The notes under the pieces are model-generated. The model saw nothing but the letters and a program-made list of their open reading frames with translations. It searched no databases and was not told the DNA's origin. DNA of 64,000 bases from assembly GCA_029204225.1 (NCBI GenBank), contig CM055097.1, positions 27,063,039-27,127,038 on the forward strand, read 5' to 3'. Positions 1 through 64,000 of this stretch are shown here, in pieces; within the stretch, counting starts at the first letter, position 1, and every line of letters starts with the position of its first letter. Position numbers and translations under genes: made by a program. Origin of the DNA: Diphasiastrum complanatum (Eukaryota; Streptophyta; Lycopodiopsida; Lycopodiales; Lycopodiaceae).

Positions 1-489
1 TTTTGAACGTCTCTTTGCATCTCTAATCCACATATGAGAGCAGGGAATGCATTGTCCATTGTTGCTTGCAGCATAGGCAATAATATCTAACCCCAAATCT
101 CATAGTAAAGAGGACATGGAAGATAAAATGCTCCAATGTCTTAAGCACGTGAGACCTCCATGGAGCAGTTATGGACTAGGTAAGCCCTAACCCTATTGCG
201 TCTTTAGGAGTCTTGTCAGCAATTGATTTGTTGGACTCCTATTTAGGAGAGATTTTGCGTTGATGATGTTTCCTAGAATATACATTGGGCAGCCCCTAGG
301 CTTTCAACATGCTTCTTGCACATTCAACAATGGTTCTATTCTTTCTTTTGGCTACTCCATTTTGTGGAGTTGTGAGCTGCCATCTAATGCCAACAAAATG
401 CATTAAATTTTGTTGATATGAATTCATCTCCTCTATCACATCTCAAGAGCTTTATCTTTCTTCTTGTTTGATTCTCCACTTCAGTCTTG
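1..489 (-). pseudogene. Copia integrase fragment (retrotransposon relict)
   Basis: Read on the minus strand, about 489 down to 270 encodes a Ty1/Copia integrase core. It shows an FKTEVENQT-like start, RCDRGDEF (usual form RSDRGGEF, holding a catalytic Asp), then TPQNGVAKRKNRTI and VECARSMLKA, which are the family hallmarks around the catalytic Glu. Toward base 1 the similarity continues (LLNRSPT, KTPKDA) but with stops and frame changes, and it runs off the window. No start, LTR or other pol domain is seen, so this is an isolated antisense piece. The call is certain as Copia; the element family is unknown. Confidence 0.8.
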
Positions 490-496
490 AATTGCA

Positions 497-1061
497 GTGG
501 TGCTAAAAAAAAAGTACCCTGCGAGAGCTAAGTTTTTGATGAGGTACTGTTGTGAAAGAGGCTACAGTCAGTTGAGTTGGTTGCCCTCTTTGCTCAATGA
601 TGAAGATGGAGCTCAGTTTGTGACCCGCTTGTGTGATATCCTTCTACAAGGTAGAGATTTTTGGAGGCTTCCCATTCTTGGTACCGGCCTAGAAGACGAC
701 TTCCTTAGATACAGGAAAGCCCTATCTCATCTATTGTTTTTTGGATATACAGGAGTAGGAGAGACAAACTGTCAAGATTGTTTCTGCAATGGCAATGGAG
801 CCATGGAGGACATTGCTAATTCAAGAAGGAAACTTTATTTAGTTTTTATGCTTGTCATTGTGAAGATCATATCCACTTGATATAAGGATAACGATGCTCT
901 TGGGCAAGGTATCTAGCATACATGGAAAGTCTTCCATTAAATACTTTGGAGAATGTGGACCAGTTGTGGTAACATACTCTTACAGACTGTCTGAATCAAC
1001 AGATCACGATCCGTATAAGGAGTTCCAAACCTTCTTAGGAAAAATAGTGAAAGTATATAGA
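497..1061 (+). other. Unrecognised coding-like stretch, possibly exons
   Basis: An open frame runs 497-880 without an ATG (it opens at GTG just after a TTGCAG acceptor-like site). It has ordinary protein composition, for example KYPARAKFLMRYCCERGY and a D/E/L-rich stretch up to LLQ, which ends at CTACAAG followed by GTAGAG, a plausible donor. In other frames 770-850 reads KIVSAMAMEPW and 904-1061 reads IHGKSSIKYFGECGP before a stop. These could be exons of an upstream host gene or old repeat pieces. I do not recognise the protein and assign no function. Confidence 0.25.
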
Positions 1062-1745
1062 TAACCTACCAGGTCAATGATGAAAGGACATTTGCAAAAG
1101 CCTACTAATGATTGTCGTTTGCCATTGTCCAGCTAGTAGCTAGCTGATGACTGTAAGCTTCGTCACATTGCTATGTGATTTCTCGCAGCAATCATTGGTG
1201 ATGATGGAGGTTGTCTTTCTTGCAAGTTGGTTTTTGTATTATATCAGAAGCTAATGTGGCATGCTCTGCTTCCATGAAAAAATTATTATGATAAGTTGCA
1301 TGTGAATGATAGGTGGTCCCTCCATGCTCTCTTACACAGCTGGTAGTAAAATGTTTGTCTGACATTTCTGGCTTAAATTTCTCATTCCTTGTGTAACGGG
1401 AAAGGTTTACAAGAGTAAGTTGGGTAACTCAAAATTATGTTTTAGCTTAGAATCAGCACTGTGTTTTACCCACATTTTATCTTTCTTTTACACCAGCTTA
1501 ATTCAAATTTCATAATTATATCACATGAATCATCAGATGCTTGACAGGAATCTTGCACTTAATGTAGCTTACCAAAACCAACTTGCATATATCATTTGAG
1601 ATGTGAGGTTCTCCTAGTCCTTATGAGTTGCTAAGGCATCTCTTAGCAGCTAATCCACAATAACATTTTCAATTTTCAGATCGATGCTTATTTGTTCTAG
1701 CAGTTTTTTGTATAAATTTGCTCAAACTTTTTTTTTTTTTTGCAG

Positions 1746-2633
1746 GGGTCTTTATCGTTCCTGGGAGGAATTTTACTGGTACTTTTTGGGTGGGCCGTTG
1801 TAGGAATATTTGTGGAGGCATATGGTTTCTTTGTTCTCTTCAGGTAGTAACTCGAATTGCCTCCTCTTTAAAGCTTTGAACTCCTTTGTGTGCACTTCAA
1901 GACTAGATAGCTTCAGCTATATCAACAACTTCTGATAGTTTCTGATATTCCTACTGTTATGGGGTGTTGCCCTAAGCGGTGACCATGGTGTCTTTAACGC
2001 TTGTAGTACTGATAAAATTTTGAAAACCTGGCATGTCAGTGGTTTCTTTCCCACTGCAGCTGTCTTTCTATATAAAGTACCTGTACTTGGTTGGTTTCTT
2101 CAACAACCATTCCTCGTATCTGTAAGTACTCCGTCTGCAATCTTGGCATGTCCAAATTCTAATCACTTTTTGCTTCTCTTTGGGATCAGAAACTCAAAAT
2201 ATGTTTATTTGAGCCAACCAGATTAGCTGAAAAATGACTTTTAATGCTGAGCCTCACACATGCATGTTCTGTGGTTTCTTACTAGTTAAGGTATTGTTTT
2301 TTATTGAATCAAGGTTTTTCTCTTTGTTATCTGCACTTTGTTGTGACAATCTTCAACACGTTAGACAATAGATGATGGATATTCAGCTTGCCACTTTTTT
2401 GACTAGCTCAATTTCTTGTCAGTAGAGCGTTTGTGCTGACCTTGAGAACTTTTGTAAATAATCATCATGCTTGTGAACAAGAATAAGATGCCTTGTGTGC
2501 TAGTTTTATAACTTTTAAGTTACTTTTCTCTGACTAAGGCTGCTAGTGCTGAATGCATCTTTTGTTTAAGATCTGAGTCTTTCTTCCTCAACAGGTGATA
2601 AATAGTTTTCGCGATCGTCGGGTGCCTGTATGA
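1746..2633 (+). CDS. GOT1: GOT1-like vesicle transport protein, last three exons (partial)
   Basis: Three exons join in frame into about 72 C-terminal residues of a Got1/Sft2-family membrane protein, which acts in ER-Golgi vesicle traffic. Exon A (1746-1843) follows a T-rich TGCAG acceptor and encodes a hydrophobic segment with FGWAVVGIFVEAYGFFVLF. Exon B (2040-2121) encodes GFFPTAAVFLYKVPVLGWFL and ends at GTAAGT. Exon C (2595-2633) follows CAACAG and encodes VINSFRDRRVPV and a stop, matching the usual RGRRVPV-type end of GOT1. Splice phases agree (2, then 0), so this part looks functional. Exons for the N-terminal half (about 70 residues) are not visible from base 1 to 1745. They may lie further left beyond a long intron, or be lost. 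Confidence 0.85.
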
Positions 2634-4089
2634 TTTCATGGTTTCCTGATCGTCGGCGCAAGGCAGGGGATTTTGAACGAACAAGGTTTTTTGAAAGAAT
2701 AAGGATATTTGACATTACTTTGTTTCTTGGCTACATTTGATATTTGGATCATTCCGGGTTGTACACTAAGATGACGGAATCTATTTTTGATGATTATACT
2801 TGCTGATGATTCCCTTCAGCGACTCTGGAGGTGGTATCATTGAAAACCTGTTCGTCTTTGATAGTTTGTTTGCAAATAAATTATATGGTTTGAAACCTGA
2901 AGATCTATTCAGTCAAATAGTCATGTACAGCTTTTGAAGCCTTGACAATTATGCTTGTTTGTTTCATTAATTTCTGCAGAGGAAATGATACATCAAAATA
3001 AAGCCTACCTTATGCACACATTTAATGCTTGCTAGGCATGTTCAATGCAAGTGTTATAAGGGGCCACGTTGCTTTTTTGGTATTCTGGGAGTCTATTTCT
3101 AATCGTCTTCTTTTCCAACCTTTTCAACACACTCTCATTTTAGTCCCGTGCTGGCTATTGCACAAAACAGCACACATGTTTGTAGCTATAGGAAAATCAT
3201 AAATTCAACTGATGCATAAGTGATGTTTGAAATCAATATGTTAATGTAGAACACAGAGTCATTTTGAAGTGCTTTTCTGATTAAGATATGCCTCTCTAAC
3301 TTTTTAAGAATGAGTAAAGGCGTCTGAAAAAAGTTATTTGTTTTTAAATGAGAGACTTACCAAAATCTTCTCGTTTTGTCCAAAATTGGAGGACCTCTTT
3401 CTGAGCTACTTATTAAACAACTACTCAATTGATCTAATGATTTTAATATAAGAATTGCAATCACTACACATATTCAACATGAATGTTGTGATGGCCTTGC
3501 CATAGTTCTTTTCGCGGATCGATAAATAGTCCCCCTTCTCCCAAAAAAACTTTGAAATCAAATGGACACCAAAACCATACTACATAAGCAAGAATGAGAA
3601 CATTGATGCTTCTGCTGCCCCAAAAGGTGTATTGAGCCCCTTGATGGCAAATTGTCTATTTTCATCATTCTATGAAGCCAAGATATCACAATAACTTTGG
3701 TGAAACTTTTTCCATGCCTTTCGCAAGGATTATGTCTATTGTGTCTAGATCGTAGGATGTTGGTTATATAGTTTCTTGATTTACATGGCTCCTCTAACCT
3801 TGAGGTTGGGATCATATCAAGGATGAATTCACTTGATTCAAAATGTGGAAGTTGACTTTGGGTGAAGTCTTAAAGGATTGGACAATGTTACTTTTTAGAG
3901 GTAAAATATAGTGTATAAGAGAAAACAAAAATAGTCAAATCTCTTCCTAGGTTTTAAAAGATGGGAAATCAATAAATGGCCAAGGGCATTGTGGGAGGAG
4001 CAATAAGAGTGTGCAAGCGTCCTACATGAGAGGTGTTCTCTCTTTATTCTAAATGCTAGCAAGTGAGCAAATGGCAATTTTAGAAGTTA

Positions 4090-4094
<5 letters not shown>
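2634..4094. other. 3' flank of the GOT1-like gene and spacer
   Basis: This stretch includes the probable 3' UTR of the GOT1-like gene and AT-rich sequence. The short ORFs at 3558-3815 and 3895-4077 (minus) have no recognisable content. I see nothing else here. Confidence 0.5.

Positions 4095-4169
<75 letters not shown>
4095..4169. repeat. (CT)n microsatellite
   Basis: A pure CT dinucleotide tract of about 75 bases. Confidence 0.98.
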
Positions 4170-4171
<2 letters not shown>

Positions 4172-4639
4172 GGGTAGTATCTAACCTTATTATCCCCTCT
4201 TGCTTTAAATTGTCTAAGTAGGTGACATACCCCTAAATGGTGTAAACTCTTTTAGCGGGAGTTTTTTCAAAATAAATACCCTCGTCAATGAAAGGTCCTT
4301 TCCATGAAGCTTCAGGTGGATGCACTATTTTTGCTATGAATCACATTGCTTTGCTTTGAGGTTTTTACCTCTTCTTCACTTCCTCTTCATCACTTCTCTT
4401 GCAAAGTGTTTGGACAACGCCCATCCTCAACGCACACGGTCGCTTCTCACGACCCTTTCAGGTATGCATACAATTTACTCATCATCATTTGTTGAAGTGT
4501 GAACAACTACCGCACCAGTTGCTACATGCTGATAGTATAAATGATGGTTGATTACTTCATGAATAGCTTCATTGTGGTAATTCACTGGAAAACTAACGAT
4601 GCTCATTAGTATTCAATGAAGACGTTAGCATATCTACCG

Positions 4640-5110
4640 CTTTACAAGTGATAGCTTGATAGCTTATCAATAATTACTCCTTATTATACATCAAATAAAT
4701 GAAAGAACGCTTGCTAAACATATGTAAAATGTTTTCACGAAAAGATTTATAGGTTGAGCAGGGACACACGTTCAATGGTAAATCCATGCCATGCTAACTC
4801 GTGGACCCATGAAAGAGTCATGTAATGGTGTCAAGACCCCTTGCGCATATCCATGCTTTCCAAAGGGTGTTCAAGCTCGATTACTAGTTTAATTAGTAGT
4901 GTAAACTTGAGAGGGCATGTGCAAAAATCACAAATTTATTTAAGCTGTCGTGTTTAAGAAACAAGTAAAGAGTCTTTGGCTTGTATAGTCTCAATGAATA
5001 TGTTGGGGCAAATCCATGGCATACTAACATCGGAGACTATAACAACCCTTGCGCAAATCCATGTGATTCAAGAGTATTGTAAGCCAAAGACAGGTACAAT
5101 GTTATGTATT
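4640..5110. repeat. Dispersed repeat with CAAATCCATG units, copy 1
   Basis: This region carries four related short motifs built on (A/T)AATCCATG, near 4783, 4849, 5005 and 5056. They alternate between a 'CCATGCCATGCTAAC' type and a 'GCATATCCATGCTTTCC' type, which suggests an internal duplication. The same alternation recurs at about 24.7-25.08 kb, so the two regions belong to one repeat family. No coding capacity is seen. Confidence 0.5.
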
Positions 5111-5236
5111 GGGTTAGTTCGATAATCGTTTGAAACACATAGTGTAAAAAAGAAGGCAAGAAGAAAATAACGTTTTAAGGAAGAGCGAACATAAGTAAAA
5201 TACTATTTTCATAGTGTCTCTGATTAAGTCGAGGTG

Positions 5237-6618
5237 ATCTTAAGCCTTTGCTTTGCTGTTGTGTATAGCCTGGGCAACTCGCTATTTTCAAAGGCAAGGC
5301 ACTACAAATCTGAAGGGCCATTGTCGCACATTTCACACTATTCGGGATTTCGGAGTCTTGTTCATTCTTTAGTGCCTACCTCGGAGCACCTCCACGCAGC
5401 CAGAGCCTCCCACCTTCGCATTTTTTGAAATTTTCTACCTTCCGACACCTTCACATTTCTTAAAGACAATTGTCGCACTTCTTAAGGCAGCTTCACACTT
5501 CTTCAAGGGCAACCTTCGCACTTCTTCTCTCTCTCTTCGCATTTTCTCAGGGCAGCGAAGAGGGGTTCTTCTCCACGTAAGTTAGAAGGCGGCAAGCTAC
5601 AAATGCACCTCCAACCATCTTGGGCATCAGTCGCAGGGTTTTTCTAGTAAGACCAGCGAAGGCAACACTCTCTTCCTCTCATGCAGGTCAGCAGGCGGTT
5701 TTCTTCCAGGACAACAATTGAGAAGAAAGTTATGGCAGGTCTTCGCATTCCATTGGCTCATAGGCAGTCTGTTCCATATGTCAAATACTGATTTGCTCTC
5801 ATTCTTGAAGCAGTTGTAGAGCCCTCTTCTCTCTAGCACGGATCTCTCTAGCTATATTATGCCAGTCTTATGCCATTGTAAATCATTCAGACACAATGTA
5901 GAACAGAGGCTTAGAAGCTCTGTTGGTGCTTTAATGTAGATTTACCGCTTTTGCTATTCATCTACAAGATCAGAACCTTTGTATTCTTAGATTCTTGTAT
6001 AGAGGCGTAGCAATCCCTCTACTTTGCAGTGTCTAGACTGTATTGCACATGGTGAAAACATATAATGTAAATCTAAGCGTTCTGAATCACACACAACTTC
6101 TTTCTATTGTGACTACCTTCTGTGCTTTTCATGGTGATTCATTTTGGTAATAGAAAGTTTATGGCATTGTATTGTTTGTGCCTATACATAGTGTTTGGAC
6201 TGGAATTGTCTAGTGAAGTGTCTCTAGCCTTCAATCTTGTGATTTGCGCAGATCATAGGAGTTAGATTCATGATAAGCTACTGTCAAGATAACGGAAACA
6301 TTGTGTGGCTTTCCCTTTTGCTGAAGTATTTGCTTTCTTGAGTTCACTCCCATTTGAATCTGAAAACCATAATGAAGTATTCAGTAATTTTTTTCTTGGG
6401 TGTTTTGTTTTCTTTGAAAGGTTGTTCTGGTAGCCCCTTATGGAAACATCTGTTGATGACCAGATTGCAATCATTTTATATTCCACTCCGTTCATTCTTG
6501 GTTATTTCCTTAGTTTGCACTAATAATGACAGTATTAGCCTTTTTATTGCTCTCTAGTAGGAACGATACCCGTTTATATTACAAATATCTATCATTTTAT
6601 TGTTGGTATGCCGCGACA
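5237..6618 (+). repeat. Left LTR (5'-truncated)
   Basis: It aligns with the right LTR from the shared ATCTTAAGCCTTTG (5237 against 7380) to the shared end CCGCGACA. It carries clustered TTCGCACTTCTT-like motifs at about 5480-5560 and a short CT-rich tract. An extra segment at about 5661-5990 is absent from the right copy. Confidence 0.85.
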
Positions 6619-6629
6619 TATACCAATTT

Positions 6630-6647
6630 TGGCGTCGTTGCCGGGGA
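6630..6647 (+). promoter_or_regulatory. Reverse-transcription primer binding site (tRNA-Asp type)
   Basis: TGGCGTCGTTGCCGGGGA lies 12 bases after the left LTR end. It matches the complement of the plant tRNA-Asp 3' end (TGGCGCCGTTGCCGGGGA) with one C-to-T change. This type of site is usual in Ty3/Gypsy-group elements. Confidence 0.8.
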
Positions 6648-7326
6648 GCAATGCCAAATAGGATGTTCTGTCATTATTTTGATTTTTGTTTGTATTTTTC
6701 AGATTCACAGGTTACTGTTATGGTTCTTCAAGTATTTCAGAAAGGGAAGAGTGAAATCTGAGTTTCGACCACCCTGACTCGTCATTTCACTTTTGATTTT
6801 CTAGTTTCGATTTTTGGTAGAGTTCTTAAAGTTGTTTACAGTTTGTAAAATTTGTAAGTTTTTGTAATGTTACAGTCTAAAGATTCTTCGTCATGTCAAT
6901 AAGATTCTGGTTTTTCGTAAGCAAACCTATATCTATGCTTTTCCAGATCGGATTTTTATTTTTCTTTCTCTATTTTTCTTAGTTTCAATTTTTTACAAGA
7001 TCTTCAAGCTAAAATATAAGCCTGTTCTGGTGTTGTCCAAGATGTGTTGATGTTGTCTAAAGAATGTTGCTGACAAATGCTGATCTTTCTATGTTAACGA
7101 TTTGTTGGTGCTGCTGTCCAAAATCACATTATTTAAATGATGCAGAGCCAAGTTTTTAAAGCTGATTTTCTGTTCTGCATATGCTCATAACTATGTCAAA
7201 TGGTACTGAATTTTGGAAGTATTATATGCTGAAGTTTTACTTGTTGAAGACTATATAGTCAAAAGCTTCGACAATGGTTCCTATTCTCAGTGTTTGCGAG
7301 CCGCTGCACACTTGAGGAGGGGAATA

Positions 7327-8469
7327 TGTGGTGACCTGGTTTCAACAATTTGTTAATGATTTCGGTTTTTTATTGCTAAATCTTAAGCCTTTGCTTTTTT
7401 TGTTGTGTATAGCATGGGCAACTCGCTATTTTCAAAGGCAAGGCACTACAAATCTGAAGGGCCATTGTCGCACATTTCGCACTATTCGGGATTTTCGAAG
7501 CCTCGTTCATTCTTTAGTGCCTACCTTAGAGCACCTCCACGCAGCCAGACTCCCACCTTCGCATTTTTTGGGATTTTCTACCTTCCGACACCTTCGCATT
7601 TCTTAAGGACAATTGTCGCACTTCTTAAAGGCAGCTTCGCACTTTTTCAAGGGCAACCTTCGCACTTCTTCTCTCTCTCTCTCTCTCTCTTCGCATTTTC
7701 TTAGGGCAGCGAAGAGAGGTTCTTCTCCACGTAAGTTAGAAGGCGGCAAGCCGCAAATGCACCTCCAACCATCTTGGGCATCAGTCGCAGTGTTTTTCTA
7801 GTAAGACCAGCGAGTGTTCTCAGATTCTTGTATAGAGGTGTAGCAATCCCTCTACTTTGTAGTGTCTAGACTGTATTGCACATATCTTTGTACTCTACAA
7901 ATGGTGAAAACAGATAATGTAAATCTGAGTGTTCTGAATCACACACAACTTGTTTCTGTTGTGAATACCTTCTGTGCTTTTCATGGTGATTCATTTTGGT
8001 AATAGAAAGTTTATGGCAATGTATTGTTTGTGCCTATACACAGTGTTTGGACTGGAATTGTCTAGTGAAGTGTCTCTAGCCTTCAATCTTGTGATTTGTG
8101 TAGATCATAGGAGTTAGATTCATGATAAGCTACTGTCAAGATAACGGAAACATTGTGTGGCCTTCCCTTTTGCCGAAGTATTTGCTTTCTTGAGTTCACT
8201 CCCATTTGAATCTGAAAACCATAATGAAGTATTCAGTATTTCTTTCCTAGGTGTTTTGTTTTCTTTGAAAGGTTGTTCTGGCAGCCCCTTACGGAAACAT
8301 TTGTTGATGACCAGATTGTAATCATTTTATATTCCACTCCGTTCATTCTTGGTTATTTCCTTAGTTTGCACTAATAATGACAGTATTAGCCTTTTTATTG
8401 CTCTCTAGTAGGAACAATACCCGTTTATACTACAAATATCTATCATTTTACTGTTGGTATGCCGCGACA
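7327..8469 (+). repeat. Right LTR
   Basis: It begins TGTGGTGACC just after the purine-rich tract at 7314-7324 and ends CGCGACA, giving the canonical TG...CA form. It contains a longer CT run (7672-7690) than the left copy. Confidence 0.8.
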
Positions 8470-11088
<2,619 letters not shown>

Positions 11089-11413
11089 ATGATTTCTCAA
11101 CCTGTCTGCGAATTCTATTACAGCCAGAAAGACCAGTTTTTTTTTGTCCTACACTCTCCATTCTACAAGCAAACTGTCTTCTTTCCCAAAAGTACAATAT
11201 TGACATGCTCATCTGTATTGTTACTCTCCTCCACACTCTGCATCATGTCTCGTGATTGTGCTGAATCTTCTAATCTGGCTCCTCCATGACTAGAACGCAG
11301 AATTCCACATATCAATGCACCAAAGTACGATGGAGAATCTGACCCAGTCCGATTTCTCCAAGACTTTGATAATGCATGCCGTTTTTATGGAGATACCTTA
11401 GAAACTGAAAAGC
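11089..11413 (+). pseudogene. Gypsy gag N-terminal stub
   Basis: One frame, with a TGA at 11287-11289, continues into PHINAPKYDGESDPVRFLQD and FDNACRFYGDT. This is the conserved start of Ty3/Gypsy-type gag, the structural capsid domain. Homology stops abruptly at 11413, exactly where the repeat shared with 34323 begins. The gag was therefore cut by that insertion or by a rearrangement. The N-terminal part (11089-11286) is less conserved. Confidence 0.6.
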
Positions 11414-11698
11414 TGTTAATAAACTTCCGCCATGGCATGTGTTTTAAGCCCATGAGTAGAAGCTTAAAAAAATATAAAAAAAACTTAAACTTAGATTTAG
11501 AACTTAGACTTAGGAAACTTAAGATTAGAAATATTTTGTCATAAGTTCTCCTAAATTAAGAAACTTTGAAGTTCTAAATCCTAAGTTAGAAGTTCTAGAA
11601 AGACTAGAAATAGATTAGTCCCATAAGTTAGTGGATACTTATGGAAGACACTCCTTGCCAGAAAAGGAGAGGTATTTGCCTTGTAAATAACACTTTCA
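11414..11698 (+). repeat. LTR-like repeat A, copy 1
   Basis: It begins TGTTAATAAACTTC and continues with many AACTTA/TTAGAA blocks, CCCATAAGTTAGTGG and TTGCCTTGTAA. The same order occurs at 34323-34606. The TG start and TGTTA...CTTGTAA organisation suggest the first part of a solo LTR. Its right end is not defined and could extend toward about 12150, before the Copia gag. Confidence 0.65.
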
Positions 11699-12270
11699 AG
11701 ATTAAGCTATCAAAATCTCTATTTTTGACATTATCTCTCTATTTCATTTGTGTTGGGAAGGTGCATAGCTTGAGGAAAAGTGCTCGGGCCTCCTCTTGCC
11801 TCCTCATTGGTTTGTATTGTGGCATGTATTTTGTTGATTGATTATTAATTAGCCGCAATCTTCCACTCTAATTCCCTTTGGGTGTTAATCTAGGATTTAG
11901 TTTAATCACCTTGCTAGTTGGGTAAGCCTTAGTAAGGTTTGTATTTTATCATCTTAGTTAGTTTCATTTCTATTTCGAGCACTAGTTGGGTAAGCTTTAG
12001 TGCTTTCATCATTGTTTTCTATGTTCGCACTCCATTTGAAGCTTGGTAGAAACTTAGAAAGTGGATGATCCTCTCTATACTACACCACATCGTGAGTAGA
12101 TCTAGATAAACATTCACATACCAGATTTACTTCCAGCATTATCCAAAGATATTGAGTAAATTGGCGTCCAGAAGCACCAATGATGAAACGATTTGGTCAA
12201 GGTTTGAAGGTATAGAAGGGTACGGACAATCAACCAAACGACAAGAAAAAAAAATAGACTTCAAGAAGCA

Positions 12271-14466
12271 ATGGCTTCAATCAGTAGCATGCAGAACAAG
12301 ATCTGCACTATACTTAATTCTTCAGGATCCAACTTTCTAGCCTGGAAAGTTAAGACATCTTTGATACTCAAGGGTGAAGGACTCTTTTCCTGGGTGGATG
12401 GCACAGAAGAAATGCCTACGACAACAAGCAAGGAGCTACATGAATGGAGGGAGAAAGCTGACAAGGCAGTAGCCTTGCTATTATCTTCCATTGAAGATAG
12501 CCTTACACTTGACTTGGCTACACTCTCCAAAGCTAAGGAGATGTGGGATACGCTGCTCACAAGATTTCAGATGAAATCAAGAAGTCAGATTATGATGCTG
12601 GAAGATCAACTGACGAATCTGCAATGGGATGGAAAAGACCTCACCTCTTTTGTGAGAAAGATGAAGGATATGTTTCTATCACTGCACAACTCAGGAGCAG
12701 AGAATGCAGTATCAACTGAGTAGCAGCTCACATATCTATTGAGAGCCTTACCCAGATTTTTCCAGACGACACAAACCCTGCTCGCGAAAGATCCTACCAC
12801 GAACCTCGAAAAGATGATTGTCGAGATTTGAGAGGAAGTCGAGGCCAGAGAGCATCTTGATCACAAAGATGGTTTTGACCAGGCACTCTACAGCAACAAA
12901 GAAAAATCAAAGAAACAGTTCAAGCCTAAGAGGGAGTCGAATCAGAGGTAGGACCGTGACCAGCAAGTAGAGGGGACCAGCAAAAGCAACTAGAAGACCA
13001 AAGGAAGGTCGAAATGACAAGATCCCGACAAGAAGACCTGCACGAGATGCAGAAGAGACGGGCATACAGTAGATACCTGCTGGCTCAACCCCAAGATTGA
13101 GTGTATTCATTGCCATAAGAAGGGTCATGCAGCCCTGGATTGCCGCCAGAACCCAAGAAACCTTTCAGCACAGAACAGACAGGAGAACAATAATAGTTCT
13201 TCCTATGTCGAAGAGCCCGAGAGCTCGAAGATGGGCGAAGAAAGAACGAACAAAAATTGTTCGACCGCCTACATCTGTGAAGATGTGTGTGCAGCATCAA
13301 CATCTGACACACACGAGGTGATCCTGGATTCGGGAGCCACCTCGCACTTCGTGACATCAAGACGAATCATGTCAGATTTCAGAAGTGCAGATCCCTCAAA
13401 ATTCATAGTTCTTGGAGATGGATCCAGACATCAAGTGAACGGTATTGGTTCACTCTGGCTCAACACCAACGACAGAGACAGACGACTCGAAGACGTTCTA
13501 TTCGTGCCAACTCTGTAGCAAGACTTGCTCTCTATAGCAAGAATAGCAGATGCAGGGATGCGTGTGACATTTTCTAACAAAGCATGCAACATGATTGATG
13601 CCAGTACCATCACACCCATTGCTCAAGGCAGAAGAAAAGGGAACCTATATCATCTGAAGGTATGCCTACTTGCAGATCAGGTGCATCAGACTCATGACGA
13701 CTCGCCATACACTCTATGGAACAGAAGACTCTGCCACATGAACTCAATGGCACTCTACCAAGCAAGTCATCATAGATCAATAACAGGGGCCAACATCTCG
13801 AATGCAACCAATTCGGCCACCTGTGATGCATGTTTGAAAGGCAAGATGTCACGTACACCATTCGTCAAAGACTCCTACAGAATGACAAAGATTCTGGAGC
13901 TGGTGCACTCTGACATCTGCGGTCCATTCAACATGATCTCAATAGGAGGTTCAAAATATTATATCACCTTCATTGATGATTATAGCAAGTTTTTCAGAGT
14001 TTATTTTATTTAGAATAAATCTGAAGCACTCAATAAATTCACTAAATATGTGAATTGGGCTAAGAGATGCACAGGCAACAAGGTGAAGCAAATCAGAACA
14101 AATCGAGGTGGCGAATATATCTCGAATCACTTCCTTGACTTCTGCAATGATCGTGGCATCATTCACAGAAGAACCTCAGCCTACACACCGCAGCACAATG
14201 GTGTTGCTGAATGAAAGAACAAGACCCTCATGGAAGTAGCCAGATGCATGATGGCCTATTCGAAGGCTCCAAGGGCTCTGATTGAGAAGAAGATGATGCA
14301 GACCACCTTCATCGGAACAAAGGATATGGTTGCTGACATCTTCACAAAGGCTCTACACAAAGGACTCTTTGAGAGGCAAAGGAGCAGTCTCGGGATCATA
14401 AGGCTACCATGCTTTGAGAGGGAGCCGAAAAAAAACAAAGTGTTTCTGAACACAAAGCCTTGCTAG
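12271..14466 (+). pseudogene. Copia gag-pol relict 1, internally deleted
   Basis: The start is the ATG at 12271. In order it shows Copia gag (12271 to about 12720), two zinc knuckles of the C-x2-C-x4-H-x4-C type (CTRCRRDGHTVDTC and CIHCHKKGHAALDC, about 13040-13140), and an aspartic protease DSGATSHF near 13330. The gag-pre-integrase and the integrase first half (HSDICGPF, FIDDYSKFF, RGGEYIS, TPQHNGVAE) follow, to about 14270. It then jumps in frame to the RNase H tail (TKDMVADIFTKALHKGL, 14320-14370), so the integrase end, the whole reverse transcriptase and most of RNase H are missing. The whole 2.2 kb stays in one frame. Eight in-frame stops break it (12721, 12829, 12949, 12991, 13015, 13516, 14011, 14212); most look like CAG or CGA changed by C-to-T. 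It is not functional. Confidence 0.9.
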
Positions 14467-14485
14467 CTTACACCCCCTCGACACG

Positions 14486-14611
14486 GAACACGACGAGTTT
14501 CACGAACACGAAAGTCAACGAAGATGATGATGAACATCTTCACGAACTCGAACATCTGAAGACACGAAACACGATGAGTTTCGTGAACACGAAAGTCAAC
14601 GAAGACGAAGA
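14486..14611 (+). repeat. Two-unit tandem duplication downstream of Copia relict 1
   Basis: A block with ACACGA(C/T)GAGTTTC, then CACGAACACG or GTGAACACG, and AAAGTCAACGAAGA occurs at about 14489-14530 and again at about 14567-14608. The spacing is roughly 78 bases. Its place in the element's 3' untranslated region is inferred from position. Confidence 0.6.
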
Positions 14612-15173
14612 CCAACGGTTCACGAACATGAACGAGATTCTCTTGCGGTCCTATACGAGAGAAAGACGAACGAGGTAAACAAAACCAACGGTGGAAACAA
14701 AACCTATTCTGTCCTCACGCTCCAAGGAGTACCACCAGAGATCACAAAAGTACCAGAAGTACAGAGATCTGACCCGATGGCATGACGTTAGCAGATACTC
14801 CCTAGGTCGTGGCTAAACTGCCACTCTTGTAATTCTTTGGTTAGTTGTAGATGGTTAATCACTCTAATCTTAGATTTGCATAGAGAGACTGTACTTACTG
14901 AATAATACTTGACATATATCAATAGGATACACAGTGTGTAACCAAGTAAGAAAAGAAAAACAAGAAGTAGTCTGATGCTAGTAAGCAGAAGAATAACACA
15001 GACAGAAGTTCCGTCTGCGTGCGAGAAGACAATTCTGTCTAGGATCAGAAGATCCCATTGTCCGCTAGTAAAGCGAGATTACTACTCGTGAGAGAACCAT
15101 GATTCTTTCACGCCAACGCACTAAGTGGATTCGCATGCAGTGCCCTGAAGAAATCAGATAAAATCAATATAGA
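14612..15173. other. Probable 3' UTR/LTR remnant of Copia relict 1, no gene
   Basis: No gene is recognised. The stretch has a TTGTAATTC...ACTGTACTTACTGAATAATACTTG region that could be LTR-derived, but no matching left copy is seen before 12271. Confidence 0.3.
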
Positions 15174-15962
15174 TTATTTTTTGGTTGTGTCCAATCTTGA
15201 ATGTCGAATGCTTATGCTGTTTATTTTAATATGTCTAAGTTTTCTTGTTCCCCTTGAATTTCGCACCTTAGTTGAAATGAAGTCGAATGCTATATTAATT
15301 TTATGAACGTAGATCAGTAGTACCTGACTACCCTCTAGAGGATTGTAGGAGTGTTTCAGCTGGTAGTATTCAGCAAACGCATCTGAACTCCATCCGAATC
15401 TCGAAGGACAGTCGCGAATGTTTCGTGAATTTTTCTTCATCACGATTCTCATCAATTTGAGCTTCTTCAAGTTTCTTATTCTTCTACAACAGATCTGACT
15501 GGGTGCTTTCAGCTCTTCATCCCTCTGAGTAAGGTCAGCACATATGGTATTGTACTTGCTTCCCAGCTTTCTTGAAATCTTTTCCAGATCGACAAAGTGT
15601 TGGATGGATGGGTTCAACATCATCATCTTGCTCTTGTTGAGTGTTAGGATTTTCCTGATTTTCGTATGTCACTTCTGTCTGGTTATCACCCTACATTGGC
15701 TCTTGCTCAACAACAACTTCAGTATCAGCTTCTGCCTCTGGTTCTTGAACTCTATCATTGCTGGAGACTGGCCTGTACTGCGATGAGGGAGATGACATTC
15801 TCACCGAACTTGCATTCTTCTGTGTTAAAGATGAGGACGCAAGTGCAGTAGAAGTTGCCTTTGATGTCTGCATCAGAGAATCGCCCTCAATAGATGGAGC
15901 TAATTCTGGCAGCACTGGCGCAATCCTGATATCTTCCTGTACAGATAAAATTCCAGCGTGCA
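15174..15962 (-). other. Unrecognised coding-like region, frameshifted
   Basis: From about 15947, just after a TTTTATCTGTACAG acceptor, one frame encodes a Ser/Glu-rich segment (IAPVLPELAPSIEGDSL; VQEPEAEADTEVVVEQEP). It crosses a TAG and continues as TEVTYENQENPNTQQEQDDD. Near 15620 the better-looking frame changes to a charged, possibly coiled-coil stretch (VDLEKISRKLGSKYNTI, DLTQRDEEL), which stays open to 15174 with declining quality. It lies downstream of the Gypsy integrase piece on the same strand and may belong to that element. No function is assigned. Confidence 0.3.
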
Positions 15963-16064
15963 TACATAATATTCCAAATTGTAAACCTAGTATGGAAGAT
16001 TGTTTATCTTTGACTAATTTACAGAATTGCTTAAAAGCAATCTACGTGAAAGCAATATTGCTAC

Positions 16065-16345
16065 TTATAGGGATGGAACATGAAATTTCACAGACATGAC
16101 TACTTCCTGGCCATATACTAACTGGAAAGGAGTTAAGTCTGTAGCCATTTTCGGGATAGTACCATATGCCCATAGAGCAACATGGAGTTTTAATTCCCAA
16201 TCGTAACGGTTGGACTCGACGGTCTTGGTTAGAACACCACATAAGATTTTGTTGGTGGATCCCGACTCTGGCCATTGCATCGTGGATAATACGGGGAACT
16301 TTTGCGATGTACAACAAGGAATTTCGAAAGTAGATTTGCTATGAC
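16065..16345 (-). pseudogene. Gypsy integrase C-terminal fragment
   Basis: On the minus strand, 16345-16270 encodes a SSPYYPRCNGQ-like motif (usual SSPYYPQGNGQ, around the catalytic Glu). After a frame change, 16240-16065 encodes RYDWELKLHVALWAYGT, TPFQLVYGQE and KFHVPSL. These are hallmarks of the end of Ty3/Gypsy integrase. At least one frameshift separates the two parts. The rest of pol is not found at higher coordinates, so this is a short relict. Confidence 0.75.
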
Positions 16346-16819
16346 GGAGTTAAGAAAGATGATGATGTTGGAGATAATGACGGTGCTTATGGATCCATGC
16401 CAATGCATAATGACACTAACCTGCCCATGTATGAGGGAAATCCTGACAGTTTGTATGAGTTGCTGTCCACTGGGGACAATTTTGTGGTCAAAGTAGCAGA
16501 GAGAGGAGATGATTTCTACCTTCTTAAATGCACCAAGACGATGTACCAGGCAGCGATAGCACCGAAGGATGCATGACACAACAAAATTGTTAGAGGAGGG
16601 AGAGTAGTTAAAGGCCTATACTATGGCCAAGTTGAAGGCACGATCAATACATACAACCTTCTGGATCAGACACAGCCGATAATGAACTATTCAGACCTGG
16701 TGAGAGCAATTTGGTTTCCCATGGAGCCTATCCCTGGATATCATAACATGTTTTGATTATCCACCGATGTGTATGTAAACATATACAACAACATGTCGTA
16801 TGAAGATGACAACGATTAA
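16334..16819 (+). pseudogene. Unrecognised conserved-looking protein, two in-frame TGA
   Basis: One frame from 16334 (after TAG 16331) to the TAA at 16817 gives about 161 codons, interrupted only by TGA at 16574 and 16754. The peptide is acidic at first (KKDDDVGDNDGAYG) and then has a globular-looking core: LYELLSTGDNFVVKVAERGD, DFYLLKCTKT, GRVVKGLYYGQVEG and DLVRAIWFPMEPIPG. It ends in an acidic YEDDND. Its beta-rich look, with a hydrophobic 'GDNFVVKV...DFYLLKC' start, loosely recalls BAH-like or Tudor-like chromatin modules, but I do not recognise the family. Both TGA codons would fit former Trp or Arg codons. No ATG is seen at the 5' end, so it may be an exon or a truncated copy. Confidence 0.45.
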
Positions 16820-16852
16820 GAGGACTTTCTCAATGCCTTATATTGATTCATT

Positions 16853-17182
16853 TGGTACTTTCATAGTACCCGTTTTGAGACTGATGAGTACCAATTTGGT
16901 ACTTTGGATCACTGATCTATCAGTAATCTGATTTTTTTTTTATAAGTTCAGGCTACATTTTTTGGTACTATCGGAGTCTCAATCATAGTGCTTTTGGTAT
17001 TGACTAAAAACGTCTTTTCCATTTGAAAAACAGTACTACTTGTTTAAAACTCCAAAGTACCTGTTCTTAAATTACAGATTTTCTATTTGGTACTTGACTA
17101 CCAATCTGGTACTATCGAAGTACCAATTTTGGTACATTTGTAATTGTATGAAATTGCACTTAAGTCTCAAAAACAGGTACTT
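16853..17182 (+). repeat. Cluster of TTGGTACT-type motifs (forward)
   Basis: At least eight copies of GGTACT/GGTACA or the complement AGTACC occur here (near 16855, 16868, 16889, 16900, 16956, 17085, 17117 and 17132), far denser than elsewhere in the window. Many read TTGGTACT on the plus strand. Such clusters are typical of subterminal binding-site arrays of DNA transposons. Confidence 0.55.
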
Positions 17183-17626
17183 CCCGTGGATCTTTAACAT
17201 TGTATCCATCTTTAACACCTTTAATACCCCTTCACTCTTAAGCAAAAACTAAAAACCATCTAAAGAGCACAAACTATAACTTTAATAAACTCCACCCATA
17301 CCATCATTCATAGATCATGCTGGAATATGCATGTGAACACATGCTAGTAATGTGAACACACGCTAGTAATGTTGCAAGGAGCACAAACCCTGAAATCAAC
17401 TTCTCCTAGCATATCTGTGACTCAAAAATCATGTTGGAATCCGGTTGTGAACATTTATAAAGCACCAACATAGGATCTACAGGTTGAAGAATGCCTTGGC
17501 CTTTCAACCTTCATCCCAATAAATCAGGAAGCTGCAAATGAAATTCAAAGCCGTTCAAGAATGAAATGGCCATTCAAATCTTTTTTATATATCATATACG
17601 TCCTCGTAGTTGTTTTTTAACGACTT

Positions 17627-17799
17627 TTAGCATTTATTGTCTACAAGTATGGTGTTGGATGCATCGAACTCTGGCCATAATTTCCATACCTCCCATAGGT
17701 TCTTCAAATATACTGGCACCCCCAGTTTATCGTTGCTGACGTAAGGAATCTCCTTGAAGTCTTCACGCCAGATCTCACAGTTATTTTGGGCAAAAATAT
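17627..17799 (-). pseudogene. FCP1-type (NLI-interacting) phosphatase fragment
   Basis: An exon-like block follows a TTGTTTCTACAG acceptor (AG at 17801-17800) and runs about 57 codons to a TAA at 17627. It contains FAQNNCEIWREDFKEIP, GVPVYLKNLWEVW and FDASNTILVDNKC. This matches the C-terminal half of the FCP1 homology domain of plant HAD-superfamily phosphatases, where the usual block is 'K.L..vW....SNTLLVDDSPYK'; the conserved Asp pair is DN here. The N-terminal catalytic DxDxT half is not found upstream. It is therefore a fragment or a captured exon, probably not functional. Confidence 0.6.
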
Positions 17800-17867
17800 C
17801 TGTAGAAACAAAAGGTAAATATCAGACATTACCAAAAACTACCCTCACGGTTTTGATGGAGCATATT

Positions 17868-18040
17868 AACAGTACCAAATATTGGTACATAGTACCAAAA
17901 CAGAGGCAATAGGTACCATACATTAAGAATTGATATCCAAAATAATTCGAAAAAGTTTCAGCTTGGGTCTAAAATACTACCAAAATATACCAAAATTTAG
18001 GCAATTGGTATTAAAGCACAAAATAACTAGTACCACAAAA
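17868..18040 (-). repeat. Cluster of AGTACCAAA-type motifs (reverse)
   Basis: AGTACCAAA and related motifs occur near 17871, 17882, 17890, 17914, 17974 and 18029. They are mainly in the opposite orientation to the 16.85-17.18 kb cluster, so the two clusters face each other across the FCP1-like block. Confidence 0.5.
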
Positions 18041-18897
18041 GTATTGATAATTTATTTTGCGGGTATTGCTGAATACATTGTTGTGAGTTAATTGAGCTCA
18101 TATGCTTTACTAATCTCGAGATGACAATGTGATCACAAGTGTTAATATGTTAAATGTTGAGCTACCTTTGAAAATTCATTGTTGCATTTCTTCACGTTTC
18201 ATAATTTTATTTATTTATCACGAGCACTTGGATGGCACACAAAAGCGATCGTAAAATTTTTCAACATTCCTATGGATTTTCAATGGGCACAATAATGTTT
18301 CATGGATCTCAAAACATTAGGCAATTTATTTTGTAGAAATTTTTAGGGACCCCCCATTCTAAGTTACATGTATTCCTGTTTCTTTATCATTCATTAAACC
18401 TTCATAACTTTTTTTATTTGATCTCGGAATTCAGTAATGTAAAAATGAAAAGTGTTCAATTCGTTGAGCTAAATAACGTGAACAACATTTTTTTTTTTGT
18501 CATCATTACTTATTTATTTTATTATTATTTTTAAGTACCCCCATTTCTAAGTTTGTTCAATTGTAGTTTTTCTTGTTAATTTCAAACCTTCTTTGTTTGA
18601 CCTCGGATTTTGATGTTGTACAAAGCAAACTTGTCCTCTATGTGGTGATTTTTAAGCTGAGTACCTTTATTATTTCCAAAAACAAAGAAAAATAACTTCC
18701 AACCAAATCCCTAAAATTTGCACCTTCCATTATTTTAACATATTCATTCTACGAGGACTCAAAAATTTGGGAAGGTCGGAAAAAGCAATTCATTAGTCCA
18801 TTGAATTCTAGTGTAAATAAACTTCAACTTAGTGTACTCATAAACTATAGATTCCATAAAAACTCTGAATTCTTATCTTCTTTCGATTAATTACAAA
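18041..18897. other. AT-rich spacer, no gene
   Basis: No coding or structured feature is recognised. The CCCCC(A/C)TTCTAAG phrase recurs at about 18355 and 18539 ahead of similar text, suggesting a loose internal duplication. Confidence 0.4.
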
Positions 18898-19284
18898 ATG
18901 GATTCGGATTCTGATTATGAGCTGGGATTTGATAGTCAATCTGAATGTGATGACCAATCGTATTGTGACTATGGAGATCAGTATGAGGAGCACAATGATA
19001 GCTATTCAAATCAATATGAGCAACACGATTCATTTGGAGACGTTTGGGATGTGATGAAAGCCAATCTGATCAATATAAAGATCATGAGCTGTACCAGTCA
19101 AATCAATCCAACATTGGTGGTGGTTTTTATAGTAGTGATAGTGATGATGAGCCAGATTCATGACAATCAAAACATCATTGCAACTTACAAGGTGAGCACA
19201 CACTACATTACACGAATTCTATTTGGCAACTTGAACAATCATCACCTCTTGTGCAACGTTTTGAAAAATAATATCAATAACTGA
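18898..19284 (+). CDS. Acidic Asp/Tyr/Gln-rich ORF, probably frameshifted
   Basis: The ATG at 18898 sits in a good plant context (AAAATGG). The first 50 residues are strongly biased: MDSDSDYELGFDSQSE, SYCDYGDQYEEHNDSYSNQ, YEQHDSFGD. From about 19053 the same bias continues in another frame (DESQSDQYKDHELYQSNQSN, then SSDSDDEPDS) up to a TGA near 19160. The frame given is therefore probably shifted after residue 50. The original would be a short acidic N-terminal region of some protein. No domain is recognised and no function is assigned. Confidence 0.35.
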   Translation: MDSDSDYELGFDSQSECDDQSYCDYGDQYEEHNDSYSNQYEQHDSFGDVWDVMKANLINIKIMSCTSQINPTLVVVFIVVIVMMSQIHDNQNIIATYKVSTHYITRILFGNLNNHHLLCNVLKNNINN

Positions 19285-19699
19285 TCTCTCGGAGATCAAC
19301 ATTTTAGTTATTGTGCCACTTCCTACATCCACTTTGGTTCGTCAATGGTATATCCTTAATACGCAAATTCGGGTATTTGAATTTGGCCCACCCACAAAGT
19401 AGGCTCTTATCCATGGCACTACAAATCCTTGGATTTAGAAGAAAGTTTCAGGCAATGGCCCAGATGGGAATCCTTGGATTCTATAGGAAGTTCCAATATA
19501 GATATTAAAATGACAATGTCAAGAATATCTCATCAAAAACAATATCCAAGAATCCAGATTCGCAGCCTGTTAGTGGGCCATGAAGTACGCGAGCTTACTT
19601 ATCATTTTTTACCGTAATGCCTTGTGCTCAAGTGTCCTTTGTATTTTGGGACCACCTCCAGGAGCATAATGTCCATCCAATATTCTCTCCTAGGAATCT

Positions 19700-19785
19700 G
19701 CCGTTCTCTCTCCTCTCTCCGGTGGAGTGCACGTTCTCTCCGGTGGAATGCACGTTCTCTCTCCTCTCTCCGGTGGAATGTGCAT
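19700..19785 (+). repeat. Short minisatellite (CTCTCCGGTGGAATGCACGTT unit)
   Basis: About three units of a 20-30 base motif, CTCTCCGGTGG(A)(A/G)TG(C/T)(A)CGTTCTCTC, alternate with CTCTCCTCTC. ORFs on both strands through it are repeat artefacts. Confidence 0.7.
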
Positions 19786-19901
19786 GTGCTATGTGGCAGC
19801 CCGTCATTGGTTGTCCACATCCACATTCCACCACAAACGTAAAAAAATTTGTGAAAAAAAATACGACAAAAAACCGAAAAAAAAAAATTGGTACACGCGT
19901 A

Positions 19902-19926
19902 TGGCCGTACCGCCGTACTGTACGGC
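19902..19926. repeat. Small perfect inverted repeat
   Basis: GGCCGTAC and GTACGGCC, 8-base arms with a 9-base loop, inside an A-rich low-complexity stretch. Confidence 0.6.
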
Positions 19927-19979
19927 CAAAAAACGAAAAAAGAAAAACAAAAAAAAACAAACCTTTGCACAATGGCATT

Positions 19980-20103
19980 ACGTAGGGGAAGGCCCGAAAC
20001 TCTCGGGCCTTCCTTGCTAGTCGGGGCCTGCCCTCGGGCTCCCGCCCTCGGGCAAGGGCCCTTCCTACAAGAAAGGCCCTCAGGCAAAGGGCCTTCCCCC
20101 ACG
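19980..20103. repeat. GC-rich inverted-repeat island
   Basis: CGTAGGGGAAGGCCC at the left and GGGCCTTCCCCCACG at the right are complementary with one mismatch. They enclose several smaller GGGCC/GGCCC palindromes. The island is strongly GC-rich in an AT-rich setting, ends at a CACGTG, and could fold into a long cruciform. Confidence 0.65.
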
Positions 20104-21097
20104 TGATTCATTAGTAGAGGTGGGCATTAGACGATGTGGAGTCTGGATCGAAGATTCAAGGAGGGATCAGATTCTAGAGTATCAGGATGAATGAATTAGT
20201 CACGGGGCGGGTCGAATGATGATGTACATGAGCGAAGTATGGCCGCCTCGCCTCCTATCCACCGTCATCATTACCACGGTGCCATGCACATGATGCCTCC
20301 CCATAGCGTGGCCCGTGTGTGTGGGACTGGAGAGAGAAGAAGACTCGAGAGAGAGAGAGATCTGAGATAGAGAACATCGGGATAATTTTCTGAGTCTGAG
20401 TGAGCTGCTACTGCTCAGTGCTGATGCTGGCAGCTCAAGATATATACATATATTAAATAGTATGATGATGAGAGGGACCTGGAATCCGTGAAGACTTGTC
20501 ATATTTTTCCGGTCGGGCACGTGAGGATCAGATTCTTCAACGATATTAGTCAGGACGCAGGAGTACTAGGTGTGACTCCTTAGTGGGTACTCTTATTCCA
20601 CCAAGTACATCTCTAAAAAAAATATTATATCTTCCTTCATTTATGCACAGTACATAGTACAAAGTCTTCTTCAGATCATTACTCGGGAAACCTCCCTCAA
20701 GTTTCCTTTAATATCTTACTATCTTTTAGTGCACCGCCTGGGGAAAAAATAAATTTTAACCTAACACAAAACCTATTAAATTTTTTTTTAGGATTCATAA
20801 TCCAAAAGCCTATCATTTTATATGGAGAACGGCTTAAAAAAAAAATCTTTCAAAGAAGTCTTTGATAAAAGTTTGGCTCATTGTTCGGTAAAGTCATCAA
20901 GTATAAGAATGGAATCAACATCTTTTTTTAAAAATCAACTGTGTAAAAAAATTATAGAAAAATAACTTTTAAAACATCGACAACATTTTTTAAATGCAAG
21001 AAAAATTTTGTTTAATGCTTTCAAATGCAAGAAATTTATGTGTAATAAAGTAAGGTAAAATAGTGAAAACACTGAAATAAACTCATTGAAAGTCATT
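20104..21097. other. Spacer, no supported gene
   Basis: The ORF at 20200-20520 (minus) is Ser-rich and unsupported. AT-rich sequence with runs of A and T follows. No feature is recognised. Confidence 0.4.
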
Positions 21098-22293
21098 TCA
21101 AATGTGTATTAAAGAAAACACACATACACGTACCAATCTCTCATTGACTAAAAAACAAAAGTGTTCAAGAACATTATATTGCAGCAAAGTAACCTTTGAT
21201 CGAATGTGATTTAGTGTCCAATCTTCCTCCACCTCAATTGTTGTGATAATAGAATCATTTTGCTTCACTTGGATTTTTGTTTGATCTTGATGATTCAATG
21301 TAAAATCTTGATCCAATGCTTTCCATTCACTGCCAACTTTGGACCATCTTCTATAATAAAATGTTAAAGAAAGTATTTTTTTTTCTATATGATATTTAAA
21401 TTTCATTGACGATCTATTATTTATGCACTCGATATTGCTATCACTCTTTTTATCCCATTGATCATCTAGGCCTGATAACATATCGTTTGTTAAATCACTA
21501 CAAATAAACGCTGTCGTTGTTTTACGAATATTACATTTACAAAAAAATCTACAAATATTGCAAAAGACAGAAACCAATGCAATCTATTGTTTTTTGAGCT
21601 TGGGCTACATTTCATACAGTTTTGAATGTCAATAAACAACCTTGATCGGAAGCCCTTTGCTATGGTAGAATTCGAAGGGATCCATTCTTCGCTTGAGAAA
21701 GAGGGTAATGATATATCGCCATTAATCTTCCACCTAAACCATTAATGGATGGTGTGTAAAATGAATACAAGAATCCAAGAGTGGTCTCATGGAGCATTTT
21801 TTGTAGTGCAGAAGACCAATATCAAAATGAATAACGTCCATGATGTCGGCAAGGGATTGTATAGGTTGCCATTCGATTATGCTTGATGGATACAAATATG
21901 CAAAAACCAATTAAAAAAAAACACATCTAAATGATTGATGTAAAGCTCAAAGTCAAAAATTCTCCAAAACTTACAATTGCATTTGAGTCTGTCATTTGAA
22001 CTTATGCCTTCCACTCTAATTTCCTTATGCATGTACACATGTTGAACCAAGATCTCTGAAATGGATCAACCACCAAGTGAAACTTTGAAGTCTAAAATTC
22101 TACCTTTCCAAAAGCTCCTATAATCCATATTTGATATTCTCTTTTTACCAAAAACACCTCCTGGTGAGGGATGCATGAAAACCCACTGAGATTTTCTATA
22201 AATACGTGGTATCCAAGAGCCATCAAAGTCTTTTTCATTACAAACAGAAACTGAGGCAATATTGCTTCGTGGTCTACAGCTTCCGGAAGCCAT
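21098..22293 (-). pseudogene. Two-copy unrecognised spliced gene, copy 1
   Basis: Three minus-strand blocks are seen. (1) ATG 22293 to stop 22066, 75 codons, starting MASGSCRPRSNIASV. (2) 21900-21600, frameshifted, with LYPSSIIEWQPIQSLADIMD, IHFDIGLL and LPSFSSEEWIPSNSTIAKGF. (3) 21577-21098, open, with FICSDLTNDML, FYYRRWSKVGSEWKALDQDF and IEVEEDWTLNHIRSKV, then FLVNE. Blocks 2 and 3 match, in order, 37700-36885. Block 3 ends with an IEVEEDW...LQ...F.VN arrangement that could be a ubiquitin-like fold, which is inference. The last exon of copy 2 is not found here. Block 1 has no partner in copy 2 and may be separate. The frames disagree inside block 2, so it is probably dead. Confidence 0.5.
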
Positions 22294-22813
22294 TGCAAAG
22301 CTAAAAGAAGATGAACAATAGAGTTTGAAACTAAATTTTGATGAGCAATTAGTATGGAAATAGAAAACCAAATTTGTAATAAATGCTGGCGGTCTTTCGT
22401 AAACCATATATGTTACTCTAACTATGATTGGATCAAAATAGACTTACTTTAACCACAAGTGTTAAGTCTCGGGCACTCAAGAAACTCACGGGCAAGAATT
22501 ACGATCCAATCACAAGTCCGACGAGAGTTCTGAGTTATAAAAAAAATATGACCAGAAAGCTCCAAATAAATTTCGACTGGCAAACAACATTATGGTCTTT
22601 CACAGGTCTAAATATATAGCTGGGCCAAGTGTACGTTGAACAGTCAAAAATAAAAACAGCGTCTTGACAAAAGGCCCTTTTGGTGCTCGAAACTCCTGCA
22701 AATTGCACTACACCCTACTCCACCACATTCAACTTGTTTGCCTCTAACCTTAACATCCTCTCTATGTTATGTATTAAGATGGGATGCCCTGATATGATGG
22801 CCTTAGCAAGAAT

Positions 22814-23170
22814 TTGCATTCCTTTCACATCGATATCTATTATAGAATCAATAGTTCTAATGCTATTGTTGATGACTTGTCTCACCTTCCAACTCTCATC
22901 TATAATCTTTTCATTACTAGTCTAGTCCAATTTGATCAGTTACCTATTGCCTATCATACATGTCCTAACTTTCATGATGCTTATGCTTTCCTTCTTCAAG
23001 TCATCATCAGGTTTATTTTAATGTCAACCACCTTCCATTATGGGTCCCTTTGAATTTTCAACGCTTTGGACATATGTCCTAAACTTCTCTTGGATGCTCA
23101 CTTATCCCATATGGGGAGGCCATTTTGGTTATTAAAAGCCCTAGAGTCATTTCAAAAACCATTTTTACGA
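22814..23170 (+). pseudogene. Gypsy RNase H/integrase junction fragment
   Basis: In one frame 22814-23050 reads INSSNAIVDDLSHLPT, then FDQLPIAYHTCPNFHDAYAF. This matches the pattern 'N.VADALSR...F..l...Y..C.DF...Y', the end of RNase H and the start of integrase in Ty3/Gypsy pol. After a stop, 23060-23170 (DAHLSHMGRPFWLLKALES) resembles the integrase HHCC region (EAH.GG..GHFG..KTL) but is badly decayed. No LTR is visible. Confidence 0.5.
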
Positions 23171-24313
<1,143 letters not shown>

Positions 24314-24639
24314 TCACATAGTTCCTCTTGACAAAGCAAGACCAAATGCTTTGAAGCCTTAATTCATAAACCAACAAGGTACAGTAAAGCTGAAAAGTAA
24401 AATAGAGTACAGTAAAACACAATATAGCATAACCACTCTCAAAACGTCCAGCTGATACCTGCCACCATCCCACAACACAAAACCGCACAAGTTAGTATAG
24501 TGGAAAAGACATGTGTCATAGCTGAGCGTTAGTTGTTATCCATGTCCAAAAGAAGTTATACTACTTATCAGCATAAATAGCATTTTAAATCATAGTCCAG
24601 TCTTCCCAAACGCAAAGACAATTTTTTAGCAATTGGTCA

Positions 24640-25090
24640 AGTTCCTTCAGTACCGTATTTTCATCGTATATGTTGCTTATCGCTGAAAGAAATGGTGTCG
24701 AACACGTGTGTCGGTGTCAAAGCAAATCCATGCTATTCTAACCTTGATGACTTAAGAAACATCATACACTACTGTCCATACTCCTAAGCATATCCATGCT
24801 TTCCAGTCGTATCTCACCATAATCTGAATATGACTACTGAATGGGTAATAAATTTGTAAAAGCCATGGTTGAATAGTGTAGTTACGAATGAGCTTATGTT
24901 TATCGTAACTCCATATCCAACTCGTGGTTTTTTAAGACCTTGTATTGGATTGGCTTCATGTTATTGGTGAGGTTTCTATGGTTTTTACAAGAAGGTTTTA
25001 GGGCAGATCCGTGCCACTCATAGCCTTTTGTAAGAACCGTTTATCTTGCACAAATCCATGTTGTCCAAGATAATTTGAAGAGAAACCTTG
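24640..25090. repeat. Dispersed repeat with CAAATCCATG units, copy 2
   Basis: AAATCCATGCTATTCTAAC (24724), CATATCCATGCTTTCC (24789), AGATCCGTGCCACTC (25015) and AAATCCATGTTGTCC (25059) repeat the alternation seen at 4.78-5.07 kb. The spacing is similar (about 65, 225 and 45 bases), which supports common descent. Confidence 0.5.
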
Positions 25091-26004
25091 TTTCAAGACA
25101 ACATGAGTTTCATTATACGCAGAGTAGTTACATTATTTATGAAGTGATATAGTCAAACTGAGTAAAAACCAACTAAATTCTGTATTTAGGATCATTATTA
25201 GTCACCGAGAATGGAATATATTTGTAAAGAGACACCTTTCCTTTCGAGCATAGGTGGTGCTTGCAAATTCTGAAAACTGTTCGAAAAACTCATACCTGGA
25301 TGATCGTAGAAGTGACTTCTTGTGAGGATGCCATGTTAGTCCCTCGAATGCTCTTGCCTTCTTTAGACTCAAACCATTTATAACGTTATTGTCAGATATT
25401 GTGAAAATGATACTAAGCATGTTAAGGAAAGCCTACTACTCATTGCTTATATAAGTCCAAAGCAAATGAAGTTAATGTGCATAGCTATGCAAACGCTTAT
25501 ATCTTTATGGTTCGAAACCGAACCTAATCGACAATGAAGATAGTAGTAATATCTGATGCTACAAAGAGTGCAAGTTTTATTTGTTAGTGCTTAGACACAA
25601 TAGTATTCCCTTTGAAATAGCAACCATTCAAAAGTATGATAGCAAACAGGTTAAAGCATGAGATATACTAATCATAATCAGAATGTGCCAGTATCTTAGT
25701 TGTGTCTTTTGTATAATTGCATGATACTACAATGGCTTCATCTCTAGACTATGTATGTAATCTTTCATTACTTATGGAACAACCAAACATTCATATTGTC
25801 CTTTGAAGGATAGTAATGCCTATTGTATATTGTAGTTATCAAACCAACCTCTCATCCTTTCATATCTATGATAAGGAGTTTGAATACACACAACCATTCA
25901 TAATGTAAGGCTTCATTGCTGGTCATTAAGAATCTTTCGTCTCAACCCACAATATGTGATGCATACCTATTATTATCATGCTTAAAGGTATGTGGAAGGA
26001 AGCA

Positions 26005-26240
26005 TTGGTTCATCGTTGGTCCATCGTTGCACAACTTACCATATATATCCATTTTTTGAGTACATGTTCCAAGAAAAACCGTTGTAGGTCCATCACTGGA
26101 CAACAACTCACATATCTTCAAAAAACTTCTACAATGTTGAGCATGCTTCATCGCTGGACAGTGGATAGTATTTATGAAAAAATGCCATATAAAAATATAT
26201 ATGAACCCTCACTGATCCATCGCTGGACAATGGATCCATA
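26005..26240 (+). repeat. Diverged CATCGCTGGACAA repeat
   Basis: Related 12-15 base motifs occur at about 26010-26030 (TTCATCGTTGGTCCATCGTTG), 26090 (TCCATCACTGGACAAC), 26149 (TTCATCGCTGGACAG) and 26217 (TCCATCGCTGGACAAT). Spacing is about 60-80 bases, consistent with an old tandem array. Confidence 0.5.
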
Positions 26241-28048
26241 CCATCACAAAAAGGAGAGTTGCTTTGCCAGTAGGAGAAAAGGCCCTTTAAGCAAGAGGAC
26301 GCAAAGAAGTTTTCCTTGAAGGGAATCCGTAGCAGATTAGAACGAAGAGTGAAAACGAGTCATCTTAAAGAATGTAAATGGCTAAATTACAGTCTACACC
26401 TTGTGTGTCTACACCTTGAAGAGTTATATCAGGATATTAATCTTAGTTCTTCTTTATGGTTTTAAAAGAATAGACCCTTTGAGATAGTGAGCATTGAAAA
26501 ACACATTTTTAGAAGTGAGAGAGGTTTCTAAGGATCAACTAGAATACGGAGGTGGGTTCATTTTATATGGAAATCAAGAGTTCAATTTTGTTTTGAGGTT
26601 CAAAAGAGAATTTGAAGCAGTTGTTGAAGAGTTCTAAAATCATTTGCAAAATAAACATGAAAAACTAGGTGCATGGTAATTCTCTTGTAGCAAGATTGCA
26701 TAACACAAGAAAGGATAATGCAACTTGAACAAGACATGTTGTGGATACCGAGAAAGGTGGAATCCAAAGCAGAACAGAACTGGAAGTCTGCCATCTTGAT
26801 CTTGTTCATTGATTTTAATATGTGGTTAATATACTGATGTCGTTTTGGTCTGAGATGGTTATTAACAGCTCTAGCTAGTGATCTTATAACTTTTATTTCT
26901 TGATAAAAAGGCCTAAATCTTAATTTTGTAAGTAGGTGCTGTTCTTGTGGTTGAATTAGTAGGATTCAAAATAAACAAGAAATTGATAGTTTTATTTTAG
27001 AATAGTTTCATTTTGAAAAATTAAAACTTTGTGTAGTATAGTTCCTAGAATCAATAAGAGATCAATTTCTTTTGTTAAGGAAAGTGCACAAACAAACTAC
27101 AATAAGACTAAAATCTGCATTTTACTTGAAATGAGATGGTTTATAGGAGATTCTGATTAACATCGGACAAAGAAAAGAGATGTTGCTTGAGGCAAATTTC
27201 TTGCTAATAACATTTTGTCCATTGCTATCTTAAGAGCTCAAGTAATATCTAATGACCCTCCAATAACCCCCATCCATTCAAAAACCAAAAAAACACTCTT
27301 CATCGAGTGGAAGACAAAAAAGCCTTTAATGATGTGACTTATTTGGTATCACTTTGGTCAAGCACTTTGAGGATGACATTGTTAAGACTTACATAATGTT
27401 GTTCAATAAAGCTTGAATAATTCATGGTAGCTTCCTATTAGTAGCTCACAAGAATGAAACCTGTATGCATTCAAAAAGCTGCTTTACCCTAATCCTCCAA
27501 AAACTTCTTTGTAATGTCGCACTTGGAATCCAACACAACTTCGAGGTGCAATTAGTTCATGATTCTTTTGATCTTATTGTATGCACAATGAGTTTAGACT
27601 ATCGTTTTTTATATTTGCATGCATGCCTTCACTGACAATATCATCGAGTTACAAATGACATAATCTTTTGTGACATTTTCCCTCGAGCTATATAATAAAC
27701 CAGAAACAAAAGCTCAATGCAAAGACAACTTTGCTTGAAGCTACATAAACAAGTCATAGGTGACTTGGGACACTTGCACACATGAGTTTATAGAACTTCT
27801 TGCATACTAGACTTGACTTTATCACATCTAGCCTTTTGCATATAATTTGCAAAGTCAATTATGACGTCAAGTCCATTGAGAAACTTAGAATCTTAAGATA
27901 AGATATTATGTGACATAGTAAGACAAACTTATGAGAAGGCACTTTGAGCTTGATGGTTTGCAAACTTTATTCTTAGCCATCTTGGATTGATTGCATAGAA
28001 TATTTGGGATCATCGTATTCCGCACCCTCACTGCTCCACCACCTTTTT

Positions 28049-28074
28049 GCCCTTCCATTGTTGGATGGAAGGGC
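28049..28074. repeat. Perfect 10-bp hairpin
   Basis: GCCCTTCCAT, a 6-base loop, then ATGGAAGGGC. No poly-T follows and no RNA gene is claimed. Confidence 0.7.
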
Positions 28075-29040
28075 CTAACACTAGGGCCCCAACACTTGCC
28101 ACAATAGGTGGCAATGTGGAATATATTGCTTCAAATATTTGGAGATGTATTCTATACATAGCTGTACAATGTTTGTGGGTTTTTTTTCAACCTAAAAAAA
28201 AATTATAGGCATTTTAGCAACTCATGGGCCAAAAGCCTATTGGCTCTATTTGGAGAAGGATAAAAAACAACATCTTTCAAAAAGGTTCAATTTTTTGTAC
28301 AAGGCCATGCATTTATCCTTTCTCATATAGATTTCACTGATTAACTCAAACTTTAGGTGACTTGATAATCAATATCAAAAGTTAAAGTTGTACATTTTTA
28401 ATTCATATTAAAATCTTATAATGATTACAAAAATACTTGTATGGTCTTTCTGCCTAACAAGAGGTGAAATGGCATGCACTTTGTTAGAACTTTATTATGG
28501 GCCGCTCAAAGAATGTATTAAAGCCTAGAGCAATTTTAAGCTTAATATGAAAATGAACACCTAAAGCTTAATATTTGATAGGACGATAGCCTATAAAGGC
28601 TCAAACATGTAGGTTGTGAAAACTTGGAAAAAAATTCTTGGTAGGTGAATAAATCTTTTTGGAGGCTTTTTACAATGAATTAGAGGTTTTCGGCAAGCAC
28701 TTATAGCATGTAGTTATGGGGAAAATTTGTGTAGGAACTTCGAGATATTTGTCAATATTCTTTTCGAGTGTGCCAATATTCATAGATGCATGTTTGAGTA
28801 AAGACAAACCTTGCAATCACCTTGCATTTTTTTTGAATCTTAACACATTTTACTTTCCAAAATAAAAGGACCAAGATTGGTAATATAAACTTGAGTAAAA
28901 GATCAAAACATAGATTACTAATGGTCATGGAGACCCAGGCTCGAATCCTGGGGTATGCAAGAAAGAAGAGACACCTAGCAGCTTATACTCCAAAATTGTA
29001 ATAACTTAATGTATATAGCTGGTTGTGGCTTTGATCGGTT

Positions 29041-30158
29041 ATTTACCTAGTTTTCAGCTTCAACCTATGAATATATAGAGTGGTATCAACTCCAATCCTT
29101 ATAGATCTTTGAATACTTCTAGTCATTGGTCTCCACCTCCATGAATAATTAGCCTTTCAAGATTAGAAGAAAAAGACCACATACTCTATTTGAAAAATAA
29201 TTAAAACAAATAAAATTCAGAATTCTCGTAGCTCTTTGGTATTGATGATGACATAATGGGAGAGGAGCTACAATTACACAACTTGAAAGTGGCATTGAAA
29301 GGGTAATATTAGACTAACTCTGGAAAATATTGGAAATGAGGAGAGGGAAGCATGGAGAGTGTAATGAAGGTGGGGTTTTGATTAAGTTAGGTGGTGAAGG
29401 GGAATATAACAAGTGAAAAAGTAAAGGAGCAGCTTTTATGGTTTTTTTCAAAATAGTGTGTCCTTCACAATGATTGTGAATCATCCTAAAAATTTGTTGG
29501 ACACAAGCTGGACTCTCTTTGTGATCTCTTGAAAACTCCTCTTCGTTCCTAAATTTAAGAAACCACCCTTTGGAGCTGCTTTCAGGCCCTGATACTGCAT
29601 GCGCACTTCTTACATTATAATAAATTGAGGAATCGTTAATAAGCATAACCCACCTGCATGCTTATCATTTCAAATTTAGGCTCATCAGTATCTTTAGCTC
29701 TTTCTCCATATTCAAAAGATCATCCAAGTTCATACACTAAAAAGAACCAGACTATAAACAAATTTTTTGCAACACGACTTAATTGCCGGAAATTTTGCAT
29801 ACCTGTATCCCAGCAAGCACAATCAGATTGAAGATTGGATGTAGTCCCCTAATGTTAGGATTTACTTGGGACCTGTGTAATTAGAAAATAAGATTTCATT
29901 CAAGTTCCGGAGGGCAAGCTCCTTCTACTTACAATGTGGTCATGCCCAAGATCCGAATACTCTCTGTAAGGCAATAACAATGATAAACTGGGAGGTCCTC
30001 CCACACTTCAATTCCTAAAATTTGGCAATGTTTATACTGTTAATGAATGAGATACACTCATTCATCTCAATCATGTGTTTCATCTTTGCATTCAATTTTC
30101 TGGTTTTCTCCACTGTCTAATATGTGTGCTTTCTGTTTATGATCCTATGCTTGCTTTT
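29041..30158. other. Spacer and 3' flank of the AP2/ERF gene
   Basis: No supported gene. The minus ORF at 29314-29646 has no recognisable domain. The region next to 30158 should hold the 3' UTR of the minus-strand transcription factor. Confidence 0.45.
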
Positions 30159-31250
30159 TCAGGTGGCAAGAGTAAGAGCATGAGCCAATCTAGTGTCCTG
30201 AAAATCCCAGATCATCACCATCTGTTCATCCAATCCCACTGCAGAATTGGTCCAGCTATCGGGAGAAATCTCCCAGGAGCTCAGGATTGGCTCAGACAGG
30301 AGAGGAAGATCTGGCCTCGTGTCAAAACCTTCCCAGAAGAAGCTATCCTCAAAGTTGGCTGCAGCTTCCTGAGAAATGGAGATGGGAATAGAGGAGGTTG
30401 AATAAATTGGGCGATCCAATTCTCCATCACTGACAGACACGGAGGATCGTGGGCTGCCCTGATCATTTGTCTCCAGCTGCTGGAAGAATTTTTGTAGCTC
30501 CCCGTGCATCATCCGTCGTTCTGTCTCTTCAGCTTTTGTATCATGTAGGCCAGTAGGAGGCAGAGCTCTACACCTGCAACTATGGCGATGAAGAGATGGA
30601 GGATTCGTGTAGTGGGTGCAGTGACTTACGGTTGAATTCATAGGCACCTTAGATGATTTCAAACTGTTGGGCTCAGCAACATGGTAAGACATCACATGTG
30701 GGTCATTGATGGTAGGGGCGAGAGAGCACACCGACGGAGGAGAGTCATGGAAAAGCTTCATCTGGGTATGAGAAACGTCATCACCAAAATCGTTGAAGTT
30801 CTTGGTAGTCCTTTGGGAAGATAATGCAGCCCCAGATGAGGCAGCAGCAAATGTATCGGTGTAGCTAGTCAAATTCGAAGTCTCTGATGCACACCACCCG
30901 CAATCACTGCTGCAGCAGCTTGCATCTATGGACAAATTCGAGAGAGACTGTCCAGAAGTCGTGCTGGCAGCGGAGGAGGACGACATGGGTTGAGTTGGTG
31001 CCGGAGGAAGGTTGAGATGAGCTTCTGGACCATACAGCTTGATTGCTGCCTCATCGTAGGCTCTGGCTGCTTCGTCAGCTGTGGAGAAGGATCCGAGCCA
31101 GAGACGAGTGCGTTTTCTGGGCTCCCTGATCTCCGCCACCCACTTACCCCACGTCCGCTGCCTCACTCCCCTATACCGACATGTCGCGTTTTGAGGGCCG
31201 CCCTTGCCTCGCATCGATCCCTTTTTCCACTCCCGCGTTGGCTCCTTCAT
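30159..31250 (-). CDS. DREB-type AP2/ERF transcription factor (DREB2/A-2-like)
   Basis: A complete intronless 363-residue protein with an ATG start at 31250. Residues 16-25 ([10 protein letters not shown]) lead into one AP2 domain (about 26-82). Its [19 protein letters not shown] block carries the DREB-diagnostic Val (V38) and Glu (E43), followed by [19 protein letters not shown] and EAHLNLP. This domain binds DRE/CRT elements (core CCGAC) in dehydration- and heat-response promoters. The KGGP leader is typical of the DREB2 (A-2) subgroup. The rest is Ser-rich, with an acidic, aromatic C-terminal region ([26 protein letters not shown]) that probably activates transcription. Basic residues 6-16 may serve in nuclear import. 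The 5' flank holds a (GA)n tract on the coding strand at 32075-32004. An A-2 assignment is likely; the exact orthologue is not clear. Confidence 0.95.
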
Positions 31251-32003
31251 CGAGAGATGTATACTACTTGACTGTCTAAGCAGGTACTAAAAGCTGCGAA
31301 TTACAGAGATGAAATCTACAGAAATTACCTGCAACCAACGTCTCAGAAAGCGCGAAAGATTGAACCATCTGATTCGACCTCTACGCATACAAAGAGGGTA
31401 AAGACGGTGAGCAGAAAGTGGTTAAATCAAGCAAACACCGGCACTGAACTTCTCTGATCCTAAGTGTACAAGAATGGAGCGCAGACATGCACGTTTGACC
31501 GAATGATCAAGGTGGAAAAGAAAATCAGCCTTCTTTTCAAAAACAGCTTGGCAGCCGCAACATGAAGCATATCATTCCCAGACTCGTGCGGTAGCCTGAA
31601 CCAGCTACTTTCATAACTCCACAAGCCTGAAAACATCGCATGTGCTGGCCAGAACTTAGAAGCAAGGAAGGATCTTTCTGGAAATTCTAAGACCGCGATA
31701 AAGCTAGCTACTCACAGGACTGCTCTTCTGCAACCTTGGCACTGGGCAGCTCCTTGCGTCTGCGAAAAACCAAAAAGCAGGCTTGTCCCGACTTGTAAGG
31801 CAGCAGCAGGAGCTGGTAAAGACTGGTATAATTCACAGGCTGAGGAACAGGGTCAGACAAAGACAGCAATGAAAATGTGAGAATGGGGTGAGATAGAAAT
31901 GGCTGCAGAATAGCACAGAAGCATAAATAGAAGCAGAATGGCAGAGTAATAGGCGAGAATCCAGGATCAAAACAAAATTCTCCAGCCAATGCAGCGATCG
32001 CTC
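31251..32003 (-). other. 5' flank or leader of the AP2/ERF gene
   Basis: No separate gene is seen. GT and AG signals near 31330-31290 on the minus strand could bound a 5'-UTR intron, as in some plant DREB2-type genes, but this is not established. ORFs at 31708-32310 read through the GA tract and are not convincing. Confidence 0.35.
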
Positions 32004-32075
32004 TTCTTCCTCTCCCTCTCCCTCTCCCTCTCCTCTCTCTCTCTCTCTCTCGATCTCTCTCTTTTTCTCTCGCGA
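32004..32075. repeat. CT/GA-rich tract upstream of the AP2/ERF gene
   Basis: CCTCTC units followed by (CT)n. On the coding strand of the neighbouring gene it reads as (GA)n, about 755-825 bases before the ATG. GA-rich promoter tracts are common in plants and can bind BBR/BPC factors; a role here is inferred. Confidence 0.7.
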
Positions 32076-32708
32076 GCCTCCTCTCATATCCCTCGTGTAA
32101 ATTTTGGTCACGATGCGATGTAAGGCCGCTCACCGTTGGATGTTCTAATAAAGGTCCAGATATTGCCACGATTTCTACTACGAACCGTGGATAGAGACCA
32201 AGAAGCAGATTGCGACACGTGGCAGAGATGCAGCGGCTGGGCGTAATATCCCTAGTGCCGTTAGGCTCCAGGGCCTGCAGCGGAGAATCTGAGGCTGTTG
32301 ATACATACATGTATTTGTGGAAACAAACACCAACTTTTCACATTCTAATTAGGGTTTCCTTTTACGTTTCTTTGGTGATGATGGACCATGATAATAGAAA
32401 GAGGAGGGTATTTTTCCATCATTTGTGCCATCTCCTTTGGTGCAATACCCCATATGGATGGACACTCCCAACTCCCAACCTACGCAAAAGTTTTGACCGA
32501 GCCACGATAAGATAATATGTAGAAACTAATTGAAAAAGCAAGATAATTTTGTTTTTCAACTGTTTTCCAAATGGCAATTCTGATTCATAATGGTTGTCAA
32601 AGAAAAAAAAGGCAATGTGCTAAATACAAAATGGCAGTAATCGGGCAGATGGCATCTAGTCGAGAAGGGTCATAAGTGAGGCGCGAAGCAAACCAAAGGA
32701 AAAAATAT

Positions 32709-32942
32709 GCTTAGTGTGGATTCGTATTAACGTCAAGTTTGATTGCTTGGCCCCTTTCTCTTAGCACTCGTTTGTGTCTGCCCTTGGCAAGTCACATGAC
32801 TTGATCATTACAAGCCTCTTGTAGATTGAGGCTAGCAAGTGTTGATGGAAATCTGCAAGCTTATTGGCCTTGCCACGCCATCATCCCATTGTTCTAAAGT
32901 TATCCCTTATAACTTAAGTTGTCAAACCATAATGCTAATAGG
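32709..32942 (+). repeat. Direct repeat B, unit 1
   Basis: It starts CTTAGTGTGGATTCGTATTA and includes TCAAGTTTGATTGCTTGGCC, TTGAGGCTAGCAAGTGTT and TTAAGTTGTCAAACCAT. The same blocks recur in order at 33212-33447. Confidence 0.8.
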
Positions 32943-33211
32943 AAAGTGTGGTAGGCATCTCCAACAAGTTGTTGCGGAGGAAATGTGGGGGTTTCACCCA
33001 CTACAAACTTCTTGGGTGAGGTTGTGCCACCATACTAACTTAGGATTATCAATAGTGTTACTCACAATGCATTGGCTTGGATATGGATATTCCCAACCGT
33101 GCTTGGATCAATAGGACAAAATCCCAAATGTTTGGAGACGATAAGGATTAAAAAAAACACATAACAAGCAAACCAAAGTACCAACCTAACTATGAGTTAG
33201 AAGGGGAGAAT

Positions 33212-33447
33212 ATACTTAGTGTGGATTCGTATTAGAATCAAGTTTGATTGCTTGGCCCCTTTCTCTCAGCACCCATTTTGTGCACCCTTGGCAAGTTATA
33301 TGACATGATCACGACCACCCCTCTTGCAAATTGAGGCTAGCAAGTGTTAATGGACAATTACAAGTTTAATTGTCTATTTGGATTTATACCACATCATCCC
33401 ATTTTGTTAAAGTTGTCCCTTCTAACTTAAGTTGTCAAACCATGATG
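33212..33447 (+). repeat. Direct repeat B, unit 2
   Basis: A diverged copy of 32709-32942 with a start-to-start distance of about 503 bases. The sequence between is not shared. It could be a pair of small LTRs or a segmental tandem duplication. No primer site or coding content is seen. Confidence 0.8.
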
Positions 33448-34322
33448 CCAGTCCTAAAAATTGGGCTATCATTTTGCCCTTATATGACATCAATTTGGCC
33501 ACCTCATCTAGAACATTGTAGCAACTCGGATGGAGTCTAAAAGTGAAGATAAATTTTTAATAAGTGGACCAATGGCAGGCCCCCATCATGACCCAAAAAC
33601 TTGTAATGCATTGCAGTTCGTAACATGCCTTAATAAGAAACTTTGGCACATCATTGTGCAAGGCAGTCACTAAACTTGGACATAGTGCAAATATAATGAG
33701 TATAAACTATACGTAAATTTCATACTTTTTGCAAACAAGACCAAAGAAGTTTATCTTGAGAAATCCAAAATGTTTGGGACTTTCCAGATAGGCCACAAAT
33801 GACTTGCCATCCACAATTGCCAAAGAAGAGCCAATGGATTGTGATAATAATCATGATCACTACTAGGAGAATGTGATCAATACCAAAGCGTAGAAGCTTA
33901 CCTATAAATGATTGCCAAAGCACTAACCAAAGAGATCTATGACAATCAATAAAAAAAAAAGTGGGAAATAGTTTCATCTTAGGAGTACCACAAGGTACTA
34001 TTTTGGTAGAAAGGGCCATTCACATCCAAGAGGTAGAAAATTGGATGCCAGTCCATTAATTGGAGAATCTCAAAATACTAGTAGAGAATTTGACAAGAGA
34101 GCATATTCTTTCAGTTAGAATAAAAGTAAAATTATTGTGCTACTGTACTGTGAGTCCAGTCAGTGGAATCGGTCTCGCCACGAGGCAAGTCAACGGGGCA
34201 CGTGTCCCGGCAACATCAACTTCGGCCATGTATGGGTTGCCAAAGTAGAAGCTATATGTGTTAGCAACACAGTGAAAAAAAAAAAAAAAAACTCCGTGGC
34301 ATGTGTATTGTAAGACCACGTA
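33448..34322. other. Spacer, no gene
   Basis: No coding region or RNA gene is recognised. Confidence 0.4.
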
Positions 34323-34606
34323 TGTTAATAAACTTCTACTATGGCATGTGTTTTGTAAGTCCATGGGTAGAAGCTTAAATAACTTGAAACTTAAACTTGG
34401 AACTTAAACTTAAGAAACTTAAACTTAGAAATAAAAGATCTAAGCTATCAGAATTATCTTAAGTTCTAAAGTTAGAGATTATAAGATTCTAAGTTAGAGA
34501 AGCCTATGGAATGGCAAGTTTAGAAACTAATCCCATAAGTTAGTGGAAGCTTATGGAAGGCCCTTCTTGCTATAAGAAGAGAGGCATTTCCCTTGTAACA
34601 CTTTCA
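34323..34606 (+). repeat. LTR-like repeat A, copy 2
   Basis: It starts TGTTAATAAACTTC and follows the order of 11414-11698, including CCCATAAGTTAGTGG and CCTTGTAA. It stops within a few bases of an antisense Gypsy pol end (34619), so it marks a rearrangement or insertion boundary. Confidence 0.65.
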
Positions 34607-34618
34607 TGAGTTTCACCT

Positions 34619-35600
34619 TCAGTAAGACATCGTCGGATAATTCCATCTAATCCCTGCTTGTAAAGTTGTCCTGCTCAACATACAAGGTATTGTTCTGAGG
34701 ATCAACGCATGTTGTTCAGGTTTAGATAAGAATGGAGCCATTTGCCCTGAAGTTAAATATTCAGTAATATCCTTTGCCCAAATAGGAGTATAGTCAACTT
34801 GAAATAAAATGGCATTGGGTAAATCATCGTTGACACCTTGGTCCGGAGTTGGTAGATTAGAGATTCGAGATAAATGATCTACGAGAAAATGTTGAACGCC
34901 TTTTTGAACAACAATCTGAAACCCAAACTCGCATAACAACAAGATCCATCAAGTAATGCTACTGGTTGTGCAAATTTTGTTGATAAGATAGAGAAGTGTT
35001 TGATGATCAGTGAAGAATGCAAAAACTTTTCCCATGAGATAATGGCAAAATTTTTGAACTGCATACACCATTGCTAAAGCTTCACGCTCAGTAGTGGTGT
35101 AATTGACTTCAGCAGGGATCAATTGTCTATTGAGAAAATTGGATTGGATAATCATTTTTGAATTCTCCCGGTTGGGTGAGCACTGCTCCGATGGCATACT
35201 TGGATGCGTCGGTTATGCACGTGAAATTATTTGGAGTAAACAAGAGCCCGGAGAATAGGTGCATTGGTGAGGGCTTCTTTCAACTAAATGGACGCGACTC
35301 GTTGTTCATTAGTCCATTTGGGAACAACAATCACCTTATAAATTAATCGTGCTTTATTGGCAAATAGAGAATAAAGCAGCAATAATAATTGGCATGGCCT
35401 AGGAATGAATAGACTTCGCGGATAGTGCGTGGTTCTAGCAGATTTTGGATGATCAAAACCTTTTTAGGATCAGTTGTAATGCCGTTTTTGGAAATGATAT
35501 GTCCTAATACAATGCCGTGTGTTACCCAGATCTGGCATTTTTCAGGGTTCAAAGAGATTCCAAAGCATTGACATTGGATACACATTTTTTTTAGCACAAA
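34619..35600 (-). pseudogene. Gypsy pol relict (RT end, RNase H, integrase start)
   Basis: In minus-strand order it shows the RT C-terminal part (FGISLNPEKCQIWVTHG, VLGHIISKNGI, YSFLGHANYY; 35597-35343), a connecting region with KALTNAPILRA-like text, and RNase H (RQLIPAEVNYTTTEREALAM, then FFTDHQTLLYL; 35197-34949). Near 34900 the family's VDHLSRI motif ends RNase H, and an integrase N-terminal zone follows to 34619. The parts lie in at least three frames with stops, so it is dead. The RT catalytic YxDD part and the integrase core are absent. Confidence 0.85.
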
Positions 35601-36119
35601 CAGATGACATGTTTCTTCTGAATGCGCTAATTTTGTTCATATCTCAGATCTTGTACATGCCCAACCATCTTCCAAACAAAAGCACAATAGGAAATACTCG
35701 AAATTACATGACAGCTTCAAAAAAATTACTCATTGTAGTATTCACAAAAGAAAATATCGTCTTCTTATAAAAGGCATAGCATTTATTTTTTTCATCTCTG
35801 TTGAAGTACCAGAAGATTAGCCTTGCATGATGATGAAAGATGTGCTGCAAACAAGAGTTGAAACTAGTTGAAATTGGTAACATCAATAGAAATAAATATA
35901 ATCATGAATGAGATACCATATAATGAAATTGATCAACACCATGTAATGTATAACGTGTTCTTCTCTCTAACAATCTCGTACAGATTTTACAAATGTGGTG
36001 CAATGATTTTGCTTTCAATAATACAAACCTCAGCATGCAATGTGCATATGTGAACATGTTTTAGTCAAATTGGCAACACACTTTTCATATTTGGATCTTC
36101 TGCTTCTCGTGTTGGTTGG

Positions 36120-36531
36120 TCATCCCAAATTCATATTGTAGCAATCCTTCATGCAATACAAACATGGATGCTTTGATGTTGCCCCATGAGAGACATTATA
36201 CATACATTTCAATGTTTTCAAATTGCCTGCAACGTGCCACTGAATTTGAAAACTTCCATGGTTTTCGATTGTAAATTTCTCATCCTCCAAGTGTCTCTTT
36301 ATAATCTTGCCATAATTTGTACGTGAGAATATCCATGAAAGTATTTTATGGTCTTCTTTCATGACCTGTAGAAAAGCAAGTAACTCATCACGTTAATAAA
36401 AAAAGACAATGTATTCAGTGTTGATAACAATACTTAAAAAGAAAATTGAAAATTGAAAAGTATACTTGAAATGCCGCCAACCACCATATGTGATTTTCTG
36501 ATTGCAACAGTAAACATTTGATCATCGGTAT
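36120..36531 (-). pseudogene. Spliced transposase-like fragment (DLK...CLYC type)
   Basis: Exon 36531-36466 follows an ACTTTCAG acceptor and encodes 22 residues including QSENHIWWLAAFQ. A 100-nt GTATAC...CTACAG intron (36465-36366) joins it in phase 0 to exon 36365-36120, which encodes VMKEDHKILSWIFSRTNYGK, then WHVAGNLKTLK and CLYCMKD. The order 'N.I.W....F..K..Y....L....G.LK.L......S...PC.YC' resembles uncharacterised eukaryotic transposase-like proteins, perhaps of the KDZ (Kyakuja/Dileera/Zisupton) group. Normal Asp in GDLK is Asn here. It lies about 180 bases downstream of the copy-2 gene on the same strand. Family placement is tentative. Confidence 0.4.
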
Positions 36532-36713
36532 CTGAAAGTTTGTCCATCAAATTGACACTCACTCATTTCAATTTTTGACCTTTGATGATTTCGGATTCAC
36601 CTAATTTCATTACAATAATGATCTTTCCATTTACTTGATGTTATTCATATATTATCAAACACGATGTATACAAAAAATTATATGACATAATACAAAATTA
36701 CATTGTTCAAATT

Positions 36714-37700
36714 CTATGGATCTTCGATTTCGATGGATGTTCCTATGTTTTTGCATTTTATATGCTCTTCCTGCGTTGCTCTTACCTGCACAATAGAAAT
36801 TGTTTAAGTTCATTTATCTTGTAAAACTGATTCACTAAGAAATAGAAAAACTAAAAAAAATTATATGGCATAACGTAACTTTACACCATTCAATCGAAAT
36901 TGATAGTACTGAGGTAGATCAAATTGCAACATGTCTAGTTCTGATTGAATGTGATTGAGACACCAATCTTCCTCTACCTCAATCATCGCAAGAATGTTGT
37001 CATTTCTTTTCACTATTATTTGAAGTGCTCTTGATGGTTAATTCCAAAATCTTGATCAAGTGGCTTCCACTCATTTTTGCAGTTTATCCATCTTCTATAA
37101 TACAGCAGCAAAGTGAACATTGATTTTTTGATGTGATATCTAAATGTCATTGATGAGCTACATACCATGAACTCAACTTGCTAATTTTGTTTCGTATCCC
37201 AACCATCATCCAACAACTCCGCGATTATTTCGTCACTCAAGTCCTTACAAATAAACATTGTTTTCGTTCGTCGAACATTGTATTTGGAAAAAAAAATCAA
37301 CAAAAATAGAAAAAGGTAGATACCAACTTAATCTTCTTCTTTTTAAACCAGTGCTATATTTTAATATACTCTGAATATCCACGTAAAGTCTAGATCAAAA
37401 ACTTTTTGAAATTGCTGAATCTGGAGAAATCCATTCCTCACTTGAAAAATCTGGTAGAGGATATGGCTCTAATCTACCCACTACTATTTTTATCTGGAAT
37501 ATAGGTGTGATCATTAAAAAACACTCTTGGCTCTAACAGGGATTTTGGAGAACGAACTTTATATTATAAAATACCGATATCAGAATGTATGACATCAATT
37601 ATTCCTACAATCGATTGAACTGATTGCCATTCAACGAAATTTGATGGATACAAATTTGCAAGACCAACAAAAGTATCGCAAGAAAAAATTAATATAAAGA
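36714..37700 (-). pseudogene. Two-copy unrecognised spliced gene, copy 2
   Basis: Blocks, in order, are 37690-37380 (LYPSNFVEWQSVQSIVGIID, FSSEEWISPDSAISK), then 37258-36885 (MFICKDLSDEIIAELLDDGW, YYRRW, EWKPLDQDFGINHQ, IEVEEDWCLNHIQSEL, QFRLNG). A 99-nt GTAAAG...TGTGCAG intron (36884-36786) joins in phase 0 to a last exon 36785-36714 (VRATQEEHIKCKN, GTSIEIEDP, stop). The LNG junction followed by a short Glu/Lys tail would suit a ubiquitin-like fold, which is inference. A TAG near 37193 and a frameshift near 37040 break the main exon. It pairs with copy 1 at 21.1-21.9 kb. Confidence 0.5.
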
Positions 37701-40700
37701 AACTACTAATACTATAGAAATTTAATATGAATATGTACATATTAATCGTATACTTACAATTACATTTTCCTGCAAGATGGTGATGAGAAAACTAATTTCT
37801 CATTCAAAAGCAAGAAGAAGACCAATGGCAAGAATTTAAATCAGGATTGTCTCTTTTGTATAGATAGGTCACTCATATTGAAAATGTTGGAAAGAAAAGT
37901 CCTGGATATAATGGATTGAATCGTTTGGGAAGGCACTTATTATTGACTTTTCATAATTAAGATATTTTCATGTGTCATCTCTCTAGCTAATTTTTATAAG
38001 AAATTGAGAAACTTCTTTTAAAAGCCTGAGGTGAAGAGATGAGTAGTGTAAGAATCGCCTTATGAAGATCTGACTAGATCTTGTTGCAAAACAACCAAAA
38101 GGACACCTATGGAGCAAAACCATGCATCCAGTCCTAGACCCTTCTTAAAGTTCCCTCCTGGATCTAGCCCCAAAGCCATGGTAAATGAATGCAAGAGAGG
38201 GGAGGAATCCTAGCTCAAGAAACTGACTTTCCAATAGGGAGATGGGGGAGTTTCCATGGTAAGTATTCTCTCTCCAAATAGAGAATATTTTCCCTAGGAT
38301 TCCCATGCATCCTATATTAGCTATTAACCTCCTATTCTTGCATTATAGCAGTCAGACACCATGCAAGTGCTCCTATGTCCAATTATAGGTCTGGGCCCTC
38401 ATATGATTATTAATTACTATACAGGCCAAGCCCGGAATGACGAGGCATAACCAATAACCATATACTCCTGGAGTGACAGGCTATCCATGTCAAGAATTAC
38501 TCTGAATCCCACATACTGGACATGGACATAACATTCTTCTCCCCTTAAACCAATTTTGTCCTCAGAATGACTAACTAGGAAAGATCCAATTTGTATGTTT
38601 TTAACTTTTTCCCAAGAACCATTACCCTCAATTTGACCAACCAACCTAAGCAAGCACACAAAGATAGATCGATTTCTCAATTGTGTATCTCTGATCCTGA
38701 GTACTCTTTCAGAGTCCAAAGGTACATTGAGCGATAAATCTTGCAAATGGATCACAATTCTCAATACATCTAATTGTCATCATCATATAAAGTATAATTA
38801 CATGATACATTGGATAGCAGTCGACCAAACTTGAAGATTAAGTTTCGAAGCTAACAAATCAAAACTTTCACTTTTACCCTGAAAATCAATCTCTAGTTTG
38901 ACTTCAATATCAAATAAGTACTTAGAGATAAAATAATTCTCAAATTATCTATCTCTACACTGAAATACTATATTGACCTTTAGAAGTACACTAAGAGATA
39001 AATTTCCCTATTGGGTTATCTCTCCAATCTAATAACATCACCTTCATGTAACCTCAATTTACATGAATCATTGGGTGAGTTCTCACCTTACATTAAAAAT
39101 CAATATTCAAAAGTTAAAGATCCAAAATAATTATAGTCCAAGACTATCCACAATTACTTGTAGACCTGTCATAAATGCTTCTTGGTACAAATACACTTAG
39201 AATTTTTTGAGAAACTAAGGTACAAAACTCATCCCACCAAAATCTCTTAGGAGATCCATAAAGATAAAATGACTTTAACTCAGTTTGAGTATCCCATATA
39301 CTCTCTTGAGTTAGTGCTTTATCCCTAGCATCACATGCCAGAAAATAGCAATCATTCAATCTTGATAGACTTAATTGCTCCTAATTAACCGGAGATTTTA
39401 GGCTGAAAAATAGTACACAAGCATTCCTTGACTACAATCTATAAAGGTAAGCAAATTCCTCATAAGTAAACAATCACTTAATGAAAATGCCTGTGAGATC
39501 CACACAATCTCAAATATGTACACAAATTTAGAGTTCAAATAACAGATTTAAATTTTTGACTCAACCAATTGATCAAGAATTACTCACTATCTTAAGAATC
39601 ATCATATTTCCATATAATCATCTAATGACCTTTAAGTATCAATTTATGATCCGTCAATCATAAACATTCAGAATCTTACGATTCGCCAATCATAATTTAT
39701 CGGATTCCAAAACCATACTTAATCATTTAGAGATACTGGAGTATATGCACAACAACATACCACTTAGGAGATATAAGAAACATTTTGAAATTTGTTTCAC
39801 AAGAAAAATTATTGGATTCCAAGAATATTATCCGAACCCGATTCTTAACCAGATTATGGGTTCCAAATTCTACAATCAACCAAGTAATTAAAGACCATTA
39901 TAAACATTTGTCTTTAACAATATAAACTTTATACAATCACTTAGAACCACATCTATAGATTACAAAGTTCTGTTGAATTTCGATTGAATTCAGTGGTTAT
40001 TTTTGACATTAGTTAGACTCGATCATCCTATATGAGCTCATTGAGATATAGTCAATACCTTAGGATATTTCTCCTTCAAAAAATATTCTATATCAAGAAT
40101 ATTCTATATTCTATGCACACAATTCTCATAGATGAATCCAGATGAGTCACTAATCATGTGTCTTATAAGTATTATAGATTTAAATAAGCAATTCTCGGTG
40201 AATTCTCTTCACATTGCCTATTTATCCAATTACTCAAGTCAATTGTAAATGATTCAGAAATCTTAAATGTCTAGGTGCAGATCTCAATTATACATGTATA
40301 ACACCACATTTAGATCTTCTTCTAAACCATAAATAAGTTAACGAATTATCCTTTCCACAGAAAGAGACATTAACTTACAAGTAACTGTTCCTCACATTAC
40401 TTGTTCATATGTCTATGCACTCTAAATAGTTTAAGTATATGATATAAACTCAATACTTAGGATACACATAGTAGATCCACAAGATTAAGATGTACATAAG
40501 CAACTTATCCAACTATGTTCCTATTCATAAACATAGGCTATAAACTGACAAATATCCAAAATTAGCATATGTTGCTCACATAACTCACTGAGAATCTTGC
40601 AACTCAGCTACAAAAGAACTCTATTTTTCATGAGTAAATAACATATCTGGGAAATCTTTGAAGTGAATAACTCCACATCACAAGTTTTCCAACCATCTAA

Positions 40701-42515
40701 CTCTTATTAACAAAATTCCCTCAATCAATCAGCCTACATCAGATCTTAGCGTACAAACCAAGTTTAGGCTAACTTATACAGACATCTTTGGACATAGAGT
40801 TAAGATTAACGCTTTATTCCACTGATCCAATCCATAACAAAATGATACTTGGTAACAATCAGTGAACCTTAATTTAATCTTTACCACTACTTCTCATATT
40901 AATGAATATCTCACAGCTTAATATCCCCAAAACTCTTCTAGTTTCAGATTATTCAAAATAATCACTTAGAGAGTTCCTCTATTTCAAACTGGATAGTTCT
41001 ACCTTTGCACACATACATGATTTTTTTTCAAAAATCAATGCAACTGGCTGATTCCTCGAAAGACTTATTCCTATCTTTTCTTCTCTCCCTTTAATATTTT
41101 TTTTTCATAATTTCAACTAAAAAGTTCTCAGGAGACAACATATAAGATATCAAAGATTTTAAAAAGTCAGTATTGAGTATGTAATACTATTACAAACCGG
41201 ACTTTTTCCTCAAAATCATAAAATATCTTATCCCGAGTGATAAAAATATTACATTTCAATAATCAACTATCAAACGGAGACTAACGTTAGGGTTCAAAAA
41301 ACAAATTCCAAGCCATATTCGAAGTACAATTTCATATAACTATAACAGTCCTTCAGAACAAAGTTATACACTGGAAGGAATTATATGAATCTCAATCCAA
41401 TTGTCATGTATTAAGAAAGTTTTAAAGAGTAGAGGTCTAATATAATAGAGGAATATATTTAAGGACGTCCATATTTTTTAATCAATGAGATACCATTTAG
41501 GGATCGATCTATATCTCATAATTCCCAAAATACCCTAAGCAAAAACCAATGGACTCTGTTAGTATTACCATTACAGCACTCACTAGCCATCGGTCTACAG
41601 ATCATTCTACCCAAGAAATCCCCTTTAGAATCACTGATGTCCCATACCACTAGCTTTTCCTCCAAGAATCCTCTGCATCTAGATCTGTTTCGCCCAAAAA
41701 GTCAAAAAGACTATTTGTCTATCCTATATCCAAATATAGGACCAATTCACAACCAATTCCAAGAGATGCTTCTAACCATTGAAATGTCAATTTTTAGAGA
41801 AGAAGGACAATTATGATTTTACTAATCAATCATTAAGAGTTATTGATTGCTTAATCCGATGATCTATCGAGTTCTAGGTGTTAGATCTTGATCTAGATAC
41901 ATTACATAATGATTTAAACAAGAGCAATGGATCAAATGATTAAAATCTTAGACGAGTGGCCTCACACATGTGGAGGACAGTACCTGTATGGCTTGTTAAC
42001 AGAGACTAAAGTATTCAAGCTTAGAAGTGCATTCCAATCACAAAAACACAAGACAAATGTGGAAAATACAAGCAAAACTAGAAATTGCCAATGTCACATC
42101 AACTTCTCATTGACTTGGTTGATCCCTTTTATAGATCAAGTACAATATCCATGAGCTGTGTACTGTCCAACAAGCCTTCACACGTGTGAAGAGTGCCTAG
42201 TCATCCAGATCCACCAATGGGAGCCGTATGTGCTCATTTCCCAAAGTTGACTATTCTCTTTGGTTAGAAAACAAAAATTAGTCTTCCACATTCATAGGAA
42301 TATTCCCTATAAAATAGGATTTAATGGAATATTCCGATCTTATCATCTATAAGCTTATCCACACTTGTGAATGGTATCTTGACATGTGTGAGTAATAACT
42401 CATTCACATGGAAGTCCAATCTATTTACATAAAGTTTGACCAATTTGACCAATTTCAAGATTCCACTCAAAGGTCAATTTCACACTAGTGTAGATCTACC
42501 TACACACAGCACGTG

Positions 42516-42521
<6 letters not shown>
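37701..42521. other. Long AT-rich spacer, no gene
   Basis: Nearly 5 kb with many short stops in every frame. The minus ORF at 38417-38764 (ending in EDKIGLRGEECYVHVQ-like text) could be a decayed retroelement tail, but I cannot support it. Blocks like CTCTTGAGTTA and TATCTCTCCAATC recur loosely, with no clear unit. No RNA gene is seen. Confidence 0.45.
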
Positions 42522-42557
<36 letters not shown>

Positions 42558-42622
42558 AAGCCATTAGGACATGTACACACTCGCATGCCCGCCATTGCCC
42601 GTCAACGACGGGCACAAGCAAC

Positions 42623-42709
<87 letters not shown>
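42522..42709. repeat. Compound microsatellites: (CA)n, then (TA)n(TG)n
   Basis: (CA)n covers 42522-42550, after a GTGCGCGCGC run. After about 70 unique bases, (TA)n at 42623-42640 runs directly into (TG)n at 42641-42709. The TG end is only a few bases from the Copia fragment at 42715. ORFs through it are Thr-His or Val-Cys artefacts. Confidence 0.95.
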
Positions 42710-42712
<3 letters not shown>

Positions 42713-42714
42713 AA

Positions 42715-43065
42715 GGGGATCTTTCTTGGTTATGCTGAAACTAGCAAAGGATATAGAGTCTATAATCCAATCACTAAAAGATTTTAGTGAGTAGAGATGT
42801 TACTTTTGATGAAGGTAACTACTATAAGTTGAATGAGAAAGCTTCTAATTCATCTTATGTCAAGGATCTTGTAAGGTTTGAGGAGGAGCCTACATGTGAT
42901 CAAGATCTTGAAGATCCATCTCAAGATCCGAGGACTCCAAGGAGATCTACAAGAAGGAAGGCCGAGCCCTTAAGGCTCACCTATGTTGACAAAGGTGAAC
43001 AAAGGGAAGATCTACATTCACTTACCTCTTACACTTTTCTAACTTCTATGTTTGATGAGCCATGA
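42715..43065 (+). pseudogene. Copia integrase-RT linker fragment, duplicate of 45366-45712
   Basis: The sequence matches the larger Copia relict from the GGGGATCTTT(G/C)TTGGTTATGC block to TTTTCTAACTTCTATGTTT, with few changes. An open frame (42787-43065) encodes DVTFDEGNYYKLNEKAS and the RRSTRRKAEP linker between integrase and RT. It keeps ATGTTTGATGAGCC, where the larger copy has lost one base. It stops just after this point and the next 200 bases are not pol. It is a sheared copy fused to a (TG)n tract. Confidence 0.85.
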
Positions 43066-43281
43066 AACTAAAACCATTCTAAACACCATAGGAAGGCATT
43101 GGGACTTCCAAGAATCAAATCCTAGTTTCTAAGTGAATAGATTGTGTAGATACTCTTTTCCAAATCTTTTTGAGCTCAAGATCATGATAGATCTTGCTTC
43201 TTGAGTCTTCTGAGATTCAAGAGATTAGCATTGTAGCTAAATTCTAAGAGAGAGTGAAGGGAGAGCCTTTGAATAGTACAT

Positions 43282-46200
43282 TTGTTGTACTTGCTACTAG
43301 ATAGAATGGGTTCAATTGGAGCCTATCTTCTTGAGGCTAGTGAAAGGCTAAATTCTAATAATTATTCAACTTGGAAAGTAAGAATGGAGTCTCTACTTGT
43401 GCTCCAAGATACGTATGATCTTGTCATAGGAGAGGAAGAAGAACCTCAAGGAGGGCAAGATCTAGTGAGGTACAAAAAGAAAGCTAGATTAGAATCACAT
43501 TGCTTGAAAATGAATGTTAGTAATGAACTTCTAAAGGAAGTGGCATCTTGTACCTCGGCTAAGGAGGCATGGGACTACCTTAAAGGGATTTATGAATCCA
43601 AAAATACCTCTAGAGTGCTTATGACTAGAAACAAAGTTCTTCAAAGCATTAGAGGGAGTGAAGAGAGTGCTCAAGAGTATGTCTTGAGAATAAAATCTCT
43701 CAACAAAGAACTTTCCATCATTAGTGAGGGTATTCATGATGATGAACTTGTTCAAATCATTTTGAATGGTCTTGGAGATGAGTTCTCAAATCTTGTACAA
43801 AGCTTTGCTGTTCAAGATGCACTACCTTCCATTGACAAGCTCCATAGTGTGCTTGTGGCCGAGGAGAGTAGGATCCTTCATGTCAAGCAAAGGATGGGAT
43901 CCTTGAAGTTGCATGATGGTGATGAGAAGGCCAACTTCTCAAGCAAGGGAAAGGCAAAGTCAAAGAAGAAGATCCAACAAAAGGAGACCAAGAATGATGA
44001 TCAACCATCAAGCTCCAAAGGTAGAAAGAAGAACAAAGCCAAACTCAAGTGCTTCTTTTGTGGAAAGAAGGGACACTTTTTATCCGAGTGTTTTAAGAAG
44101 AAGAATGCACAAGGAGAGAGCAAACAAGGCAACCTCACTCTTGAGGAAGATGAGGATGAAGTGGACTCATCCTTAATGGCTTCTACATCAACATCCAAGA
44201 GCTACTCCAATGACACATGGTGGATTGATAGTAGGGCTATTTCCACATGACATTCCAAAAGGATTTTTTTCTCAACTCTTGTACCTTTTGTAGGTTGTAA
44301 AAAGTCTATTCTAACAGCAAGTGATCAAGAATGTAGAATAGATGGAGTGGGAAGTATTCCCTTAAGTCTTGGATCCTCTAAAAGAGTAGATCTTGATAAT
44401 GTACTCTATGTTCCTACACTCACTAAGAATTTGTTAAGTGTAGGACAATTGATGGATGATGGCTTAGATGTCCATTTTAAGCAAGGTGTTTGCTCCATAA
44501 TGATGAATAATATTTGCATTGTAAAGGGATTCAAGCAAGGAAGGCTTTTTAAGCTAGATGCTAATGTTTTTCTTGGAAGTGTGAACATGGTGAAGGAGGA
44601 GCTCAATCAAGTGGAGCTTTGGCATAAGAGGTTGGGCCAACCCAACCTCAAATCTATGGAGATGCTATGCACCAAGAATCTTGCTCTCAGCCTTCCAAAG
44701 ACACTCTCAAAGTGTGGAAAAAGTTGTGAAGCTTGTAGCCTCTCAAAGGCACACAAGCTACCTTTTGATATCTCTTCCACAAGATCTACAAAAGCATTAG
44801 ATCTTATTCATAGTGATGTGCACTCTTTTTCTCAAGAATCTAATGGAGGTGCATCTATGTATGTATCTTTTATTGATGATTACTCTAGATACACTTGGAT
44901 TGAACTTTTGGATTCAAAAGTAAAGTGTTTGAAGCTTTTGCTAAGCTCAAAACTCTAGTTGAAAATCAACTTGATGCTAGAATTAAAGTATTGAGGAGTG
45001 ATAATGGTGGAGAGTATATCTCCACCAAGATGATAGAGTTTTGTAAATCCAATGGCATTAAGAGAGAACTTACATGTACTTATAGTCCTCAACAAAATGG
45101 TATAGCCAAGTGGATGAATAGAACACTTTGTGAGTGTGCTAAGGCTTTGAGGTTAGATGCATCTCTACCTAAGTCCTTTTGGGGAGAGGCTATTATTTTT
45201 GCAACTTATTTGTATAATAGATTGCCATGTAAGCCCATTGGAGGCATAACATCTTATGAGGCTCTATTTTGTAAGAAGCCGAATCTTAAAGATCTAAGAA
45301 TTTTTGGATCTACTTGCTATGTTTTTAACGCATTAGATACAAGAAAAAAGAATGATCCTACTTCTATAAAGGGGATCTTTGTTGGTTATGCTGAAAATAG
45401 CAAAGGATATAGAGTCAATAATCCAATTACTAAAAAGATTTTAGTGATTAGAGATGTTACTTTTGATGAAGGTAACTACTATAAGTTGAATGAGAAAGCT
45501 TCTAATCCATCTTATGTCAAGGATATTGTAAGGTTTGAGGAGGAGCCTACATGTGATCAAGATCTATCTCAAGATCTGAGGACTCCAAGGAGATCTACAA
45601 GAAGGAAGGCCGAGCCCTCAAGGCTCACCTATGTTGACAAAGGTGAACAAAGGGAAGATCTACATTCACTTACCTCTTACACTTTTCTAACTTCTATGTT
45701 TATGAGCCAAGTTGCTTTGAAGAAGCTATGGAGTCACAAGAATGGAGGGATGCCATGCAAAAGGAGTATGATGCTCTTATGGAGAATCATACATGGAAGC
45801 TTGTGGATCTTCCTCATGGAAGAAAGCCACTTGAGTGCAAATGGATCTATAGGGTGAAGTACAATCAAGATGGGAGCATCAACAAACACAAGGCAAGGCT
45901 AGTGGCAAAGGGGTTCTTGCAAACCAAGGGAGTAGATTTCGATGAAACTTTTGCTCTTGTTGCTAAGCTAGTTTCCATAAGGTTGATTATTTCTCTTGCA
46001 ACTACTTTCAATTGGCCTCTATTTCAACTTGATGTGACTAATGCTTTTCTCAATGGATATTTGGAAGAGGATATTTTCATGAGGCAACCCGAGGGCTTCA
46101 TCAAAGAGGATCAAGAGGGAAAAGTGTGTTTGTTGCTAAGAAGCATTTATGGGCTTAGGCAAGCACCTAGAGCTTGGTACTCTAGGTTGAATACTTTCTT

Positions 46201-47260
46201 GAACTCTATTAGGTTTTTTGTAAGTGCTTATGATCCTTCTTTGTACTTAAGATTCAATGATGGTAAGATCATCATTCTCATTTTGTATGTTGATGACATT
46301 ATCCTTAGTGGAAATGATCATGTTGGTATACAAGAAGTGAAAGTAGCATTGTTTAAGGAGTTTAAGATGGTGGATCTTGGTAATCCTCAGTTCATATTAG
46401 GAATAGAAGTTTCAAGAGGCAAGGATTTGAGTTTTATTTGTCAATCCAAATATGCTTCTTCTATCTTAGAAAAATTTGAAATGAAAAATTGTAAAGGAGT
46501 AGAAACTCCTATGGAGCAAAATGTAAAAGTTTCCAATAGTGATGATGAAGCATCCTTTGAGGACATCACACTATATAGGAGATTTGTAGGGTCCTTGATC
46601 TATCTTACTATAACTAGGCCTGATCTAAGTTATAGTGTAGATAAACTAAGCCAATCTATGCAAAACCCATTGGTTTGTCATTGGAAAAATGCAAAAAGGG
46701 TGTTGAGGTACATCTCGGCCACCAAGAACTTTGTCATTTTATATGATGAATCTAATCTTGCCTTAATGGCATATTCGGATGCTGATTTTGCAGTTGATAA
46801 GGTGGATAGGAGGTCCACAAGTGCTTTTATTACCTTCCTTTGCAATGGCATAGTGTCTTGGCATTCCAAAAAGCAAGATACTATTTTTCTATCTTCAACC
46901 GAATCAGAATACAAGGCACTAACATCCACAACAAAGGAGATCCTATGGTTGAAGAGGCTTTTGGTGGAGTTGCAAGTCAAGGAGGCCGAGGAGTAGCCAA
47001 TAATATTTTGTGACAACCAATCAAGCCAAGCATTAGCAACCAATCCCACATTCCATGCAAGGAGCAAGCACATATAGATTGCTCACCATTTTGTGAGGGA
47101 AAAGGTTCAAGCAAAGGAGATCAAGCTACATCATGTGTCTTCTTCAGATTGCCTTGCTGATCTACTCGCTAAAGCCTTGCCAAAGGCTTCATTTATCAAG
47201 TTAAGATCAGCCTTAGGAGTTGTAGATAGATGTACTATAGTTGTATCCTGTAAAAATTGA
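43282..47260 (+). pseudogene. Near full-length Copia gag-pol relict 2
   Basis: Domains run in order. Gag covers 43306-44200 (SNNYSTWKVRMESLL; zinc knuckle CFFCGKKGHFLSEC near 44052). A protease remnant (WWIDSRA, normal DSGA) ends at a TGA at 44248. Then come the gag-pre-integrase (HKRLGQPNLKSMEML), integrase (HSDVHSF, FIDDYSRY, RSDNGGEYIS, PQQNGIAKW), RT (LDVTNAFLNG, YVDDIIL) and RNase H (YSDADFAVDKVDRRSTS, SSTESEYKAL). It ends in a tail with ADLLAKALPKASF and a TGA at 47258. Breaks are frameshifts at about 44240, 44262, 44920 and 45702, and TAG at 46994 and 47075. The catalytic YVDD is intact. Start of gag at 43306 (ATGGG) is more likely than the non-ATG at 43282. No left LTR or tRNA-Met primer site is visible. 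Confidence 0.92.
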
Positions 47261-47264
47261 GGAG

Positions 47265-47600
47265 TGTTAGAATTATGCAATTTTCACATGGTTTTTGATA
47301 TCTATTAGACATCTATGTGGATCCACATGTGTGAGGACCTGTCCACATGTGTAAAATGACACTTGTAGTATTCAGATCCATTTTGATTAGCTTTCATTTG
47401 AGTCTAATATGACATCTCCTAAATTATAGGAGTTAGGTCCTAAATTGTAGGAATCTAGAAGGTCAACACAAACCACCAATAAATGATGTGGCAAACTTGA
47501 TAGATCTTATCAAAAGTGGATATGGATGAGTACAATGAGTTGTCCCACACGTGACTCATACTCTTGACCTTCCTCCAGGGTGAATACTTAAAGAGCTTGG
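47265..47600 (+). repeat. Start of 3' LTR of Copia relict 2 (right end undefined)
   Basis: TGTTAGAATTATGCAATTTT begins five bases after the pol stop, behind the short purine run TTGAGGAG. Position and TG start mark it as the 3' LTR. Its end and a matching 5' LTR were not found. Confidence 0.55.
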
Positions 47601-48776
47601 AATAGGGACTTGTCACAGATTCCATTCAATGGTTCTTGGGGAATAGCCTCTAGGTCCATCATAAAAATTGGCATGGAATATTGATGGCCTTTGTTGGGTT
47701 CTTTAGTTTGTTCCACGAACATCCTTGATGGAAGTTCACCCTCATTGAAAGAAGTGTCAACGACAATTTTGTTAAAATTCACAAGCTAGTTTGATATTTT
47801 CACTTGTAAATTGCATTGAGGCCATGTGGTGGGATCTCACACGTGCCAAAAGCATAGGATATTTTTTTCTTAAGTCAAATCAATAACCTAGCTTTGGAAT
47901 GGTACCTTTGGACTGAGAGGCCAAAATGTGCATAAATAGGCTAGAGAGATTCTAGGAGCTAAAAATAGCAATTTTCACATTGTTTTGGATCTCAAGATCT
48001 TAACCCCCAATTAGGGTGATCTTATGACCTAATAGGTTAAACATTAGGTTTAGGTTATGGATGGATCAGAGGAAGCCCTAAATGCTCAGATCCGAGGCAC
48101 TTATGTATAAATGTGATGGATCATCCATCCAAGGGATCTTCCTTCATGAACACAATTTTCTAATGAGTGGGTTATTGAAAAGGTTTCTCCTAAGAATATT
48201 CCCTCCAAAACTTTTAAAAATCAAAAGCACATTTTTGTGTAAAATTATTTTTTTAAGGGTAAGATTTTTTACTTTCTAAAAACTTCAGAATGCACATACC
48301 ATATTTTCAAAAATACATTAGTAAGAAACTATGAAATTATCTCCATTGCAAATTTGATATAGTTTTCAAAAATATCACAAACAAAAATTGAACTTAAAAT
48401 GCATAAACTAATGTACTTTTTGTTGAAATTTTGTTATATGTATTTGCATAACGCATTAAAAATATTCATATTTTAATTGTCATCTAGATATTTTCAATAC
48501 TTTAAAATGATGTTTTAGTTTGCATAAAAAGTATTCAATAAAAAATTTGCATAACAACTTAATTTATCTAAATGCACAATGATAGTGCATAAAACAGAAC
48601 TTTTTATAAATCTAAGAATAAGGTCATGAAACATAATATCTCAAGTATATCTTTGTGAATCTCACACAAATAAATGCTTGATTTCAAAATTTGGCACTTG
48701 CTAGTAAATATATAAGTATCCATATAAACCAAAGGTTCATGCCAATAACATATATGTCTGCCAAACAATAAAAGTA
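47601..48776. other. AT-rich spacer, no gene
   Basis: No gene is recognised. The minus ORF 47588-47782 has normal composition but no domain and no ATG. Strings of T and A follow to 48776. Confidence 0.4.
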
Positions 48777-50049
48777 TCAAGCAATATCCAGCAACATATC
48801 TGGTAATACCTTCTCGGCTGATTGAGAGGCTTGTCCCTCTTCAATGACTTCAATAGCCCTCTCAGTGTAATCTTGAGGGGGCTCAATAATATCATCTCTC
48901 AACCCAACCAACTCCCCTTCTTCATTTAGAAGTCGGGGAACCGGTTCCAATGAGGCACTTTGGAAACTCTCACTATTGTCGACTGCTCGAGCCCCAACTT
49001 CCTGAAGTTCTCAAATGGCAGCCACTCTCATTTCAATGCAGGTCGCCTGGATTTCATCCACTTCAACAGCTATGCAATTCTTGTTTTCCTTGAGGGCACA
49101 ACATGTGGTAGTACTTAAATTTGAAAGTAAATAAGAGAACAAGTTACTCAAGTAAAACAAAATTAAATTTTAAAGTTAATAATTGATCATGAAAAGTAAT
49201 TGTAAGCAAAGAAACACATCTTAATACATGTTCCTGCAAACAGGTCCAGAACCCAATCATCCTCATTCGAGAACATATCCATTAACTTGTTGATTAATCT
49301 TTGAGGCTTTTGATAAGGGTTAATCAAAGACCTATCACCCTCTAAGTTTCTCAATTTCCGAGTCACAGCTGGACAAGAAATGGCATTACTGCATTGTTCA
49401 TTGCAATGAATTCGTAATCTTTTTTTTTCATGCACATAATAGTAGCCCACTGTCATCATTTCAAAAGAACTGATTAGCCGTGCATGCTCCAGATTTGTTT
49501 TTTTCCTACATATATAATACCATATTAGCATCCAGACTTACATTCCCAAACATCAACTACATCAAAATAAATATCACAATATATATTTAAAATGACATAC
49601 CAGACAAGGTGCTCGATAGCATGACATATGGTTTTCAGATATGCAATCACTGATGGCAATTGAGCCACACTATGAAAAATCACACATCTCCATAAAGAAG
49701 ATGTTGTCAAGGCAGCAAAATCATTAACCAGCTTGGTAATTTGAGAGTACGAAAATGGTTTTTTGTCATTAATGGAGCCAGGCATTCTGAAACCATATGG
49801 AATATTTGCAATAGCAAGAGTATACTCATGCTTTGGGACATCATCTAGCAATTTTGCAATATCACAACAGACAATCTGATAAGTAAATTTTCTCATCGGA
49901 TCTGAAAGACATGTGAAGGTCTTAAAATTCTCAAACAATATTAAGTAATATTGAGGACGACAAATGGGAACTCCCATTTGACTTCGTGTGGCTTGTCCAT
50001 CAAAATAACACCGAAGTAGAGCAGGTACAAATAACAGACCATCATGAAT
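48777..50049 (-). pseudogene. Beta-class DNA amino-methyltransferase-like gene, spliced, 5' end missing
   Basis: Exon 1 (50049-49601) follows a TCTTCTAACAG acceptor. It encodes a region with LAIANIPYGFRMPGS (motif IV, usually [D/N]PPY), then FAALTTSSLW and AIEHLVW. A 95-nt intron (49600-49506, GTATGT...ATGTAG) joins in frame to exon 2 (49505 to about 49228), which has EHARLISSFEMMTVGYYYV, INPYQKPQRLINKLMDMF and DDWVLDLFAGT (motifs X and I). Exon 3 (about 49113-48777) continues the fold with TTTCCALKENKNCIAVEVD, then an acidic tail. Motif IV before motif I is the beta-class order of N6-adenine/N4-cytosine methylases. Breaks are a damaged donor after exon 2, TGA at 49011, Ile for the first Pro of PPY, and Cys for Gly after FAGT. 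The 5' exons are missing; a truncated Copia lies 200 bases upstream. Confidence 0.7.
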
Positions 50050-50253
50050 CTGTTAGAAGACCAGAGAGATGTATCTTGGAGCAAGGAGATCAACAAGCAA
50101 GAGGAACAGACTACTACAAGTTGAAAGATAGATAGTATTGCCTCTGATTTGAGCCCTTATGCACCCAATTTGGTGGTGGGAGGCTTAGGTACTGATATGC
50201 CAAACTTTTACTTGATGGCGTCGTCCATATAATTTGAGCCCTTTACGATCCTT

Positions 50254-51420
50254 TTGATTCAAAGCATCTTCCACAAAGCACTGCACGGCCTGAAACAGTC
50301 TGCCAGAGCTTGGTTTCAGAGGATCAACACATTCCTCATTGAACAAGGATTCAAACCAAGCACTGCTGATTGCAACGTTTATTCAAGGTCAGTGCAGCAA
50401 TCCTTCATTATCATCACCTTGTACGTTGATGATACGTTGCTCTTCGGCAACAATACCAAAATGGTCAAGGATGCAAAACAGATGTTGTTCTCAAAATTTG
50501 ACATGACTGATCTGGGCAAAGCTCACTTCTGTCTTGGAATTCAAATCCACAGAGATAGAGCAAATCGACTGATTTACATCACTCAACAAGGGTATCTTCA
50601 CAATGCTCTTAACAGATACAATTTGATGAATTGTAAATTAGCTCACTCATCAATGGATCCAGGCCTGCATTTGTCAAAGGACCAATGTCCCCAGACCAAA
50701 CAGGAAGATGAGCAGATGAGAGAATATCTGTATCGATCGATATTTGGATCTCTCATGTATGCAATGGTCTGTACAAGACCAGATATCTCTTTTGTTGTAA
50801 GCTCACTCAGCCAATATATGACTAATCCGGGCATTACCCATTGGAAGGCTCTTATTCGAATCATGAGATATATTTGAGCTACCATAGACCAATGCATCTG
50901 CTATGGAGATGTCAGCAACGACAATCTTCATCAGCTCAGTGGCTATTCTGATGCAAGCTAAGGAGGAGATGCAGACAATCGTAAATCCACATCTGGATTT
51001 ACATTCTTCTTCAACGGCGGTCCTATTTCGTGGAACAGTCATAAGCAAACCTCTATCGCACTTTCTTCTACTGAAGTAGAATACATTGCTGCTTCTCAAT
51101 CTATTAAGGAAGCGTTTTGGTTGAGAAATCTGTTGTTATACATCAATCTGTATCAATACAGCCCTACAATTTTGTTTTGTAATAACCAAAGTGCTATTGC
51201 CTTATCGGCCAATCCTAGATTTCATTCTAGGAGTAAGCACATTGAGATCAGATATCACTACATCAGGGACAAGGTTCTCGACAGGGAGGTAAGCTTAACG
51301 TACTACAGAAGGCAGGACATGGTTGCAGACATTTTCACGAAAGCACTCAGTGTTAATACACACAACAAATTTTGTGCATTGCTCAGTCTGAAGATCAAGA
51401 CATTCACAGATCCAGATTAA
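50254..51420 (+). pseudogene. 5'-truncated Copia relict 3 (RT second half and RNase H)
   Basis: One frame runs from about 50270 (ALHGLKQSARAWFQRINTF) through the RT active site (TLYVDDTLLFG) and KFDMTDLGKAHFCLGIQI to RNase H (DADNRKSTSGFTFF, SSTEVEYIAASQSIKEAFW). It then covers NNQSAIALSANPRFHSRSK and the tail DMVADIFTKALS, ending at 51418-51420. Only two stops interrupt it (TGA 50875, TAA 50959) and there are no frameshifts. Gag, protease, integrase and the first RT half are missing. A poly-G purine tract and a 3' LTR follow directly. Position and direction suggest it landed in, or replaced, the 5' part of the minus-strand methyltransferase-like gene. Confidence 0.9.
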
Positions 51421-51427
51421 GGGGGGG

Positions 51428-52015
51428 TGTTGAATTTACTCCTTCTACTCTCCTAAATTCCATTTTTAATCTGCCTCCATTCTTGCTGCATATTTACTAA
51501 CGTTGTCATGCAGCCTGCATATTTACACGCAAATTCGCACAGACGAATAAAAGGCGAAAGAATCGCGATACTGTGTTTTTACACAGGTTATGGTGACAGG
51601 CGAAAAGGGGACACTATCCTACAGAATGTCGAAGGTGCCCTAAAAGCTAAGGCACCCTGTAAATCTAATCCTAAGGCTACTCGTAAGAAGTGACGCACTT
51701 TTTGCATCATCACCAACGTTCACCTCAGTACTGACTGACGTCGCACCCTTCTCACGCTCATCCCATGCAGTTGCGCTAACAGATTGGACAACTACTGCAG
51801 TCACCCACGATCTCTTACAGACAGCACATCCACTCTGTACTTTCACATCTGCACACTTGTAATATTATTAATATATTGGATACCATCTACGTATTCCATA
51901 GTGAGAGAAGAAGAGACTAAGAGAAGAGGTTTCATTTCTCATTACAAACAAAATAAGCTTCGTAGGGCACGCGGTTTCGTCCGCTATTGTATTGTGCTCT
52001 ACTGCATTATTAACA
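51428..52015 (+). repeat. 3' LTR of Copia relict 3
   Basis: It starts TGTTGAATTT directly after the polypurine tract AAGGGGGGG (51419-51427). It probably ends at CATTATTAACA (52015), which gives matching TGTT...AACA ends. No second LTR copy is in the window, so the right end is a best guess. Confidence 0.6.
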
Positions 52016-52823
52016 TGTATATATGATATACTTAATCTGATACAGCTCTTTGTTCTGCATTCCGATTTGTGTTAATATTGCTATGCTTGTTCTTCATTTT
52101 GTCTGATCTTTCTAGTTGTTCTTTCTGGTAATAGACGATTAACTTTTAGTCTTGTCTTTCGCGAATCATCCGCGACTAATTATCAGTTGAGCACAGTCTA
52201 GCTCTTCGCGAATCATTCGCGACATATAATTTGTCTTGCAATTTGCGACAAATTATTCATCTAGCGCTTCATCCATTAAATGTTTGGCTGCGTAATCTTG
52301 AATGACTATGATTCCTATCACTAAAGTTTTGTTCATTTTGATAGGCGTAGTCATGCTTACGGAGAGAGACGTTTAACTCATTCCGTGTTTCTCAAATGTG
52401 TCAAAATAGCTTTTCTATCTTATAATTTACTCGGCTAGCACACCGGAATGCTAGCCGAATCAACGAGCCAAAAAGAAATTTATTTTTTCAAAACGTTCTT
52501 CAAAAAAATTTCATTTTTTTTTAAATAAAAATTTGCAGGCTAGCACGCCGGCATGCTAACTTTTACAACTTCAAGAATAGCTCTTTTTTAATAAAAGTAA
52601 ACCTATATTTATAGAGTAACAAATATTTTGTGATGGACCTATTTAGAATTTGATGGATAGTCAAATTTTTAAGTATGCATCAAACAACAATTCTTGTTCT
52701 TAAAAAATCATGTAGTGAGATAAAAACAGTAGCACATGGTGTGCTACTATTTTATTGGATCATGAGTAGAAGAAAATCGAAAAACTCACAAAAAAATTAC
52801 TTGCAGAATGTCAAAACCCCCTA
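52016..52823. other. Spacer with short repeats and palindromes, no gene
   Basis: TTCGCGAATCATCCGCGAC (52158-52176) and its near copy (52205-52223) are 47 bases apart. A perfect 9-base hairpin, CGGCTAGCA...TGCTAGCCG (52432-52457), has a diverged second copy near 52535-52560. No coding content is seen. Confidence 0.6.
52432..52457. repeat. Perfect 9-bp hairpin CGGCTAGCA/TGCTAGCCG
   Basis: Arms 52432-52440 and 52449-52457 with an 8-base loop, CACCGGAA. A related AGGCTAGCACGCCGGCATGC lies about 105 bases downstream. Confidence 0.8.
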
Positions 52824-52968
52824 CTTGGCATGGAGATCACGAGAGACATAACAAGTAGAAGGATCGCTATAAGCCAGAGAAAGTATTTAATGTACTCCAC
52901 AAGTATGGCATGAAAGATTGCAAGTCAATAGACTCACCCATGGATCCAGAATTCAAGCTGTCAAAGGA
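52824..52968 (+). pseudogene. Copia reverse-transcriptase C-terminal fragment
   Basis: LGMEITRDITSRRIAISQRK continues, after a one-base frameshift near 52895, into HKYGMKDCKSIDSPMDPEFK and LSKD. This is the conserved post-catalytic RT segment of Copia elements (LGIEI.R......SQ.KY....L..FGM..C....TPM...L). It ends abruptly in a short tandem repeat. Confidence 0.75.
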
Positions 52969-53050
52969 CATTGTCGGCATTGTCGTCACTATCGGCACTG
53001 TCATCATTGTCATCACTATCGGCACTATTGTCACTATTGACATTGCCAAA
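52969..53050 (+). repeat. Short tandem repeat (ATTGTC/ACTATCGGC units)
   Basis: Units such as ATTGTC(G/A)(G/T)C(A)CTATCGGCACT repeat about four times, encoding alternating Ile/Val/Thr in one frame. The array starts exactly where Copia homology ends. Confidence 0.65.
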
Positions 53051-54177
53051 CTATCGAATTGTCGAATAGTGCCACTCAAAATGGAGCTCTTTCTGTACCG
53101 AATCTGAAATAGACTATGTCACCATTTGAACATGTTACTATATATAGTGATTGCTCCTTGTCATGTCTGTAGATTGTACAGTGATTGACTGAAAAACAAA
53201 ATGGTGAAGTTGACAAATTTACAAGCTGAGGTGTCTTTTTTTTTATCTGGAAATGTCCGAGTGCAGTTGGGCATTCTCCTCAAAAAACATTCGACCATAT
53301 GAGAATGACTAAATCCATACATAGATATAACAAGTAATGCCAAACCAACTCCAAACCCTGCCAATCTCTTGTCAGGAGAGAGAGTTGAGGAATCACAACC
53401 AATGCATTAGATAGGGATGAGATGGGAGAAAGATGCAACGATCCCAATCATGCATCAAGGATTACCAATCAACCAACGGGCCATGGTTTCCAGCTCTGCC
53501 ACCACTAACCACTCTAATGAGGAATCAGAGGATGGACGTCGCTAGAGTAGGATTGTCATATGAGATGATTCACAAACAGATGTAGTGAACTACTGGTAAA
53601 CAATCACCTAGGTTAGGGTTTTGTTGAGAATGCAACAAAATAAACCCATTTGATCCTAGAAATGATAGAGAAAGCACCTACTTAAGATTCAATCAAGATC
53701 TAATAGCTAGATTACTAATCAATGCATTGATTTCTATCTTATCTTGGCTTGAACTCCACAAATTGGCTCCAAAATCATGCTAAACTCTTCACACATGTGA
53801 GTGTACGGCCTACTGATGCCTGTAAACTGTACTTGCACCTTAAAACTCACTCTAATGATTACAAAAATCCATATGCCAATAGCAATCATCATTCAAATGA
53901 TAGACAAAAACTAGTCATGAACACAATTTCCAATTGAATGGGTAATTTTTTCCTAAGATACTTTAAAAAAATGACCTCTTTTTATGGGTGTCAACAAAAA
54001 AGCGTTACGCATGCGTATAGTGTTTTTCAAAATACATTGAAAAAGAGAATTGTTTTGTTCTTGACAAGAATAACAATTATTTCGTTTTTGGGGGTTTTCA
54101 AGACCACTTGCAAGAACATTTTTATTCAAAAGAGTACCAAGTTCAAAAAAGAGCACATTTTTAAAATGCTCATACTC
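53051..54177. other. Spacer, no gene
   Basis: No supported feature is seen; short ORFs only. Confidence 0.4.
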
Positions 54178-54435
54178 TTACAATATAAAAGTGACAAACA
54201 AAGAAAGTGAAGAATTTGGAGTATTCTTTGTTTTTCGCTTCTTCCCTTTATCATGCACCGTACGGACCATCTCGAGGCTATACCTCCCTTTGAATGGATC
54301 AATGTGATCTATTTTAAACCAATGCACAGTTATGTCTTTAATATTAGATGTGATGACGTCTCGATGAAGTGTGAGTCCTTTTCCAATCCAAAAGAGGTGA
54401 CCGAGATCATCATATGTTGCCAGTGTAACTACCAA
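54178..54435 (-). pseudogene. Short BAH-like ORF, unrecognised family
   Basis: The frame has no ATG at its 5' end. It encodes GTLVVTLATYDDLGHLFWIG, KGLTLHRD, DITVHWFKIDHIDPFKGRYS and then a basic KGKKRKTKN tail. The order 'G..V......DD.G.PFWIGK......V.VHWF......DPF.GKY' resembles BAH-like modules seen in chromatin proteins and in some plant transposon proteins. It is short, isolated and probably a fragment. No function is assigned. Confidence 0.35.
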
Positions 54436-57400
54436 AGTACCCTCTTGGTATCTTGGGGGTCACCCTTCCACCAACATGCAATCATTAGATTCTCTCATAA
54501 TGACTGTAAAACAACAAGTACAAACCTGAAAAACGTTCAAGATCAATAGCTTTGATAAATTTCAAGCCAAAACATTGAATACTAGCTCAAAAACCGTAAA
54601 AAACTGCCAAAAATCCATAAATTTTCATCATTTTCTATGAAAAAAATCCATAATGATGATTATCAAGCTAAAAGCAAATCAAAATCAAAGAAATCACTTA
54701 CTTGGAGGTCAATTCCCAAATCCCCAGGCCAAAGAGCCTAAGTTCCATGACAGAGGTGATGGCATGCTAATCAGATCCTGGGTTAGTCATGTTAGTTGTC
54801 TAGTGGTAGCTCCACATTTCTTTGAATTAGCTGCGTCTGATGACGTCCTTACTTTTTCTCCACTCTCCCTTTTGTAATATTTTCCAATGCTTTGCAGAAT
54901 GGAAAAAAAATTCCATTTTTGAAAGGAGAAGATTTTGCAGTTAAAAAAAAAAAGTCAAATTTGAAAAAGGCCAATCACAATAGGTAGTTTCACCATTCCA
55001 CTGGGCACGTTGTTGGGAATTGACGACTGAGTGCATTTCGGAAGGCGACGCCACCTCCAAACAACATGTCCAACCTACATTCAATTTCATAATCATCCAC
55101 AGCAGACTGTCTGACATTATAGAATCTAGATACTTGCAAGCATTTGCTTTTTTAGCATGTCCAGCTTTAAGCTCTTAACTCAGAGTATATGATTTGGCAC
55201 TCAAACAATCTAAAAGCAGAATTTTTTGAAGGGTAAAATCTTGTTGAAGCGGTAATATATTAGTGATACGAGCTTCAAACTTTGGTGCAAATATTCGGTC
55301 CTATTCTCCTTGCAATTTACATTGGAACCCAAGATGTAAAATGGGACAAAGCTTGTCATACCATGACTCCCATTTCTGGCCGAAAGAATAACAACATTTT
55401 GCACATAAAAAAAGGATATAGACTGTTGTACTAAACAAGAAAAAAGTTCTCAGTAAAAACAGACAAGAACAAACACCAGCTTTTGAAGGTGAACAATCCC
55501 TTCACATCATAAATTCATGTTGGTAAAACTGTATGCTATGCAGATCAGGGCCTTGAGCAGTATGTGCATTATAACAGCAAAGTGTAGAGCTGAACCCTTC
55601 ATCTGTAATTTTTATACTTACACATCCGTGAACAAAAACTTATATAAATGGTTTAAGAATAATCAGATGCAGATGTGGACGACTCTGCAATTTTCCATCA
55701 ACGAGTGATTGAGCACAACCTGTCACCCTTATCGCCAAAACTGCTGCAGGTACTTTGGGAATTGGAGAAACAGATAAGCAACTGGATAAAGATTTATCAA
55801 AAATGGCCTGCAATCAAAAGTAATATTCATTAGGACATGATTGTTGCAGTATGTCAAAGATAAATGTCTACTCAAAAGGAGGGAGAGGTACTTGAGACTA
55901 TCTATAAAAGGATCATAGTATCCAGCCAGATAAAGCCATATTAGATTTGAAAGAATTTCTTGGAATACAATTTGAGAATCAGAATCCTTTATTCAGTAAC
56001 TAGAATCAGATAAAAACTATTTCTGACTCGTAGATTAATTATGAGGAAGATAATCAATAACTATGCACCCTTGAAAGTGAAACAAGAAGTATGTGACTTC
56101 AATAATTTATAAAAGAGCTGTAAGCTGAGAACCTGGCTTTATAGAAGATTTTCAGCGCTGGAGATTACACAGTAAATACTATGTGAGAAGTGTATTGCTT
56201 TAGGAGGATAATACAGGAATTTGAATTTTTGAATATATACCTAAGATTGACGTCTTCCAAAGAAAAAACTCAATAACAACGATTATCTTAGAATATGGTT
56301 ACTAAGAACTATACTTAGCAGATGATCATTTATACAATCTTGATGTCCCTGCTTTCTAGTAACGGCCTTTGTTTCCAACTTGCTATGATTGAAAATTGTA
56401 CATGAAAAGTGTATTTTGTCCGACATTGATTGCAGCATCAGAGCATATAAGAAATCCAATATTGACATCCTTTATTTCTATTTCACATTATAGATTATAC
56501 TTATATATGCTTAGATCCAGAATGCTTTTTGGTATTTTGAACCTTTGGGATCACAGAGAATCACGCAACTCAACCATGATACACCAACCACCACATTTGG
56601 GAAGATGCTTAGATCCAGAATGATTGCTTAGAATCAATTTTAGCAGTCAATCTCGAAGTAGACTTCAGCAAACCCAATGTTAAAACAGTTTTTCTCTTCC
56701 ATCCGAAATGCATGATATCAAAAAAATTAATTTCTGGACCAGATTTATAGTGCATTCCCAGCTTCCTTCTCTTGAAAAAACTGGCTCATTGCCCCCTCAA
56801 TGAGCCCTCTTTCAGGCACTAATAAGTCCTCCCTCTGCAGCCTAAAGCCCTAAAAGCTAGCAAATTAGCAACCAAAAGCCTCTCCCCTTTGCTACAAGTT
56901 TCTCTTCTAGTTTTTGGCCCATCTGAAAGAAGGAATCTTTAGGGAGTTGCTTCTATGAAATCTTGTACAAAAACATACTCAGCAATGAGACCCAATTTTC
57001 CAGGGATTCAAAGATGCTAACTGCAATTTGCTTAGATCTCACAGTTCAGTGCCCCAAATGCCATTGTTGTTTCTCTTTGATACATAGAGCAAAGCATATA
57101 TATGTCCAACAGCACATTTGTACGGATGGAGGATGTACTTTTGGCCCCAAAATTTGATTATAAAAAGTTTAATTTTTTTAACTGAAAAAAATTACATCTT
57201 TTTTTATAAGGCTCGTTCCGGAAGAATGTTCTAGAACATCTTCCATTTTGAAATGGGCAACAATGACCACAAAATGTGCATAACTTTACCAACGAACAAT
57301 TGACTTCAACAAGATTTTGTGGCCGCCTTCCTAGTAGTAATGATGAATTGCAAGACCTAGCTATGGCATATCTTAACTGCAACACTAGATCAACCAAGAA

Positions 57401-57444
57401 AGCTTCAGAAACTTAGCTATGGAAAACATCAAATACAAGGAGAA
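54436..57444. other. Spacer, no gene
   Basis: I find no coding region with recognisable content, no RNA gene and no structured repeat in these 3 kb. The transposase relict begins at 57445. Confidence 0.4.
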
Positions 57445-59641
57445 TCACATAAGCACCTCACAAACAACATTTGGAAATTGGACCTCGTGGTCCTTCCACC
57501 ACTGCAATGGGCTACTACACTCTTCAAGTGGAATGTTCAATCTCCTGAATAAGGAAAGCTCAGACTTCACCAAACTTGTTGTGGCTTCCTCGTCAGATGC
57601 TTGATGCCCAAACAATGAATCTGCAACATCATGCTCTAGTGGTTGTGTGGTTTGTGCTCTTGGATTTAGACGGTTGAAGCAAGTTACCAAGAGTGGAATG
57701 AGGACTTTCACATCATACTCACCGACAATTTGAATTGCAGCATCTCTTCCAACATAGTCTCTAACCAAAGAGAGACCTTTAAAATGCGGGTCCAACATAA
57801 GGGCTAGTATATTGTGTGCCTTGCGAGCAGAAAATGAGACTAGACAAGACAAGAAAGGCTCAAGGACCCCAACCATCTCATTTTTCATATGAGCATTCAA
57901 GAGTTCTAACTCAGCATCAAAATCACCATTGCAATCAGCAACCATGGAGTTGTGAATTATATAACTTGCTTGACCCATCTGCATGCACAATTTTAGAGCA
58001 GCAACAAGCGCATCCGAGAGCAACCAATAGCCACGTGTTTGGTTTAATACACATCGTTTAACCACGGGTATAAGGGTTGAAGACACAGCACCTGCAATAG
58101 CCCATATCTGTGGACTTGGAACTCGAGACTGTAATGCCAAACTTTGCCTTGAGTAACATGTGATAATGCTTCCCTAAACTCCAAAGTTTCTTGAAAAAAA
58201 AAAATGACCTTAGAAGCAAATCTTGTCTTGATAGGTGTTTTCAATTTTTGTGGTCGCAATCCACTATCAATGCATGCCTTAGTCCATTCTTGTCTCCCCT
58301 TTCTTGACTTCTTTGTCCAAGTGATGGTCTGTTGGAGAGAACTTTGAGCCTCTTTCAAAGAAATCATTGACTTCATCCCAGCACACACCTTTGCATCATT
58401 GGTGGCATATTGGCAACACTTTGACATAACATGGCCAAAACAAGTCCCTGCATAGGGCTCACACAAATTCAAAGGCTCACAATCCACCACAAAGATAAGA
58501 GCATTTGTCATCATGTTCAAATTTGCGCCCTCATCCTTCACATACCCAATTATTCGTGAGGTAAGATTGTATTGAGACAAAAGTTCTTTCAATTGTAGAG
58601 CCATGGCTGCACCACTCGTGTCAAGTGTCTCAAACAATCCCACGGTCACATGACAAGGAACCCAAGAGTCATTCAGAAAGTTAATAACTAGGGCAAAAGT
58701 GTCAATTCCTCCACGTGACATCCAAAGATCAAATGATGCTGTAGCAGTCACACAACTAGCCAACAAAGGGAGGACATACCTTTCCAAAGTTTTGGCAACC
58801 ATCTGTGATATCGCCTCCTCCACAAGTTGGTGACGAGAAGGAAATACTAAACGATTGCATTGTCTAAGGATTAACCTCCTCAACCATATATTCTCAACAC
58901 TTGATAAGGGCCTATACCCTTTCACAATGTACAGCACTAAATCTTCCAAAAAACATTGTTGTTGATCATCCTCCTTCTTGTAAGGTGTAGAACTACCATA
59001 GAAACTAGTTATGGCAGAAGAAGAAGGTAAATTTCTCTTCTTCGTAGGATGACGAGCATCTTCTTTAGGGCATATGGAATCCTTTTGAGCCTTGTACTTG
59101 CTCAATACTTCTGCATGCTCACTAGAAACATGCTTTTTCATTGCAGTGGTCCCATGCTCTTTACCTTTCCTACTTTGTGAAGTGTTGTGTGCAGATAATT
59201 GTTTTGTATCAAGATGGCAAATGACACACCTCATCTGTTGAGGATTCTTCAAATCCACCGCACTTTTGTCATTCACAAAAAAGACCAAGTCAGGGCATTA
59301 CGATTGTAAGGCCTCCAGAATGATTGTTGTTGGGCCAACAAAGCCAATTGACAGCTCAACAATGAATCCTCCCGTTGTGAATTTTCTGTGGAAATGTTTG
59401 GTTGAGATTCAGTAACTCTATCTCCAATTGGTCCATTTGTTTCTTGCCCTTCATGACCACTTTCACCCTCAACCATGCTTGCAAATGTTCTTGCTCTACC
59501 TTCTGACATTAAGGCAGATTGACCTGTAAAGCCTTCTAGGATATGCAAATTATAGGCCACTGTGTTTAAAGACACTGCCACTCCTGAATACAATGCACAT
59601 AAGCTAGAAAAATGAAAACTTGGTTTTATAGAATGAATCAT
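57445..59641 (-). pseudogene. hAT-superfamily transposase relict with BED zinc finger
   Basis: The N-terminal frame (ATG at 59641) reads to about 59285. A shift in a six-T run then leads to the BED finger (CVIC...HVSSEH, about 59230-59120) and the hAT core: ASFDLWMSRGGIDTFALVIN, GYVKDEGANLNMM, and GTCFGHVMSKCCQ. Near 58160 a second shift moves to SRVPSPQIWAIAGAV, CVLNQTRGYWLLSDAL and LALMLDPHFKGLSLV. The final part reaches SPLQWWKDHEVQFPNV, the start of the hATC dimerisation domain, and stops; the conserved hATC remainder is missing. It would have cut and pasted an element with short inverted ends, but two frameshifts and the lost C-terminus make it inactive. A candidate right terminus lies at 61055. 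Confidence 0.88.
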
Positions 59642-59898
59642 AACAAGCCCCTAAAGGTTGCATGCACACTATTCTTAGGTAGGAGTGAATAACGACAACA
59701 GTGTTACAATACTTACAAGCTGACAGCTGATCAAAGTTAAAATGAGAAGCCAATGAAGGAATAACTCAAAGAAAACAATGATTAATGCAAATTACTCACC
59801 TGGTAATGACAATGAAGAATCTGGTATTTCAGATAGAACGAAGGATTGCAATAGAAATCTGAACTGTCAGCTGCAATAGAGACTCCGGAACAGACAGT

Positions 59899-60290
59899 AA
59901 CTCGCTGATGGCAGGTCCAGAATAACTCGCTGATGGCAAGTGACAAGAAGAAGAAGAAGAAGTCCCTCACGGTTTGTTGGTTGAAAGTCCAGAATCCAGA
60001 ACTCGTTCATGGCAGGTCCAGAACAAAAAGTAACTCGCTGATGGCAGTGACTTGCTGATGGGAGCTCGCTGATGGGAGTGCGCTGATGATGGCAGCCCAA
60101 AATTCGCTTTTGCTAATGGCTTGCTGCTTCTACTGATGGTGCTCGCTGCTTCTGCTATGCTCCAGATGCTGCGCTGATGCTTCTGATGCGCTGCTTCTGC
60201 TCGCTGATGGTGCTTCTAATGCGCTGCTTCTGCTTCTGATGCGCTCTCTGATGGTGCTCACTGGTCGTGCTCGTTGATGGTGCGATGCTT
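59899..60290. repeat. Degenerate GCTGATGG tandem repeat
   Basis: GCTGATGG or close variants (CTCGCTGATGGCAG, GCTCGCTGATGGTGCTTC) occur more than ten times. The array lies in the upstream region of the hAT gene, within the putative element. Confidence 0.75.
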
Positions 60291-60855
60291 GTGCTCATCT
60301 GAAAATCCATGATGAGTCAAGGCTGCGATGCTTCTGCTCAATGATGATGGGCGTGTCAATGATGATGGGCGTGGGCGAAATGAATGATGGGTGTGGGTGA
60401 AATGGATGCTCGGGAGGCTCACTGCGTGGGCAGTAGGAAGTTGGCAGGTAAGAGTTATGAGTTATGAGGCTTGAGGCCATTTGAAGTTATTTCCTATTTC
60501 AAAACTAGTACTAATGTGGAGAGTAAGAAATTTTTTTATTTAAATGAACTTAGATCCCAAAGTGAGTTGTTGGGAACGTGGTCTCACAAGGAAGCCCTGA
60601 TGAATACTCTATACTCTACACTCCACCCGTGAATTTTTCAGGATCATCCCGGGCTTACGAGTTGTATCAGGCTGTCTTCAAAGGATGACTACTTCCAAGC
60701 TCTCCGAGAAAGGGGTACATGTAGCTCTAGTGCCTACACACCGAATTATTTCCTACTCTATTATACTATACCCAAGGCCTTTTCTAAACTCGATCGAAAG
60801 GCTGGGATAGAAAAAATAGTATACCTTGCATTGTGAATTGATACTCGGGTTATAC
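60291..60855. other. Upstream region of the hAT relict, no gene
   Basis: GATGATGGGCGTG repeats continue to about 60380. Nothing coding is seen. It probably belongs to the 5' non-coding part of the hAT element. Confidence 0.4.
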
Positions 60856-61055
60856 ACCCCTCCAAATGACGGTCCGGTTCTCAATCTCAATCTAAGACTC
60901 AAAGGGACCCGACGGTTCTCAACCATGGCCGGTTCCTACAAAAGGGCATCCCCGCCGGTTCTTGAGGAATAGGGTACCCGCCGGTTAGGGTCTTTAGAAC
61001 CGGGTTGATAACCGGGTTGAGAACCGGGAAAAAAATCAATACCCGCCCAACACTG
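60856..61055 (-). mobile_element. Candidate hAT element terminus with subterminal repeats
   Basis: Read on the minus strand from 61055, the sequence starts CAGTGTTGGGCGGGTATTG, in the CAGTG/CAGGG style of hAT inverted repeats. A dense set of AACCGGGTT/CCGGTTCT motifs follows (about eight copies, 60880-61030). It lies about 1.4 kb upstream of the hAT start codon in the correct orientation. The opposite end was not found on the 3' side. Confidence 0.55.
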
Positions 61056-61663
61056 GTGTCAACCATATGAGTGAGCACCCTGGCCAAGTGGGCCACTTGC
61101 ACTAATTTATTTAAGTTACAAATAGGGGGTCCCATGTATTTAATTAATAACATGTCCCATGAGTAATGTACAACTTATAATATTAGAGATTAGCCAAAGG
61201 GGTAACATAGGCATTACTCTTCAACAAGTAAATCACAGCTCAAGATAGGATTAGCCAAGAAAATTTGTACTTAATGATCTGTTGTGCTCAAAAATCCATC
61301 TTTTGACCATTTTCCAAGCTTTTGGAGTTGGAAAGTCATAAATCCCTGGTTTTTTGCTGCTTCAGCCCAAGATTTGGCACAAAAGATCCTCACAATAGGG
61401 TGACTTGGTGTGGGTGAGCTTTCTAGAGAAAAAACAAAAAGACCTTACTACAAAATCTTTACATCCATTTAACAATTGCTTCTTTTACTCTTCAAAAATG
61501 AAAGTCAAGAATTTTGGGACATCCCTTTATTTCAGGATTTTGAAGGCTAAACATTGAATTGATCTATTGTGTTCAAACAAAGCAGCAAACAACATAATCA
61601 AGGGAGCACTTTACCTCTATTTTTAAAATTAGCTTGCTAATTTCTTGAATTTTATCACTTTTT
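61056..61663. other. Spacer, no gene
   Basis: Nothing is recognised between the hAT terminus and the LTR element. Confidence 0.4.
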
Positions 61664-62089
61664 GAGTGGTGGATTCGAGTTCTTTTGTACATTCACTTTC
61701 ATTTCAATGAAGCAGATGGAACCTCTTTCGACTGGATATGGAATGTCCTTGCTCTTCTTCTCTCTTCCTCCATCTCTCATGTTTTCTTTGGATTTGCTAA
61801 TTGTTAGATTTTATGCTTGTTGAAGTATATCTTTACTATACTTTCTATGAGAGAGAAAAAGTAAGATCTATCATTGCTTGAGTAGTGTTAATTACTACTG
61901 TTAATGGATCGTAGTATTAATGGTTAGTGTTAGATGTGGATCATAAGCTGTGCTTGATTATGAACTATGCTATCGCTCTCATGAGCACGAATCTCCGCGT
62001 GACAACATGTTAATCCTCTTCATCTCCTTTGATGCTTGATGTGCTTGGATCTAGGGTTGAAGGTGGATAGGAAATACTTGCTACAATTT

Positions 62090-62107
62090 TGGCGCCGTTG
62101 CCGTGGA
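62090..62107 (+). promoter_or_regulatory. Primer binding site (tRNA-Asp type)
   Basis: TGGCGCCGTTGCCGTGGA lies four bases after the left LTR. It matches the complement of the plant tRNA-Asp 3' end except for one G-to-T change. Confidence 0.8.
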
Positions 62108-62283
62108 GCTACGCCAATTTTTCATTTTCAGCAAGTTTATGATACATGTATGGTGGTTAGCTTGCATTTAGGCATCTTGGTTTTGGCATGTTAGGATTAG
62201 CTTTGCATTATGGATGTGATTTGTGAGAGTTATGTCCAAAAACGTTCAAAAAATGAGTGGGAACTGTTTTTTGTTTTTTTAAT

Positions 62284-62665
62284 TTTTCTGCCCTTTTCTA
62301 TTCAATTTTTGCCCAACTTTCTATTCTCTGTAATTCGATCTGAATAGGTAGGATTGTAGAGCATTGAAAGGGCTTTCTAGCCATACTTTTTTTTTTGGAT
62401 TCCGTTAAGTATTAAGCAAGTTACAAATTTTTTAAGTTGGCAACAAAATTCTGTAAACTTGTCAAAAACCAGAAATTTCCAGATTTTTTATTTTTCTGCC
62501 CTGTTTGATCCATATTTTGCACTACCTTCTATTCTCTATAATTCGATCTGAATAGATATTGTAGAGCATTGAAAGGGCTTTCTAGAGATAAAATTTTTCT
62601 TTTTCATTTCGTTAAGTATTAAGTTACAAATTTTTGAAATTGTCAAAAAAACAAAATTCTTTAAC
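62284..62665 (+). repeat. Two-unit internal duplication in the LTR element
   Basis: TTTCTGCCC..., TAATTCGATCTGAATAG, GTAGAGCATTGAAAGGGC and CGTTAAGTATTAAG occur in order at 62284-62450 and at 62489-62640, about 200 bases apart. Confidence 0.8.
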
Positions 62666-62893
62666 CTCGTCATTAGCTTCAACAATGTCATTGCTAGCCA
62701 GCAGCAGCACCTATCTACAAGGATCAAAATCAACAAGCATTATCTTGTAATACTTTTTTGGATGGTGTCTACCCATTTGTCAATGAATAAGGTTATCATG
62801 AATGGCCACCGGACCCATATGATTATTATTGAAAATTTGCATTCAAGCGCCGAGGTTGGTGTCATGGGACCTCCACCAATTTTGGTGGGGTAT

Positions 62894-63602
62894 TGTTGGA
62901 GGGTTTGCTGATTCCAAAGCAACCCTAACCATAGCTAATAAGTGAAAGGGATTTGGTACCCTGCGTGTGTAAGTCCAACCCGATGATCACAAAATTATTT
63001 GATTAGTTAAAAGTTAATAAAAGGACTTTAGGCCTTTTTGCGGCAATTAAATATCGCAAGGCCTAATAGTCAAGTTAGTGAATAAAAAGGGCTCCCCCCA
63101 ATTTTCGAATTTCAAATAATAAGGGAGGTGGAGATTGGCCAATAGGATTTGAGGCCAAAGCCCTAAGATCCACTATATAGAGTGGTGGATTCAAGTTATT
63201 TTGTACATTCACTTTCATTTCAATAAAGCAAGTGGAACCTCTTTCGAATGAATATGGAATGTCCTTGCTCTTCTTCTCTCTTCCTCCATCTCTCATGTTT
63301 TCTTTGGATTTGCTAATTGTTGGATTTGATGCTTGTTGGAGTTTATCTTTTATTATACTGTTTGTGAGAGAGAAAAGTAAGATCTATAATTGCTTGAGTA
63401 GTGTTAATTGCTAGTGTTAATGGATCATAATGTTAATGTTTAGTGTTAGATGTGGATCATAAGCATGTGCTTGATTATGAATTATGCTATCGCTCTCATG
63501 GGAACAAATCTTTGCGTGATAACATGTTAATCCTCTTCATCTCCTTTGATGCTTGATGTACTTGGATCTGGGGTTGAAGGTGGATAGGAAATACCCACTA
63601 CA
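62894..63602 (+). repeat. Right LTR with TATA box
   Basis: It spans TGTTGGAGGG to CACTACA. CTATATAG at 63173-63180 is a likely TATA box, and the region downstream matches the left LTR. Confidence 0.75.
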
Positions 63603-64000
63603 GTTAGTAATGTGCCAACTCCTCGTATTCCAACTGCGGGGCCTTTCCATGTACAATCTACCCTTCAATACCCCTTTCCTTATCCATCGTACCATGGGTC
63701 GGCTGATAAGGATATTAAACCGCCAAAGTATGCGAGTATGACTTAACAATGACGCATCGACTTTGTGGATTAGTGGTTTAATAAGTGGGAAAATTACTTT
63801 GAACTACGTTGAGCTTCAACTTATGAGGCTTGGTGGATTAAGAAAGGGGCCCTATCACCTCAATGATGTGGCTGATAGGTGGTGGCGCAAAGTACAACAT
63901 ACCCTTGGTTATCCAACAACATGGGCTAATTTCAAGGTCATTAAAAACCAAATGTCTCACCACACGAAGCATGTGAGGGCTATGTGCTCAAGATTGTTGA
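63603..64000 (+). pseudogene. Gypsy gag fragment, runs off window
   Basis: Directly after the right LTR the sequence encodes GPFHVQSTLQYPFPYPSYHG and KPPKYASM. Beyond stops and frame changes it gives VADRWWRKVQHTLGYPTTWA, NFKVIKNQMSHHTKHVRAMC. The 'A..WW......G....W..FK......Y' order is typical of the Ty3/Gypsy gag core. Several stops make it non-functional. It may be host DNA into which the LTR element inserted, or the body of a related element. Confidence 0.6.

Follow-up and report, generated by a model that had tools for sequence, protein, structure and literature searches.

How a vascular plant came to carry a DNA amino-methyltransferase gene of a bacterial type, and whether such a gene belonged to the host or to a mobile element, is the question raised by a locus in the lycophyte Diphasiastrum complanatum. 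Eukaryotic 6mA and 4mC are themselves rare and disputed. We investigated the locus in a window of 64,000 nucleotides (the whole stretch analyzed, G000:C6:27063039-27127038) and searched the 1.74-Gb assembly for its relatives. The reading that we hold with considerable confidence is that the window contains a 5'-truncated pseudogene of a multi-copy ParB-like/methylase gene that most likely belonged to DNA transposons as an accessory gene and for which we propose a self-marking mechanism.

A truncated methyltransferase pseudogene

The minus-strand locus at 49928-48777 is a 5'-truncated pseudogene of a beta-class N6-adenine/N4-cytosine DNA methyltransferase gene. The peptides on which an earlier note had based this class assignment are all present on the minus strand where it had placed them, and motif IV precedes motif I, with NIPYGF in exon 1 and VLDLFAGT in exon 2. 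The assignment itself is borne out by (i) the PF01555 profile, which the peptide joined from the exons (with X at the breaks) matches at E=2.3e-11 and 44.5 bits, against a curated cut-off of 26.7, in the search that the note had proposed; (ii) matches to solved structures; and (iii) the predicted fold of a fern relative (P0002), discussed below. The catalytic motif [DNS]-P-P-[YFW] reads N-I-P-Y in the window copy. Elsewhere in the family, lycophyte copies have D/N-I-P-Y and fern copies mostly D-A-P-Y, with positions 1, 3, and 4 usually retained and position 2 not; that the motif is not DPPY counts against the reading given above.

Each of the three exon frames matches, one by one, a profile built from the methylase domain of fern relatives. 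The alignable part of exon 1 (49928-49601) spans the motif IV region and the next conserved block (E=3.9e-14); exon 2 (49505-49228) comprises the conserved middle, INPYQKPQRLINKLM, and motif I (E=4.3e-11); and exon 3 (49113-48777) contains CIAVEVDE and an acidic tail (E=5.5e-7). As the note had stated, exons 1 and 2 fuse in frame across intron 1 (49600-49506), a 95-bp intron of the form GTATGT...TAG, which interrupts the codon of a conserved Trp. Exons 1 and 2 have 149 and 92 open codons, respectively, and base shuffling produced an equally long open frame, in any of the three frames, in 2/5000 cases for exon 1 and 7/5000 for exon 2. The GC content of the introns is 21-25%, compared with 37-46% in the exons as the note had drawn their limits.

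The proposed join of exon 3, in contrast, is out of frame. Intron 2 (49227-49114, 114 bp) has a GT donor and no in-frame AG acceptor; the homologous frame of exon 3 is offset, no canonical AG acceptor at the intron 2/exon 3 junction restores it, and it reaches a TGA after 33 codons. Homology covers the note's exon borders at 49601, 49505-49228, and 49113-48777, and departs from its model at both ends. Upstream, protein homology to P0001, a D. complanatum gene model, begins at 49932, and nucleotide homology to the closest copy among the loci fetched from the same genome (on contig C8 at G000:C8:49764547, L195) begins at 49928, so that the open frame at 50049-49929, which has no homology to either, lies outside the gene. 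Downstream, homology extends 3' to 48149, with 80% identity to the C8 copy in the 3' flank (48776-48149).

With no in-frame join for exon 3 at a canonical acceptor, a TGA inside that exon, and no 5' half, the window copy is dead. The ParB-like part described below is absent from the window, and the copy, having lost this half, one splice site, and its reading frame, is now inert. Where the absent 5' half would be expected sits the 3' part of a high-copy Ty1/copia element (50270-52385, plus strand; RVT_2 at E=6.2e-29). It begins 342 bp upstream of the homology break at 49928; 36/39 of its main matches elsewhere in the genome start exactly at 50270, a sharp boundary beside the relict, and 17/39 reach 52385.

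Several other features were observed in the window. A second Ty1/copia element with a broken frame occupies 43273-46996 (plus strand), and a stretch of ∼345 bp at 42709-43053 is repeated 2.65 kb away at 45365-45701 with 94-98% identity. An AP2/ERF gene with a single open frame of 375 codons lies at 30162-31286 (minus strand; PF00847, E=6.5e-15). Long ORFs of hAT-like appearance lie at 57448-59650 (minus strand), ∼7.4 kb from the methylase relict; their Dimer_Tnp_hAT match (E=0.16) is too weak for us to name them hAT.

Intron positions and past coding constraint

An enzyme class typical of bacteria and phages might point to recent bacterial contamination or to endosymbiont DNA in the assembly. 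The introns speak against this, since their positions match exon borders in fern gene models. Breakpoints in the fern gene models coincide with both intron positions of the window, among many breakpoints that also fall elsewhere (e.g., at residue 432): after the conserved Trp, homology is re-entered in P0008, P0010, P0021, and P0027 and exited in P0024, and within motif I eight fern models break at residues 616-620. Introns common to the lycophyte and the ferns, as these gene models suggest, would argue for an old eukaryotic gene.

The C8 copy records the coding history of this subfamily. Its exon proteins are 81% and 87% identical to those of the window; once its flanks (L221, L222) are included, identity across 49928-48149 of the window is 79%, and a ParB-like part is retained upstream in the C8 copy. 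The two copies diverge by 13-15% in the exons and by 21-25% in the introns, and their differences at codon positions 1, 2, and 3 number 21, 19, and 59 (59/99 at the third position; p=8e-8), as opposed to 42, 39, and 37 in the 3' flank counted in an arbitrary phase. The third-position excess in the exons, together with the even spread in the flank, shows that both lineages were protein-coding through much of their separate history.

Many of the relatives, moreover, lie on chromosome-scale contigs with plant retrotransposons as neighbors, and the best-matching proteins among those listed come from the lycophyte and ferns. Contamination is thus strongly disfavored by the introns and the copy number, to the point that we give it almost no weight. 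The earlier view of a real eukaryotic gene is upheld by the fern-matching intron positions, the many copies on chromosome-scale contigs, and the third-position excess.

An abundant family in the lycophyte, with fern relatives

The enzyme class had been described as rare in land-plant nuclear genomes, which is not the case in D. complanatum, where the family is abundant and numbers at least dozens to hundreds of copies. At least 150 places exceeded the PF01555 cut-off (150/150 scored, among 1605 first-look candidates); 27/150 lie on contigs numbered above C24, some repeating chromosomal places, and a few of these may be alternative haplotypes. With the fern protein P0002 as query, 60 of 4239 candidates were scored and gave at least 69 rows, the best among the matches listed being at E=2.4e-52 with 41% identity over residues 58-369. 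With P0001, 94 of 1689 candidates were scored and gave at least 106 rows, of which 61 fall in the methylase tail, the window copy included. Many of the listed methylase places contain stop codons. The paralog search that the note had recommended also recovered better-preserved copies, in which the ParB-like part lies upstream of the methylase.

In protein searches, the window protein matched P0001 at 74% over 27% of the query. A further search returned two Adiantum nelumboides proteins and a marginal bacterial match (E=0.098), and a search from one fern protein listed 25 proteins including itself, 24 from A. nelumboides and 1 from A. capillus-veneris. In several of the fern gene models, retroelement domains or unrelated ones are mixed in. 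P0001 itself (locus O6H91_23G046600) aligns to G000:C23 in three stretches at 98-99% (G000:C23:27351925-27367838); the annotated model there is chimeric, joining a P450 to a methylase-family fragment that runs into intron 1. No bryophyte, algal, or seed-plant relatives were among the matches listed in these protein searches.

This pattern bears on another possible origin, namely that the window copy is a pseudogene of a 4mC writer of land plants, akin to Marchantia DN4MT1, that serves sperm chromatin. The catalytic class is the same, and lycophytes too have motile sperm. No Marchantia protein, however, was among the matches listed, within the word and length limits of those searches. DN4MT1 is described as an enzyme without extra N- or C-terminal domains (PMC8885841), unlike the ParB-like part and the many decayed copies found here, and we consider this origin very improbable. 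Scans of IMG/VR, whose reach is close relatives, confirmed none for either the window protein or P0002, and a giant-virus or other viral origin was rejected.

Two duplicated regions were also observed. On contig C22 (G000:C22:12331001-12351000; L211-L212), a tandem array consists of ∼4.5-kb units that are ∼99% identical, each with a methylase relict and copia sequence; it reflects local tandem duplication that includes the copia sequence, and we rejected it as an element unit. On contigs C7 and C11 (L215 and L216), two copies share 99.99% identity over 9.5 kb and could reflect a large and very recent duplication, a giant element, or duplication in the assembly; as near-identity spans the whole 9.5 kb compared, the pair is uninformative as a guide to the unit. 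Given this array and this pair, segmental duplication accounts for some of the copies.

A probable ParB-like domain ahead of the methylase

The fern copies and the better lycophyte copies are built alike: an N-terminal region is followed by a domain of the pattern ..GG-x-H-S.....GLT-EEAK-LA-DHN.. and then by the methylase. When aligned to 64 prokaryotic ParB-methylases, this pattern lands on the ParB core in collinear order. Comparison with the ParB part by hhalign gave p=0.00096 with the fern sequences alone and 0.00087 once the lycophyte was added, against 0.29-0.54 for the controls (probability 22-23%); a shallower profile of 10 prokaryotic sequences gave p=0.044, with controls at 0.11 and 0.74. 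Pfam did not detect a ParB domain in the relatives, and a prokaryotic ParB HMM scored the fern proteins no better than shuffles. Since both of these miss the domain, its ParB identity is likely and not proven, and we refer to it as ParB-like. One lycophyte copy (L213:4965-6005, minus strand) has an open frame of 347 codons over the ParB-like part, with a divergent GGSHSAEARRHL core.

An AlphaFold model of P0002 from fern sequences alone was poor (pLDDT 39). With prokaryotic rows added, a second model reached a mean of 57.9, with the methylase above 90 in the best blocks and residues 151-230 at ∼69-86; this model is not independent, because prokaryotic ParB-methylases are in its alignment. In the structure check proposed earlier, Foldseek and VIA place the modeled methylase alongside CcrM, MboIIA, and RsrI; the ParB part is not listed among their matches, which bears on it in neither direction.

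A unit with a DUF7869 gene

Support for mobility comes from another subfamily. A copy of ∼8.9 kb on contig C32 contains a DUF7869 gene (E=1.4e-45) head-to-head with an opposite-strand N-terminal ORF, ParB-like part, and methylase. A copy on contig C10 is 92% identical to it over 6.3 kb, a span that starts with DUF7869, ends with the ParB-like part, and lacks the methylase. A cut stretch on contig C6 comprises two copies in tandem; DUF7869 precedes the second, and the methylase was seen in the first. Among these three aligned copies, only that on C32 has all three genes in one unit. The DUF7869 pattern D...LQLDN...GHTHDQID resembles, as we take it, that of DDE enzymes, and on the strength of this pattern DUF7869 is probably a transposase; no mention of it was found in the literature searched. 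At least 150 places in the genome exceeded the DUF7869 cut-off (150/150 scored of 2953 candidates), and none did in 14 control genomes.

We examined the association between the two genes using 210 listed methylase/ParB places (150 from PF01555 and 60/69 P0002 rows, nine short secondary rows being excluded). DUF7869 lies within 10 kb of such a place in 5/150 cases, against a null mean of 0.35 and a maximum of 5 in 5000 simulations; four of these neighbors are head-to-head on opposite strands, and one is on the same strand. The other 145 of the top 150 DUF7869 places have no listed methylase place nearby, each list being the best of a longer set, and this counts against the transposon reading.

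These data have to be weighed against a host ParB-methylase family that was captured once from prokaryotes, amplified by segmental or tandem duplication and by nearby retrotransposons, and has mostly decayed, with no transposon involved. Such a history would fit the C22 array with its copia sequence, the 99.99% pair on C7 and C11, the element ends that were not found (no clear terminal inverted repeats at the ends of the two decayed copies on C32 and C6), and the C8 copy of the window's own subfamily, which has no DUF7869 in 17.5 kb. Against it stand the copies on C10, C32, and C6, which, on different contigs, share parts of a unit with an oppositely oriented DUF7869 gene; the excess of DUF7869 neighbors; and the same layout as reported for Sola1-1_Ec32 of Ectocarpus (PMC12477816). 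We judge a host family to be unlikely, at perhaps one chance in several, and prefer the transposon accessory gene. Because DUF7869 is absent both from the window and from the 17.5 kb at the C8 copy, mobility of the window's subfamily is an extrapolation from the DUF7869-linked one. The earlier suggestion of carriage by a mobile element therefore applies to one subfamily, represented by the C32 unit, and does not find such support in the window copy and its own subfamily.

Under the transposon reading, the ancestral product would have comprised the N-terminal region, the ParB-like domain, and the C-terminal beta-class methyltransferase, and would have been encoded by an accessory gene of DNA transposons with the DUF7869 partner as putative transposase. 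The ParB-like domain may bind sites on the element's DNA, where the methylase would write N6-methyladenine or N4-methylcytosine; which of the two (6mA or 4mC) is not readable from sequence. The mark might benefit the element in either of two ways, as a license for its own transposition or transcription or as a shield against 5mC-based silencing. More tentatively still, and with the odds somewhat against it, the genomes of lycophytes and ferns may harbor a large and long-persisting class of DNA transposons, able to write a bacterial-type mark of their own (6mA or 4mC) in the nucleus through ParB-like targeting. If so, marks foreign to the plant 5mC system would be expected, concentrated on young elements. 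The large lycophyte family, its fern relatives, and its past constraint permit a direct test of 6mA/4mC on such elements, and of whether a transposon gains from marking its own DNA. PF01555 matches in such assemblies, furthermore, are not necessarily contamination or single host genes, and gene models can absorb pieces of the family, as in the Diphasiastrum P450 fused to a methylase fragment.

Comparison with known systems

CcrM, RsrI, MboIIA, and M1.HpyAVI share the catalytic domain fold and motif order and are bacterial enzymes without a ParB-like part. Prokaryotic and phage ParB-methylases (e.g., phiH YcdA; loci L002 and L018-L182) have a ParB domain followed by a PF01555 methylase in collinear order, and P0002 shows weak similarity by tblastn to 40 phage records and matches phrog_498 at E=1.6e-15; they differ in their ∼14-23% identity to P0002, their lack of introns, their TDPPY motif, and their shorter ParB part. 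The N4CMT of bdelloid rotifers (PDB 8s9m-8s9o) has a chromodomain architecture (PMC8885841) instead of a ParB-like part, and Marchantia MpDN4MT1a/b, likewise amino-methyltransferases in a land plant, are described as sperm-specific and single-domain in the sense given above (PMC8566409, PMC8885841), and are absent among the protein matches listed.

The titles and abstract starts that we searched contained no description of a ParB-methylase family in land plants, an earlier mention in Iyer 2011 or Petroll 2025, the works cited for the algal cases, being possible, and the word ParB is absent from the main text of PMC12695648. The nearest counterpart is Sola1-1_Ec32 of Ectocarpus, in which a ParB-like and N4C/N6A methyltransferase accessory gene is reported to lie opposite the transposase; the same paper cites comparable proteins from transposons of green and red algae, and its authors suggest that proteins of this kind may bind the transposon that encodes them and modify it (PMC12477816). 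The layouts of Sola1-1_Ec32 and the C32 unit appear to agree, in that a ParB-like domain and a beta-class methylase lie, in one subfamily here, on the strand opposite a presumed transposase. They differ in the neighboring gene, which is DUF7869 here and a Sola1 transposase there, as well as in the host, the introns, and the size, the present unit being found in vascular plants, with introns, and measuring ∼8.9 kb as opposed to 21.5 kb. The kind is thus already known from Ectocarpus; what is new, within the scope of our searches, is that it has expanded in a lycophyte and in ferns.
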